50,252 bases of DNA from IMG/VR virus record IMGVR_UViG_3300008117_000064, positions 1 through 50,252 of that record. The stretch is one strand, 5' to 3'. Positions 1-50,252 of this stretch are shown here, piece after piece (within the stretch, counting starts at the first letter, position 1; each line of letters begins with the position of its first letter). Both the position numbers and the translations under genes were made by a program. The DNA comes from a virus. The notes under the pieces were generated by a model, which saw only the letters and a program-made list of their open reading frames with translations, did no database searches and was not told the origin of the DNA.

Positions 1-1428
1 GACTTTAAGTTAGTTAGTGGTGAAGAAATCAGAAAATGGTATTTAGAAGATAATTATTTAGAAGTTAAAGGTCAATTAGGTAACTCTTGTATGAGATATG
101 AGAGATGTCAAAAATACTTAGATATTTATGTCCAAAATCCTGAAGTTTGTAGTCTATTAGTCTTATTCGATGGTGATAAAGTTAAAGGAAGAGCTTTAGT
201 TTGGGAATTATCAGATGGTTCAAAATATATGGATAGAATTTATACTATAACTGATTCTGATAAAGTTTTATTTAGAGAGTGGGCTGAGAAGAATAATATG
301 AGAACATATGATAATACTGATGAGGTTGGTAGAGTTCATTTAAAAGTTACAAATTTTGGAATGTATCCATATATGGACACTTTTGAGTTTTATGATCACC
401 AAAATGGTATTTTATCCGATACGGATTTAAGAAGTAGTAAAAGTGATGATATTTTTCAATTAAAATCAACTGATGGTCATTACACCAGCAATGAAGGTAG
501 AGTTTGGTCAGAATATGAAAGTGATTGGTTTGATGAAGATGATCTTGTTTGGTGTGAAGATGTTAATTCATATGTTTATTATGAAAATGCTTATTGGTTA
601 GATTATCAACAAAGATATGTAAGTCATAACACAAGTGTTGTTTACTCTGAATATACACAACAAGATTATCTTAGAAGTGATGCTGTTCATAACCCAATTA
701 TAGATGATTGGTTATATATAGATGATGATATTATAGAATATTATATTGATAGGGGTGTTAAAAACTATATACCTAAAGATTATTATGACGAATATATCAC
801 GATTGATGGTGTTAGTTATTCAACAAGAACATATAAAAAAGACCCATATACTGATGAATATCATTTCTTGAATGATGATATCGATGGTGTTAAGTTTAAA
901 GATTATTTAAAAGAAAAAATTGAAACAGAGTTAGGTGATGTAACAAAAGATTATGTAGCATCTACTTTTATAGAATATTTTAATTCACATAAAGAAGATT
1001 CTAAGAATGAATTTTTCATGAAACTAAATTCTATTTTATGTGGTATGTATTCTGATTTTCAAATGAGAAGAATAATTGATAGCATTTTAATAGTTGATAA
1101 TACCGCTAAAATAATGTCAGGTGCGATTGATAAAAAAAGAATTTTCTGGTATTTCATTCCTGGTGTTGTTGGAGTTGTATCTAATTTAGATAATGATTGG
1201 AATAATGATTCTTATAGAGAAAAGTTTGATTGGATTTTATCAAGTATGGATATTGAGAATATTAAAAAAATGGGTATTAAAGAAAACGCTTATTTAAATA
1301 GAACTTTTTCATTCGGTCTACATAAACTTGAAATGATAATGGCTAAGAATGGTTTATTCAACTTATTACCTGATAACATCTATAAGATGTACTTATGTTT
1401 GGACTTAAAAAAGAACTACAAAATTTAG
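1..1428 (+). CDS. conserved phage protein, 5'-truncated by window edge
   Basis: The frame is open from base 1, so the gene starts before the window; the first ATG inside (base 91) is only an internal methionine. The N-terminal visible part contains GNSCMRYERCQKYLDIY followed by NPEVCSLLVLFDGDKVKGRALVWEL, a pattern I recall from uncharacterised proteins of large phages. The middle is rich in Asp, Tyr and Trp with repeated short W-x-x-x-D-x-V-Y-like units (roughly codons 160-280), suggesting a repeat fold. No catalytic motif is recognised. The last 34 bases overlap the next gene in another frame, suggesting translational coupling. Function unknown. Confidence 0.8.
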   Translation, partial: DFKLVSGEEIRKWYLEDNYLEVKGQLGNSCMRYERCQKYLDIYVQNPEVCSLLVLFDGDKVKGRALVWELSDGSKYMDRIYTITDSDKVLFREWAEKNNMRTYDNTDEVGRVHLKVTNFGMYPYMDTFEFYDHQNGILSDTDLRSSKSDDIFQLKSTDGHYTSNEGRVWSEYESDWFDEDDLVWCEDVNSYVYYENAYWLDYQQRYVSHNTSVVYSEYTQQDYLRSDAVHNPIIDDWLYIDDDIIEYYIDRGVKNYIPKDYYDEYITIDGVSYSTRTYKKDPYTDEYHFLNDDIDGVKFKDYLKEKIETELGDVTKDYVASTFIEYFNSHKEDSKNEFFMKLNSILCGMYSDFQMRRIIDSILIVDNTAKIMSGAIDKKRIFWYFIPGVVGVVSNLDNDWNNDSYREKFDWILSSMDIENIKKMGIKENAYLNRTFSFGLHKLEMIMAKNGLFNLLPDNIYKMYLCLDLKKNYKI

Positions 1429-1664
1429 TAGAAGATTTACCTGAGATAAAAGAAGATAAAGCAAACCATTTTATTTATGGTTTGCTTATTTATTTTATAA
1501 TAACTTTGTTCTTCGGAGATTTAATCGGAATGATTATTTGCTTTCTTTCGGCAATTCTAAAGGAAGTATATGACCATTACAGCCCAAATCACCGTTTCGA
1601 TTGGTGGGATTTCATTTGGACTGTAATGGGTGGTTTAGTTGGATTATTAATCCATTTATCTTAG
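1395..1664 (+). CDS. small polytopic membrane protein, YfiM/VanZ-like
   Basis: This 89-residue protein has an N-terminal polar segment, then KANHFIYG, two to three hydrophobic helices (about residues 28-55 and 70-88) and the polar loop KEVYDHYSPNHRFDWWD between them. The order D/K-x-x-H-F, K-E-x-x-D, D-x-x-D, G-G-x-x-G is typical of small YfiM/DUF2279 and VanZ-like membrane proteins; that family assignment is from memory and tentative. It starts inside the preceding gene and its stop overlaps the convergent next gene by 4 bases. Possible role at the envelope, unproven. Confidence 0.7.
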   Translation: MFGLKKELQNLVEDLPEIKEDKANHFIYGLLIYFIITLFFGDLIGMIICFLSAILKEVYDHYSPNHRFDWWDFIWTVMGGLVGLLIHLS

Positions 1665-2011
1665 GACTTAGATAAGTATCTATCTACAAGGTGAATTAAC
1701 AAACCTAAGATGAATGAGAAACCTAAACCAGATAATACTAATACTGGACTATCTTTAATAGCTCCTAATACACAAGCTGTTAAGAATGGTATAAAAATAA
1801 CAAATCCAATAATAACAGCTGTCAATTTAGTATGAACTCTTTCGTTCCAAACTAAACGAGAAATTGCGTCTTGCATATCTTTACCATAAGCTGGTACAGT
1901 ATGTCTTGTTCCATCTACTTCTTCAATCTCAACATTATATCTAAAGTAACCTGGGTTATCTTTTGATTCTCTCACCAACTCAGCTGAAATAGCTTTTCTT
2001 CTTGCTTTCAT
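1661..2011 (-). CDS. small membrane protein of unknown function
   Basis: The 116-residue product has a soluble N-terminal half (about residues 1-60, rich in charged residues and with a beta-type pattern around YFRYNVEIEEVDGTRHTVPAY) and two hydrophobic helices (about 62-85 and 88-110) followed by a basic tail. Not recognised. It is transcribed alone from a Flavobacterium-type promoter directly upstream, which suggests early or constitutive expression by host sigma factor. Its 3' end overlaps the convergent membrane-protein gene by 4 bases. Confidence 0.7.
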   Translation of the reverse strand: MKARRKAISAELVRESKDNPGYFRYNVEIEEVDGTRHTVPAYGKDMQDAISRLVWNERVHTKLTAVIIGFVIFIPFLTACVLGAIKDSPVLVLSGLGFSFILGLLIHLVDRYLSKS

Positions 2012-2051
2012 AATTTATATTTAATTTTAGTTATATATCTAATTTGAGATA

Positions 2052-2083
2052 CAAAATTAGTAATAATTTTTAGTTATACAAAC
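2052..2083 (-). promoter_or_regulatory. Flavobacterium-type promoter
   Basis: On the minus strand TTTG and TAATTTTG are separated by 19 bases, matching the TTG-N17-23-TANNTTTG consensus of Flavobacterium/Bacteroides housekeeping promoters. It lies about 45 bases upstream of the ATG at 2011. Confidence 0.6.
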
Positions 2084-2105
2084 AATATTGATAATTTTTT
2101 ATATC

Positions 2106-3302
2106 ATGTGTATGGATAAGTCGTATATAAAAGATTTAGTTCAGAAAATACTGAATAAAGAGTTTTCAAATACAAATAAAAGAAGAGTTGTCGATTATCA
2201 TGATCGATTAAACTTTGCTTGTCCGTATTGTGGTGACTCCAAGAATCAATATAAAAAAAGAGGTAATCTTTACTTTAATAGATTAATTTTTATTTGTTTT
2301 AACTGTGATAAGAAAGCTTCATTTGATAAAATGTGTAAACATTTTAATGAACAAGTTGATCCTGATAAAAAATTAGAAATGATTGAACACTTAAATAGTG
2401 TTATGACTTATTCTGATTATGAGTCAAATGTATCAGATGCTAAGTTTGAAAACTTAATAAACTTAGAAGATTTGGAAAAAGTATTTTCAATGGATCTAAC
2501 ACCTATATCAGATTTTAAACCTATACAGGTTAATAGTGGTGTTTATAAATACTTAGTTGGTCGTGGAATTGATCCATACTATCATAAAAACATTTATCAA
2601 GCCAAATGGTGGAAAAATGATGATGAAAGTGAGTGGATAATTGTTATGTTAAATCGAAGAGATGATAAGGTTCTTGGTATTCAATTAAGAAACTTAAAAT
2701 CTGGTAAACGTAGGATGTTTAAAATTTTTAACTATGAAAATTTACTTGAGTGGGTTAATTTAATAAAAGAAGAACCTATTGAAATTGATATAAATGAGAT
2801 GGTTATTTATAATAAGTTGTCTTATTATTTTAATATATTGAATATTGATTTTACTGAGAAAGTAACAGTATTTGAGGGATATTTAGATTCTCTATTCTAT
2901 CCTAATTCTATTGGTTTGGTAGGTGTTAATACTGATTATAAATTAATTGAAAGTAGTGGAATGGAACTGCAATACTTTTTTGATAATGATGAGGCTGGAT
3001 TTATAAAATCTGAACAAAAGATAAAAGATGGATTTCCGGTATTTCTTTGGAAAAAACTATTTGAAGATATTGTAGATAAAAAGAAATCTGATGACCCTTA
3101 TAAGTTATTACATAGAATATCCAAAGTTAAAGATATTAATAAATTAGCTGAACTTGTTCCAAATCCATATAAAAAATTAGAGCTATTTAACTTTTTTAGT
3201 CACGATGAATTAGATATCAAATGGATACCTAAGAGAATTAAAAAGTTAAAATCTGAAGATGTTGATTATAATAAAAAATTCAATAACATAAAATATTTAT
3301 GA
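2106..3302 (+). CDS. DNA primase, T4 gp61-like
   Basis: Predicted primase that makes RNA primers for lagging-strand synthesis. An N-terminal zinc ribbon is formed by CPYC (residues 39-42) and CFNC (64-67). A TOPRIM core follows at about residues 255-300 with the EGYLDSL glutamate motif and the FDNDEAG acidic motif. Length (398 residues) fits T4 gp61-type primases. An upstream in-frame TTG at 2088 is possible, but the ATG at 2106 (or the one at 2112) directly after a TA-rich leader is more credible. The sliding clamp and polymerase part lie 5-8 kb away, as expected of a dispersed T4-type replisome. No helicase is seen in the window. Confidence 0.85.
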   Translation: MCMDKSYIKDLVQKILNKEFSNTNKRRVVDYHDRLNFACPYCGDSKNQYKKRGNLYFNRLIFICFNCDKKASFDKMCKHFNEQVDPDKKLEMIEHLNSVMTYSDYESNVSDAKFENLINLEDLEKVFSMDLTPISDFKPIQVNSGVYKYLVGRGIDPYYHKNIYQAKWWKNDDESEWIIVMLNRRDDKVLGIQLRNLKSGKRRMFKIFNYENLLEWVNLIKEEPIEIDINEMVIYNKLSYYFNILNIDFTEKVTVFEGYLDSLFYPNSIGLVGVNTDYKLIESSGMELQYFFDNDEAGFIKSEQKIKDGFPVFLWKKLFEDIVDKKKSDDPYKLLHRISKVKDINKLAELVPNPYKKLELFNFFSHDELDIKWIPKRIKKLKSEDVDYNKKFNNIKYL

Positions 3303-3335
3303 TTTTTCCATTTTATATATAAAAATAAAAACTAA

Positions 3336-3668
3336 ATGGAAAAAAACAAAAAAATGTTCTTTGGTTGGAGTAATTTCAAATGGATTTTAACCGAATTATT
3401 GAACATCTATTCAACTAAAAACTCTTACTTTTCTAAGAAAAGAATTGAATCTGGTATAGCATTCATCATTGCTCAATGGGGAATGATATTCTTCCTTTTA
3501 CAGAAATATGATAAATTAACTATGGGTGAGTTTATCTTATGGGCAGCTGCTGAGTTTGCAGTTTCTGGATATATCATAAATAAGATACAAAAAGAGAAAA
3601 CATCTGTTAATGATCAAATTACGGATAGTGTAACTCAGTCAAATCCTGATAGTGAGGAAAGTAATTAA
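3336..3668 (+). CDS. small two-helix membrane protein (holin candidate)
   Basis: This 110-residue protein has a basic N-terminus, two hydrophobic helices (about residues 42-58 and 66-84: GIAFIIAQWGMIFFLL and GEFILWAAAEFAVSGYII) and a polar C-terminal tail ending in SDSEES-like acidic residues. Size and topology would fit a class II holin, but small structural membrane proteins look the same and no lysis gene is adjacent; the endolysin is 19 kb away. It is followed by a strong bidirectional terminator. Function is inference only. Confidence 0.65.
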   Translation: MEKNKKMFFGWSNFKWILTELLNIYSTKNSYFSKKRIESGIAFIIAQWGMIFFLLQKYDKLTMGEFILWAAAEFAVSGYIINKIQKEKTSVNDQITDSVTQSNPDSEESN

Positions 3669-3670
3669 TA

Positions 3671-3702
3671 AAAAAAACCACTCTTTTGAGTGGTTTTTTT
3701 TA
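3671..3702. terminator. bidirectional rho-independent terminator
   Basis: Stem AACCACTC/GAGTGGTT with TTTT loop, flanked by A-run and T-run, so it can terminate both convergent genes (3668 end and 3704 end). Confidence 0.9.
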
Positions 3703-3703
3703 T

Positions 3704-4426
3704 TTAGAATTTATATCTAGTTTTTCTATATGATTTAGATTCTCTAAGTCCTGTTTTTTCAACATCAACTTTTTCACCTGCTAAAGCTTCAGCTTCTGGA
3801 TCTTTACCAGTTTGTGTTTCAAACTCCATTTGATCTTTATCTGGGTCAAAAGGTGGTCTATTTACTTCATCTTCAACTTCATCATCAAAATGCTCATCTT
3901 CCATATCCTCTGATTGGAAATTTTCATATTGACCTTGTACTTGAGCCTGTCCTTGTCCTTGAGCTCGTTGAGCCTGTGCTTGAAGTCTTTTTGATTGAGC
4001 TCCTTGAGCCTCAGCTTGAGCTTCAGGATTTTCTAAATACTCAATTACATCTTCTGCTGATGAAGTAGGAACTAATTTATTTCCTTCTTTTTTAATTTTT
4101 CTAACACCATCAACTTCAAATTGATTTGTTTCAGAAGGTAATGTAATTTCATGTCCTTTATATTTAAGAATATTACCCATTAATTGAGAACCTTCTAAAG
4201 TATCGTGTAAATACTCTAAATTATCTTCAACACCTTCTTCGCCACTTGCTAATGGATCTGGATTTACAGAAGGAGCATCTCTTCTCCATCTTTCTCTTCT
4301 CGGATCTGGTGTTGTTGTTGGAGCTGGAGCTGGTTGAACTTCTGGTTTAACTTCTGGTTTAACAGGAGCTTCTAATTCTTCAGCTTCATTTACTTTTTTA
4401 ATAAATTGATTATATCTTTTAATCAT
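3704..4426 (-). CDS. acidic, low-complexity protein with capsid-targeting-like N-terminus
   Basis: The 240-residue protein starts MIKRYNQFIKKVNEAEE, a member of the shared N-terminal family in this window (amphipathic helix followed by an h-x-E site, here VNE). Then come a Pro/Glu/Val-rich stretch with PEVKPEV repeats, an arginine patch (RRERWRRD), a middle folded-looking part, a Gln/Ala-rich low-complexity segment (about residues 135-165) and a strongly acidic stretch. The profile resembles a phage internal-head or scaffold-type protein rather than an enzyme. A late-type TTAATATATA element lies 15-29 bases upstream of its start. Function inferred, not demonstrated. Confidence 0.75.
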   Translation of the reverse strand: MIKRYNQFIKKVNEAEELEAPVKPEVKPEVQPAPAPTTTPDPRRERWRRDAPSVNPDPLASGEEGVEDNLEYLHDTLEGSQLMGNILKYKGHEITLPSETNQFEVDGVRKIKKEGNKLVPTSSAEDVIEYLENPEAQAEAQGAQSKRLQAQAQRAQGQGQAQVQGQYENFQSEDMEDEHFDDEVEDEVNRPPFDPDKDQMEFETQTGKDPEAEALAGEKVDVEKTGLRESKSYRKTRYKF

Positions 4427-4440
4427 ATTCTTTTTTATTT

Positions 4441-4455
4441 TTTAGTATATATTAA
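4441..4455 (-). promoter_or_regulatory. late-type TA-rich promoter element
   Basis: Minus-strand TTAATATATACTAAA just before the gene starting at 4426. It is one of many copies of a T-T-A-A-T-A-T-A-T-A element placed 5-45 bases before start codons in this window and resembles the T4 late promoter box TATAAATA. Confidence 0.45.
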
Positions 4456-4459
4456 TTTT

Positions 4460-4957
4460 TTATTCTTGATTTTCGATTTCCGAAACAACATAATCTATAA
4501 AAGAATCTAACTCATATTCAATTCCTTCACAAAAATCAAAAACTTCGTAAGTTTTACCACTTGATGTTTGATGATAAAACTCAGGTGATGTTACTCCACT
4601 TTCATGAAAATAACTTATATAACCGTGTAGTTCACCTTTTAGTACTTTACCATTTGGTAATTTTAAATCTGGTACATATAAAATTCCATGATATTGCCAT
4701 TCTTCACCTAAATCATCACAAGAATCAAATTCAAATCTAAAAAAGCCTGCATCATCAACAAATACTGTTTCACTTTCTTTCTTTGCTAACTTTTTATGAA
4801 CTTCTTCTTGATTGCCTAATTTATGTGCATCTAAAAACTCTTTCTCAAGTGTAGTTAAAGAATTAATACCATACTTTGAAATTTTATCAAGTAAGTCATC
4901 AACTCTTTGTTGAGTTGTATATCCCTCATATCTCATTAAGTGTTTCATAATTTTCAT
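4460..4957 (-). CDS. unknown protein with ILDKI-type module
   Basis: The 165-residue product starts MKIMKHLMRYEGY, loosely like the shared capsid-targeting-like N-terminus. Residues about 18-48 hold the module VDDLLDKISKYGINSL followed by EKEFLDAHK, which recurs at the C-terminus of three other proteins here and which I know from Bacteroidota proteins. The remainder (about 60-165) is an acidic alpha/beta-looking domain with no recognised catalytic residues. A late-type element lies immediately upstream (4961-4975). Function unknown. Confidence 0.75.
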   Translation of the reverse strand: MKIMKHLMRYEGYTTQQRVDDLLDKISKYGINSLTTLEKEFLDAHKLGNQEEVHKKLAKKESETVFVDDAGFFRFEFDSCDDLGEEWQYHGILYVPDLKLPNGKVLKGELHGYISYFHESGVTSPEFYHQTSSGKTYEVFDFCEGIEYELDSFIDYVVSEIENQE

Positions 4958-4960
4958 TAT

Positions 4961-4975
4961 GTTATATATTAAAAG
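4961..4975 (-). promoter_or_regulatory. late-type TA-rich promoter element
   Basis: Minus-strand CTTTTAATATATAAC ends 4 bases before the ATG at 4957, so any transcript started from it would have almost no leader or would begin upstream of the second ATG. Confidence 0.45.
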
Positions 4976-4987
4976 TTGATATACTTT

Positions 4988-5341
4988 TTATGCTAAACCC
5001 TTTAAATTCCAAGCTAATGGTTCATAATTGGACTTAAAAATTTTATCTTTTATAACTTTATAAGTTTCCATAACATAACCATTTGTATGGTATATACATA
5101 TTGTATTTTTATCAATTGAATTTGGATCAAAGTCATTATTTACATCATCTAATAGTTTATTTAATTTCTGGTCTCTTTTCCATTTTTTTACTTCGTCATC
5201 CCAAGAATAAATAAAGAATATTAAAAAATCTCCAGAGGTATCTTTATGATCTCTAATCATATTAAAATCTATTCCATCATAAAAAAAGATATTATAATTA
5301 TTATACTCTATTTTATCAATCAAGGTCATCGAATATATCAT
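4988..5341 (-). CDS. small protein of unknown function
   Basis: About 117 residues, acidic, rich in Asp, Asn and Tyr. It contains KRDQKLNKLLDD near the middle, an internal copy of the R-D-x-K motif that ends several neighbouring small proteins. The frame can start at ATG 5341 or at ATG 5329 (MTLIDKIEYNN); both overlap the end of the upstream gene, so translational coupling is likely. An in-frame TTG at 5344 is less credible. Not recognised. Confidence 0.6.
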   Translation of the reverse strand: MIYSMTLIDKIEYNNYNIFFYDGIDFNMIRDHKDTSGDFLIFFIYSWDDEVKKWKRDQKLNKLLDDVNNDFDPNSIDKNTICIYHTNGYVMETYKVIKDKIFKSNYEPLAWNLKGLA

Positions 5342-5534
5342 CAATTTTTTTATCTCTTGTGATTTTTATCATCTCTCCTTCAAAAAGTTCGTCTTTTTCT
5401 ACTTTATTCTTAAACTGTTCAAAAGCTGATTGACTAATCTTTTTAAGAGCATAAGAACCTTTATTTAATTTACCATTTTTCAATTGTTCATCTAACCAAG
5501 ATAAATACAATGGATATTTTACATCATTTTTCAT
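5316..5534 (-). CDS. small protein with C-terminal R-D-x-K motif
   Basis: The 72-residue protein begins MKNDVKYPLYLSWLDEQL and ends TRDKKIDDIFDDLD, matching the short C-terminal motif shared with products of 16915-17364, 17351-17596, 24134-24448 and 24445-25128. It is predicted largely helical, with no domain recognised. It is upstream of and overlaps the gene at 4988-5341, forming a two-gene operon that diverges from the nuclease-like gene at 5567. Confidence 0.65.
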   Translation of the reverse strand: MKNDVKYPLYLSWLDEQLKNGKLNKGSYALKKISQSAFEQFKNKVEKDELFEGEMIKITRDKKIDDIFDDLD

Positions 5535-5566
5535 AATTTTATATATCCGTTTTTTATATATACATT

Positions 5567-6484
5567 ATGAAAATTTTTAAATATGGACAATTTGTAAATG
5601 AGGCCGATCTTTTTACCGGGAGTGGTATAGAAGGATATGATTCTAATAAAATTGGAATAGCAGCTAAAACTCAATTTTGTAGAAATGTTGCTAACCTAAA
5701 GTCATGGATTTATAAAAATGACGGTCTTGGATTCCAAAGTGCTGTTGAGGAAATATTATCTTCTATGTCTGAAGTTATTGATTTTAATAAAGATCCTAAG
5801 TATCAAATACCACTTAAATACCTGAAGGATACCGGTAGATTTGATAATAAAAGTGATTTTAAATTCATTGATAAATTACCAGACGGTACTTACTATGCTA
5901 AATCAATAAGTAACTTTAATCAAGTTTTAGATTCCAATGGTAATTATGATCCTGTTAATAAGTTAAATACTAACTACTCTGATTTAGCGGAGTTAATTTT
6001 TGATATTATCTCTAAAGAGGATACTTCGATTATATCGAAATCTCTTAAACTTGATGATAAATCTCTTAAAGTTGAGTTGTCTAATTTTTTTAGTGGGAAA
6101 AATTTAGTTGAACTAATTAATAAAAACGTAAGTGATATAAGATATTATGTGTCAAATAATAGAAGAATGTCATCAATAGGTGATAATGTGGAAGTTTTTG
6201 TTAAAAACAAATTTGAATCTATTGAAAAGAATGGTGAGAAGGTTTATAAGTGTGTATATCAAGGTGGTGATGGAGATCCAGTTGACATGGTTTATGGAGT
6301 TGATTTAATAATCGAGAAGTTAAGTTCCGATGAATTTAAATTAGTGCAGGTTAAATCTAGTCCGATGGTGGCTAAGTCATCATCAACAGAGTGGAGGTAT
6401 TCTAATATTGATTTATTTTGTTCTAAAATTGGTGATAAAGTTATTATATACACAAAAAAGGATCAAGAAGGTAAAACATTTTAA
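5567..6484 (+). CDS. predicted PD-(D/E)XK-type nuclease with capsid-targeting-like N-terminus
   Basis: The 305-residue protein starts MKIFKYGQFVNEADLF, the shared N-terminal motif with a VNE site. The C-terminal third has the layout of a restriction-endonuclease-like core: E209 in GDNVEVFVKNKF, D246 in YGVDLIIEK and Q261-x-K263 in LVQVKSS. A Q-x-K variant of (D/E)-x-K is known in Mrr-like nucleases, so the active-site reading is plausible but inferred. The central region (about 30-200) is not recognised. It stands alone between a divergent AT-rich promoter region and a terminator. If the N-terminus is a packaging signal, this would be a nuclease carried in the head and injected with the DNA. 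Confidence 0.7.
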   Translation: MKIFKYGQFVNEADLFTGSGIEGYDSNKIGIAAKTQFCRNVANLKSWIYKNDGLGFQSAVEEILSSMSEVIDFNKDPKYQIPLKYLKDTGRFDNKSDFKFIDKLPDGTYYAKSISNFNQVLDSNGNYDPVNKLNTNYSDLAELIFDIISKEDTSIISKSLKLDDKSLKVELSNFFSGKNLVELINKNVSDIRYYVSNNRRMSSIGDNVEVFVKNKFESIEKNGEKVYKCVYQGGDGDPVDMVYGVDLIIEKLSSDEFKLVQVKSSPMVAKSSSTEWRYSNIDLFCSKIGDKVIIYTKKDQEGKTF

Positions 6485-6485
6485 T

Positions 6486-6519
6486 AAAAAAAACCACTCA
6501 TCAAGAGTGGTTTTTTTTA
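6486..6519 (+). terminator. rho-independent terminator
   Basis: Stem AACCACTC/GAGTGGTT with ATCAA loop and long T-run, directly after the stop of the nuclease-like gene; same stem sequence as at 3671 and 48190. Confidence 0.9.
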
Positions 6520-6542
6520 TGGATATATTTTCCGGTTTTTTA

Positions 6543-6558
6543 TTTTAATATATAAATA
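6543..6558 (+). promoter_or_regulatory. late-type promoter element
   Basis: TTTTAATATATAAATA includes an exact T4 late box (TATAAATA) and lies 12-28 bases before the ATG of the HNH endonuclease gene. Confidence 0.5.
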
Positions 6559-6570
6559 AAAAATATTATT

Positions 6571-7251
6571 ATGAAAAAATGTACAAAATGTAAAAAAGAA
6601 AAAGAAATATCAGATTTTCATAAACATAAAAAAACAAAGGATGGTCTATGTTGTAGATGTAAAGAATGTTCTTTAGAAGATAAGAGAGAATATTATAAAA
6701 ATAATAAAGATAAGGTAAAGGATGGTGTTAAAAAATATAGAGAAGAAAATATTGATAAAGTAAAAGAACGTGTTAAAAATCATTACGAAAAAAATAGAGA
6801 TTCTTTATTGGAATATAAGAAAAAATACCACATTGATAATGATGAAAGAAGAAGAGATTTAAATTATAAGTGGCGAGAGAAAAATAAAGATAAGATTAGA
6901 GAATATGCTAAAGATTATATTTCAGAAAAGAGGAAGAATGATATACTTTTTAAGATAAAAGATAGTATATCTGGTTTAATACGTAGTTCGATTGTGAGTA
7001 AGGGATATAAAAAGTTGTATAGAACTGAATCTATATTAGGTTGTACAATAGATGAATTTAAAGATTATATACAAAGTAAATTCTTAGATGGTATGACCTG
7101 GGAAAATCATGGTGAGTGGCATTTGGATCATAAAACTCCGGTTTCATGGGCTATAAGTGAATCTGAAGTATATGAGTTAAACCATTATAAAAATTTTCAG
7201 CCTCTTTGGAAGACTGAAAATTTAATTAAGGGTAATAGATGGTCTGATTAG
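6571..7251 (+). CDS. HNH homing endonuclease
   Basis: Free-standing homing endonuclease. Residues 4-33 form a Cys4 zinc knuckle (CTKC, then CRCKEC); a long Lys-rich helical linker follows (about 35-125). The C-terminal nuclease part contains LGCTIDEFKDY, MTWENHGEWHLDHKTPVSWA and LNHYKNFQPLWKTENLIKGN, the D-H...N...N arrangement of phage HNH enzymes. It is clearly paralogous to the product of 30429-31205. It sits just past the 3' end of the polymerase fragment, overlapping it convergently by 4 bases, so the polymerase gene is probably its homing target region. Confidence 0.85.
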   Translation: MKKCTKCKKEKEISDFHKHKKTKDGLCCRCKECSLEDKREYYKNNKDKVKDGVKKYREENIDKVKERVKNHYEKNRDSLLEYKKKYHIDNDERRRDLNYKWREKNKDKIREYAKDYISEKRKNDILFKIKDSISGLIRSSIVSKGYKKLYRTESILGCTIDEFKDYIQSKFLDGMTWENHGEWHLDHKTPVSWAISESEVYELNHYKNFQPLWKTENLIKGNRWSD

Positions 7252-8567
7252 TATTTCATACCAAATCCTGAAAATATGTCTAATACAACTGATAATCTTT
7301 CTGTAATCTCTGGCATTCCTAATGGTTCAATAATTGAGTTTATAGGTGATAGAATTGCTTTATAAAATTGAGTTGTATAATCGACTTGCGGAGCGAACTC
7401 GATTGGATAAGAACCTCTAATATAAGCAAAGATATCACCGTTTGATTTATTCTTACAATAGTAATACTTAATCTTAGTACCTGACTTAATCATCTCATAC
7501 TTATCAGCAAATTGCTTATTAGTGTGTAATAAGTAGTTGTAAAGAGCTGATGCTTTAACAGCAAAGTGAGCTCCTGTTACAAACTCTAATGGTAAAGCTT
7601 TATCATTAATAACTTTAGTATCATAGTTAGAACAAGAAGATTGCATTGCAATATCATCAATATCAGCTAACTCAAACTCTTTTCTTAAATCTTTAACTAA
7701 TTTTAATAACTCTTTTATGTTAAATGTATTTGAGTTTTCAAATAAGTATTTAACGATGTTGATAATTTTCTCTCTTGCAAAAAGAGGTGTTGATGATCTA
7801 ACTAACTCAACTCCTTTAGGGAATAAGTAAGTTAATCTATCATAAGGAATACCATCTTCAAATACAACGTGTTGAATATATTTCTTTTTAGCGATTGATA
7901 TAATTGATTCTGAAACTCGTTCTAACTCAAAGTCTTCTTTATTTTCAACTCCAAAAGATCCGGCGTATTCTTCTAAACAAGTCTTGAAATAATCAGCATA
8001 TCTAAAATGATCAATACCATGTATATAATCCAATTCGTTAGACCAATTCCAAATGGGTTCACAAGTAAGAGATCCAAAATTTATTAGTTTATTCAAATCT
8101 CTATTTTTAGCAAAATGTCCGTCAATGATTATCATTTCATAATCGGTTGATAATAAATTTTCAAAGTCATTATACTTATCTACATATCCTAAACAATTAG
8201 GGTTATTAAAATTGACATCTTCTTTAGATAATACAATAAACTTTTTGTCAATACTTTCAAGATTACTTTTATTAATAAAGATATTTTTCCATTCAGAGTG
8301 TTCAATTGCTGGTAAGAAAGAAACAAATAATGAGTCAGTATCTGCATAAATACTTACCGGTTCTGAATTAGGTATTTGAGTTACATTTCTAATTCCTAAT
8401 TTATTATGTAGTTCAAAGTCTAAGTGCCATTGATTATACCAATAGTCTTCATTAACTCTATCCATTGTCTTTGTTAAATCTCTACCTTGTGCAGTGATGG
8501 TACCAGCCACATGATTGTTAAACAAGATAAAGTATGGTGTTGCGAATGCTCCGTAAGATCCATTCAA
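7248..8567 (-). CDS. DNA polymerase family B, C-terminal part (T4 gp43-like), interrupted
   Basis: Replicative polymerase palm/thumb part. It begins in motif B (KLVLNGSYGAF, aligned with T4 KILINSLYGAL), has motif C YADTDS (about residues 74-79), the KKKY motif (about 230) and a C-terminus like that of T4/RB69 polymerase. Motif A and the exonuclease domain are absent. The only in-frame start is a TTG inside motif B; upstream the frame has CTA AAA TTA GTT and then two TGA stops. The missing preceding residues are encoded just upstream at 8611-8718 in another frame, separated by a 40-nt hairpin insert. With that insert skipped, the product would be 476 residues. The N-terminal half is not in this window. 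Confidence 0.88.
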   Translation of the reverse strand: MNGSYGAFATPYFILFNNHVAGTITAQGRDLTKTMDRVNEDYWYNQWHLDFELHNKLGIRNVTQIPNSEPVSIYADTDSLFVSFLPAIEHSEWKNIFINKSNLESIDKKFIVLSKEDVNFNNPNCLGYVDKYNDFENLLSTDYEMIIIDGHFAKNRDLNKLINFGSLTCEPIWNWSNELDYIHGIDHFRYADYFKTCLEEYAGSFGVENKEDFELERVSESIISIAKKKYIQHVVFEDGIPYDRLTYLFPKGVELVRSSTPLFAREKIINIVKYLFENSNTFNIKELLKLVKDLRKEFELADIDDIAMQSSCSNYDTKVINDKALPLEFVTGAHFAVKASALYNYLLHTNKQFADKYEMIKSGTKIKYYYCKNKSNGDIFAYIRGSYPIEFAPQVDYTTQFYKAILSPINSIIEPLGMPEITERLSVVLDIFSGFGMKY

Positions 8568-8576
8568 AACTAATTT

Positions 8577-8616
8577 TAGTCATCACCCCCTCAAAATAAA
8601 TTTGAGGGGGTTAAAA
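8577..8616 (-). other. 40-nt intervening element in polymerase gene (candidate ribosomal bypass)
   Basis: On the minus strand the coding sequence for ...ALQLAL is followed by TTT TAA, an 11-bp perfect hairpin (arms 8585-8595 and 8601-8611, 5-nt loop, core CCCCCTC/GAGGGGG), two TGA stops and then CTA AAA TTA GTT, where the polymerase frame resumes. Removing exactly 40 nt restores ALQLALKLVLNGSYG, which aligns without gap to T4/RB69 polymerase. A Leu CTT codon (8617-8619) precedes the gap and a Leu CTA codon (8577-8579) ends it, a plausible take-off/landing pair. GC content is far above that of the surroundings. RNA removal, or simple gene decay, are the alternatives. Confidence 0.7.
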
Positions 8617-8718
8617 AAGAGCGAGTTGAAGTGCGTTGTAGTAGTCTACCTCTTTCTTCAACTCGCTCGCTTTATTTTTTAATGACTCTAGTTCTTTAAT
8701 TTTTTCTTCCCTAGTCAT
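8611..8718 (-). CDS. polymerase fingers-domain segment upstream of the 40-nt interruption
   Basis: A 35-codon frame starting MTREEKIKELESLKNK and ending DYYNALQLALF then TAA. Its last residues align with the helix directly before motif B in family B polymerases (T4 FNNKQLNRK next to KILINSLYG), so it is the 5' part of the same polymerase segment as 7248-8567. An in-frame TAA lies 8 codons before the ATG, so the frame does not continue into an N-terminal half. Thus the polymerase is split in the fingers, as known for gp43A/gp43B of some Aeromonas T4-like phages, and this frame is probably the true start of the second gene. Confidence 0.75.
   Translation of the reverse strand: MTREEKIKELESLKNKASELKKEVDYYNALQLALF
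8619..8668 (-). repeat. 13-bp perfect inverted repeat in polymerase coding sequence
   Basis: Arms 8619-8631 (GAGCGAGTTGAAG) and 8656-8668 (CTTCAACTCGCTC) enclose a 24-nt loop that can itself form GTAG/CTAC. In the minus-strand mRNA the 3' arm ends at the first base of the Leu codon preceding the 40-nt interruption. A perfect GC-rich 13-bp stem inside coding DNA this AT-rich suggests selection for RNA structure. Confidence 0.75.
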
Positions 8719-8795
8719 ATTTTTTAATTTTTTTTCAATTTAGTCCTAATGGGGACTTATAGTTTTTATATATAATAAAAATTTATATAGTTTAT

Positions 8796-9899
8796 ATGAT
8801 TAAAGAAGACAAAGTTTTAGTTAAAATAAATATTAGAAATAAATCTCACTATTCTGAGTTGGGATATTTAATTGATAATGAAATAATTGTTGATGTTGAA
8901 CATTTACCAAGTGGATCTAAAACCAAAGTAACTGCTATATGTGATATATGTAAATCCGAAAGTTCAATATCATATTCAAAATATCTAATAAATATGAATA
9001 GGAATAACAAAGGATATTATTCTTGCTTTAATTGTAAAAATCATGTTAAAGAAAAGACATGTTTAGAGAAGTATGGTGTTAGATCATATTCGATGACAAG
9101 TGAATTTAAATCAACTGAAAGTGAAAAATGGAAAGGTATTAAAAAGGGATCCGAAAAAGGTAAAAAGACTATGATGGAAAGATATGGTGTTGATTCCTAT
9201 TTTAAGACTGATATAATGCGTATTAAAAATCGAGAGTGGATGTCATCAGATGAATTTCGTAATAAGTCAAAGGAGACTTTAATTAGTAGATATGGAGTGG
9301 ACTCTTATTCAAAAACAGATGAGTTTAAAAGATTATTATTTGATAATAAAGATATTATCTTAGATAAGATTAAGAGTACTTTTAAAGAAAAATATGGAAA
9401 TGAATATTTATCAAAGACTGATTATTGGAAGTCAATATTTAATAATAAAAAGAGTGAGATGGTCGATAAAACAAAAAATACTTGTTTAGAGAAGTATGGT
9501 GTTGATAATGTCAGTAAGGTTGAGTCTATTAAAAGTAAAGTTAAATTAACTAAGGAATTAAATGGACTTATTATACCAGAAAGTGAATTAAGTGATTGGG
9601 TTACTTATAAAAAAGTAGTTAGAAACACAACAAAATTAAATAAAAAGTTTTTATACGAAAATTGGGATGGTTTTGACTACTATGATAATGAGTTTATAAA
9701 AGGATATGCTTCATATACACATACGCATAGATTTTACCCTACAATAGATCATAAAATTTCTGTTTATTATGGATATGTTAATAAAATAGATCCAATTACA
9801 ATTGGATCTATTGATAATCTTTGTATTACGAAAAGATTTATTAATTCTATAAAAAATTCTTTAATTGAAGAAGAATTTATCTCAAAGTATCAACTATAA
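8796..9899 (+). CDS. homing endonuclease with EKYGV repeats and HNH-like C-terminus
   Basis: The 367-residue protein has an N-terminal zinc-binding part (CDICKSE, then CFNC), four or five copies of a DNA-binding-type repeat (CLEKYGVRSYS, MERYGVDSYFKT, ISRYGVDSYSKT, KEKYGNEYLSKT, CLEKYGVDNVSK) and a C-terminal segment with THRFYPTIDHKIS and GSIDNLCIT that resembles HNH-type enzymes. It is divergent from the interrupted polymerase segment, with only 77 bases between starts. This placement parallels mobA next to the T4 gene 60 bypass element. The 3' end overlaps the convergent gene at 9877 by 23 bases. Confidence 0.8.
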   Translation: MIKEDKVLVKINIRNKSHYSELGYLIDNEIIVDVEHLPSGSKTKVTAICDICKSESSISYSKYLINMNRNNKGYYSCFNCKNHVKEKTCLEKYGVRSYSMTSEFKSTESEKWKGIKKGSEKGKKTMMERYGVDSYFKTDIMRIKNREWMSSDEFRNKSKETLISRYGVDSYSKTDEFKRLLFDNKDIILDKIKSTFKEKYGNEYLSKTDYWKSIFNNKKSEMVDKTKNTCLEKYGVDNVSKVESIKSKVKLTKELNGLIIPESELSDWVTYKKVVRNTTKLNKKFLYENWDGFDYYDNEFIKGYASYTHTHRFYPTIDHKISVYYGYVNKIDPITIGSIDNLCITKRFINSIKNSLIEEEFISKYQL

Positions 9900-10233
9900 C
9901 TGTTGGAGTTTTAGTTGTACTTGTATCTAATTTTTCTTTTGTTTTTGGTTTAAAGAACTTAACTTCTTTTTTTGGTTGAACAATAATAACTGGTTTTGTT
10001 AAACTATCATTCTCCTCTTTTAATTCTTTTATTCTACAAGTGTTATCACTAATTTCTTGTAAATTAGAAAGGTTTTCATCTTCTAAACCATTAATAGTTT
10101 CTCTTTGATAATTTAAAAAATAAAGTAAAACACCAATAACAATTATTAGTATTGTTATTACTCTATTCTTTTTATCAATAGCCGCATTTTTATTATAATA
10201 TGGTCTTCGTTGGTATCTATTATTCATCTTCAT
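9877..10233 (-). CDS. single-pass membrane protein with coiled coil (i-spanin-like)
   Basis: A basic, Asn/Arg/Tyr-rich N-terminus (about 25 residues) precedes one hydrophobic helix (RVITILIIVIGVLLYFLNY, about 24-43), then a heptad-like segment (about 45-80) and a Pro/Lys/Thr-rich tail. This N-in, C-out layout fits an inner-membrane spanin, but no partner lipoprotein is adjacent and the homology is not recognised. It lies immediately downstream of the clamp gene on the same strand (23-base gap), so it may be co-transcribed with it. Confidence 0.6.
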   Translation of the reverse strand: MKMNNRYQRRPYYNKNAAIDKKNRVITILIIVIGVLLYFLNYQRETINGLEDENLSNLQEISDNTCRIKELKEENDSLTKPVIIVQPKKEVKFFKPKTKEKLDTSTTKTPTVIVDTLR

Positions 10234-10256
10234 TAAAATATTGTTTGTAATAAATA

Positions 10257-11036
10257 TTAAACATCATCATCAGACCAGTCTTGTTCGAATGAAAGCATTA
10301 AGTTTGATTCCTCGTCTTTTATTAGCATAAATGTTTCAAATATGTGAAATGTTATTTCTTCTTTACTATCATTTATACAAGAAAGGAATTTTTTATTTAA
10401 GATAAAACTAGCATTTCTATCTTCAATTTCATCAATTTCTAGTTCCCAAGCTGATGTCTCAGTCATTTTAACTAAACCTTTAACTACGTTTATATTTAAT
10501 AGTTTAGTACCGTTAATAGAAGATAACTTTTTAATATCTAAATAATCATTTCTTTTTATTGAGAAACTCCATTTTTTGTTTTTAAGATCTAAACCTTTAG
10601 ATAAAGATGTTTTATTCATATCTCTAATCTCATAATGTTCACCAGCGATCAAATTAATCTTTAGTTTACCACCAACTAATTGAATAGCTCTTGCATCCAT
10701 AACAGTATCATCATCATGATTTTGTTTATATGAGATTTCAAATGTAATTTTCTCATTACTTTGTAGAAACTCTAAGTTTTTAACAAACTTTTTACCTTCT
10801 AAAATAACGATATCAAATGTATTTTCTAATTCATCTTTCATTTCAAATAAATCAGATGTTTTAAACATATAGTTTTTGAATGCTAAAACAGCAGCTTTAC
10901 CTAAAACAGAATAGATTAAGATATCATCATTATCAATTTTTAGTTTTATTGTAGGTGATATTTTAGTTAGGTCTTCTAGTTTCTTCAAGAAGTCACCAAA
11001 CTTTTCTGTTTTTACTTTAAATTTTATTTTATCCAT
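10257..11036 (-). CDS. sliding clamp, T4 gp45-like
   Basis: The 259-residue acidic beta-rich protein has the length and strand pattern of trimeric DNA sliding clamps. The start resembles gp45-type clamps (KFKVKTEKFGDFLKKLEDL followed by PTIKLKIDNDD), with a second similar domain from about residue 130. No catalytic motif is expected. It would tether the polymerase to DNA and, in T4, also activates late transcription through gp33/gp55. Neighbouring polymerase and primase genes support the call. No clamp loader (gp44/62) is in the window. Confidence 0.65.
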   Translation of the reverse strand: MDKIKFKVKTEKFGDFLKKLEDLTKISPTIKLKIDNDDILIYSVLGKAAVLAFKNYMFKTSDLFEMKDELENTFDIVILEGKKFVKNLEFLQSNEKITFEISYKQNHDDDTVMDARAIQLVGGKLKINLIAGEHYEIRDMNKTSLSKGLDLKNKKWSFSIKRNDYLDIKKLSSINGTKLLNINVVKGLVKMTETSAWELEIDEIEDRNASFILNKKFLSCINDSKEEITFHIFETFMLIKDEESNLMLSFEQDWSDDDV

Positions 11037-11083
11037 TTTACAGATTTAATTTCTACATGATATATTATCAAAAATGAGTTTTG

Positions 11084-11100
11084 TTTATTAATATATAAAT
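11084..11100 (+). promoter_or_regulatory. late-type promoter element
   Basis: TTTATTAATATATAAAT ends one base before the start of the four-gene operon at 11102-12746. Transcripts would be nearly leaderless unless initiated further upstream. Confidence 0.45.
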
Positions 11101-11101
11101 C

Positions 11102-11665
11102 ATGATTAAAAAGTGGTTAGAATTTATTAATGAGGAATTTATAGACAATTCTGAAAGCTTAGTTGATGTTAAAATGCAAGAGTTATATGATTTAATTCAA
11201 AGTATTTCTGATGAGAGTGGACAGAATTTAATTTATGAATGGGAAAATAAAAATGATCATCAATTGGTTGTAAATTTTAAAAAAGATGATTTACAATTAA
11301 GATGGGAGTTTGATATTGATGATCTACAAATAAAAAAGTTCGCTGGTGATAGTTTAGACTTCGAAAGTGAAGTTGAATCGGTTGACGAAGGTCTTGATAT
11401 GATTGAGAAAGATATACAAATGATACTAAATATATCTGAACGTGTTAAGGCTCAGAGATATAAAGGTCGTAAAATACCGGGTAAATACTTAACTAAAAAT
11501 CCAGGTAAGATGAAAAAAGAGATTGATACTTTTAGAGGTAAAAAAGAATATAAAAAAGATTGGGATGCTGACTATACATCTGGTAAAGGTGGAGTTGGAA
11601 AAAGAGTAAAAACTAAAAAGTCGGCTGCTACAAAAGCCTACCAAAGAATGTTTGGTGATAAATAA
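11102..11665 (+). CDS. basic-tailed protein with capsid-targeting-like N-terminus
   Basis: The 187-residue protein begins MIKKWLEFINEEFIDN; the INE site matches the (L/I)-x-E consensus cut by T4 prohead protease gp21. The middle is acidic (about 20-125). The C-terminal about 65 residues are strongly basic (KGRKIPGKYLTKNPGKMKKE, then GKGGVGKRVKTKKSAATK), suitable for DNA contact inside a head. First gene of a four-gene plus-strand operon whose members all begin with the related motif. Function inferred as internal head or structural protein. Confidence 0.75.
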   Translation: MIKKWLEFINEEFIDNSESLVDVKMQELYDLIQSISDESGQNLIYEWENKNDHQLVVNFKKDDLQLRWEFDIDDLQIKKFAGDSLDFESEVESVDEGLDMIEKDIQMILNISERVKAQRYKGRKIPGKYLTKNPGKMKKEIDTFRGKKEYKKDWDADYTSGKGGVGKRVKTKKSAATKAYQRMFGDK

Positions 11666-12052
11666 AAAATAAAAAATAAAGATTATGAAATACTTAAAAT
11701 TATTTGAAAACTTTGATGAGTCACAAAATGACGAATATTATGATGATGATGCTAGAACAACTGATGAAGTTGCTGAGAAATGGTATAAATTATTAGATAA
11801 TGATTTCTTTCATGAGTTCTTAGAAGCTTATCCTACAAATGATGAGTTTATTGATAGATTAAACAATTATAAAAATATGATGGATGAGTCAGAAGCTGAA
11901 ATCTACATGTTAGAAACTGAGTTTCCTAATTCTTTTCCAGGTGAAGACGATTGGAATGAGTTCTGTGATGAATTATGTAACGCTGGTTGGTAATTAAAAA
12001 ATAAAATAAAGATTAATGAAATATTTAAAATTATTTGAAAACTTTGAATCTG
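11665..12052 (+). repeat. duplicated leader cassette (A-rich leader plus signal-like codons)
   Basis: Copies lie at about 11667-11716 and 11996-12047. Each has AAAATAAA-type leader, ATAAAGATTA, then codons for MKYLKLFENF, with very few base differences, whereas the rest of the two proteins is unrelated. Confidence 0.65.
11685..11993 (+). CDS. small acidic protein with capsid-targeting-like N-terminus
   Basis: The 102-residue protein begins MKYLKLFENFDESQ (LFE site at residues 6-8) and is very acidic throughout (repeated D/E runs around residues 15-30 and 70-100). No domain recognised. The first 30 bases and the A-rich leader are nearly identical to those of the next gene at 12016, implying copying of a leader cassette. 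Confidence 0.7.
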   Translation: MKYLKLFENFDESQNDEYYDDDARTTDEVAEKWYKLLDNDFFHEFLEAYPTNDEFIDRLNNYKNMMDESEAEIYMLETEFPNSFPGEDDWNEFCDELCNAGW

Positions 12053-12510
12053 AAGAAGAATTTAGTGATAGAAAAACTATGTTTGGTACTCGAATCAATC
12101 CTGAAGGAGATGAGTATTTTGACGATGAAGAAGAATATGATCCTTATTCTTATGAAGGATGTGGATGTTGTCCAGTGTGTACCGGTGAAAAAGACTGTGA
12201 GTGTGGATGTCCTGAGTGTAATTATCCAGACGAGTTAGAGGAATTAGAAGAATCTAAAAAATCAGGAGTTACTGCTTCTTTGAAAAAGAAATCAAAAGCC
12301 TCTGGAATACCAATGGGTATTTTAAGAAAAGTTTTTGCTAAAGGAATGCAAGCTTGGAATGCTGGTCATAGACCAGGTGTTGCTCAACATCAATGGGGAA
12401 TGGGTAGAGTAAACTCATTTATTACGGGTGCTGGTGGTGCTCGTAAAGCCGATGCTGCGTTATGGGCTAAAGCAAAGGCGGCTAAAGCTAGAAAAAAGAA
12501 AAGAAAATAA
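12016..12510 (+). CDS. Cys-cluster and DUF5824-like protein with capsid-targeting-like N-terminus
   Basis: The 164-residue protein begins MKYLKLFENFESEEEF. An acidic linker is followed by a Cys-rich cluster (about residues 49-72: GCGCCPVC, then CECGCPEC) that could bind metal. The C-terminal part (about 85-150: SKASGIPMGILRKVF, AWNAGHRPGVAQHQW, GRVNSFITG) matches a phage domain that I recall as DUF5824, followed by an Ala/Lys tail ending KKKRK. This modular layout (signal-like start, variable linker, conserved small domain) suggests a virion protein. Its stop overlaps the next start by one base (TAATG). Confidence 0.75.
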   Translation: MKYLKLFENFESEEEFSDRKTMFGTRINPEGDEYFDDEEEYDPYSYEGCGCCPVCTGEKDCECGCPECNYPDELEELEESKKSGVTASLKKKSKASGIPMGILRKVFAKGMQAWNAGHRPGVAQHQWGMGRVNSFITGAGGARKADAALWAKAKAAKARKKKRK

Positions 12511-12746
12511 TGAAGAAGTTAAGTTATTTAAAAGAATTTAAAAACTTTAATCCACATCCAGAAGATAAATTTCCTTATCTAGATGATGTTAAATCTAATA
12601 ATGATGAATTGGATAGAGAGGAAATGGAAGAGCCACTAGAAGTTATATCTGGTTTTGAAGATGATGATTTGGAAGAAATGGATGATACTGAATTGGAAAG
12701 AATGTATGCTGCTCTTGAAAAGGATGTAGAAAAAAGAAATAAATAA
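12510..12746 (+). CDS. small acidic protein, last gene of the signal-bearing operon
   Basis: The 78-residue protein begins MKKLSYLKEFKNFNP, a variant of the shared N-terminus with an LKE site. The rest is highly acidic and helical (LEEMDDTELERMYAALEKD near the C-terminus). One-base overlap with the preceding stop indicates coupled translation. A terminator follows directly. Unknown function. Confidence 0.7.
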   Translation: MKKLSYLKEFKNFNPHPEDKFPYLDDVKSNNDELDREEMEEPLEVISGFEDDDLEEMDDTELERMYAALEKDVEKRNK

Positions 12747-12777
12747 AAAAACCTCTCAAATGAGAGGTTTTTCTTTT
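12745..12777. terminator. bidirectional rho-independent terminator
   Basis: Stem AAACCTCTCA/TGAGAGGTTT with a 2-base AA loop and T-run, between convergent genes ending at 12746 and 12780. Confidence 0.9.
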
Positions 12778-12779
12778 AA

Positions 12780-13865
12780 TTAAGCATTGTATTTAAAATT
12801 ATGATTTTCTTCAATGTTTAATAAAGTATGATAAATCAACTTAATAACATTTTTAACATCATCTTTGTGACAAGTTTCAACCGTTGTGTGCATGTATTTC
12901 AATGGCATTGAAATCAATACTGATGGTACACCACCATTTGAGAATGCGAAAGCATCTGTATCGGTACCAGTTGATCTTGAAGAAGCCGCTAATTGGAAAG
13001 GAATTTCTTTTTTAGTTGCTACATCCAATACTAACTTTCTTAATTTGTTATGTACAGCTGGGGCTCTTGTAATAACACCACCTTTACCAGCTACATTTTC
13101 ACCTTCTTTAGATGCGTTGTAACAAGGTGCTGATGTTTCGTGACAAACATCGGTGATGATTGCTACGTTTGGTTTAATAGTTTCTGTAATCATAGAAGCT
13201 CCACATAAACCAACTTCTTCTTGAACAGAGTTCACGATATAAAGTTTGAATGGTAATTCTTTACCCTTCTCTTTTAATCTACGAGCAACTTCAGCAATCA
13301 TAAACCCACCAATACGGTTGTCTAATGCTCTACCTGTATAGTAGTCTTTTCCTAACTTCATAAACCCATCAGTGAATGTTGCTACTGTACCAATATTAAT
13401 ACCCATATCTAAAACATCTTGTTTAGAAGATGCACCAACATCGATGAAGATAGAATCTAAATCTACTTCTTTTTTACGATAAGAAATATGAATTGCTGGG
13501 TGTCCAAAAATACCTTCAACTGGACCATTATCACCCCATAGGGTAACTCTCATTGATGGTGCTATTTGAGAATCTGAACCACCATTTCTGATTACTTTGA
13601 TGTAACCTTTAGAATCAATGTGTTTAACAAACCAACTGATTTCGTCGCAATGGCTTTCAATTACAACTTTGAAATCAGAATCCAAATTACCAGTAATACC
13701 ATAAGCAGTTCCGTAGTTATCAATCTCTACTTTATCAACATATTTTGAGATATACTCCATCCATAATTTTTGTGTAGTTTTTTCACAACCATCGAGTTCA
13801 TACTCAAAGCCAACAGGACCATTTGAATTTAGATAATCTTTTAAAAAATCTTCGTTTATTTTCAT
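12780..13865 (-). CDS. M42 family metallo-aminopeptidase
   Basis: Full-length (361 residues) dinuclear-zinc aminopeptidase of the M42/glutamyl aminopeptidase type. Expected residues are present: H72 and D74 in ESHCDEIS, D182 in GRALDNRIGG, the E216-E217 pair in VQEEVG, D239 in IITDVCH and a C-terminal His in YMHTTVE. It should act on peptides in the cytoplasm as a large oligomer. It looks intact and under selection. It is monocistronic, with a Flavobacterium-type promoter upstream and a terminator downstream. Base composition looks somewhat richer in GC than the neighbours. Such enzymes are ordinary in bacteria but unusual in phages, so host acquisition is likely; role in infection unknown. 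Confidence 0.92.
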   Translation of the reverse strand: MKINEDFLKDYLNSNGPVGFEYELDGCEKTTQKLWMEYISKYVDKVEIDNYGTAYGITGNLDSDFKVVIESHCDEISWFVKHIDSKGYIKVIRNGGSDSQIAPSMRVTLWGDNGPVEGIFGHPAIHISYRKKEVDLDSIFIDVGASSKQDVLDMGINIGTVATFTDGFMKLGKDYYTGRALDNRIGGFMIAEVARRLKEKGKELPFKLYIVNSVQEEVGLCGASMITETIKPNVAIITDVCHETSAPCYNASKEGENVAGKGGVITRAPAVHNKLRKLVLDVATKKEIPFQLAASSRSTGTDTDAFAFSNGGVPSVLISMPLKYMHTTVETCHKDDVKNVIKLIYHTLLNIEENHNFKYNA

Positions 13866-13887
13866 GTTTATATTTTAATTTATTTAA

Positions 13888-13922
13888 CAAATATATACAA
13901 AAATGTTTAAAAATATACAAAA
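13888..13922 (-). promoter_or_regulatory. Flavobacterium-type promoter
   Basis: Minus-strand TTTTTG and TATATTTG separated by 22 bases, within the 17-23 range of the TTG/TANNTTTG consensus; it drives the M42 peptidase gene. Confidence 0.55.
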
Positions 13923-13934
13923 AGAGTAAAAATA

Positions 13935-13948
13935 TTTTAATATATACA
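13935..13948 (+). promoter_or_regulatory. late-type promoter element
   Basis: TTTTAATATATACA ends two bases before the ATG of the HTH gene at 13951. Confidence 0.45.
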
Positions 13949-13950
13949 TT

Positions 13951-14100
13951 ATGAAAGCTAAAGAAATAATGGAGAAATATAAAATTACTAGAAATACATT
14001 GAGTAATTGGGTTAAAAGAGGATGGATAGAAGTTGAGATTTTACCATCCGGTAGATATATCTATCATGAGGTAAAAATTATTAAAAATAATGAGTGTTAA
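13951..14100 (+). CDS. 49-residue helix-turn-helix protein
   Basis: Translation begins MKAKEIMEKYKITRNTLSNW and continues with VKRGWIEVEILPSGRYIYHE. The pattern (A/K-x-E-I-x-x-x-Y-x-I-T-R-x-T-L-x-x-W-x-x-x-G-W-I) is that of a MerR/excisionase-like winged HTH: recognition helix, then a short beta wing. It overlaps the downstream endonuclease start by 11 bases, so the two are probably translated together. It could be a repressor of the endonuclease or a DNA-binding subunit; both are inference. Confidence 0.7.
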   Translation: MKAKEIMEKYKITRNTLSNWVKRGWIEVEILPSGRYIYHEVKIIKNNEC

Positions 14101-14962
14101 ATTCGATAATAATGATTTTATAAGAGAATCTATAAAAATACATGGTGATAAATATGACTATTCTTTAGTTAATTATACTAAATCATCTGAAAAGATTATT
14201 ATTAATTGTATGATACATAGACCTTTTGAACAAAGAGCATCTAATCATCTCAGAGGGCGAGGTTGTTATTTTTGTAAAAAATCTAAAAAATATGATTCTG
14301 ATAAATTTATAGAACTATCTAAGAAAGTACATGGTGATAAATATTTATACAAAAATACAATATATACTGGATCTCATAAAAATGTTGTAATAACTTGTAG
14401 AATACACGGTGATTTTAACCAATCACCAACTAATCATCTAAGTGGTAAAGGTTGTTCTTTTTGTGCCACTGAAAAAAATAGATTAAGTCAAGACTATTTT
14501 ATCGAAAGATGTAATTTGGTGCATAACTATAAATATGATTATAGTTTGGTTCGGTATAAAAATTTAAGGTCAAAAATATTAATAATTTGCAAACATCATG
14601 ATTCATTTGAACAAAGAGCTAAAAATCATTTATTTGGTCAAGGTTGTCCGGAATGTGGTGATAATTTTGGTGTAAAGGAAAATAAATGGTTAGATTCTCT
14701 AAATATATCAGAGAGACAAGTTAGAATAGGTGAGTATATAGTTGATGGATATGATCCTGAAACTAAAACTGTTTATGAATTCAATGGTGATTTTTGGCAT
14801 GGCAATCCAGATGTTTTTAAACAAAATGATTATAATAATGTTTTGAAAAAGACATTTGGTGAATTATATAAAAAAACATTAAATAAAGAAAATAATCTAG
14901 TTAAGATGGGTTTTAATATTATCTCTATTTGGGAAAATGATTTTAATAAACTATTTTTGTGA
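14090..14962 (+). CDS. EDxHD/Vsr-like homing endonuclease with zinc repeats
   Basis: Residues 1-190 contain three repeats of about 60 residues (HGDKYDYSLVNY ... CMIHRPFEQRASNHL ... GCYFC) with paired Cys and His, a DNA-binding repeat seen in phage and bacillus homing enzymes. The C-terminal domain has VDGYDPETKTVYEFNGDFWHG, resembling the Vsr-like EDxHD nuclease core (I-Bth0305I type). It ends FNIISIWENDF. It is preceded by and overlaps a small HTH gene. Recognition is by motif; precise target unknown. Confidence 0.8.
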   Translation: MSVKFDNNDFIRESIKIHGDKYDYSLVNYTKSSEKIIINCMIHRPFEQRASNHLRGRGCYFCKKSKKYDSDKFIELSKKVHGDKYLYKNTIYTGSHKNVVITCRIHGDFNQSPTNHLSGKGCSFCATEKNRLSQDYFIERCNLVHNYKYDYSLVRYKNLRSKILIICKHHDSFEQRAKNHLFGQGCPECGDNFGVKENKWLDSLNISERQVRIGEYIVDGYDPETKTVYEFNGDFWHGNPDVFKQNDYNNVLKKTFGELYKKTLNKENNLVKMGFNIISIWENDFNKLFL

Positions 14963-14980
14963 AAAAAATATATAATCAGT

Positions 14981-15334
14981 ATGAAATTTCGATTAAAAAA
15001 AGATTGGTTTATCAATGATTTTTTAGACAAAGTTAAAATCTATGATAAAGGTCACATCTTCACACCAGATGAGTCGGGTAATTATCATATAACTGGGGTT
15101 AATGGATCAGATCATTTTATGACTTTTGATAATATGTTAAACTTAAAATCTGATGATGAATTGTTATTCGAGCCGGTTAACGATCAAGAGTTGAATTTAG
15201 TTGTTGAGGAAATGCCTATTAATGTTGATGATGAGGTAAAGAAGTGGAGAATCCAATTAGATGTTAATACATCATTAAATAAATTAAAAGAAATTAAAAA
15301 ATTTTTAGAAGAAAATATACCTGACTTATTATGA
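14981..15334 (+). CDS. unknown 117-residue protein coupled to aminotransferase
   Basis: Begins MKFRLKKDWFINDFLDKV, followed by a short beta-rich domain (about 20-65, YDKGHIFTPDESGNYHITG) and a helical acidic C-terminus (about 85-117). Not recognised. Its stop overlaps the aminotransferase start (ATGA), so the two are translationally coupled and may act together. Confidence 0.65.
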   Translation: MKFRLKKDWFINDFLDKVKIYDKGHIFTPDESGNYHITGVNGSDHFMTFDNMLNLKSDDELLFEPVNDQELNLVVEEMPINVDDEVKKWRIQLDVNTSLNKLKEIKKFLEENIPDLL

Positions 15335-16419
15335 GAATAAACGAAGCAAATGTAACCTATTCATCAATCGTTAAAATTGGTGAAGATGTCCAAAAGTTAG
15401 AAAACGAATCTGGACTTAAATATCTAAAACTCCACAGAGGTGTGATGGATGTTACAAACATAGATATTGAATCTGTTAATTTAAATCTAAACCTAAATAA
15501 TCCAAAATTACAACAATACTCTGGTAATGATGGTTATCCTGATTTAATTCAAAAAGTAAAGTCTAAATTTAATTTAGATAAACATGAGGTTATTATAACA
15601 CCTGGTGGAATGGCAGCTCTTGATTTGATTATAAATTCATTAGCTGAAGAAAATGTTTATATACCAAATTTTCATTGGGGATCTTGGAACAAGATATTAA
15701 AAACACATAATAAAAATATATTAACTTTTGATGATTTTGATTTAGACAAATTTAATCAGACTAATGGTATTGTTATGTTGTGCTATCCTTCAAATCCAAC
15801 TGGTTATACACCAGACTTAGATACAATTAAAAGATTTTTAAATTGGTCAAAATCTCAAAATGTTACTGTTATTTTAGATTTACCTTATTATTACTTATTT
15901 AATAATCCAAATAATGGATTATCCGATTCGTTACATGATAATATTGTTGTTGTTAGTTCATTTTCAAAATCTGTTGGATTATCAGGTTATAGAGTTGGTT
16001 ATTTAGCAACTAAAAATGAGAATTTGTATAAAACTTTAAAAATAAAAGCTTTATATAAATGGAATTCAACATCTGTTTTACCTCAGTATATTATTTCTAA
16101 GTTATTAGATAATGATAAAATCATAAATGAGTATCAAGAAATTACTAAAGATAATATTAAGAAAAATATTGATTATTTAGTAGGTCATAATCTTTTATTT
16201 GATGATTATACTAAATGTCCTATTGGTCCATTCGCGGTTATTAATTTAGCATATGAAAGATTATTAAGAAATAGAATTTCAAGTGTTCCTCTTAATAACT
16301 TCTCTTTGATAAAAAATCGAGTTTATGATAATTGTAGTAGAATATCTGTTGCTGTAGATCATAAAATATTCAAAGAATATTTTGATAAAATGTTATTAAA
16401 TGAAAAAACCACTATTTAA
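15331..16419 (+). CDS. PLP-dependent class I/II aminotransferase
   Basis: The 362-residue fold-type I PLP enzyme shows the glycine-rich phosphate site PGGMAALD (about 91-98), CYPSNPTGY (151-159, Asn155 contacting PLP), D183 in LDLPYYY and the Schiff-base lysine K213 in SSFSKSVGLSGYRVGYL. The substrate is not evident; similar enzymes act on amino acids or amino-sugar and histidinol-type substrates. The gene appears intact. The last codons lie inside the terminator hairpin. A phage-encoded aminotransferase is an auxiliary metabolic gene; possible roles are nutrient metabolism or modified nucleotide/glycan synthesis, but no partner biosynthetic enzyme is in the window. Confidence 0.85.
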   Translation: MRINEANVTYSSIVKIGEDVQKLENESGLKYLKLHRGVMDVTNIDIESVNLNLNLNNPKLQQYSGNDGYPDLIQKVKSKFNLDKHEVIITPGGMAALDLIINSLAEENVYIPNFHWGSWNKILKTHNKNILTFDDFDLDKFNQTNGIVMLCYPSNPTGYTPDLDTIKRFLNWSKSQNVTVILDLPYYYLFNNPNNGLSDSLHDNIVVVSSFSKSVGLSGYRVGYLATKNENLYKTLKIKALYKWNSTSVLPQYIISKLLDNDKIINEYQEITKDNIKKNIDYLVGHNLLFDDYTKCPIGPFAVINLAYERLLRNRISSVPLNNFSLIKNRVYDNCSRISVAVDHKIFKEYFDKMLLNEKTTI

Positions 16420-16436
16420 AATAGTGGTTTTTTTTA
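16403..16436. terminator. bidirectional rho-independent terminator
   Basis: Stem AAAACCACTAT/ATAGTGGTTTT overlapping the aminotransferase stop; separates convergent genes ending at 16419 and 16434. Confidence 0.88.
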
Positions 16437-16937
16437 TCTACCTAAATAATTTAATAATTCAGTCATATTTTTTATTGTAAATCCAAAAGCTTCTAAGTTT
16501 TTAACTGTATCTCGTAGAAAGGTTATATAACTTTCAATTAATTCTAAACAACGATCATTTTCAGCTAAGTGAGCATCTATCAAGATGGCTTTTTCGCCCA
16601 TATTTGTTTTGACACCAAAATTTGTTGCGTAAAAGATAAATTTATCTTGTCTTATTTTCTTTATTTTTGTAGTTTCTCTACTTCTCTTATTTAAAAAGTA
16701 GTTAATATTTTCATTTATCATTTGTTTAAATGATAATGAAATCGCTTGAGCATCTAATATTTCTTTAAAGTTAGTTGGATTTGAAATATCAATATTCAAA
16801 ACTTTAAAAAGTGGTTCAACATTCTTATTCCATTCTGCTCTTTTTTCGTTAAAAAACTCTTCTAATTTATCGTTTGTTTCTCTTACTTTTTGAATTCTAT
16901 CTAATTCTTCTTGGTTATAAAGATTCATCTCTATCAT
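16434..16937 (-). CDS. UvsY-like recombination mediator
   Basis: A 167-residue, highly charged helical protein. Its C-terminus LEAFGFTIKNMTELLNYLGR closely follows the T4 UvsY ending (IKSRGFAIKHIQDMRAF), and the preceding helices have a similar layout. UvsY loads UvsX recombinase on ssDNA during recombination-dependent replication. No UvsX is in the window. The start (ATG 16937, or ATG 16928) lies within the end of the upstream gene, with overlap of up to 23 bases. Confidence 0.65.
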   Translation of the reverse strand: MIEMNLYNQEELDRIQKVRETNDKLEEFFNEKRAEWNKNVEPLFKVLNIDISNPTNFKEILDAQAISLSFKQMINENINYFLNKRSRETTKIKKIRQDKFIFYATNFGVKTNMGEKAILIDAHLAENDRCLELIESYITFLRDTVKNLEAFGFTIKNMTELLNYLGR

Positions 16938-17364
16938 CTAATATTTTTTTCATTTTCCATTCTCTTATAATATCTTTTTTATAACAACTAGAAAATGTAT
17001 CATCTATAATACTATCTATTTCAGAATTGAATTTATCTTTTAAATATTTATCTAAAATATCAACCCATTTATTTAAAAGTTCTATATCTTCCACAATATA
17101 GTTATTTCTTCTTTGTACTATAATACACTCATTTCTTAAATCAAAGTGAATTGTTAGTCCGTTATAACCACCAAAACCAAAAACTCCTTTCATTGAAGAA
17201 AAAGGACTTTGAGTATTTAAGTTATTTGTATCTTCTGGTTCTTGATCTGGGTGAAACTTGATGTAAAAGTTTTTATGTCCATATTTTTTATCAATTGTTA
17301 TCTCAACTCGTTCATCATCTTTTCTTTCAAAGAGAAATTCTATCAAATCACTAATCTTTTCCAT
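16915..17364 (-). CDS. unknown protein with C-terminal R-E/D-x-K motif
   Basis: The 149-residue protein is acidic, with a Gly/Phe-rich middle (KGVFGFGGYNGL) and an ending SCYKKDIIREWKMKKILDD plus RDESL. That C-terminus is very similar to the end of the product of 24134-24448 (SCYTSFLRDWKINKIID). Not otherwise recognised. It overlaps both neighbours in the same operon (17351 and 16934). Confidence 0.65.
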   Translation of the reverse strand: MEKISDLIEFLFERKDDERVEITIDKKYGHKNFYIKFHPDQEPEDTNNLNTQSPFSSMKGVFGFGGYNGLTIHFDLRNECIIVQRRNNYIVEDIELLNKWVDILDKYLKDKFNSEIDSIIDDTFSSCYKKDIIREWKMKKILDDRDESL

Positions 17365-17596
17365 CTTTTAATAATTTATTTAATTTAAAATCTCTAACAT
17401 ATTCTCTAAGATCTAAATCGGTTGGTGTTTTAAACTCAATTGAATTGAGTATTATATTCATAGACTCAGATATTTTATCAATTTCTTCCATTATATCATA
17501 TTTAAATGATTCTGTTGATTTTGATAGCTCGTAAAATTGAATATATCTTTCTAAAAGATACTCAATATATATTTTTATTTCTTCAGTTTTATCCAT
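17351..17596 (-). CDS. small helical protein with C-terminal R-D-x-K motif
   Basis: With start at ATG 17596 (MDKTEEIKIYIEYLLERY) the product is 81 residues and ends YVRDFKLNKLLKDGKD. A further upstream ATG at 17653 lies inside the terminator hairpin of the previous gene and is not credible. Predicted all-helical. It overlaps the start of 16915-17364 by 14 bases. Confidence 0.6.
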   Translation of the reverse strand: MDKTEEIKIYIEYLLERYIQFYELSKSTESFKYDIMEEIDKISESMNIILNSIEFKTPTDLDLREYVRDFKLNKLLKDGKD

Positions 17597-17637
17597 AAGT
17601 ATTTTATATGGATGTTTGTCAAATGTTTTTTGTGATA

Positions 17638-17670
17638 ATAAAAAAACCCTCATTTCGAGGGTTTTTATTA
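17638..17670 (-). terminator. rho-independent terminator
   Basis: Stem AAACCCTC/GAGGGTTT with ATTTC loop and flanking A/T runs; ends the transcript of the L,D-transpeptidase-like gene. Confidence 0.85.
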
Positions 17671-18270
17671 TTTAATATCTGTTGATTCGATTAGTGTGTA
17701 TGAGAACTTATTCCCATGTATTTTAGACGCTTTTTTACAGATAGACATAAATACGTCAAAATCTTTAACTCTCTTAAATACTTGACATCCTTCTGACCAA
17801 TTTTCTACCCAAGTTGAGTCTAATCCTGATTTGTGAATATTTATTCCGAAAATTCCTTCATCTACAACCTTTTCTTCAAAAATAAGATCTTTATTAGCAT
17901 CTCTCCAAACTTTAACATTTCCATTTCTTTGACATAATGCATCATATTTACCTTGGTGTTTTGCAATTGACCAAACACTTCTATATTGATTAGGAATAAG
18001 TCTAGCAACACCTTTTTTATTATGAAATTGTTGAACTCCTTTTTTACCTGGATCTGTTGTTGCATTCCAAATGAAAAATTTCCAAACTCCATTTTCTTTG
18101 TATGAAATTGTAAGAAAATCATCAAATACATTTGTTACTTTATCAGCTACTGAAGGTGCGTTGTTTCTAACACCAACTATATTCACATCAAATCCTTTGT
18201 TTGAACTATCTTCAAACCAAACATATCCTTTTGCTTTTACAGCTGCTTCTATTTGTTCTCTTGTGTACAT
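17668..18270 (-). CDS. L,D-transpeptidase-like (YkuD-type) peptidoglycan protein
   Basis: The 200-residue protein starts MYTREQIEAAVKAKGYVWFE. The centre has NATTDPGKKGVQQFHNKKG and QYRSVWSIAKHQGKYDAL; the C-terminal part has GINIHKSG followed after about 10 residues by NWSEGCQVF. The order H...S-x-G-C is the YkuD catalytic signature with Cys nucleophile, so a cell-wall role is plausible. Similar proteins occur in Bacteroidota prophages. No signal peptide is seen, so export would need the holin route or it may act from the virion. It sits before a signal-bearing gene and ends at a terminator. Confidence 0.6.
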   Translation of the reverse strand: MYTREQIEAAVKAKGYVWFEDSSNKGFDVNIVGVRNNAPSVADKVTNVFDDFLTISYKENGVWKFFIWNATTDPGKKGVQQFHNKKGVARLIPNQYRSVWSIAKHQGKYDALCQRNGNVKVWRDANKDLIFEEKVVDEGIFGINIHKSGLDSTWVENWSEGCQVFKRVKDFDVFMSICKKASKIHGNKFSYTLIESTDIK

Positions 18271-18285
18271 ATTTTAAATTATTTT

Positions 18286-18858
18286 TTACATTGGTGGTTC
18301 ACCTTGTGTAGTCCAATCACCTCTAAAATTTTTAGCCGTTCTATCATGAACTGTGTGTGATGATTCTGGTCCACCTAATAATGGTTTTTCCTCAGCAGAT
18401 TTTGGTGACTCATGTCCAGCTAAAAAATTGAAAACTTCTTCAACATCATCTTTGGAAGTTGCGATGTGATCTAAAGCCCAGTTATGTTCAGAAAGAATTG
18501 CGTCTAATTCTGTTTCATCCATTTCTAACATCTCATCAACCAATCTTTTGATTGTTTGAAGATTTCCAAAGAACATATAGTTATTAGTTTCTTTATGTTC
18601 TTTAAGACTTCTTAAAGTTTTAGCTAATTCTAATCTTCTTTTTTTAGTAGCATCCTTTTTACCAAGTTGTGTACCTGGTTTTTCTTTATCTTTATCCTTA
18701 GCTTTAAGCTTTTTCAATTCTGAATCAATTTCAGATTTAGTCAATTTATCATCTTCTCCTTTACCTAAAGATTTTTTTAAAGCTCCTGGATTTTTAATCG
18801 CATCTTTAATCCATTTTTTCTCTTCGTTGAATGAATCAAAACTCTTAATATTACCCAT
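18286..18858 (-). CDS. virion-type modular protein with capsid-targeting-like N-terminus
   Basis: The 190-residue protein begins MGNIKSFDSFNEEKKW. Residues about 15-85 hold WIKDAIKNPGALKKSLGKG and a later KRRLELAKTLRSLKE, a small basic module I have seen in other phage structural proteins. A helical middle (about 95-150) and a low-complexity C-terminus follow. It would fit the family of signal-bearing virion proteins here. The promoter region is shared with the divergent gene at 18943. Confidence 0.7.
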   Translation of the reverse strand: MGNIKSFDSFNEEKKWIKDAIKNPGALKKSLGKGEDDKLTKSEIDSELKKLKAKDKDKEKPGTQLGKKDATKKRRLELAKTLRSLKEHKETNNYMFFGNLQTIKRLVDEMLEMDETELDAILSEHNWALDHIATSKDDVEEVFNFLAGHESPKSAEEKPLLGGPESSHTVHDRTAKNFRGDWTTQGEPPM

Positions 18859-18888
18859 ATTTTATTTTATTTTTTTTATATATTAATT

Positions 18889-18917
18889 TTGATATTTAAA
18901 AAAATGTATTATATTTG
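18889..18917 (+). promoter_or_regulatory. Flavobacterium-type promoter
   Basis: TTG at 18889-18891 and TATATTTG at 18910-18917 with an 18-base spacer, a perfect TTG-N17-23-TANNTTTG match. It excludes the in-frame TTG at 18889 as a start and leaves a leader of about 20 bases before ATG 18943. Confidence 0.75.
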
Positions 18918-18942
18918 TAAAACATCTTCTAAAAACAAAGTT

Positions 18943-19332
18943 ATGAACGTATATAAAATCAACACCGGTTTAACACAAGATCAAATTGATAAATTAAATG
19001 ATTCTTTAGATAGTTCTGATATGACATTAATTGAAACTTTGGAAGACCAAGTTTTAAACGTGGATGTTGTAGAAAATGGTTTAGTTTCATCTTACATGAT
19101 TTGTAGTGAAAGAGTTTTGGAGGCAGTTTGTTCTTTGTTTTATAAATATGAAGTGAAATTTAAAGTACAAGATATTACAAAGTTGTTTTTATATGGTCAA
19201 GTTAGTATTGAAGATGATGATTTTCAAAAATACTTAACAGAAAATTTAGATATCGATACTATCCTAGATAAAATTAATGAAGTTGGAATTAACTCTTTAT
19301 CTTCTTTAGATAAAGAAATTTTATCAAAATAA
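18943..19332 (+). CDS. unknown protein ending in ILDKI-type module
   Basis: The start is placed at ATG 18943 (MNVYKINTGLTQDQIDKL) because the promoter lies over the earlier in-frame codons. The 129-residue product is acidic, with two Cys in the middle (MICSERVLEAVCS) and a C-terminus DIDTILDKINEVGINSLSS then LDKEILSK, a member of the recurrent ILDKI module. It is monocistronic with its own host-type promoter and terminator, so early expression is likely. Function unknown. Confidence 0.7.
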   Translation: MNVYKINTGLTQDQIDKLNDSLDSSDMTLIETLEDQVLNVDVVENGLVSSYMICSERVLEAVCSLFYKYEVKFKVQDITKLFLYGQVSIEDDDFQKYLTENLDIDTILDKINEVGINSLSSLDKEILSK

Positions 19333-19361
19333 AAAAGAGATACAATTTGTATCTCTTTTTT
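19331..19361. terminator. bidirectional rho-independent terminator
   Basis: Stem AAAGAGATACA/TGTATCTCTTT with a short ATT loop and T-run, between convergent genes at 19332 and 19378. Confidence 0.88.
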
Positions 19362-19377
19362 AATGTTTTTTCAGTTT

Positions 19378-19704
19378 CTAGCTTCCAGAACCAAATGTGT
19401 GTCCGCTCATCCCAGCAGAACCCCATTTAATTGAACTTTCTGGTCTATAAGCTAAATCAGCTGGAAATTTTCTTGAAGATAAACCAGGTAATCCTTTATA
19501 TCCATCAGCTTTAGCATCAGCCCAAAATTTATCTAAAACTTCTGGTGTTGGTTTATTAACAGCGCCTTTTCTTGACCATGCTTTTAACATTTTATCTAAC
19601 TCACCTTGAAGTTTAGCTTTTTTAGATTCTTCTCTTTCTCCTTTTGAAAGTCCAAAAATCTCTTCGTTCACTGAATAATTTTCAAATGTTTTTAAATGTT
19701 TCAT
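19378..19704 (-). CDS. small protein with capsid-targeting-like N-terminus
   Basis: The 108-residue protein begins MKHLKTFENYSVNEEIFG (VNE site near residue 14). A basic/helical segment follows (EREESKKAKLQGELDKMLKA), and the C-terminal half has SSRKFPADLAYRPE and ends in a Gly/Ser tail. Late-type TTAATATATAAAT lies about 35 bases upstream. Unknown function; probably virion-associated by analogy to its family. Confidence 0.65.
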   Translation of the reverse strand: MKHLKTFENYSVNEEIFGLSKGEREESKKAKLQGELDKMLKAWSRKGAVNKPTPEVLDKFWADAKADGYKGLPGLSSRKFPADLAYRPESSIKWGSAGMSGHTFGSGS

Positions 19705-19758
19705 TTTTATTATTAGTTTTTTTTTTATTATTTATATATTAATATAAAAAAATCATTT

Positions 19759-20661
19759 TTATAACTTTTTATCAAATAAATAAAGATCATAAATTGAATT
19801 TCCTTTTACGTTTTTAATACTTTTTAAAACTTGTCCTGTTATAGAGTCCATTACTTTAAAATTACCTAACTCTTCACCTTTATCAGTTTTAACTTTAACA
19901 GTGTTTCCTGGTTGACCCATAGCACCTAAAACAGCAATAAACTTATTCCCATAGATACTTTTTAGGAACGATAATCTAAGAGTTGATTGATCTTTTGTAT
20001 TCTTGATATATTCATTTTCCATTGCTTTAGTTAAATCTAATTGAGTATCTGTATTCTTTACTATAATAGACGCAAAAGTTCTTTCTGGTGTACCCAAGCT
20101 CACTTCCTCTCTGTTTACAATTTTGTTTTGGTTAACAAGATTTTGTTGGTTTCTTCTAATTTCATTAAAGTCAGCTCTTGCTATAATACCACCTCTCATT
20201 CCTTTATCGTACATATTATAACCAGCTGGTGCTAATCTATAAAATGAACCTGTAAAAGTCATTGACAAAATTCTATCTGTTCTAAAAAGTCTCCAAATTT
20301 TATTTATATGTCTATTATTTGAAACAGACCATCCATTTAAATGCCATGCTCTTAATAATGTTTTTCCTTTTGACGAACGACCTAAAACCATTCCATATAT
20401 AACTCTCTCATGGCCGGCGAAATGTGTATCTTCTTCACCTTTATAGTTTATTAAAAATATCATACCATATTTAATAGCTTTTATCATAACATCATCTGAG
20501 TATTTAATAGGCTCATTAATAGGTATATTAGCTATATCTTTAACATTCTTTAGTGAAAATCTAGGAATGAATTCATTATCCTCAATAAGATTGTAATTTT
20601 CCCTAACTACAAATTCTACTGGTTTCAAGTTGAAGAAGTCTCTAGTTTGTTTTAAATTCAT
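19759..20661 (-). CDS. conserved protein with WYL-like segment
   Basis: The 300-residue protein contains INYKGEEDTHFAGHERVIYG, LRAWHLNGWSVSNNRH and WRLFRTDRILSMTFTG (about residues 70-145), a pattern that resembles ligand-sensing WYL domains, although no DNA-binding domain is present. The segment AGYNMYDKGMRGGIIARADF follows. Later parts are unrecognised. The WYL resemblance is tentative. Its 5' end is overlapped by 20 bases by the GIY-YIG endonuclease reading frame. Confidence 0.65.
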   Translation of the reverse strand: MNLKQTRDFFNLKPVEFVVRENYNLIEDNEFIPRFSLKNVKDIANIPINEPIKYSDDVMIKAIKYGMIFLINYKGEEDTHFAGHERVIYGMVLGRSSKGKTLLRAWHLNGWSVSNNRHINKIWRLFRTDRILSMTFTGSFYRLAPAGYNMYDKGMRGGIIARADFNEIRRNQQNLVNQNKIVNREEVSLGTPERTFASIIVKNTDTQLDLTKAMENEYIKNTKDQSTLRLSFLKSIYGNKFIAVLGAMGQPGNTVKVKTDKGEELGNFKVMDSITGQVLKSIKNVKGNSIYDLYLFDKKL

Positions 20662-21586
20662 AATATTTATATATTTTATTATCGGTGTTATTTATATACT
20701 TCATTAAATTTGTTATTCTGATTTTTTTTTCTTTTAATACGTGTAATAGATTTTTGTAAATTATACCGTCTATATTTATTTTTTTATTCAAAAGTTTTAA
20801 ATATTCTCCAAAATTATCTTCTATCTTTTTTGTATATTCATTTATGTTAGTATGATTTTTATATCTATAAAGAAATCCACCTGTATGAAATCTATCTCCC
20901 ATGCAAACTGAGTTTATCCTAGATAGTGTGGTTTTATTGTCAATTGCAGCATCTGTAACCGATTTATATTCTTTCATATTATTGTTATAATCTATTCTTA
21001 TAACTGGGTATTCCTTCTTATCTCTTTTTCTCTTTTCAAAAGCATCTCCTTTATATAAAAAAATAAAATTACTTTTATGTAACTTTATTCTACCTGAACA
21101 TATTTGACTAATTGTTTGTGGTTGTATATTATTTCTTTCACCAGCTTCACCAACTGATTTATATTCTTCAATATAATTACCATCTAAATCATATTTAACA
21201 ACTGGTTTATATAATTTTTCTAAATAGTCTTCTTGATGTTTATAACCAATATATGTTTCACCACCAGGTGAATAATTTGTTAGAGGTCCTTCATTTTTAC
21301 AAAGCCTACCTATTAATTTTATTAATTCCTTTTCTATTTTTAAAGACTCTTCATTACTTATATTATCTATTATTTTAAGTAATATAGGATCATGTCCAGA
21401 TGTTCTAATACTTTTAATCTTATTTAATTTTATAGGGTTTCTATTTTCATTTTTAAGGTGTCTAAGTATTCTTGATTTTGTTCCCTTTCCTATGTAAAAT
21501 GGCTCATGATCAAATTTATAATCATCATATTCATATTTTCCTGGTTTTCTTGGATCTAAATAAGCATATACATAATAAACATTCAT
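20642..21586 (-). CDS. GIY-YIG homing endonuclease
   Basis: The N-terminal domain has YYVYAYLDP and FYIGKGTKSRILRHL, a GIY-YIG-type nuclease with the catalytic Arg/Glu region, ending at NYSPGGE. Two or more NUMOD-like DNA-binding modules follow (VVKYDLDGNYIEEYKSVGEA and VIRIDYNNNMKEYKSVTDAA). It resembles SegX-type free-standing enzymes. It lies directly before and runs 20 bases into the gene at 19759-20661. Confidence 0.85.
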   Translation of the reverse strand: MNVYYVYAYLDPRKPGKYEYDDYKFDHEPFYIGKGTKSRILRHLKNENRNPIKLNKIKSIRTSGHDPILLKIIDNISNEESLKIEKELIKLIGRLCKNEGPLTNYSPGGETYIGYKHQEDYLEKLYKPVVKYDLDGNYIEEYKSVGEAGERNNIQPQTISQICSGRIKLHKSNFIFLYKGDAFEKRKRDKKEYPVIRIDYNNNMKEYKSVTDAAIDNKTTLSRINSVCMGDRFHTGGFLYRYKNHTNINEYTKKIEDNFGEYLKLLNKKINIDGIIYKNLLHVLKEKKIRITNLMKYINNTDNKIYKYYEFKTN

Positions 21587-21588
21587 AA

Positions 21589-21602
21589 TGTATATATTAA
21601 AT
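21589..21602 (-). promoter_or_regulatory. late-type promoter element
   Basis: Minus-strand ATTTAATATATACA, two bases before the ATG of the GIY-YIG endonuclease gene. Confidence 0.4.
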
Positions 21603-21614
21603 AATGATTTTATA

Positions 21615-21630
21615 TTTTAATATATATAAC
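21615..21630 (+). promoter_or_regulatory. late-type promoter element
   Basis: TTTTAATATATATAAC about 18 bases upstream of the ATG at 21649; back-to-back with the minus-strand copy at 21589-21602. Confidence 0.45.
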
Positions 21631-21648
21631 AAAAAATAGCCTATAATT

Positions 21649-22374
21649 ATGTCTATAAATAATAGAGAAGATGCTAATAAATATTATCAACAAATAAATG
21701 AGTTGATTGATGATTACATGGATAAGTGGAAGATAAGACCTTCTAACTTAAAAAGATATTTACAACCCGGTTCAGAAAGATTTACAAAATTTCTACACAG
21801 AAATAACTTAAAAGAAGTAAATGGTATTGATAGAGTTTTATCAGATGTTATTGAAGATCGAGTAAATATGGAATCAGATGGTGTTTTAACATTTGAAAGT
21901 TTCAAATATTTTGAATCTAATGAGTTTAAAACAGCTAGTTTAAAGGAATGCTTATACAAGGGTATTGAGAAGGCTGATATCAACTTAGAAAAGACTTTAG
22001 CTGATGTTTTTGATACAAATTTGGGTTCAATTGATGTTGTTGATTCTGATAAACATATTTTCAAAATAAATGATTGGAATAATAGTGATGTGAATGTTCT
22101 TATTTACTCAAAAGAAGATTTAGATATCATTAAAAATAATATGGTTGATTTCTTATTTGAAGAACTTAAAACTAAAAATATTTTATTAGGTGGACTTGTT
22201 GAACTTTCTTTGAGTAGTATTACTAGTGATGTTGGTTATATAAGATTTGAAATCGGTAAGCAATTAAAATTAGTAGAAGCTATTGATTTTCTATTAGAAA
22301 TGGAACATTATGAATCATTTAATGGATATGAAATCTGGATTGAGAAAAAGGCAACTTTAGAAGATTATCAATAA
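21649..22374 (+). CDS. conserved phage protein of unknown function
   Basis: The 241-residue acidic protein begins MSINNREDANKYYQQINELI and is predicted helical in its first 100 residues (KWKIRPSNLKRYLQPGSE, then FLHRNNLKEVNGIDRVL), followed by an alpha/beta part (about 115-235). No catalytic motif is seen. It is monocistronic, preceding the endolysin gene, with a late-type element upstream. Confidence 0.7.
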   Translation: MSINNREDANKYYQQINELIDDYMDKWKIRPSNLKRYLQPGSERFTKFLHRNNLKEVNGIDRVLSDVIEDRVNMESDGVLTFESFKYFESNEFKTASLKECLYKGIEKADINLEKTLADVFDTNLGSIDVVDSDKHIFKINDWNNSDVNVLIYSKEDLDIIKNNMVDFLFEELKTKNILLGGLVELSLSSITSDVGYIRFEIGKQLKLVEAIDFLLEMEHYESFNGYEIWIEKKATLEDYQ

Positions 22375-22420
22375 AAACATGTAACATCATGATATATAAT
22401 AACTATAATTTGGTTTTTTA

Positions 22421-22434
22421 CTTGAATATATAAG
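22421..22434 (+). promoter_or_regulatory. late-type promoter element
   Basis: CTTGAATATATAAG 17 bases upstream of the endolysin ATG; late timing fits a lysis gene. Confidence 0.4.
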
Positions 22435-22451
22435 AAAATTAATTAATTATT

Positions 22452-23171
22452 ATGTTACTTAAATTAGGTTCAAATGGTGAAGATGTTAAAAAACTTCAAA
22501 CAAAATTAGGTTTAAAACCTGATGGAGACTTTGGTAAAAATACCGAAACTGCTGTTAAGAAATGGCAAAAAGATAATGGTCTTAAAGATGATGGTGTTGT
22601 AGGTGATGTAACTTGGAGTAAATTATTTCCAACTACTCAAACTTCCACTGTTACTCATCCTGTATTAAAGTTAGAAAAATTAAAAGGTATTATTCCTGAT
22701 AATGTAATTTCTCAGATACCAGATACTGCTGCTAGATTTAATATAACTACAAATTTAAGATTAGCTCATTTTCTTTCACAATGTGCTCATGAGAGTGGTA
22801 ATTTTAAATGGGTTGTGGAGTTTGCTTCAGGGAAGGCATATGAAGGAAGAAAAGATTTGGGTAATACTCAACCAGGTGATGGTGTTAAATTTAAAGGAAG
22901 AGGATATATACAATTAACGGGTAGAGCAAATTATGATAAGTTTTCTAAGTTTGTTAATGAAGATTGTGTTTCTAATCCTGATTTAGTATCTACTAAATAT
23001 CCTATGCTTTCAGCAGCTTATTTCTTTGATAAAAATAATCTATGGAAAATATGTGATTTAGGTTCAACTGATGATGTTGTTGAAAAGGTTAGTAGAAGAG
23101 TTAACGGAGGTCTGAATGGTTATATTGATAGGTTAGAAAAGTTCATTAATATTTGGAATGTCTTGAAGTAG
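22452..23171 (+). CDS. endolysin: peptidoglycan-binding domain plus GH19 lysozyme
   Basis: The 239-residue two-domain lysin. Residues 1-60 form a PG_binding_1 domain (LKLGSNGEDVKKLQTKLG, then TAVKKWQKDNGL, VGDVTWSKL). Residues about 75-239 form a GH19 chitinase-like domain with the catalytic Glu in QCAHESGNF, then FKGRGYIQLTGRANYDKF and AAYFFDKNNLWKICD. It hydrolyses the glycan of the cell wall at lysis. No signal peptide, so a holin is needed. No spanin or holin is adjacent. Confidence 0.93.
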   Translation: MLLKLGSNGEDVKKLQTKLGLKPDGDFGKNTETAVKKWQKDNGLKDDGVVGDVTWSKLFPTTQTSTVTHPVLKLEKLKGIIPDNVISQIPDTAARFNITTNLRLAHFLSQCAHESGNFKWVVEFASGKAYEGRKDLGNTQPGDGVKFKGRGYIQLTGRANYDKFSKFVNEDCVSNPDLVSTKYPMLSAAYFFDKNNLWKICDLGSTDDVVEKVSRRVNGGLNGYIDRLEKFINIWNVLK

Positions 23172-23204
23172 TCTATCTAAAAGTCCAAAAAAAGGTTATT
23201 CACA

Positions 23205-23219
23205 TTTAATATATAATAT
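23205..23219 (+). promoter_or_regulatory. late-type promoter element
   Basis: TTTAATATATAATAT abuts the ATG of the HNH endonuclease gene at 23220. Confidence 0.4.
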
Positions 23220-23969
23220 ATGGATAAAAGAAGTGAACAGTTGGAAAAAATAATTGATATTTTTAGATTGAAGGGTTTTAGTAAAAGTGATTTTAATGAC
23301 TATGAAAATACAAAATCTTATATATCTTTCATTTGTGATAATGGACATGAGTGTTTAACACAAGCTAGAAATATACTATATAGTAATGTTGGTTGTAAAA
23401 CATGTCAATATGAAAAAAGAAAATCTATTTTAAATATAGATCTAAAAGATACTGAATTTAAAATATGTAATTCTTGTTTTGAAAATAAAAGTAGATCTTG
23501 TTATGGTAAATTAAAAAGTAGCGAGGATGGTCTAAGAAATACTTGTAAATTATGTAGAAGAAAAAAAACACTATCAGAAGATATAGATGTAAAAAAAGTA
23601 AGAGAAGAGAGATCACTAAAATATTTTAGAGAAAAACCATTTCGTGTTTTAATTAGTAGATGTAAAAGTAATCATAATAAAAAAGGAATGATTGATTTTA
23701 ATATAACTGAAGATTATTTAAAGGATTTATATTATAAACAGAATTGTGAATGTTATTGGTCTGGTATAAAATTACCAATTGATAATATTGGATTAGGTGA
23801 TTTGAATTCAATTTCAATTGATAGGTTGGATTGTAACTTAGGGTATATTATAGGTAATGTAGTAATATCTAGTAAATTTTATAACATTGGTAGAGGTAAT
23901 ATGGGAGCTGATGAATTTAAAAAATTTTTAATAGATAATGATATAAAAATATCACATAAATTAAAATAA
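23220..23969 (+). CDS. HNH homing endonuclease with zinc fingers
   Basis: The 249-residue protein has Cys pairs in the N-terminal part (CDNGHEC, CKTCQ) and a Cys4 knuckle (CNSC, then CKLCRR). The C-terminal nuclease has NCECYWSGIKL, SISIDRLDCNLGYIIGNVV and SSKFYNIGRGNM, the usual layout of HNH enzymes with the D-R-L-D/N-x-x-x-G-Y segment. Free-standing, between the endolysin and a minus-strand operon. Confidence 0.85.
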   Translation: MDKRSEQLEKIIDIFRLKGFSKSDFNDYENTKSYISFICDNGHECLTQARNILYSNVGCKTCQYEKRKSILNIDLKDTEFKICNSCFENKSRSCYGKLKSSEDGLRNTCKLCRRKKTLSEDIDVKKVREERSLKYFREKPFRVLISRCKSNHNKKGMIDFNITEDYLKDLYYKQNCECYWSGIKLPIDNIGLGDLNSISIDRLDCNLGYIIGNVVISSKFYNIGRGNMGADEFKKFLIDNDIKISHKLK

Positions 23970-23999
23970 AAAAAACCCTACTTTAGAGTAGGGTTTTTA
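23968..23999. terminator. bidirectional rho-independent terminator
   Basis: Stem AAACCCTACT/AGTAGGGTTT with TTAG loop, A-run before and T-run after. It serves the endonuclease gene and a possible short minus-strand transcript from 24099. Confidence 0.88.
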
Positions 24000-24072
24000 G
24001 TTTGGTTAAAACTACATAATCTTTGTAGTCATTTCCTTTAGTTATGAAAAATCTGAAAGAGTTAAAAAACAT
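23983..24072 (-). CDS. possible 29-residue small protein (or part of a small RNA)
   Basis: A short frame MFFNSFRFFITKGNDYKDYV plus VLTKLKTLL ends inside the terminator hairpin. It is supported only by the good host-type promoter about 30 bases upstream and the terminator; together these define a transcript of about 120 nt on the minus strand. There is no homology and no clear translation signal, so a small untranslated RNA is equally possible. Confidence 0.3.
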   Translation of the reverse strand: MFFNSFRFFITKGNDYKDYVVLTKLKTLL

Positions 24073-24098
24073 CCATTTTGTGTTTCATTTCTCTTATA

Positions 24099-24130
24099 CA
24101 AATATACAAATAATATTTATATTACCAAAA
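24099..24130 (-). promoter_or_regulatory. Flavobacterium-type promoter for a short transcript
   Basis: Minus-strand TTTTG and TATATTTG separated by 19 bases; points into the otherwise empty stretch 23970-24098, which ends at a terminator. Confidence 0.55.
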
Positions 24131-24133
24131 AAA

Positions 24134-24448
24134 TTAATCAATTATTTTATTTATTTTCCAATCTCTTAAAAATGAGGTATAACAACTTAGAAAATCCTCA
24201 CTATTTCTAATCATAGAGATTAACTGTATTTGATAATCTAATGGATCTGAATTAAAGTTATATTTTACTTTTTTATCACCATATTCGAATATAACACATC
24301 TTTCTTCTATTTTTATGTGATTATATAAAAATGATGTTTTCTTCAGCATTTCTATCTCTTCTTTATTGTTGAAATTTTCATCCCAATCACCATTCATTAT
24401 TTTATTGAGATTTTCTTTTATGTATATGTCGGTATCGTTTAGTATCAT
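24134..24448 (-). CDS. small protein with C-terminal R-D-x-K motif
   Basis: The 104-residue acidic helical protein ends SCYTSFLRDWKINKIID, closely matching the C-terminus of the product of 16915-17364. No domain recognised. Last gene of a five-gene minus-strand operon; its ATG overlaps the previous stop by 4 bases. Confidence 0.65.
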   Translation of the reverse strand: MILNDTDIYIKENLNKIMNGDWDENFNNKEEIEMLKKTSFLYNHIKIEERCVIFEYGDKKVKYNFNSDPLDYQIQLISMIRNSEDFLSCYTSFLRDWKINKIID

Positions 24449-25128
24449 GATAGTATATCATTGATTTTTTTATCTCTTATAAGTTCTTTATATTTATTTT
24501 CATCTATAACCTTTTTAAAAAATGTATAAATACCTTCTTTTGAAAAGATACCATTATATGTGTGATTATAAAATTCTTTATGACAACTTATATTTATAAT
24601 AAGATTTGGTTTAATTCTTAAAATTATATTAATATCTTGATCTTTTAAATGAAATGATTGTTCAAACTCTGGTCCTAAGTTTGAGAAACCTGGTTCAAAT
24701 CCTAAATCTTTAAAGAAACTTAAAACTCTATCATAACGATTATATCTACCTACTGTTTTTGTTTCTGTGTCATAGTAAGCAAATCTTGATGGCATTTCAT
24801 TATATTCATTCTCAGAACCTATATAAAATTTATCACCATCATCTAGTATATCATCAAGTGTTATGTCTCTTTTTTCCTCAGTTGATAGATTTGATTTGTT
24901 TTTATCTATAACATTTTTTATATGTTTATCGAAGATAAAATATACTATACCATTTTCTTCTGATAGTTTTTCACATTCATCAATTAGACTTTGTGGTATT
25001 TCAGATCTTTCATATTTAAAAGTAGATAAATCTTCAACATGACCTGTTGGTTTTGAACCGTCGTTTATTTCAATACCTGTTGTTCCATCGGGTAATGTAA
25101 CAGTGTTTATTTGTATTTGATTACTCAT
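24445..25128 (-). CDS. unknown protein with C-terminal R-D-x-K motif
   Basis: The 227-residue protein begins MSNQIQINTVTLPDGTTGIE, with an acidic alpha/beta body and a C-terminus KELIRDKKINDILS. Not recognised. Start and stop overlap the neighbouring genes by 4 bases each (ATGA), indicating coupled translation. Confidence 0.65.
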   Translation of the reverse strand: MSNQIQINTVTLPDGTTGIEINDGSKPTGHVEDLSTFKYERSEIPQSLIDECEKLSEENGIVYFIFDKHIKNVIDKNKSNLSTEEKRDITLDDILDDGDKFYIGSENEYNEMPSRFAYYDTETKTVGRYNRYDRVLSFFKDLGFEPGFSNLGPEFEQSFHLKDQDINIILRIKPNLIINISCHKEFYNHTYNGIFSKEGIYTFFKKVIDENKYKELIRDKKINDILS

Positions 25129-25346
25129 TTAGATAAATAATTTTTTTCATGATCAAATCTTTTGGAATTATATTCTTTTAAGAATTGACATTTCTCATAC
25201 TCTTCTCTTAATAGAAAGTATTCTATCATTTCTTTTATGAAATCTTGAGTATAAGGTTGGAAATTTTCATCAAAATGTTTACCTTCAAAAATTCGTTTAT
25301 AACTATTGTTAATTAAATAGTCAAAACTTTTTAATACTAAGCTCAT
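25125..25346 (-). CDS. small protein of unknown function
   Basis: A 73-residue helical protein, MSLVLKSFDYLINNSYKRIF at the start and charged throughout. It overlaps the downstream start by 4 bases; 2 bases separate it from the upstream gene. Not recognised. Confidence 0.6.
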   Translation of the reverse strand: MSLVLKSFDYLINNSYKRIFEGKHFDENFQPYTQDFIKEMIEYFLLREEYEKCQFLKEYNSKRFDHEKNYLSK

Positions 25347-25348
25347 GA

Positions 25349-25969
25349 TTATTTATTTAAATTATCAAGGAAATCTTTTTCTTCTTTTGTTATGGAATTT
25401 ATTCCATGTTTAGAAATTTTATCTAAGATTGAATCAACATCAAACTTTTTATTATTTTCTTCAACTATATCATTTATAGTATTTTTATTTAAATCAAGAT
25501 CTATATTTAGAGAGTTAGGATCGGATTTAAGTATATCTTGAATATCCTGCATTCTCTTATTAAACTCTTCTTTTGAAATTGTCATACCCATGATATTTAC
25601 AACATCATTTATTTGGTTACTAAACTCTCTATTAATTTCAATAAGTAAGTCTGATTTTATATTATTATCTAAACTATCAGATGTATAAATACAGTTATTA
25701 TCTTTGAATATACAAACAATTTGTTTATCCATCAAATAGACTATGTTTACAACATCTAAATTTTGAATTTTGGTGTCAAACATAACTGTATGGTTAACTC
25801 TACTAACAAATACAGTTTTTTTGTTTTTAATATTACTTAATACCTCTTTAAATTTAGAGTTTATCTCATTGATGATTTTTTTATTTTTAGCTTTTTCTTT
25901 CACTTGTAAAGCTATGTGATAAGTAACAAATCCCCAAATAATTCCTAAAATAAACGTAGTTGTTGCCAT
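25349..25969 (-). CDS. membrane-anchored protein ending in ILDKI-type module
   Basis: One N-terminal hydrophobic helix (MATTTFILGIIWGFVTYHIA) is followed by a basic stretch, a beta-rich domain (about 45-105), a helical acidic region and the C-terminal module VDSILDKISKHGINSITKEE then KDFLDNLNK. The C-terminal module is probably cytoplasmic if the anchor is N-out, otherwise periplasmic; not decidable here. Operon member, 3 bases after the nucleotidyltransferase gene. Confidence 0.7.
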   Translation of the reverse strand: MATTTFILGIIWGFVTYHIALQVKEKAKNKKIINEINSKFKEVLSNIKNKKTVFVSRVNHTVMFDTKIQNLDVVNIVYLMDKQIVCIFKDNNCIYTSDSLDNNIKSDLLIEINREFSNQINDVVNIMGMTISKEEFNKRMQDIQDILKSDPNSLNIDLDLNKNTINDIVEENNKKFDVDSILDKISKHGINSITKEEKDFLDNLNK

Positions 25970-25972
25970 ATT

Positions 25973-27181
25973 TTATATATTATAAATATTTTTTCTAATT
26001 TTTACTAATAGTTCATTTACAAATGTTTTATCAACTTTATCGGGTAAAGTTGAGTTTTTGAATAGTTCATCAATCTCTTTAATCTCATTCTCAACATCAT
26101 CAATTAAAGTTTGAAGATCAACTTTACCTCTTCTGATATTGAGTAATTCTTCAGCATCTGGTCTTCTAACAATAATACCAAGACCTTCAGCAATCTCTCT
26201 ACTCATTTGAGTTAGACGCTTACAATGCATCATGTTTTTACCATCAATTTTTTGACCATGAGATTCAACATCTACCCATCTTTGAGTATTTCTATTCTCT
26301 AACCATTCTTCATATTCTTTGTATTCTCTACAATGTTGTGAATAACCATCTTTATTATAAATAATGTTACAGATCGGTGTTTCGCCTTTAGGAATTGAAG
26401 AAAGTCTAAGTTGATTTGACTCTGATAAATTATCACCTTCACCAACTTTAATAAGACCTTTATATCCTAAAGCAAGTGGTTTTGATTTTAATTCACCATT
26501 TTCATCTTTATAAAGTCTGGATTCGAACATATAACTTCTCATTCTACTTGTTAGTTTAGTTGAGAAAAGAGATCGAGCTTCATCATCATAATAAACTGCG
26601 TAAACATCTCTGGCGTTCGGTACATTACATACACCACAGAATTTTTCTTCATATCCTTTAGTTTCATTCCAAACTTTCCAAGGAATAGATTTCTCACCTT
26701 CGATTACATAAACAAAGTCAAGTACATCTTTACGAGTAACTCTATCTCTTTCCCAGTTTTGTTTTTTATTTTGACCTTTTGCTTTTTGAATTTGTTGAAC
26801 TGCGTATCCACCAAAAGATTTAGCACATATTTTAGTAATAAACTTATCTTTATTATTTAATATTTCATCAAAGATGGGATCTTTATAAACAATACAATCT
26901 TCTGGTGTATTAAGTAGTTCTAATACAGTTGGATTATTACTTTCTAATAGTTGAAGAAATCTTCTAATTTCATAGATAACAATATCATTTTTATCATCAT
27001 TGATTTGTTCAACGTAATTAAAACCTAAAATATCTTCCATGGATTGTATAAAGACACCTGAGAAATCGGTATCCGAAGTTTCAATATTTGTTCCATATGC
27101 GTGAGATCCTCTAATAACTAAGAGTAAAGGTTTAGCACCTGGTGATTTTTCTTGTATTAAATTTAATAGTTCTTGTTTCAT
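25973..27181 (-). CDS. RlaP-type nucleotidyltransferase (Pol beta superfamily)
   Basis: The 402-residue protein has the nucleotidyltransferase core near residues 23-45: VIRGSHAYGTNIETSDTDFS, i.e. G-S-x(n)-D-x-D with two metal-binding aspartates, then RRFLQLLESNNPTVLELLN as in RlaP/YcgL-like proteins. RlaP is named for its association with RNA ligases in RNA repair; no ligase lies in this window. A Cys pair (FCGVC) and a CxxH-type segment lie in the middle. First gene of a five-gene operon with a strong host-type promoter, so it is likely expressed early. Confidence 0.8.
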   Translation of the reverse strand: MKQELLNLIQEKSPGAKPLLLVIRGSHAYGTNIETSDTDFSGVFIQSMEDILGFNYVEQINDDKNDIVIYEIRRFLQLLESNNPTVLELLNTPEDCIVYKDPIFDEILNNKDKFITKICAKSFGGYAVQQIQKAKGQNKKQNWERDRVTRKDVLDFVYVIEGEKSIPWKVWNETKGYEEKFCGVCNVPNARDVYAVYYDDEARSLFSTKLTSRMRSYMFESRLYKDENGELKSKPLALGYKGLIKVGEGDNLSESNQLRLSSIPKGETPICNIIYNKDGYSQHCREYKEYEEWLENRNTQRWVDVESHGQKIDGKNMMHCKRLTQMSREIAEGLGIIVRRPDAEELLNIRRGKVDLQTLIDDVENEIKEIDELFKNSTLPDKVDKTFVNELLVKIRKNIYNI

Positions 27182-27197
27182 AATTCTTAATTATCTA

Positions 27198-27228
27198 CAA
27201 ATATAGATAAAGTTTTTAAAAAAATCAA
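27198..27228 (-). promoter_or_regulatory. Flavobacterium-type promoter
   Basis: Minus-strand TTTTG and TATATTTG separated by 20 bases; drives the operon 27181-24134. Confidence 0.65.
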
Positions 27229-27244
27229 AATAAAGTATTAAGAA

Positions 27245-27257
27245 ATTAATATATAAC
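27245..27257 (+). promoter_or_regulatory. late-type promoter element
   Basis: ATTAATATATAAC 16 bases upstream of the ATG of the first tail-fibre-type gene; divergent from the host-type promoter at 27198. Confidence 0.5.
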
Positions 27258-27273
27258 AAAAAAGAATAATTAT

Positions 27274-28263
27274 ATGGCAGGAACTTCAAGTTATGTAAAT
27301 CCTCCTATTTCAGCTGATTATAGGTTCACAGTAGAAGAATTACTAACTGTGTTACCTGATAACGCTGCTAATTTAATTGACGCTAAAGATGTTAGAGATT
27401 CTGTTTGGACTCTTTGGAATAGAATTGATGATATTGAAATAACAGCTTCTCAATCATTAACAACAAATACAGATTATATTAGAGCTACTCCAACTCAAAT
27501 AGCTGTTGGTGGTGCTTCTATTGGAAGTACATTTTCAGGTACAATTCAAGATGCTTTGGATAAAATTTTATATCCTTATGTTGCTCAAACTCATGTTTTT
27601 TCAGCTTCGAGTGCGTCAAGACAATTTGGATCATCTACTTCTGTTACTTTAAGTTGGACAGTTATTAAAAATAGTAACTCAATTACGTCAATAACTGTTG
27701 ATGGTACAAGTGTTTCACCAACCGGTGCTAGTCAATCTGGTACAAAAGCTACTACAGCTACACACAGTTCATCACCAAGTGGAGTTAGTCAAGTTCAATT
27801 GTTTACTTTCTCTACATCTGATGGTACCACAACATTGAGTACTACTGCTTCAGTTACTTGGTCTAATAAGAGATATTGGGGATTTATTGATTTAACTTCT
27901 TGTGTACCATCAAATCCAGATTTAACACTTACTCCTGGTTCAAGTGCTGCTGTTGGTTCATTTATCACAGATGCTAAAGTTAAAGGTCTTACTGGTGCTG
28001 GTGTTGGTAGTGGTAGTGAATTAGCTACAAGTTTATCAAGAACTTTTACTAATATGGATGGTTCGGGATATTATTTATGTTTTGCATGGCCTACTTTATT
28101 TGGTACTCCAACATTTGTTGTTGGTGGTTTTACCAATACAGCATTTACAAAAGTTAGATCTAATAGTACATTTTCAAATGATTATGGGTTTAGTGGAACG
28201 AATTATGATGTTTGGATAAGTAATACTGCTTATAATTCATCTACAACAATAGTTATAAGTTAA
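27274..28263 (+). CDS. tail fibre / appendage protein
   Basis: The 329-residue Ser/Thr/Gly-rich beta protein has a conserved-looking N-terminus (ISADYRFTVEELLTVLPDN), an Ig-like middle with repeated T-x-S-x-x-T strands (about 110-210) and a C-terminal domain (YWGFIDLTS, FAWPTLFGTPTFVVGGF, GTNYDVWIS) of the type seen in Bacteroidota phage structural proteins. It is 15 bases before a second fibre gene, so both belong to a late operon ending at 29602. Confidence 0.7.
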   Translation: MAGTSSYVNPPISADYRFTVEELLTVLPDNAANLIDAKDVRDSVWTLWNRIDDIEITASQSLTTNTDYIRATPTQIAVGGASIGSTFSGTIQDALDKILYPYVAQTHVFSASSASRQFGSSTSVTLSWTVIKNSNSITSITVDGTSVSPTGASQSGTKATTATHSSSPSGVSQVQLFTFSTSDGTTTLSTTASVTWSNKRYWGFIDLTSCVPSNPDLTLTPGSSAAVGSFITDAKVKGLTGAGVGSGSELATSLSRTFTNMDGSGYYLCFAWPTLFGTPTFVVGGFTNTAFTKVRSNSTFSNDYGFSGTNYDVWISNTAYNSSTTIVIS

Positions 28264-28278
28264 AATTAAGAAAATAAT

Positions 28279-29598
28279 ATGAGTAAAAATACAGGTACAT
28301 TAGTAGGAGCGGCAATTAGACCGATAGATTCAAACGACTTAATTTCTACTGCGTATGAAAATGAGATTAGAGGTGGTCATCATGGTTATGAGACTTTATC
28401 AGAAAGAAATTCAATTATTATACAAAGAAGAAGTTGGGGTATGTTATGTACTGTTTATAATGATGGTTCTAATAATGGTACTTACCAATTAAAATATGGT
28501 TATAGTAGTACTACAATAACTGATAATAGTAATTGGATTTTATTTAGTGGTGGTTCAGGTGCGGCTGGTAGTGAGTATTGGTTAGATCCTGTTATATCAG
28601 TATCTACATCTGAGCCAGGTTCTCCGTCAAATGGAGATAGATATATTGCTGGTTTAGATAATACGGCTACTTTGAGTGGTTCTAATTGGTCATCATATAC
28701 TGGTGGTTATATTGTTACTTGGAATAATACTTTATCTGATTGGGATAAAACATCTCCAAAAAATGGATATACATTAAGAGTTCAGAATGAAGATGACTCT
28801 CTTTATAGATATGAAGGTACTTATTCAAGTGGTAAGTGGGTTAAAGAGTATGTTAATCAAGTAATGAGTTTAACAGCTAGTACATCAAATGGATACACAT
28901 ATACTTCAACATCTTTGCCTAATTTATTCTCATATAATACAAATCAAGTATATCTAACTAGGTTTTCAGCTACTAACTCTGGTACATCATCTGTTACTTT
29001 AAATATAAATAGTTTAGGTGCCAAATCTATTAAAAAACAAACATCTAATGGATTGGATGATTTATTAGTTAGTGAGTTAAATCCTAATATAACATATACA
29101 TTGATGTATGATGGTACTTACTTTAGATTAAATAAACCTTTTAGTAATGCTCCATTTGATATAAAATGGAGAATTAGAAGTAATGAGATTGTTCAAGTTC
29201 CTGATTATAATGAATATTTAATTTATGGTGATTTAACTGTTGAAGGTAGATTGGATATTGATACTTATGGTAAAGTTGTTATATTGGATGGTGGATTGAT
29301 ATTAAATGGTGGTACTGTATCAAATTCTGGTAATGTTCAATTGGTTGATTTGGCTTTAGGTCCTAATAGTGGTGGTGGAACAAGTTCTATTACTAAGTTT
29401 ACAACACTTCAATCTATGAGTGCCGGTGTTACATATTCCATAACACATGGTTTATCTACACCTGCTATTATAGTTAATACTTGGGATGAAACAACTGGTG
29501 AGCAGTTAAATTTAAGTGTTGCTAAAACATCAAATGATGCTATAGATATTAATTCTGTTAACACGATATCTTCAGTTAGAATTGTAGTTATGGGATAA
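28279..29598 (+). CDS. tail fibre protein with DUF2793-like segment
   Basis: The 439-residue Ser/Thr/Asn-rich fibre-type protein. Residues about 100-175 have EPGSPSNGDRYIAG, TGGYIVTWNNTLSDWDKTSP and DDSLYRYEG, like the DUF2793 repeat of fibre proteins. Further beta-rich parts contain a collar-like LTVEGRLDIDTYGKVVILDG stretch (about 315-335), and the C-terminus resembles a short adhesin tip. Co-transcribed with the preceding fibre gene; receptor not known. Confidence 0.75.
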   Translation: MSKNTGTLVGAAIRPIDSNDLISTAYENEIRGGHHGYETLSERNSIIIQRRSWGMLCTVYNDGSNNGTYQLKYGYSSTTITDNSNWILFSGGSGAAGSEYWLDPVISVSTSEPGSPSNGDRYIAGLDNTATLSGSNWSSYTGGYIVTWNNTLSDWDKTSPKNGYTLRVQNEDDSLYRYEGTYSSGKWVKEYVNQVMSLTASTSNGYTYTSTSLPNLFSYNTNQVYLTRFSATNSGTSSVTLNINSLGAKSIKKQTSNGLDDLLVSELNPNITYTLMYDGTYFRLNKPFSNAPFDIKWRIRSNEIVQVPDYNEYLIYGDLTVEGRLDIDTYGKVVILDGGLILNGGTVSNSGNVQLVDLALGPNSGGGTSSITKFTTLQSMSAGVTYSITHGLSTPAIIVNTWDETTGEQLNLSVAKTSNDAIDINSVNTISSVRIVVMG

Positions 29599-29601
29599 AA
29601 A

Positions 29602-29637
29602 TAAAAATCCTCTATGAAAATAGAGGATTTTTTTTAT
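29602..29637. terminator. bidirectional rho-independent terminator
   Basis: Stem AAATCCTCTAT/ATAGAGGATTT with GAAA loop and T-run between convergent genes. Confidence 0.9.
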
Positions 29638-29903
29638 TTTGATAATATTCTTTCTATATTTTTTAATGAAAAAGAAGGATTTGGTATTGGTTTTCCACCA
29701 TCCTTTAGATAATTATTATATAGTTCATTATAGTCATCCTCTGTGTAGAATTTACTATCTAAATCACAAAAAATTACATTTGTATCACTTGATGATATTG
29801 TTTTATTTTGTAGTCTGGTTTCTCCATAAGCTGGTCCAACCGGTCCAACTAATTCTGTTCCTGACACTTCTTCTTTAATAAATTCTTTAAATCTTTTAAT
29901 CAT
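29634..29903 (-). CDS. small protein with capsid-targeting-like N-terminus and IKE site
   Basis: The start is chosen at ATG 29903 (MIKRFKEFIKEEVSG) rather than ATG 29909, because this gives the shared N-terminus. IKE fits the (L/I)-x-E prohead-protease consensus. After the site follows SGTELVGPVGPAYGETRLQ, a segment I recall from other large phages, so the mature part is conserved. 89 residues; function unknown. It overlaps the end of the upstream gene by 8 bases. Confidence 0.7.
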   Translation of the reverse strand: MIKRFKEFIKEEVSGTELVGPVGPAYGETRLQNKTISSSDTNVIFCDLDSKFYTEDDYNELYNNYLKDGGKPIPNPSFSLKNIERILSK

Positions 29904-30366
29904 TATCATCTTCTATTTTTTCAAAATATTCATCTTGTTCTTGTAAAGAATATTCATCCTTCTTAGTGTTATATATTAAATTATAAAGATATTTATCTTC
30001 TAATGTAAATGTTTCATCACCTTTTAGAAATAAAACACACTCATCATCTTCAAAATCATTTTCTACGTTTATAATTCTAAGACCAATTTTACCATCTCTA
30101 TCATGTAGATCACAGATTACTTTTTTATTTTTATCTAAGAGATCTTTTATTCTACTATATGTTGAATTTTTAGAAAGAAACATAAAGTCTTTCATGTCTT
30201 CCTCTCTCGTATCTTGGTATAGATTTAGGAAACTAATCTCTTTATCAGATAGTTTTTTTTTACTATTGATTTTATCCAAAATCCTATTAAGTTCTATTTC
30301 TTTAATAGACTCACCTAATAAGTAATACTTAATCAGTTTTTTAATTTTCATATTCTTTGCCTCCAT
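29896..30366 (-). CDS. unknown acidic protein with degenerate ILDKI module
   Basis: The 156-residue protein has LNRILDKINSKKKLSDKEIS near the N-terminus (about 26-45), a divergent, internal copy of the ILDKI module. The rest is acidic and predicted alpha/beta. A rare Shine-Dalgarno-like GGAGG lies between ATG 30366 and ATG 30351, so the second (MKIKKLIKYY) may be the real start. A late-type element lies at 30369-30381. Confidence 0.65.
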   Translation of the reverse strand: MEAKNMKIKKLIKYYLLGESIKEIELNRILDKINSKKKLSDKEISFLNLYQDTREEDMKDFMFLSKNSTYSRIKDLLDKNKKVICDLHDRDGKIGLRIINVENDFEDDECVLFLKGDETFTLEDKYLYNLIYNTKKDEYSLQEQDEYFEKIEDDND

Positions 30367-30368
30367 TA

Positions 30369-30381
30369 TTATATATTAAAG
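30369..30381 (-). promoter_or_regulatory. late-type promoter element
   Basis: Minus-strand CTTTAATATATAA two bases upstream of ATG 30366. Confidence 0.4.
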
Positions 30382-30428
30382 ACGAGTTTTAATTTTATAT
30401 ATAGTATAAGTAAAATTTATATAAAATA

Positions 30429-31205
30429 ATGGATCAAAAGTTATGTAAAAAGTGCGATACTAAGAAGCCTTTGAACTTTTTCAATAAGGATAAATCAAAA
30501 AAAGATGGTTATAGGAATTCTTGTAAAGAGTGTCAAAAAGATTATAGTAGAAACTTTTATATTAAAAATAAAGAAAGTATATGTGAGTCTAGTAATGAAT
30601 ATTATAAAAGTATTTGCAATAATATTAATTATAAAACTAATAGAAGTGAATATATGAATATTTATAAAATTGAAAATAGTGAAAAAATAAAAAAATATAA
30701 TAGAGAGTATAATTTATTGAATAAAGAGGAAATCTCTATTTCCAAACGAATATATCGAGAGAATAATAAAGAGAAAATAAAAAAATATAAATCTGATAAT
30801 AGAGATATGATAAATAGTAGAGCTATCAATTATTATCATAATAGGATTAAGAAAGATGAAGTTTATCATCTTTCGTATAGAATTAGAAGTTTAGTGAGTA
30901 TATCTATTAAAAAAAGAGGGTATTCTAAAAAATCAAAAACAAATGAGATATTAGGATGTTCTTTTGAAGAGTTCAAGACTTACTTAGAATCTAAATTTGA
31001 AGATTGGATGACTTGGGATAACAAGGGATTGTATAATGGTGAATTAAATTATGGATGGGATATTGATCATATTATACCAATCTCAAGTGCTGAGACGGAA
31101 GAGGATGTTATTAAATTAAATCATTATACAAATTTACAACCACTTTGTTCTTTTGTTAATAGGGTTATAAAAAGAGATAATATGTCATGGATCAACGTTT
31201 ATTAG
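30429..31205 (+). CDS. HNH homing endonuclease, paralogue of 6571-7251
   Basis: The 258-residue protein has an N-terminal Cys4 knuckle (CKKC, then CKECQ), a long Lys/Asn/Tyr-rich linker and a C-terminal HNH part (ILGCSFEEFKTYLESKF, MTWDNKGLYNGE, WDIDHIIPISSA, LNHYTNLQPLCSFVN). It runs 19 bases into the next gene. Its first nine bases ATGGATCAA equal the first nine of that gene. Confidence 0.85.
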   Translation: MDQKLCKKCDTKKPLNFFNKDKSKKDGYRNSCKECQKDYSRNFYIKNKESICESSNEYYKSICNNINYKTNRSEYMNIYKIENSEKIKKYNREYNLLNKEEISISKRIYRENNKEKIKKYKSDNRDMINSRAINYYHNRIKKDEVYHLSYRIRSLVSISIKKRGYSKKSKTNEILGCSFEEFKTYLESKFEDWMTWDNKGLYNGELNYGWDIDHIIPISSAETEEDVIKLNHYTNLQPLCSFVNRVIKRDNMSWINVY

Positions 31206-34200
31206 ACGCACTGAATAATTTATCATTCGCCTTAGAAGAAATATCTGATGCTCTTAAAGATAAGAAAGGATCAAAATCCGATACAACTGCTGCTTTGCAG
31301 TCTGGTAATTTTTCTAAAACAATTAATGAAATTAATGTTGGTATTAAATCTATTAAAAAGGATACTGAAAAGATATTAAAACAACAAAAAACTATTTTAG
31401 AGTTATCTAAAAAGAAGCAAGCTGATAAAAAGATGGATGCTTTTGATGGTGATGATGATAAAAAACAAGGTTCTATTAAAAAAGGTGTAACTTCTATTTT
31501 ATTAATCGCTGCTGGTGTTTTAGCGATAGGATTGGCATTTAAATTAGTTGGTAAAGTTGACTTTTTCTCTGTTATTGCATTAGGTATTGGTATTTATGCT
31601 GTTTCTGTCGCATTTGATAAGATTGGTAGGCTAAAAGATTTAAGTTATAGAAAAGTATTTATGATATCATCTGTTATGCCTTTAATGGGTATGGGTATTT
31701 GGTTGGCATCTAAATTTTTAGCAAGAGTTTCTCCGATGAGTATTGGTCAGATTGTAACATCAATTGGTGTTGCTACTGCATTTTATTTTATAGCACCTGT
31801 TATAACATCTATGATGGATGCGATGATGAATACAAAAGAAGTAACATTACCTGGTGGTAAGAAAATTAAAACTTCTAAGTTTGATTTCGGAAGACTTAAA
31901 GCAACAATTGTCGCTCTACCTATTTTAATGGTTGCTATGGCTCTGGGTATCACTGCTTCATCTTGGATATTATCTAAAGTTAAACCAATGGGTCTTGGCC
32001 AGATTATAACAGCTATTGCTATATCTGGTATGTTTGCTATTGCTGCTATGGGTATTAAAGGATTAATACAAGCGTTGACTGAGGAAAATGAGGTTAAGGG
32101 TAAGAATGGCTTTAAGACTAAATCCATGGATATGAGTAAATTATCAAAGATTGCTGTATTCTTACCTATTGTAATGTTAGCTATTGCAGTTGGTATTACT
32201 TTATCATCATATGTTTTGCAATTGATTAAACCTATAACTTTAGGAAAAGCAATAACCGCTATTTTAATAGCTGGTATGTTTGCTGTTGTATCTTGGGGTA
32301 TTGGTACTATGTTGACTGCTTTATCTAAAATAAAGGGTGCTGATATTGCCAAATCAGCTATGTTGTTACCTCTTCTTTTGCCAGCAATGGCTTTAGCTAT
32401 CGCTGCTTCATCTTGGGTATTAGCACTGGTCAACCCTATTAGTCTAGCTCAATTTTTAACATCACTTGCAATTTCAATTTTATTTATAGCATTTAGTGTT
32501 ACTTTATTAGTTTTAGCAAAAGCTAATGTTTTTGGAAAAATTGGTTTAAAAGATATAGTTAAAATTCCAGCGATGTTTGTCGCTTTATCTTTAGCTATAA
32601 TGTTATCATCTTGGATATTATCAGCTTCTGCTGAAATAACATTTGGTAGATCTCTTGAGATACTAGCTTTTTCTGTTGTTTTATGTATTGCGGTTATAGT
32701 GGTTGCGTTAACAGCCTTATTAGTTACTAAAATAGGTGATGTTAAAATGTATGCTAAAGCTGGTATATCAATATCAATATTAGCAGCAACTATTATGTTG
32801 GCTTCTTTACTTATAGATAAGGGTACATATAAAAAATATCCTGGTTGGAAGTGGTCTTTATCGGTTGGATTATCACTTGTTATTTTTGGTGGTGTTTCAT
32901 GGGCTCTTATGAAAATTGGTAGTGTTACAACTTATATAAAAGGAGCGGTTGCTATTTTAGTTGTCGCTGCTACAATTATGGCGACTTCACATATATTAAA
33001 TCTTGGTAAATATACAAAGTATCCAAGTGTTAAGTGGGCTATTGGTGTTGGTCTCTCATTAGCTATATTTGGAGCTGGCGCGGTTTTATTGGGAACTCAA
33101 GTATTGAATCCATTTTTCTATGGTGGTCTTGGTGCTGTTTTATTGGTTGCTGGTGTTGTGGTTGCTGCTTCACATCTTTTAGCGTTGGGTAATTATAAAA
33201 AATATCCAACTGTTGCTTGGGGTGCTGGTGTTGGACTGGCTTTGGGAGCTTTTGGAGCTGGTGCGGTTTTATTGGGAACTCAGGTATTGAATCCATTCTT
33301 CTATGCTGGATTAGGTGAAATATTACTAGTTGCTGGTACAATAGTGACTGCTTCACATATTTTAAATAAAGGAAATTATAAAAAATATCCAACTGTTGCT
33401 TGGTCTGGTGGTGTTGGACTTGCATTAGCTGGATTTGGTCTTGGTGCGGTTCTATTAGGTTTTAATGTATTAAATCCTTTCTTCGGTAGTGGTCTTAAAA
33501 TGATTAAGAAAGTTGCACAAACAATAGTTGATGTTTCTCATATTCTTACTAAAGGTGCTTGGAATAAATATCCTGATATTAAATGGGCTATGGGTATATC
33601 AAATTTATTCAAACATATGGATCCTGCTTTTGATATTATATCTAAATATGATGGATTCATGAGTAGTTTTGATGATGTTATTAAGAATATGATGAAGATT
33701 GGTAAAGGTATGGTCAAATTGGCTGGATTATTTGCTAATTCTGCTTCTTGGAAATACCCACCATTATCTTGGTCTGAAGGAGTTGCCAAAAATATTGTTG
33801 GTTTTGTTAATTTATCAAATTATATTTCTAATAAGCTTGATTTCTTCGCAGAAGATAATATTAGAGATTTAGTTATTGAAATGGCTATTACTGCGAAAAT
33901 TATCAAAAATAACAAATCTAATTTCTCAGCAGTTATACCTGCTAATTTTATGAAAAATGTTGCTTCTAATATTTTATCATACGCTTTGTTATCAAGACAA
34001 TTAGATGCAATTTTAACAATTGATGAAAAGAAATCTATTGGAAATGGAGTATTGGGTAGTTTTGAATATAAAACTAAGAGAGCTGTTGATTTATCAAATA
34101 TTAATAGAATTGCTCATCAAATGGCTATTACTGCGAGAATTATATCATCATCTTCTAAATATATGAAGGATACTATAAATCCTAATTATATGAAGAGTGT

Positions 34201-34762
34201 TTCTTCTAATATATTATATTATGCTGCTTTATCAAGAAAGTTAAGTAAAGAACAATCACTTGGTGGACTAATTAAAAATGCTGTGTTTGGTGATCCTATA
34301 TCTAATGTAGCAAATGGTATGGTTAAATTGGCTAAAGCTTATGATAAATTATCTGTTTCTATTAAAAAGTTAGGCGGTGCTATGAAGACATTAGATTCTA
34401 AAAAGTTAAAAGAGTTTAATAACCTAACCGCTAATGTTGCTGTTTTATCAGCTTTAAATAGTAGTATGTTTGATAACATGTTACAAGTTCTTGAATCAAG
34501 ATCTAGTGTATTTTCTAAATTATTGAAAGAGCAATCTGGTGTTAAAGGTGTTGAGTCTTCAAGAAGACCTCAGGTTGGAGCAGGTAAAAGTGTTGATAAG
34601 TCAAAAGAGAAAAAGGGTAAACATGGTGATTTGAACAGACAAATGGATATACTTATTGAGTTAATGGCTGGTCTTATCAAAACTGTTGGTGATGGATCTA
34701 CTTTAGATAATGTTCTAAAAAGATCACTTTCTTCTAAAGGTAAGAAAAAAGAGAAAGAATAA
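31187..34762 (+). CDS. probable tail tape measure protein
   Basis: The 1191-residue protein has a helical N-terminal region (about 1-95, DALNNLSFALEEISDALKD), a long hydrophobic centre with many predicted membrane-like helices (about 100-790), a helical C-terminal part and a Lys-rich tail. Size, hydrophobic core and location between tail genes fit a tape measure that sets tail length and enters the host envelope; this is inference. The centre holds a series of SSWIL...P-x-x-x-G-Q-type units (about 250-490) and then five 61-codon repeats. Late operon start; overlapped by the upstream endonuclease gene. Confidence 0.65.
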   Translation: MDQRLLDALNNLSFALEEISDALKDKKGSKSDTTAALQSGNFSKTINEINVGIKSIKKDTEKILKQQKTILELSKKKQADKKMDAFDGDDDKKQGSIKKGVTSILLIAAGVLAIGLAFKLVGKVDFFSVIALGIGIYAVSVAFDKIGRLKDLSYRKVFMISSVMPLMGMGIWLASKFLARVSPMSIGQIVTSIGVATAFYFIAPVITSMMDAMMNTKEVTLPGGKKIKTSKFDFGRLKATIVALPILMVAMALGITASSWILSKVKPMGLGQIITAIAISGMFAIAAMGIKGLIQALTEENEVKGKNGFKTKSMDMSKLSKIAVFLPIVMLAIAVGITLSSYVLQLIKPITLGKAITAILIAGMFAVVSWGIGTMLTALSKIKGADIAKSAMLLPLLLPAMALAIAASSWVLALVNPISLAQFLTSLAISILFIAFSVTLLVLAKANVFGKIGLKDIVKIPAMFVALSLAIMLSSWILSASAEITFGRSLEILAFSVVLCIAVIVVALTALLVTKIGDVKMYAKAGISISILAATIMLASLLIDKGTYKKYPGWKWSLSVGLSLVIFGGVSWALMKIGSVTTYIKGAVAILVVAATIMATSHILNLGKYTKYPSVKWAIGVGLSLAIFGAGAVLLGTQVLNPFFYGGLGAVLLVAGVVVAASHLLALGNYKKYPTVAWGAGVGLALGAFGAGAVLLGTQVLNPFFYAGLGEILLVAGTIVTASHILNKGNYKKYPTVAWSGGVGLALAGFGLGAVLLGFNVLNPFFGSGLKMIKKVAQTIVDVSHILTKGAWNKYPDIKWAMGISNLFKHMDPAFDIISKYDGFMSSFDDVIKNMMKIGKGMVKLAGLFANSASWKYPPLSWSEGVAKNIVGFVNLSNYISNKLDFFAEDNIRDLVIEMAITAKIIKNNKSNFSAVIPANFMKNVASNILSYALLSRQLDAILTIDEKKSIGNGVLGSFEYKTKRAVDLSNINRIAHQMAITARIISSSSKYMKDTINPNYMKSVSSNILYYAALSRKLSKEQSLGGLIKNAVFGDPISNVANGMVKLAKAYDKLSVSIKKLGGAMKTLDSKKLKEFNNLTANVAVLSALNSSMFDNMLQVLESRSSVFSKLLKEQSGVKGVESSRRPQVGAGKSVDKSKEKKGKHGDLNRQMDILIELMAGLIKTVGDGSTLDNVLKRSLSSKGKKKEKE
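32822..33620 (+). repeat. five tandem 61-codon repeats within the tape measure gene
   Basis: The unit marker G-x-Y-K-K-Y-P-x-x-x-W begins at 32822, 33005, 33188, 33371 and 33554, exactly 183 bases apart each time. Copies three and four are the most alike (NYKKYPTVAW, then GVGLAL...FG.GAVLLG). A more degenerate ending copy may lie near 33740 (SWKYPPLSWSEGV). Confidence 0.85.
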
Positions 34763-34793
34763 AAACTTTTAAATATTATAAGATATAAAAAAC

Positions 34794-35228
34794 ATGAAAA
34801 AGATATCATTTTTTAAACGCTATCAATTATTTAGAGCCTTCAAAAAGGCTATTAAAGAGAATAGAAATGAATTAGAACAAAAATTTGGTGTTAGAGTTGA
34901 TAGAGCTTATAGATTATACACTATTTTAAATATTCCAGAGGAATTGATTGGGGAAGCCTTCACACTTAGAAAATCTGATATTGATAGGATTTCCGAACCT
35001 TTGATTAGAGAATACACCTCTGAGTTATCTAACTATTTAAACTCTATTGGATTGAGTGAGATTTATGACTTCTATGAGTTGAGAAAAGAAGAAAAGTTAG
35101 CTTGGAAAATAGTTATTGGTTATAAATTTTTTAGATCAAATGAATGGTATGATACTTTATATTTTAGAGTTTTACCTATATCTCTATTATTTTCTTTAAT
35201 TATCTCTTTAATAATCATTTTTTCTTAA
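34794..35228 (+). CDS. C-terminal-anchored protein of unknown function
   Basis: The 144-residue protein has a basic N-terminus (MKKISFFKRYQLFRAFKKAI), a helical middle and one or two C-terminal hydrophobic helices (FRVLPISLLFSLIISLIIIF). It would be tail-anchored. Downstream of the tape measure gene in the same direction, so likely late. Not recognised. Confidence 0.65.
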   Translation: MKKISFFKRYQLFRAFKKAIKENRNELEQKFGVRVDRAYRLYTILNIPEELIGEAFTLRKSDIDRISEPLIREYTSELSNYLNSIGLSEIYDFYELRKEEKLAWKIVIGYKFFRSNEWYDTLYFRVLPISLLFSLIISLIIIFS

Positions 35229-35276
35229 ACTTTTACATATTTTATTTTTATAAATAAAAACATAAAATTTTAAAAT

Positions 35277-35723
35277 ATGGCAAAAGAAGTTAAGGAAACC
35301 TATTATGAAGTAGATTCTTCAACTGAAGAATTATTCTTAGAAATCTTTAATAAGAAATCATTTCCTGTGAATGTTAGATTTCTTTTTCAAGGAAATTCAA
35401 AACAAAAACAATTAATCAAAGTTTCAAAAATTCCAGATCAGTATGCTTTTTCTTTAGGAAAAGAGTTATTGATTTCTATTAATGAAGATCTATTAAATGT
35501 TTTTGATGACGAATCAATTACTATCTTAATTGAACAAGAGATTGATAAAATCAATATCAATTTCGAAAGTGGTAAAATTAAATTAGTTGGTACTGATTTA
35601 AATACATTTTCATCTATTGTTAATAAATACGGTGTTGAAAAAGTTGCAAGAGCAAATAAAGTAGAAGAGTTATATCACGAGCAAAAAGCTGATGCTAAAA
35701 GTGACGAAGAATTTATTATTTAA
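35277..35723 (+). CDS. conserved protein, possible inactive metallopeptidase fold
   Basis: The 148-residue protein has FPVNVRFLFQG, KIPDQYAFSLGKELLISINE, ILIEQEIDKININ and NKYGVEKVARANKVEELYHE. ILIEQEIDKI sits where the H-E-x-x-H helix of phage metallopeptidase-like proteins would be, but the histidines are absent; the resemblance is weak and I would not assign an activity. 2 bases separate it from the next gene, so it is co-translated. Confidence 0.6.
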   Translation: MAKEVKETYYEVDSSTEELFLEIFNKKSFPVNVRFLFQGNSKQKQLIKVSKIPDQYAFSLGKELLISINEDLLNVFDDESITILIEQEIDKININFESGKIKLVGTDLNTFSSIVNKYGVEKVARANKVEELYHEQKADAKSDEEFII

Positions 35724-35725
35724 TT

Positions 35726-35962
35726 ATGAGAAGAAACGAAAAGTATATTAAAGCACTTAAACTGAGATATGAATCTCAAATGGCTGAAGCTGAAGCTAAT
35801 TTAGAATTATATTTAAGTGAAAATAATTTAGCCGCTATCGGTGAACACTCTGATTTGTTGGAAGAACAAGATAAATGGATAACTAAATATTCAGAGGCTA
35901 AAGACAAATTAGAAAACTTAAATGCTATAATTGAATATCCAAAACCACATATAAAAAGCTAA
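35726..35962 (+). CDS. small coiled-coil protein
   Basis: The 78-residue, charged, almost fully helical protein (YIKALKLRYESQMAEAEANL, then EQDKWITKYSEAKDKLENL) with a short PKPHIKS tail. Probably a small structural or assembly factor by location in the tail gene operon; no homology recognised. Confidence 0.6.
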   Translation: MRRNEKYIKALKLRYESQMAEAEANLELYLSENNLAAIGEHSDLLEEQDKWITKYSEAKDKLENLNAIIEYPKPHIKS

Positions 35963-35995
35963 CAGATATAATCTGTAAAAAAATAAAAATAAACA

Positions 35996-36649
35996 ATGAA
36001 TATCGAAACTAATGTTGTAAAACCTGAAATTTCATTTTTTGAAAATGAAACAGAAAACTTATTAATCACTCCTTTTTATGAGGCTGAATTAGATTCAAAA
36101 ATTCAGAACATTGAAAGTTTTATTTCTAATAATAACGGTTCTGGTTTAACTGAAGATGAAAAAGACTCACTTTATAAAGGAGCTCAAGAATTATGGATGG
36201 CTTATGCTAACTCTTTAAGAGATGCTAAATATAACTTCCATTTAAATAGACCACAGTGGAAATTCGTTACTGATTTAGTTCTTTCTAAATTAGAATATGA
36301 TGTAAATACTGTATTCTTTGCAATTGAATTAACAGAACTTTTAGGTTCTATGAGAGATGCTAAATTTGCTGATGATAATCAATTAGTTGCTTTTCCAGTT
36401 AATGCTACTGAGATTACTTATATCTATCACTTAATTGCTAAACATAAAGTTAAAGGTCTTACTAAAGAAGCTTATATGTTTGCTGAAGTTTTAAAAAGAA
36501 TTGGATCTATTTCTAAAGTATTTAACTATTATGATACTTATGGTAAAAATTTATCAACTGATATCCAAAATTGGGTAACTACTTTTGAAGAAGGTGTTTC
36601 TTTTGAAAATAGAGTTAACGAAACTTCTAGTGAAGAAATTTCTGAATAA
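35996..36649 (+). CDS. unknown structural-operon protein
   Basis: The 217-residue helical protein with KGAQELWMAYANSLRDAKYN, FVTDLVLSKLEYDVNTVF and HLIAKHKVKGLTKEAYMFAE. Acidic N- and C-termini. No domain recognised. Last gene of the tape-measure operon, ended by a terminator. An assembly chaperone role is possible from location only. Confidence 0.65.
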   Translation: MNIETNVVKPEISFFENETENLLITPFYEAELDSKIQNIESFISNNNGSGLTEDEKDSLYKGAQELWMAYANSLRDAKYNFHLNRPQWKFVTDLVLSKLEYDVNTVFFAIELTELLGSMRDAKFADDNQLVAFPVNATEITYIYHLIAKHKVKGLTKEAYMFAEVLKRIGSISKVFNYYDTYGKNLSTDIQNWVTTFEEGVSFENRVNETSSEEISE

Positions 36650-36664
36650 GAAAATCACAAAAAT

Positions 36665-36697
36665 AAAAAAACCTCTTAATTTTAAGAGGTTTTTTTG
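36665..36697. terminator. bidirectional rho-independent terminator
   Basis: Stem AAACCTCTTAA/TTAAGAGGTTT with a minimal TT loop, A-run and T-run; between convergent genes ending at 36649 and 36701. Confidence 0.9.
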
Positions 36698-36700
36698 TTT

Positions 36701-39700
36701 TTAATATATTGGTGTGATTGGACTAAAAGGTCCTATTGTTTCAATGTATTTAATCGAATCTGATAAATCTTTAAGAGTTCTTATCTCATAATTTTTCTTA
36801 TCTCTATATACAGCGCCATATCCGTTATCAGATGTTACTTCTATAACAACAAATGGATCTATATTAGCATCTATCGTAAAATTAAATGGTAATAAATTAT
36901 CACCTTTTCTAAATTCATCCAAAACTTGTACAGGTTCAAAATCTATCATTTTCCATTCGGTTACATTCACCCAATTTGCATTATCACCTTGGTCTATTAA
37001 TGGTGGGTTAGTTGATTGTGTTGATCCTAAACCACTATATGAATAATATTCTCTATTATATTCAATTATAGTTGCTACTTCATATTCATCATTTGCGCTC
37101 CAAGATATAACATCTTCATATTTTCTAGGATTAAAAACTTTGTTATTATCTATAAATGATTCGTATATTTTTCCATAATAGATAACTTTATCTCCTTTAG
37201 AGTATGTTGTAAATGGTTGCCATTCTTTATAAGTTTTATAAGTTCTGACTTTCACATTGAAATAATCAGGAGTTTGTAGTAAGTTTATATATTCGTTATT
37301 AGGTTTTGGTGGTACTGATAATCCAAATGGATTTTTATCAGCTCCCAATCCCTCTATTATTGAATAGAAATCAATCACGCAGTTATAGACAGTCGATCCA
37401 CTATTAACTGGCATTAGATATGCTTCATTTAATTTGAATGTAACTGGTGTCATATTTTGTTTCATGTTAAATATAATCATATCGTTTACTTTATGAGTAA
37501 TTTGATTACCACCTGTAAAATATGCTTTACCTGTTATATCTAAGATTTTGTGTGTTAATGGAATTATGTTTCTTTTTAACCAGTGTTTTAAGCCTTGTAG
37601 TTTTATTGTTATCTCGTCTAAGCTATAGTTTAATACATTATTCCCATCTTTATCTGTTATTGAAAAAGTTAAATTGAATAAGTTTGTATATTCATATTTA
37701 TCATTTGGAAGAGTATGTTTTATAAAATCATTTTCATTCCAACCTTCTACTGTGTTGTCAAATATATCTGGAATCTCAACCTTAAATAACTTTAAAAAGT
37801 TAGCTGATGTTTGATCAATATTCCTATAATATTCATTTAATGTTAACTCATTATAACCAAAGAAATTTATAGCGTTTATTATTGATTTATAAGCTCCTAT
37901 ATATGGAAATATAACATTTTTAGTTAGAAGTAACTCTTTTCTTTTCCTATTTAAAAATCCCCAATCTATACCACCCTCTAATATATCATAGTCTTTAAAA
38001 ATAAATATTTCATTTGGTCCAATATTTTTACCTATATTAGAAAGTTCAGTTTTATAACGGATATCCTCAATCTCTGTTTGTGCATAAGTTGTTAATCTAG
38101 CTATTTCTCTATCAACAACTTGAAAAGTCGCTTTTAGATATGTTGTGTTACCCACCTTAGGATAATCACTTATAACTGTTGATTCGTTTACTATAAAGTC
38201 ATTTTCTATATCTATGAAGTCTAATATAAGTGTCTTACTAAAAACTTGTCTTATTTTAAATAAACTACCATTGTTGTAAGATATATACTGATTTTTAGTA
38301 TTTGATGTATCTTTTAGATAGATAGCAATTCTCTGACCAGGTGATAATTCTTTATCATTGAAATACTCACCTGATTCTGTGTTTAGTGTTATTACTGCTC
38401 TTTTATCTGTATCAAATTGAGATGCAGTTCCTAACATTTGAAACGTGACAACATTATTATTAGTTGATGTACTGGTTATACTAAACTCTATTTCTTCTTG
38501 TTTATATAGTTGTAAAACAGATCTTAATGGTCCTTCTTCTTCCGATTTATATCCTAAGAATAGTTCTAAAGATCTTGGTTTTGTTGATATTGATACCTCG
38601 TCATCTATATATTCTAATGTATATTCAACTCTATCAAAAACAGTTTGTTGATGTTGTGGTGAATTTACCTTTGTTATATCTCTATTTGGTTTTTTATTTA
38701 TAGGAGCTTCAAGAAGTGGTTTTGGTCCTGTATAAGCATATGATCCGGTTTTTTCTAATTGTTCTCCTGATATATCATACATAAAAAATTCAGGTGCGTT
38801 ATCAGATAACCACTCATAATAGTAAACAACTGGAGTTTGACCAGTGAATTTTTCTCTTGGTCTTCTAACATACTCTCTTGTCTTTAACCAAAGATTATCT
38901 CTTTTTATATAGTTTGGATCTAAAGTACCATACATATTTTCGGTGAAAGCTTCATTCGTTTCTGATGAGTAGTTTATTTCACTTAAAACGGTTGGTAAAA
39001 TTTCCACTAAAGAGTTTATAGATGGTTGAATAGCCCAAACTGACTTTCTTTCCGGGTTATAAATTATTTTAGTTGTTCTCGTTCCAACTGGTTGGTTGTG
39101 TATAACTTGTCCATTTATTGGATCTATAACAAAAATAGAGTTTAATACTTGTGATGATACATAAAGACTAGCATCAAATTGATTTAATGCTAAATATCCA
39201 TATGATCCAATATCAATGTTTGTTGTTAATGTATCCGTTGATAAATCTAATGATAAAAATCTCTTACTAGGATCTGTTAAATTCATCTCACCTGTTAGAT
39301 TATTGTATAATATATCAGTAAATGAACTATTTGTAACTGATGTTATTGAATAAGTAACTCCATTATCAATTTTGTATAAATTCTCACCATATACATAAAT
39401 CGACTCTCTTACAGGTTCGTAAAATATTGAATGTGTTAATCCTGGTACTGTGTATGATGTTTGATATGTTCTTGTTGTTCCATCAATTCTCAATACTAAG
39501 TTAGCATCGGTTGTGACATACATATCCTTTTCAAAGTCGTTAAATACCATTTTACCCGTCATAGTATCTAATGTAGATGGTGTTGTTATTGTTTTTACGA
39601 AAGTATTTAAATAATCATATATGTCTATTGTAGCACTATTTGAGTAAGTTATATAAATATCTCCATTATATGGATTGATAGCCATATCTTTAGCATTATA

Positions 39701-42463
39701 TGTTAAAGTTATAGATTTGACAATGCTATTTAATAGAGGATCGATAATCCATATTTTATTTTGTGATAAACAATATAGATAATTATTATATGTGTTAAAA
39801 TCCATTTTAATTGGATTTGCATTACCTGATAGTGTTATTGTTTTTACATGCATATATAGATAAGCATCCATTACAATCACGTTATCACCAAATAAATAAA
39901 CATAATTAGATAATTGAATATATTTCAAATCTACTAAATTAGTAGCTCCTAAATCAGTTCCTAGTAAAAGAGAATTTGAATCATATGTTGTTGGATTGTA
40001 AGATAATCCAAACATTACTTGATCAAATTGACTAGAATTAAAAGGTCCTCCGCTACCTGTTACACCTGGTATGTAACATGCTGTTGCTCCAAATCCTAAA
40101 TCAAATGCCAAAGTTACATAAGCTGATGAGTTACAAATAGAACTTGTTAATCCCCAGAATGGTCCTTGGTAACTTAAATTCATTACTTGTGGATCTAAAA
40201 ACTCTATATTATATTCTTGATTATTATAAGGGAAATTTGTATTATGTACCGCTACAACCATCCCGGTAGCAAACCCAAGTTCTTCAAAAGAAGCTGTTGC
40301 TGTTGATGGTAATGCTATTTCATTTGATGAAATTAAAGATCCTCGATTACCTTTCATTTTTTTGGTTATAGTGTAATCTTCAGATCCAGGTATTTCTACT
40401 TTACCCGTGCTTATAGAGTATTGAAAAATTCTATCTAATCTATTAAGATCGAATTTGAGTAGGTTGTTTATATTTGTTACAATTATACCCATTTCTAAAA
40501 GGTTTTCCGAGTGAGTATCTACCCATTCACTTAACGTAGATGGTATATCAACCGGTTTATATGTTGATTGTGTTGCTGAATATGTCGCATATATAGTTTC
40601 TTGGTCATATTTCTTATTATTTATATCAATAGATAAATAAGGACCAAAAGAGGCTGATGATCCAAATAAAACTCTTGAATGTTCTATAAAGAAATTAGCG
40701 GTTGTTCCAACCTCAACTCTTTCCAAATCAAATGGTACGTTTGGATAGAAACTTTTTAAAACAATTCCATTGTAAAATGGTGATGTGAAGCTTCCTAAGT
40801 ATGCTAATTCAGCTACAATACCTAATGTGTATAATTTGACATAGTTTCTTGTTAACCATGCTCTTAAAGTTCTATCAATAGTTCTTTCCATATCAGGTGA
40901 TCCACCTGAATATACCCAAGCAACTTCTTCTTCGTAAGTTTGTTTGTTGATTATTAATTTAATTCCATATTCATCAATGTCAGTAAAAACGACATTATAT
41001 TTATAGTTTTCTGAATAATCATAATTTAACTCATAGTTTAGTTTTTCTTTTACTTCGACTAATCTTTCGTTTGTTTGTGTCTCATTACCTATTGAGTAAG
41101 TGGCACCTAATTTGGTGTGATAGAAGTTTACTATTGCATATTTACTTGGATATATAAGATCCGCCTTTAAATAACCATTTTTATAATATAGATCTATATT
41201 AAAAGCTTTTAAATCATCTTTAAATTTCTGAGCAGCTGATGCAAAAGTTGTTTTGGTACTTTGTGTCCATCCATACTCAAAATAATTTCGATCAGTTGTT
41301 AAATAAAGTTGACAAAGAGGTAGTTGTTCTGTTGTAGTTGAACTATCAACCTTTATATAAGTTTGTTTCCCCCAATTTGGTGAATTATCTGGTGCTATAA
41401 AGTTTAACGAACCTGCAAAACTCTGAGTATATCCAATTAAGCATTCATATACTTTATTATTATAAATAACCTGTGATTGTGTTGCGTAATAAGTCATTTG
41501 TGAATTTCCAACAAATGTTGGTATTGTCGCAACTCTTAAAAAGTTTGTATTCTCAACAGATCCTTCAATTTTAAATTCTCTTCCTGGTTTTAATATTTTT
41601 GGTATTTCTTTATCATCATCAAAATACAATCTACTTTGATTATCGATTAACAGACCACCTTGATATATTATTTGTAAATCAGTTCTTGATATAACTTCTA
41701 TTATTAACTTTGAACTATCTGGTATTTCTGATGTTGAGTACTCAAAATGAATAGCATCTGTTAAATTATCTTGTAATACAGTTATTACACCATCATTTTT
41801 TTCAGTACCTACTATATTTAACTTTTTACCTGGATAGTATCTGTCATAAAAATTCGGTTCAGACCAATCAGATATATTATTATTGAATTTTGAATCTATA
41901 TAATTATAAACACCAACCGTATTTATACCTCTTATAGTAACATCTTGATAAGATGAGGTTGCTGAGTAAATAGAGTAATAATCATTTTCAAATGTAGCGT
42001 TATCAACAGATGATAAAATCATTATAGCATTTTTCTTTGAACCAACAACTACATAAGTTTTTTTCTTATCAGTAAATTCCAAAAAGTTAGAATTAAATAC
42101 TATAAATGTTCCTATTGGATATAAATTATCAAAATTATCACCATAAATCCATTTTGAATAGAAGTTATAATCATTATTTATTGGTTCTATTGCAGTTATA
42201 GATTGTGTTGATCCATTGGTTCCATAAAAATGTAAACCATATTCGTTAAATAATTGAAATTTATTTAAAGTTAATTCACCTGGTAATTCATATTCAAATG
42301 ATGGAACTCTCTCCATCATATACAACCCGTATGTTTTGTATATATCTGATGAACTTTGGTGAAATAGAATATCACCTTCAAATCTATCTGTTGTTTCGTT
42401 ATACTGAAAATTTAAACTTCCACCCTCTTTATCGAAGAATATTAGATTCTTATGATTAGACAT
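36701..42463 (-). CDS. giant tail/baseplate protein with beta-propeller and carbohydrate-binding-like modules
   Basis: The 1920-residue, Tyr/Asn/Thr-rich beta protein. Residues about 325-370 and 1748-1815 have aromatic modules like chitin-binding ChtBD3 units (QVIYNNKVYECLIGYTQ; WQPFTTYSKGDKVIYYGKIY). Residues about 830-1180 hold YVTN/NHL-type propeller blades (e.g. KIWIIDPLLNSIVKSITL, MAINPYNGDIYITYSNSAT, FVIDPINGQVIHNQPVGT). The part around 1450-1700 (GGIDWGFLNRKRKELLLTKN, FFGYNELTLNEYYRNID) looks like a tail/baseplate core. It is monocistronic, with a late-type element upstream. Probably a host-recognition baseplate component; the exact T4 equivalent is unclear. Confidence 0.7.
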   Translation of the reverse strand: MSNHKNLIFFDKEGGSLNFQYNETTDRFEGDILFHQSSSDIYKTYGLYMMERVPSFEYELPGELTLNKFQLFNEYGLHFYGTNGSTQSITAIEPINNDYNFYSKWIYGDNFDNLYPIGTFIVFNSNFLEFTDKKKTYVVVGSKKNAIMILSSVDNATFENDYYSIYSATSSYQDVTIRGINTVGVYNYIDSKFNNNISDWSEPNFYDRYYPGKKLNIVGTEKNDGVITVLQDNLTDAIHFEYSTSEIPDSSKLIIEVISRTDLQIIYQGGLLIDNQSRLYFDDDKEIPKILKPGREFKIEGSVENTNFLRVATIPTFVGNSQMTYYATQSQVIYNNKVYECLIGYTQSFAGSLNFIAPDNSPNWGKQTYIKVDSSTTTEQLPLCQLYLTTDRNYFEYGWTQSTKTTFASAAQKFKDDLKAFNIDLYYKNGYLKADLIYPSKYAIVNFYHTKLGATYSIGNETQTNERLVEVKEKLNYELNYDYSENYKYNVVFTDIDEYGIKLIINKQTYEEEVAWVYSGGSPDMERTIDRTLRAWLTRNYVKLYTLGIVAELAYLGSFTSPFYNGIVLKSFYPNVPFDLERVEVGTTANFFIEHSRVLFGSSASFGPYLSIDINNKKYDQETIYATYSATQSTYKPVDIPSTLSEWVDTHSENLLEMGIIVTNINNLLKFDLNRLDRIFQYSISTGKVEIPGSEDYTITKKMKGNRGSLISSNEIALPSTATASFEELGFATGMVVAVHNTNFPYNNQEYNIEFLDPQVMNLSYQGPFWGLTSSICNSSAYVTLAFDLGFGATACYIPGVTGSGGPFNSSQFDQVMFGLSYNPTTYDSNSLLLGTDLGATNLVDLKYIQLSNYVYLFGDNVIVMDAYLYMHVKTITLSGNANPIKMDFNTYNNYLYCLSQNKIWIIDPLLNSIVKSITLTYNAKDMAINPYNGDIYITYSNSATIDIYDYLNTFVKTITTPSTLDTMTGKMVFNDFEKDMYVTTDANLVLRIDGTTRTYQTSYTVPGLTHSIFYEPVRESIYVYGENLYKIDNGVTYSITSVTNSSFTDILYNNLTGEMNLTDPSKRFLSLDLSTDTLTTNIDIGSYGYLALNQFDASLYVSSQVLNSIFVIDPINGQVIHNQPVGTRTTKIIYNPERKSVWAIQPSINSLVEILPTVLSEINYSSETNEAFTENMYGTLDPNYIKRDNLWLKTREYVRRPREKFTGQTPVVYYYEWLSDNAPEFFMYDISGEQLEKTGSYAYTGPKPLLEAPINKKPNRDITKVNSPQHQQTVFDRVEYTLEYIDDEVSISTKPRSLELFLGYKSEEEGPLRSVLQLYKQEEIEFSITSTSTNNNVVTFQMLGTASQFDTDKRAVITLNTESGEYFNDKELSPGQRIAIYLKDTSNTKNQYISYNNGSLFKIRQVFSKTLILDFIDIENDFIVNESTVISDYPKVGNTTYLKATFQVVDREIARLTTYAQTEIEDIRYKTELSNIGKNIGPNEIFIFKDYDILEGGIDWGFLNRKRKELLLTKNVIFPYIGAYKSIINAINFFGYNELTLNEYYRNIDQTSANFLKLFKVEIPDIFDNTVEGWNENDFIKHTLPNDKYEYTNLFNLTFSITDKDGNNVLNYSLDEITIKLQGLKHWLKRNIIPLTHKILDITGKAYFTGGNQITHKVNDMIIFNMKQNMTPVTFKLNEAYLMPVNSGSTVYNCVIDFYSIIEGLGADKNPFGLSVPPKPNNEYINLLQTPDYFNVKVRTYKTYKEWQPFTTYSKGDKVIYYGKIYESFIDNNKVFNPRKYEDVISWSANDEYEVATIIEYNREYYSYSGLGSTQSTNPPLIDQGDNANWVNVTEWKMIDFEPVQVLDEFRKGDNLLPFNFTIDANIDPFVVIEVTSDNGYGAVYRDKKNYEIRTLKDLSDSIKYIETIGPFSPITPIY

Positions 42464-42481
42464 TTATATTTAATACTTTTT

Positions 42482-42496
42482 GGTATATATTAAAAA
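42482..42496 (-). promoter_or_regulatory. late-type promoter element
   Basis: Minus-strand TTTTTAATATATACC about 19 bases upstream of the ATG of the 1920-residue protein gene. Confidence 0.4.
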
Positions 42497-42516
42497 ATCA
42501 TTTCTTTGATAATCAA

Positions 42517-42530
42517 TTTTAATATATACA
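42517..42530 (+). promoter_or_regulatory. late-type promoter element
   Basis: TTTTAATATATACA 23 bases upstream of ATG 42554; it makes the in-frame TTG at 42506 an unlikely start. Confidence 0.45.
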
Positions 42531-42553
42531 ATTATAAAATTAATTTATTATAT

Positions 42554-43756
42554 ATGAAAATATTGAAATATAACGAACATAACCATAGTGATTTAGAAGT
42601 TGGTGGTTTAAAGTGTGATAATCCTAATTGTGATTATTCTGATATGACAGTTCCATTTGAAGATTATGAAAGTTCTGTTAATAAGCCTTGTCCAAAATGT
42701 GGTGAGAATCTTTTAACACAAGAAGATTATGATCAAATAGTTCAACTTAGAAATGCTGTTGATATTTTAAACAGTTTTTCTCCGGAAGAATTGGAAAAAA
42801 TCAGTGCGAACCTTTCTCCGGAAGAAATAGATTCAGCTTTAGATATGATGAATTTACTTAAAGTTAAAAGTAAAGGTCAAGATGAAGAAGGTAATCATGT
42901 TTGGAGTCTTGGTGAATCTAAAAAAGAAAAGGATTCGGAAGAAGTTAAGTTTGATGTTAAATCTTTTGAACCTAAAAAAGATGACTTAGTTGGATTTAAA
43001 TCTGAGTTTGAGGAAACTCCGGAAAAAGAAGTTAAGAAAACTAAAAAAGAAATTCAAAATGATGGTAACACACCTGGTTTGAAAAAAGCTATTAAAAAGT
43101 TTGAAGATTTTAGAATTTCAATTTCTGTTGATGAAGTAGAACCAGAGGAAGATTTTTTTGATACTAATGATGTTTGTTCGGATTGTGAATGTGAACCTTG
43201 TGAATGTGAAGAAAATCCTACTCAAGAATTACAATATCACTTAATGAATTCATTACCTGTTACTGAGAATGTTTTTAGACCTGGTTCTAAAAAGTTTTTT
43301 GCTTTGTTAAAAGAAGCTAGAAATCTTTATGATTCTGGACTTTTAGAATTAAAAGGTATTGATAAAGAATTATATGAATCAACTGAGATTGGAAAATTTG
43401 CTATGTTTAAAGGTGAGATGGTGGCTTTGGATATTCCGATGGAGATAATTGAGGATTTAAATGAGGCTGAATATCATGGGAAAGAAGTTAAGTTAAACTA
43501 CCCAATGAGAGGTGGAACTAAAAAGTATTATGTATATGTTAAAAATCCTAAAACTGGTAAAGTTAAAAAGATTGCTTTTGGTGATGTTCATGGTGGTTTA
43601 ACTGCTAAAGTTAGTAACCCTGAGGCTAGAAAATCTTTTGCTGCTCGTCATAAATGTTCAACTAAGAAAGATAAAACTAAGGCAGGCTACTGGGCATGTA
43701 GAATAAATCGATATGGTCATTTGTGGAACAATATGACCTATCCCGGCTTCTGGTAA
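42554..43756 (+). CDS. modular virion-type protein with capsid-targeting-like N-terminus
   Basis: With start at ATG 42554 the 400-residue product begins MKILKYNEHNHSDLEVGG. Domains: a zinc ribbon (about 19-60, CDNPNCDYSD and CPKCGEN), a helical segment with two PEE-type repeats, an acidic/lysine-rich linker, an internal signal-like segment LKKAIKKFEDFRISI (about 175-190), a Cys cluster (CSDCECEPCECEE, about 205-220) and a C-terminal conserved phage domain (GGTKKYYVYVKNPKTGKVKK, FAARHKCSTKKDKTKAGYW). Late-type promoter upstream. Probably a head-associated structural protein. Confidence 0.75.
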   Translation: MKILKYNEHNHSDLEVGGLKCDNPNCDYSDMTVPFEDYESSVNKPCPKCGENLLTQEDYDQIVQLRNAVDILNSFSPEELEKISANLSPEEIDSALDMMNLLKVKSKGQDEEGNHVWSLGESKKEKDSEEVKFDVKSFEPKKDDLVGFKSEFEETPEKEVKKTKKEIQNDGNTPGLKKAIKKFEDFRISISVDEVEPEEDFFDTNDVCSDCECEPCECEENPTQELQYHLMNSLPVTENVFRPGSKKFFALLKEARNLYDSGLLELKGIDKELYESTEIGKFAMFKGEMVALDIPMEIIEDLNEAEYHGKEVKLNYPMRGGTKKYYVYVKNPKTGKVKKIAFGDVHGGLTAKVSNPEARKSFAARHKCSTKKDKTKAGYWACRINRYGHLWNNMTYPGFW

Positions 43757-43786
43757 TCTAATGGAGGGTAAAACATATAATATATA

Positions 43787-45145
43787 ATGGTAAATAAAAT
43801 TATCATTATGCAAATATATAAAATTACCAATCTAATAAATAATAAAATTTATATAGGTAAAGATACTACATCAGATCCAAATTATTTTGGATCTGGTTTA
43901 CTTATTAAACGTGCCATAAGTAAATATGGAATCAACAATTTTATCAAAGAGGTTATTGATGAGACTGATGATTATCTGGAATTGTCTAAAAAAGAAATTT
44001 ATTGGATATCTGAGTATGATTCAACTAAAAGAGATATAGGATATAATATTTCTCCTGGTGGAGATGGTGGTGATACACTTTCAAATCATCCAGATTTGGA
44101 TTTAATAAAAGAGAAGATATCCAAAAGTAGTAAAACTAAAGGAAGAACATATGAAGAGTCTTTTGGTGAAGTAAGAGCTACTGAATATAAAGAAAAACTC
44201 AAAGTAAATATTAATAAGAATATTTTATCAATTAATTCTATATTAAAAAATAAACAGAGGTGGGAGGAATTTAATGATAAATTCAAAGAAAGGTGTGAAT
44301 TTATTAAGAATGAAATAAATCAAGGTAGGTTTGATGAATATGTGAATGAAATTAAATTGATTAAAAAAAGAGTTTATAATAATTTTCTTAAAAACACTGA
44401 TGGATTCTATGATTTTTTTGGACATGAATTAAAATATTTTTTTGGAAAATATAAAATTAGAGAAGATTTGGAATTTGATAAGATTGATAAGTTAATTTTT
44501 GAAAAAAATATAGATGGTCTAATTTCTTATCTCGATTGTGTTCCAAATAGGTTTTTCAAAAGAAGATATAAATTCTATGAATATCTTGGTCAAGATTTAA
44601 AATTAAAAATAAAGATTAGACTTAATGAAAAAAGAAAACGATTTGACCAAGAAACTAAAATAAAAATAATAATAGATGGCGTTGAATATGATTCAATTTC
44701 AGATGCTGTGAGTAAAATAGATATTGATAGGTCATTAATTCGATTTAGACTTAGATCACCACGCTTTAAAAACTATCTTTTTGTTGATAATGATTTGAAT
44801 ATAAAGTATAATAAATTTGTTGAAGTTGATCCTCATTTATCAAAAAAAGAGAGAGTGTCAATAGACGGTGTTGAATATGGTTCTATAACCGATGCTACAA
44901 AGATTCTTAATAAAGAATATGATTATATAAGTTGGAGACTTAATTCTAAATCATATCCAGAATGGTTTTACTTAGATAAAGTAGTTGAACTAAAGGAAAC
45001 TGGTGTACCGAAGTTAAAACCAGTTTCTATAAATGGTGTTGAATATGAATCTATATCAATGGCTGTTGAGAAGAGTGGTATTGATAGACAAATAATGAGA
45101 TATAGATTAAAATCAAATAATTATCCTGAATATTTTTATATATAG
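43787..45145 (+). CDS. GIY-YIG homing endonuclease with NUMOD1-like repeats
   Basis: The 452-residue protein. MQIYKITNLINNKIYIGKDT begins the GIY-YIG domain (ATG 43808 could be the real start; ATG 43787 adds 7 residues), which ends near IGYNISPGGDGG. A Lys-rich linker follows, then three NUMOD1-type modules (IDGVEYDSISDAVSKI, IDGVEYGSITDATKIL, INGVEYESISMAVEKS). Free-standing, 3 bases before a small cupin-like gene. Confidence 0.85.
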   Translation: MVNKIIIMQIYKITNLINNKIYIGKDTTSDPNYFGSGLLIKRAISKYGINNFIKEVIDETDDYLELSKKEIYWISEYDSTKRDIGYNISPGGDGGDTLSNHPDLDLIKEKISKSSKTKGRTYEESFGEVRATEYKEKLKVNINKNILSINSILKNKQRWEEFNDKFKERCEFIKNEINQGRFDEYVNEIKLIKKRVYNNFLKNTDGFYDFFGHELKYFFGKYKIREDLEFDKIDKLIFEKNIDGLISYLDCVPNRFFKRRYKFYEYLGQDLKLKIKIRLNEKRKRFDQETKIKIIIDGVEYDSISDAVSKIDIDRSLIRFRLRSPRFKNYLFVDNDLNIKYNKFVEVDPHLSKKERVSIDGVEYGSITDATKILNKEYDYISWRLNSKSYPEWFYLDKVVELKETGVPKLKPVSINGVEYESISMAVEKSGIDRQIMRYRLKSNNYPEYFYI

Positions 45146-45148
45146 AAT

Positions 45149-45418
45149 ATGAAACTACCATTCAAAGAAATAGAGCTAGAAGAAAACATTTTTATTAGAG
45201 AGTTTAAACAAGATACTGACTCTGGTGAATTTACTTGGCATAGAGACCGAGAAGATCGTATTATAGAGTCATTAGAAGAGACTGATTGGTTGATACAATT
45301 GGATGATGAGTTACCTAAAAAAATTGAAGGTAAAGTATTTATACCAATGGGTGTTTATCATCGTGTTATAAAAGGTACTGGTGATTTAAAAATAAAACTA
45401 ATAAAAAACCCATCTTAA
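45149..45418 (+). CDS. small cupin-like protein
   Basis: The 89-residue beta-rich protein has FTWHRDREDRIIE, TDWLIQLDDELPKKIEGKVF and IPMGVYHRVIKGTGDLKIKL, a short double-stranded beta-helix pattern with His/Asp/His positions able to bind metal. Similar short proteins occur in T4-like marine phages. Substrate unknown. The stop lies in the terminator hairpin. Confidence 0.65.
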   Translation: MKLPFKEIELEENIFIREFKQDTDSGEFTWHRDREDRIIESLEETDWLIQLDDELPKKIEGKVFIPMGVYHRVIKGTGDLKIKLIKNPS

Positions 45419-45435
45419 AGATGGGTTTTGTTTTT
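45403..45435. terminator. bidirectional rho-independent terminator
   Basis: Stem AAAACCCATCTT/AAGATGGGTTTT with AA loop between convergent genes ending at 45418 and 45434. Confidence 0.88.
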
Positions 45436-46555
45436 AATCTATATTTGATTTATAATTTTCTCCGTATATTTTGATGATTTCGTCGTATTCATTTAACATA
45501 CCACTTTTGAAATCTTCATTCTCATACTTTTGTTTAAGAATATATTCTTTTATATAACTCTCATATTCTAACTTAATAGAGATATCCATAGTTTCTTCGT
45601 TTATTTCAACTGCTTCTGATATTTCTTCACCATCTTCATTTTTTTGAACAATATCATCAATATATTCAACTGAAGCAAAGTTACCTCTTTCTAACATCAC
45701 TTCTAACTTTCTACGAAGCTTTCTGTTGTTGATTAGGAGGTTATTTGATATAGATATATCAATATAGTCTTTAGTGTCTCTTAAATCATCTAATCTATCA
45801 ATATCCTCTTCTGTGATAACTCTAAACTTTCTAAAGATAGGTGAATAGTTATTTGGGTAAAATTCAACTTCTCCAGTCTCTAAATCAAGAGATGTTATCC
45901 CTTTTTGGTCACCGGTGTCATTTCTATCCATTTGCCATAAACTACCAATAAATCTAAAATTCTTATTACGTTGACAAATATGCACGTGTCCGCTAAATAC
46001 TTCTTTATATCCAACAAACTCTTCAACATCTATTTTATCAACATTTCTGTGAGCTACGGAGTTTAGATGCATTACACATCCATTTAAATCTGAATGGCAG
46101 AATAGGTAATCACCTTGGTTATCCTTAATCACCTTTATTAAATCAATTCTTTTTTCCACCCATGGTATTAAGACTAAATTCTTATTCATTACTTTTATAT
46201 TTGTTGGTTCCTCATATACGGTTATATTATCATTTATATAACTATATAACCTAACCGAGTTTATTGAATTGGATCCTTTGTTGAATAAATCATGATTACC
46301 AACCATTATATGCATCGGTATTATATTCGATATATCTTTTAATATTTTTTCAACTTTATTTAAAACGTTAATTGGTATTGATGTTCTATTATCAAATAAA
46401 TCTCCTAAATGTATGAGTATATCACCATCTTTCACATTTTTTTTTAAAAATGGTATTAAAAAATTATAGATAGTATTTTCCATCATATTTAACCATTTAT
46501 CTAAGTTGTTTAAATAGATACCAAAATGAGTATCAGTTATCATATAAACCTTCAT
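45434..46555 (-). CDS. SbcD/Mre11-type nuclease subunit, T4 gp47-like
   Basis: The 373-residue calcineurin-like phosphoesterase. Metal-binding motifs are complete: DTHFG (D8, H10), GDLFDNR (near 51), GNHDLF (near 88), CHSDLNG (near 155) and GHVH (near 191). The C-terminal part is the acidic capping/partner-binding region. It acts with an SbcC/gp46 ATPase in DNA end processing for recombination-dependent replication; the partner gene is not in the window. It diverges from the LAGLIDADG gene. Confidence 0.9.
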   Translation of the reverse strand: MKVYMITDTHFGIYLNNLDKWLNMMENTIYNFLIPFLKKNVKDGDILIHLGDLFDNRTSIPINVLNKVEKILKDISNIIPMHIMVGNHDLFNKGSNSINSVRLYSYINDNITVYEEPTNIKVMNKNLVLIPWVEKRIDLIKVIKDNQGDYLFCHSDLNGCVMHLNSVAHRNVDKIDVEEFVGYKEVFSGHVHICQRNKNFRFIGSLWQMDRNDTGDQKGITSLDLETGEVEFYPNNYSPIFRKFRVITEEDIDRLDDLRDTKDYIDISISNNLLINNRKLRRKLEVMLERGNFASVEYIDDIVQKNEDGEEISEAVEINEETMDISIKLEYESYIKEYILKQKYENEDFKSGMLNEYDEIIKIYGENYKSNID

Positions 46556-46621
46556 AATAAATTTTATTTTTTTTTTTTACAAATATGTATAGGGACATAA
46601 CACTTTTGTATATATAATTAT

Positions 46622-47431
46622 ATGGAATATGTGAATATAGTTTATAATAAATATTTTATCTATTTTTTGGGATTTTTATGGTCTGATGGATTTATAGAAA
46701 GAAAAAGAGTTGGTGTAGAAATATTAGAAAATGATGCAATTGAAATATTAGAAGATATTAAAAAAATAGATTTTTTAAAGATATGTACTATGAATAGACA
46801 TCGTGAGAATAGAAGACCACAGATGACTATTTACTTCTGTGATGTTAAATTTTATGATTTTTTTATATCTAAATATTTTTTAAATAAAAGTACTAAATCA
46901 CCATTGGATTTAATAAATGATATACCAAATGATTTGGTTAGATATTTCTATCTTGGGTTGATTGATGGTGATGGTTGTTTTTATTTTAATTTGAAAAATA
47001 AAAATAGGCAATTTTATGTAACATCATCATATGAACAAGATTGGACTCATATTGAGAGTTTATTTAAATCATTAAATATATCTCAATATGAAATAAGAAG
47101 AGTTATTAGTAATAATGGTAATAAGTCATCTTATATAAGAATTAAGAAGTATAGTGAAATAGAATCTTTATATAATTATTTATATCCGTGTGGATATGAG
47201 ATGGGTTTAAAAAGAAAGTATAATAAGTGTTTAGAGATTATTAATAACCCACCTATACGTAGTTCCAATAAAGCCAAAATTGATTTAAATGAATTAATTC
47301 TTAAAATTAATGAGAATTTAAATATTGTTGAATTATCTAAAATATATGATTGTAATTGGAGAAAAATATACAATTTATGTAAAAAAAATGATGTCTCTTA
47401 TCCAAAAGGATTCTTCTCCGGTATTGTGTGA
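46622..47431 (+). CDS. LAGLIDADG homing endonuclease
   Basis: The 269-residue protein carries two LAGLIDADG-type helices (FLGFLWSDGFI near residue 18 and FYLGLIDGDGCF near residue 110), each with the catalytic acid in place, then a C-terminal extension with a HTH-like ending (NIVELSKIYDCNWRKIYNLC). Free-standing between the gp47-like and tail tube genes, so it is a probable invader of a conserved locus. Confidence 0.88.
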   Translation: MEYVNIVYNKYFIYFLGFLWSDGFIERKRVGVEILENDAIEILEDIKKIDFLKICTMNRHRENRRPQMTIYFCDVKFYDFFISKYFLNKSTKSPLDLINDIPNDLVRYFYLGLIDGDGCFYFNLKNKNRQFYVTSSYEQDWTHIESLFKSLNISQYEIRRVISNNGNKSSYIRIKKYSEIESLYNYLYPCGYEMGLKRKYNKCLEIINNPPIRSSNKAKIDLNELILKINENLNIVELSKIYDCNWRKIYNLCKKNDVSYPKGFFSGIV

Positions 47432-47455
47432 AAATGGAAAAAAATTAGTTTTTAT

Positions 47456-47470
47456 AATTAATATATACTA
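47456..47470 (+). promoter_or_regulatory. late-type promoter element
   Basis: AATTAATATATACTA about 85 bases upstream of the tail tube ATG; a second AATATATACTTTATAA stretch lies nearer, at about 47507-47522. Confidence 0.45.
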
Positions 47471-47555
47471 AGAAAAGTATAGAAAAAACAAGAGAAAAAA
47501 AAATAAAAATATATACTTTATAATTGGATACAATTAGAAAAAATAATTAAAAAAT

Positions 47556-48176
47556 ATGCCACTTCCTCATTACACACAAATCTCGAATGTTGGTTCACCA
47601 GGGGGGCCAGGTACTCTTCCTGATGAGATTGTTTACTTAAATTTGTTTGAGATAACATTTGTATTACCAAACATCTTAACAGCACAAGGTAGAAATACTC
47701 TACTTTTATTAGAGAATGCTACTAATATTGATATGAACTTAACACAATTTGATGTTGGTCAAAAAGAACAAAGATTTAAGTATTCAACAAGAGTATTTAA
47801 TACAACTCCTACTAAGACTAGTGGTGACTTTAACATTAAATTTCAAGTTAATGTTAATCAAGCTGGTTCAATGGAGACTTGGAATACACTTAAAGCTTGG
47901 TATGATTTAGTATTTAACTCTCAAAATGGTTCTATGCACTATAAATCAGATTGTATTGGTACTGTTATTGTTAACCAACATGATAAAAAAGGTGTTGTTT
48001 TAAGACGTGTAACTTTCCAAAACGTTCAAATTAAACAAATAGCTGGTTACTCTTTAGATTGGAATGGTAACAACACAATTGAAACAGTTCAAGCTGACTT
48101 TATTTATGATTACTTTGTTGATGAGTACATTGATCAAAACTTCTCAATTACTCCTCCACTTATCACTGGATATTAA
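47556..48176 (+). CDS. tail tube protein, T4 gp19-like
   Basis: The 206-residue beta-sandwich protein with LPDEIVYLNLFEITFVLPN, KEQRFKYSTRVFNTTPT, NTLKAWYDLVFNSQNGSMHY and DKKGVVLRRVTFQNVQI, typical of contractile tail tube subunits that stack as hexameric rings inside the sheath. Sheath and baseplate genes are downstream on the opposite strand. Strong AT-rich leader; terminator follows. Confidence 0.85.
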   Translation: MPLPHYTQISNVGSPGGPGTLPDEIVYLNLFEITFVLPNILTAQGRNTLLLLENATNIDMNLTQFDVGQKEQRFKYSTRVFNTTPTKTSGDFNIKFQVNVNQAGSMETWNTLKAWYDLVFNSQNGSMHYKSDCIGTVIVNQHDKKGVVLRRVTFQNVQIKQIAGYSLDWNGNNTIETVQADFIYDYFVDEYIDQNFSITPPLITGY

Positions 48177-48189
48177 TACTTATGATAAT

Positions 48190-48224
48190 AAAAAAAAACC
48201 ACTCAAAAGAGTGGTTTTTTTTTA
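48190..48224. terminator. bidirectional rho-independent terminator
   Basis: Stem AAAACCACTC/GAGTGGTTTT with AAAA loop between convergent genes ending at 48176 and 48227. Confidence 0.9.
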
Positions 48225-48226
48225 TT

Positions 48227-48466
48227 TTAGAATTTTGGCATATTACTTGTCATATTTCTCATTATTGATCCTGTATCTGGAAGGTTCGCATTTTGTCCAC
48301 CCTCTTGATCTTTTCTTTGTTTTTCTTCATCTTCAATAATTTCATTGACTAATTTAATATTTTCTTCAAACATCCAGAAGGGCCAATTATCCATAGCCCA
48401 CTCTTGTGTGTGAAAGTGCTTTTGAAGTAATAACTTATTCTTTAATATATGCTTCAAAGGCATCAT
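48227..48466 (-). CDS. small baseplate-assembly protein candidate (gp51 position)
   Basis: Starting at ATG 48466 or 48463 (MPLKHILKNKLLLQKHFHTQ) the product is about 79 residues, with EWAMDNWPFWMFEENIKL and an acidic then Asn/Pro-rich tail. A longer frame to 48529 uses codons of the preceding gene and is unlikely. It overlaps the gp26-like gene by about 30 bases, as small coupled assembly factors do; T4 has gene 51 after gene 26. The equivalence is by position only. Confidence 0.55.
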   Translation of the reverse strand: MMPLKHILKNKLLLQKHFHTQEWAMDNWPFWMFEENIKLVNEIIEDEEKQRKDQEGGQNANLPDTGSIMRNMTSNMPKF

Positions 48467-49382
48467 GAATAACGAAAATACCTGAGGCTCCGTTGGGAAA
48501 CTGCATATCTGTGTGGACCTCCTCACCACACGAACAAGTCTTTTTTAATTCTTTAATTCCGAAAGTCATTTTACCAACAGCTGCGTTTAAGAATTGGAAT
48601 GAAATATCATCCATACCTTCAAACTCTGTTAATTTTGATTTAATTCCTTCGTATGTAATATGACTTCTACCATTTAACATGAATGGGATGATTTTTAAGA
48701 AAGCTAAATTAGGACTTCTTTTTTCGTTATTTTCTTTGAGTATATAATCACTGAAAGCTTTTTGTAAACCAATATTTGGTGGTGTTAAATCAAAATGTTT
48801 ACCGTGTATAGTTGAGAAATTATAAGATCCAGTTCCTTTGTTATAAAACTTCATTAATTTTTCATCGATATCATAGTAAACAAAGTTACCTCTTTTTAAT
48901 TCAATTGAATTCTCTTGACCACATGAACATCTAACATTATTTACAGATAAACCATTTCCTTGTTGGAAAGTTAATTCTCTGATTAAAAATATTAAGAACA
49001 ATCTATCTTGGTCTTTGATATCTAAATATGATGCAATTTTACCATCTGGATATTTAATTCTAACACAAGCTTGTAACATATCGTTCATTTTTTCTACAAT
49101 ATCATAGAAGTTTTGATCGTCCACCATAGAGTATGCTTGTATTTCTTTTACTTGAGCTGGTCTAACCATAAAAAGAGTTCCTGCTGGATAGAATTGCCCA
49201 CAAGGTAATTCTCTAATATCAAAGTTAAAGTATTGTAAATCTGATACTCTAGCATTATCAACTGCTTGAAATGGTATATCACTATTCATTTGTTTTTGTT
49301 CAACTACTTTTTTACCTTCATCTAAATCTTGAAGATGTCTTTTTAAGTAGTCTTCTTCACTCATTCCTTCGTTTTGTGACAT
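48435..49382 (-). CDS. baseplate protein, T4 gp26-like
   Basis: The 315-residue protein has FDIRELPCGQFYPAG (about 54-68), two zinc-ribbon-like CxCG pairs (CSCGQEN near 153 and CSCGEEV near 285) and conserved LFLIFLIRELTFQQGNG. It resembles the T4_baseplate family (gp26-type hub assembly proteins) by memory. Located between tail sheath and the small gp51-position gene, which fits. Confidence 0.65.
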   Translation of the reverse strand: MSQNEGMSEEDYLKRHLQDLDEGKKVVEQKQMNSDIPFQAVDNARVSDLQYFNFDIRELPCGQFYPAGTLFMVRPAQVKEIQAYSMVDDQNFYDIVEKMNDMLQACVRIKYPDGKIASYLDIKDQDRLFLIFLIRELTFQQGNGLSVNNVRCSCGQENSIELKRGNFVYYDIDEKLMKFYNKGTGSYNFSTIHGKHFDLTPPNIGLQKAFSDYILKENNEKRSPNLAFLKIIPFMLNGRSHITYEGIKSKLTEFEGMDDISFQFLNAAVGKMTFGIKELKKTCSCGEEVHTDMQFPNGASGIFVIHDAFEAYIKE

Positions 49383-49469
49383 ATAAATTAATTATTTTTT
49401 GATATATATTTGAGAATTTATCTCCTCTATTATATAATTTGATAATAATTAAGTTTATACGTTATAAAA

Positions 49470-49502
49470 TAAAAAAACCTCAGATTTCTCTGAGGTTTTT
49501 TT
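49470..49502 (-). terminator. rho-independent terminator after tail sheath gene
   Basis: Stem AAACCTCAGA/TCTGAGGTTT with TTTC loop and T-run on both sides. Confidence 0.88.
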
Positions 49503-49514
49503 AAGTTTTTATTT

Positions 49515-50252
49515 TTATAGGAAACCACCTGCGTCAATTGCTCCAGTTCTAAGAATTGTAACATTGTTAACAATGATACCCATACCTTTGATTGGTTCAA
49601 CATATGTATCAAGAACACCAATTTGGTTGTCAATGATTTCAGGAGTGTTGTTTTCCTCATCCATTTTATTGAAGTAGTTGTATAAACCATTTCTACTAAC
49701 ATAAGTTTCACAGATTAAGTCAGCTCTAAGTTTAATCTCAGCTCTGATATCTGGAGTGTTAAACTGCCATTGGAAGTCTAATAACATTCTAGATAATTCT
49801 CTTTCTAACTCAATTAATACCTCTCTAACGTGAATGTAAGAAAGAGCTGATCTATAAAGAGTTTGAGCTGTATTCTCAGTCTCGATGATATTACCTCTAT
49901 TTCTCTTAAATACGATAGGGTTCATTTGAGCTTGGTTTAAGAATTCGATATCTTCAAGTGTGAAATCTTGTTCTAATCCAGCGATGTTAGTAATTCTACC
50001 ATTTGTAACACCAGCAGCGATAGTCCAAGGAGTTATTCCACCTAAGTTAGAGATATGTTTTCTCATATAAGTAGTAGCTACGTGAGATGCTGGTGGCATA
50101 TCTAATGGTCTACCATTATCATTTACTGTTAAGTAAGGTAAGAAATAACCTACACAAGTTGTTCCTGCTCCGTCACCGAATGAGTAAAGGAATGCTGGTC
50201 CACTTTCAGGATCACCACCTTTAGCGATGAATTCTGTTTGTAAAACACCTTC
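49515..50252 (-). CDS. tail sheath protein, T4 gp18-like, truncated by window edge
   Basis: The frame is open to the last base (reading EGVLQTEFIAKGG at the edge), so only the C-terminal 245 residues are present. Characteristic sheath features: LDMPPASHVATTYMRK, PWTIAAGVTNGRIT, DIEFLNQAQMNPIVFKRNRG and TAQTLYRSALSYIHVREVLI. The sheath contracts around the tube to drive injection. Codon usage is a little richer in GC than the neighbours, as usual for highly expressed virion genes. Confidence 0.9.
   Translation of the reverse strand, partial: EGVLQTEFIAKGGDPESGPAFLYSFGDGAGTTCVGYFLPYLTVNDNGRPLDMPPASHVATTYMRKHISNLGGITPWTIAAGVTNGRITNIAGLEQDFTLEDIEFLNQAQMNPIVFKRNRGNIIETENTAQTLYRSALSYIHVREVLIELERELSRMLLDFQWQFNTPDIRAEIKLRADLICETYVSRNGLYNYFNKMDEENNTPEIIDNQIGVLDTYVEPIKGMGIIVNNVTILRTGAIDAGGFL

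Follow-up and report, generated by a model that had tools for sequence, protein, structure and literature searches.

A candidate family of translational bypass elements at motif B of a split phage DNA polymerase, often beside a homing-endonuclease gene

The window, which is the whole stretch of DNA analyzed here, is a virus record of 50,252 bases. The phage records closest to it around the polymerase are those of 634-642-kb uncultured phages. The C-terminal gene of a split family B DNA polymerase lies on the minus strand of the window and is interrupted by a short gap (Table 1). The gap separates the body of the gene from its start codon and from the 34 N-terminal residues that lead up to motif B. 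After the gap the frame reads AAA TTA GTT TTG AAT GGA TCT TAC GGA and runs to 7248, and it differs from the pre-gap frame. The gap hairpin has its arms at 8601-8611 and 8585-8595, and the two UGA codons of the gap are located at 8585-8580. A first-pass annotation of this DNA had listed ALQLAL, TTT TAA, a perfect 11-bp hairpin, two TGA codons and a resumed KLVLNGSYG on the minus strand, and all of these were confirmed in the sequence. It had also held that skipping exactly 40 nt, with a change of frame, joins the two halves. This skip does fuse both parts with zero residues lost relative to uninterrupted relatives (24 alignments in one comparison, 17 in another). The codons just 5' of the gap form a further stem-loop of 13 bp (arms 8656-8668 and 8619-8631), which the annotation did not contain. 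Its statement that motifs B and C would be separated without bypassing or RNA removal is wrong, because motif B (K..LNGSYG) and motif C (YADTDS) both lie 3' of the gap in one frame.

Table 1. Features at the interrupted polymerase gene of the window.
Feature	Position	Strand	Evidence
Upstream mini-ORF: start ATG and the 34 initial codons (..YYNALQLAL) of the C-terminal polymerase gene, followed by UUU UAA	8611..8718	-	Aligned to uninterrupted relatives; matching start region in intact relatives
Ser signature region, mini-ORF codons E-S-L-K	8677-8688	-	Gapped vs intact comparison
5' stem-loop within coding sequence, touching first base of take-off codon	8619..8668	-	Inverted repeat; MFE -26.9, z -6.5 vs synonymous shuffles; covariation among gapped genes of site 1, no excess in intact ones
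Proposed take-off codon CTT (Leu)	8617..8619	-	Junction comparison
40-nt gap including landing codon	8577..8616	-	Alignment to uninterrupted relatives
In-frame stop UAA, second codon past take-off	8611..8613	-	Sequence
Gap hairpin, perfect 11-bp stem, 5-nt loop	8585..8611	-	Inverted repeat; energy -19.9, z -7.0
Proposed landing codon CTA (Leu), two in-frame UGA before it	8577..8579	-	Junction comparison
Remainder of C-terminal polymerase gene (KLVLNGSYG onward: motif B, motif C, rest)	7248..8576	-	ORF; PF00136; phrog_262
Homing-endonuclease-like gene, divergent from mini-ORF	8796..9899	+	DUF7487; phrog_3339

The uninterrupted relative L003 aligns weakly across motif B with solved family B polymerases (E 6e-4 to 2e-3, six sequences), and this alignment places the break just before the motif B lysine, which we take to be catalytic. 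The polymerase is encoded by two genes far apart in seven large records, which are possibly incomplete and of which G004 (464 kb) is the gapped one. The N-terminal half was not found within the 50,252-base window. The first-pass annotation had raised the possibility of a second, intact polymerase gene. No second motif B match was present in the seven large records, one of them gapped and any of them possibly incomplete, and G004, which may be incomplete, has a single motif B region together with the N-terminal half. Numbers of tRNA genes are 7 in G004, 45 in W02 and 27 in G001 (to base 400,000 only), and none were detected in the window. Two of those in W02 are tRNA-Leu(UAG), and no tRNA-Leu was found in G004. 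Four relatives (L035, L054, L060, and L127) have about 1.6-2.0 kb of extra sequence near YADTDS, between motifs B and C, which is what an intein or intron inserted at motif C would look like. On the plus strand of the window, a small hairpin, AGTCCTAATGGGGACT, followed by a T-rich tail lies at 8742-8757 between the nuclease gene and the mini-ORF, and stretches resembling it by eye stand 5' of the polymerase gene in L021, L065, and L041. A terminator as the explanation of the gap is unsupported; a simple scan of 7000-10500 flags two sites, neither within the gap.

Comparison with related loci was based on 72 sequences, namely the window, loci from two viral-contig scans, and three phage records, and 70 of these have a readable junction. 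Among the matches listed, the second viral-contig scan added L112, L127, and nine distant loci (L152-L160); the motif search found no junction in eight of the distant loci (L152-L159). The counts given here leave out L152-L160 as well as L020 and L042, which are contigs beginning inside the gene. A scan of genome contigs yielded zero relatives. Gap-free related polymerases, which the first-pass annotation had suggested aligning, are common: 27 of the 70 readable junctions are uninterrupted, and 43 carry a hairpin gap of 36-48 nt inside one 10-codon stretch. The 43 gapped loci comprise 31 distinct junction sequences and 30 distinct gaps, the lengths of which leave a remainder of 1 (12 gaps), 0 (nine gaps), or 2 (nine gaps) when divided by three. 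Gaps follow QLAL (14 distinct, that of the window among them) or QLA (4 distinct) at site 1, KLV at site 2 (L035), LNG or LNGS at site 3 (L068, L071, and L034), and LNGSY at site 4 (8 distinct). Several split points fit L068 and L071, and the one chosen preserves the spacing to the hairpin. The window junction recurs identically in contig L006, possibly not an independent sample. Apart from the window, there are 42 gapped contigs, which belong to 39 metagenome ids. The identical junction in L006 and the comparable gaps in 43 of 70 loci show that the window gap is not due to chance.

Gap state changes often among close relatives. A tree of the post-gap part of the polymerase (54 rows) needs at least 16 changes of gap state, 12 of which are forced by well-supported branches. 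The post-gap protein is identical between L022 (site 1) and L024 (site 4), and their DNA is 92% identical over 6.2 kb, but their gaps differ. Between intact L018 and gapped L023, identity is 87-95% in the four longest aligned stretches. The tree and these two comparisons indicate that gaps are gained and lost fast. The sequences show that a hairpin gap of 36-48 nt has arisen or disappeared repeatedly in this gene, at six codon positions, with the protein conserved on both sides. Such gaps were also sought in other genes by comparing 2,388 distinct ORFs (G004 and W02 whole, G001 from 1 to 400,000, and the loci). The scan, which requires a relative in the set, recovered 30 of the 43 known polymerase gaps, thus missing about three in ten, and within these 2,388 ORFs it found no other gene with such a gap. 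It returned 34 places, of which 31 are the polymerase gap (with one gap entered under both L065 and L180); the remaining three (in L009, L010, and L177) have 89-116 extra nt, low identity, and by eye no such hairpin.

Matched codons are what re-pairing of a peptidyl-tRNA would need and what excision of RNA would not. In all 22 distinct gaps at sites 1-3, the final codon of the gap is synonymous with the codon that precedes the gap, and five amino acids are represented. The pairs are CTT or CTG with CTA, GCT with GCA or GCT, GTT with GTT, TCT with TCA, and GGT with GGT; the last, in L068 and L071, depends on the chosen split point. Counting one codon match per amino acid, the joint chance estimated from the base make-up of the linkers is about 3e-10, a rough value that assumes independence. 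In the window, CTT and CTA, which had already been proposed as take-off and landing codons, conform to this pattern as a synonymous pair with different third bases. None of the eight distinct gaps at site 4 has a Tyr landing codon; the codons in that place are AGC, AAC (three gaps), TAA (two gaps), CAA, and GAC. In the site-4 loci L041/L055 and L024, UAA is directly before the resumed frame, and a stop codon thus occupies the presumed landing position. In 28 of 30 gaps, T is the third base of the codon preceding the gap, compared to 503 of 1,185 four-fold codons after the gap in the same genes. The matched codons could partly be leftovers of a short duplication made when the gap was inserted. 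Against such an origin, they are in codon phase and persist while the rest of the gap has diverged.

Stop codons are nearly always present in the gap. Among the 30 gaps, the first in-frame stop is codon 1 in three, codon 2 in 23, and later in three, and one gap has none. The first-pass annotation had compared the window with T4 in having a stop near take-off. An in-frame UAA is indeed present, but UUU stands between it and the take-off codon, unlike T4, where the stop follows take-off directly. A stop right after take-off is not known to be required for bypassing in general. The sense codon that precedes the stop was rejected as the take-off codon because its use would add or replace a residue at motif B and would leave no matching landing codon. 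Site 4 may be a looser version with minimal re-pairing, or it may use another mechanism. Minimal pairing can reportedly suffice, to judge by the title of Herr 2004, which is cited in PMC3014915. Looser re-pairing at site 4 would be possible in light of that title and of the byps of Magnusiomyces capitatus, in which take-off and landing codons are imperfectly matched in several cases (PMC5009743, in the sections available).

Both predicted RNA structures at the junction are recurrent. The hairpin is found in 30 of 30 distinct gaps, with z-scores from -3.9 to -10.1 against mononucleotide shuffles. Its stem begins 5-6 nt past the take-off codon in 29 of them and 3 nt past it in L023. Gap stems covary, and five or six kinds of pairs occur at inner stem positions. 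The 5' stem-loop at take-off beats synonymous shuffles (p<0.05) in 20 of 20 sequences at site 1 and in the one sequence at site 2, with mean z-scores of about -5.6 to -6.4. It is significant in 3/3 sequences at site 3 (z -2.0 to -2.7) and in 2/8 at site 4, and in intact genes a significant fold occurs in 4/21 at the site-1 position and in 1/21 at the site-4 position. In L035 (site 2) the 5' stem-loop, like the gap, is located further downstream. Across 19 site-1 sequences, 87.9% of the cells of the 13-bp 5' stem are paired, and in 6 pairs both partners have changed. On every measure, no more than 1 of 500 shuffles reaches the observed value, and slid versions of the stem have much lower scores. 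In 21 intact genes, the corresponding columns are 44.7% paired, with no excess of both-side changes. One site-1 sequence, L112, does not fit this register (6/13 pairs) and folds in another. T4 gene 60 gave z-scores of -0.3 for the 5' side and -1.6 for the gap in the same folding tests, and neither value singles it out; the match between its take-off and landing codons was recovered. Thus the 5' stem-loop of the polymerase genes exceeds synonymous shuffles, whereas that of T4 does not.

Gapped and intact genes also differ in a residue further upstream. Fourteen residues upstream of the YYN anchor, Ser is present in 26 of the 31 gapped sequences and in none of the 21 intact ones (kinship ignored). 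In the window, the GAG UCA codons of this region can pair with the landing stretch, and co-changes are seen in L009, L056, L066, and L038. Own pairing exceeds swapped pairing at site 1L (p 0.013, 14 sequences) and not in other groups; this result was found post hoc and is a lead only. The Ser signature may be a nascent-peptide signal, part of a long-range RNA pairing, or the trace of a transferred tract.

Homing endonucleases are a further element of the locus. The first-pass annotation had pointed to one nearby, which is the divergent gene next to the mini-ORF. In 19 of the 33 gapped rows of the tree, a relative of this gene stands no more than 2.5 kb upstream of the polymerase gene; this is so in none of the 21 intact rows (Fisher 5e-6, kinship ignored). 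Over 12 independent pairs, the association has the same direction in about 6 and the opposite direction in none, with a median p of 0.03. In three of the 19 positive rows, less than 2.5 kb of upstream sequence is covered; one of the 19, L028, has only a nuclease fragment in the other orientation, and L067 is rearranged. The other 14 of the 33 gapped rows have no upstream endonuclease. Three intact loci, L036, L044, and L059, have weaker nuclease matches in other places, of which the one in L036, about 1.5 kb past the gene start, is the closest. The window contains two further endonuclease-like ORFs on the plus strand, at 6571-7251 (phrog_1035, endonuclease VII), which abuts the 3' end of the polymerase gene, and at 14090-14962 (phrog_559, HNH endonuclease).

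Programmed translational bypassing of the 40-nt gap, of the T4 gene 60 type but as a new variant, is the likely explanation of these features. The first-pass annotation had favored bypassing, and at the level of sequence this reading is supported by the codon matches, the covarying 5' stem-loop, the 27 intact junctions among 70, the lack of a second motif B match in seven large and possibly incomplete records, and the presence of the upstream nuclease in gapped alleles only. The ribosome would translate 34 codons from the ATG at 8718 and reach CTT (8619-8617) with peptidyl-tRNA-Leu. There, codon-anticodon pairing would tend to be lost under the influence of the strong hairpin ahead and of the 5' stem-loop as it refolds. 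The ribosome would then slide past the hairpin, and the tRNA would re-pair with CTA (8579-8577). Translation would restart at AAA, the motif B Lys, in the new frame, giving the product ..QLALKLVLNGSYG... The chief difficulty for bypassing is site 4, where the codons do not match, followed by the sense codon beside take-off in most gaps.

Removal at the RNA level would cover every site, including site 4 with its unmatched codons. The hairpin would be excised from the mRNA by an endonuclease and ligase, or as a small intron, and a continuous message would be read. In the predicted folds of five site-4 sequences (L021, L023, L024, L027, and L032), bases close to the two ends of the gap form pairs that are not part of the main stem, and excision of the whole hairpin is imaginable. 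We nevertheless consider RNA removal improbable, because the gap borders share no common nucleotides by inspection and follow the local codon, both ends encoding the same residue in all 22 gaps at sites 1-3, while excision would let one copy drift. Rfam gives no match in the window at gathering thresholds, and to our knowledge the gap is far too short for known self-splicing introns. Simple frameshifting or readthrough was rejected since gap lengths leave every possible remainder modulo 3 and 29 of 30 gaps have an in-frame stop. Two separate proteins might be made if a 34-residue peptide (plus Phe) ended at UAA and the remainder were started separately, and the polymerase is already two genes in relatives. 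Possible starts are present in 16 of 31 distinct junctions: TTG in the window (at 8567, before AAT GGA), L019, L028, L038, and L056, and some ATG, GTG, or TTG in 11 others. This arrangement is very unlikely, given that 15 of the 31 junctions contain no ATG, GTG, or TTG in the stretch from the last in-frame stop to the conserved GAF.. segment, and the first possible start is 29 codons further on in 12 of those 15. In addition, the TTG start in the window would drop the motif B lysine, which is kept after the gap at site 1. The start-less junctions, together with the UAA immediately before the post-gap segment in L024 and L041, imply that ribosomes arrive from the upstream ORF or that the RNA is rejoined.

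Homing elements can damage genes, and a gapped copy could be a pseudogene in phages replicated by another polymerase. This is hardly credible given the conservation of the gene. In 10 differing pairs of gapped loci, the nonsynonymous/synonymous ratio (uncorrected proportions) is 0.06-0.22 over 73 codons after the gap, well below 1, and 0-0.38 over 29 codons before it. Codon conservation on either side shows only that both sides are translated. The single motif B region and N-terminal half of G004 (464 kb, possibly incomplete) also argue against a dead gene. All of the sequences are metagenome contigs, and an assembly or sequencing error might be suspected. The probability of this is negligible with the same junction in the window and L006, 42 further gapped contigs from 39 metagenome ids, and covarying stems.

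The polymerase gap and the nuclease gene are apparently a mobile unit. If the gap is bypassed, gap and nearby homing endonuclease would be inherited as a single mobile cassette. The nuclease would cut the gap-free motif B, a conserved target, and repair would copy both the gap and the nuclease gene. The gap is assumed to shield the new allele from the nuclease, while bypassing would spare the polymerase. The nuclease gene may later have been lost in some lineages that retained the gap. A wider reading, which we offer tentatively and rate somewhat short of probable, is that, in huge phages, a family of mobile bypass cassettes has invaded a single conserved catalytic motif many times, at six codon positions, rebuilding the codon pair and the 5' stem-loop at most of them. 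Site 4 would then be a second way of skipping the hairpin without cognate re-pairing.

Byps number 81 instances in one mitochondrial genome, that of Magnusiomyces capitatus. They are also multiple short inserts skipped by ribosomes (PMC5009743, in part). Byps are many per genome, whereas the gaps described here occur only in the polymerase gene among 2,388 ORFs including a gapped 464-kb genome (the scan found 30 of 43 known gaps). The available sections of PMC5009743 do not tie byps to a homing endonuclease, and the gaps here are often beside one. According to the same sections, few occurrences of bypassing were known before the mitochondrial ones. Hops have also been proposed in a phage gene, the terminase of Streptomyces phage Hau3, and for bacteria in an adhesin gene of Prevotella loescheii (29 nt). 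Unlike the present family, both are single candidates by those descriptions; the Hau3 case is tied to the codon UUA (PMC5009743). Jumbo phage MIJ3 likewise has a split polB and a homing endonuclease, but its polB is described as containing a putative split intein, i.e., protein splicing, and the portion of the report available describes no hairpin gap (PMC6892783).

T4 gene 60, with its 50-nt bypass followed by orf 60.1 and mobA, is the closest parallel in layout. It is also a split replication gene with a folding gap of similar length and matching take-off and landing codons. A homing endonuclease gene likewise lies near the gapped gene, and relatives without the gap exist (PMC3014915; PMC5009743, both in part). 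In the same sources, bypassing is apparently unique to gene 60 among T4-related phages (PMC3014915), the T4 5' stem-loop is thought to drive the ribosome forward on zipping up, and the T4 gap may have protected against a nuclease (PMC5009743). Protection of the gapped polymerase allele from its nuclease is suggested here by analogy. Gene 60 encodes a topoisomerase subunit and is one case, whereas the present gene encodes a DNA polymerase, has its gap just before motif B, and is represented by 30 distinct gaps at six codon positions. In T4, TAG directly follows take-off and the codons are identical (GGA/GGA); here, the stop is mostly the second codon and the window pair is synonymous (CTT/CTA). 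The nuclease described here is divergent and DUF7487-like, while T4 mobA is annotated as a defective H-N-H enzyme. No report of bypass elements in huge-phage polymerases was found in the open-access PMC literature, preprints aside, as judged by titles and the beginnings of abstracts. Compared to T4 gene 60, whose mechanism the polymerase gaps most likely share, what is new is a different gene, many members, several positions, and apparent mobility with a nuclease family of its own.

Bypassing is well documented in only a couple of biological settings. The 30 distinct gaps, with intact relatives as controls, some of them close, make the rules of take-off, landing, and stem-loop testable by comparison. 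Gene callers will truncate gapped polymerases of this kind. The locus points to a mobile cassette of nuclease and gap that is able to occupy the catalytic core of a replicative enzyme.
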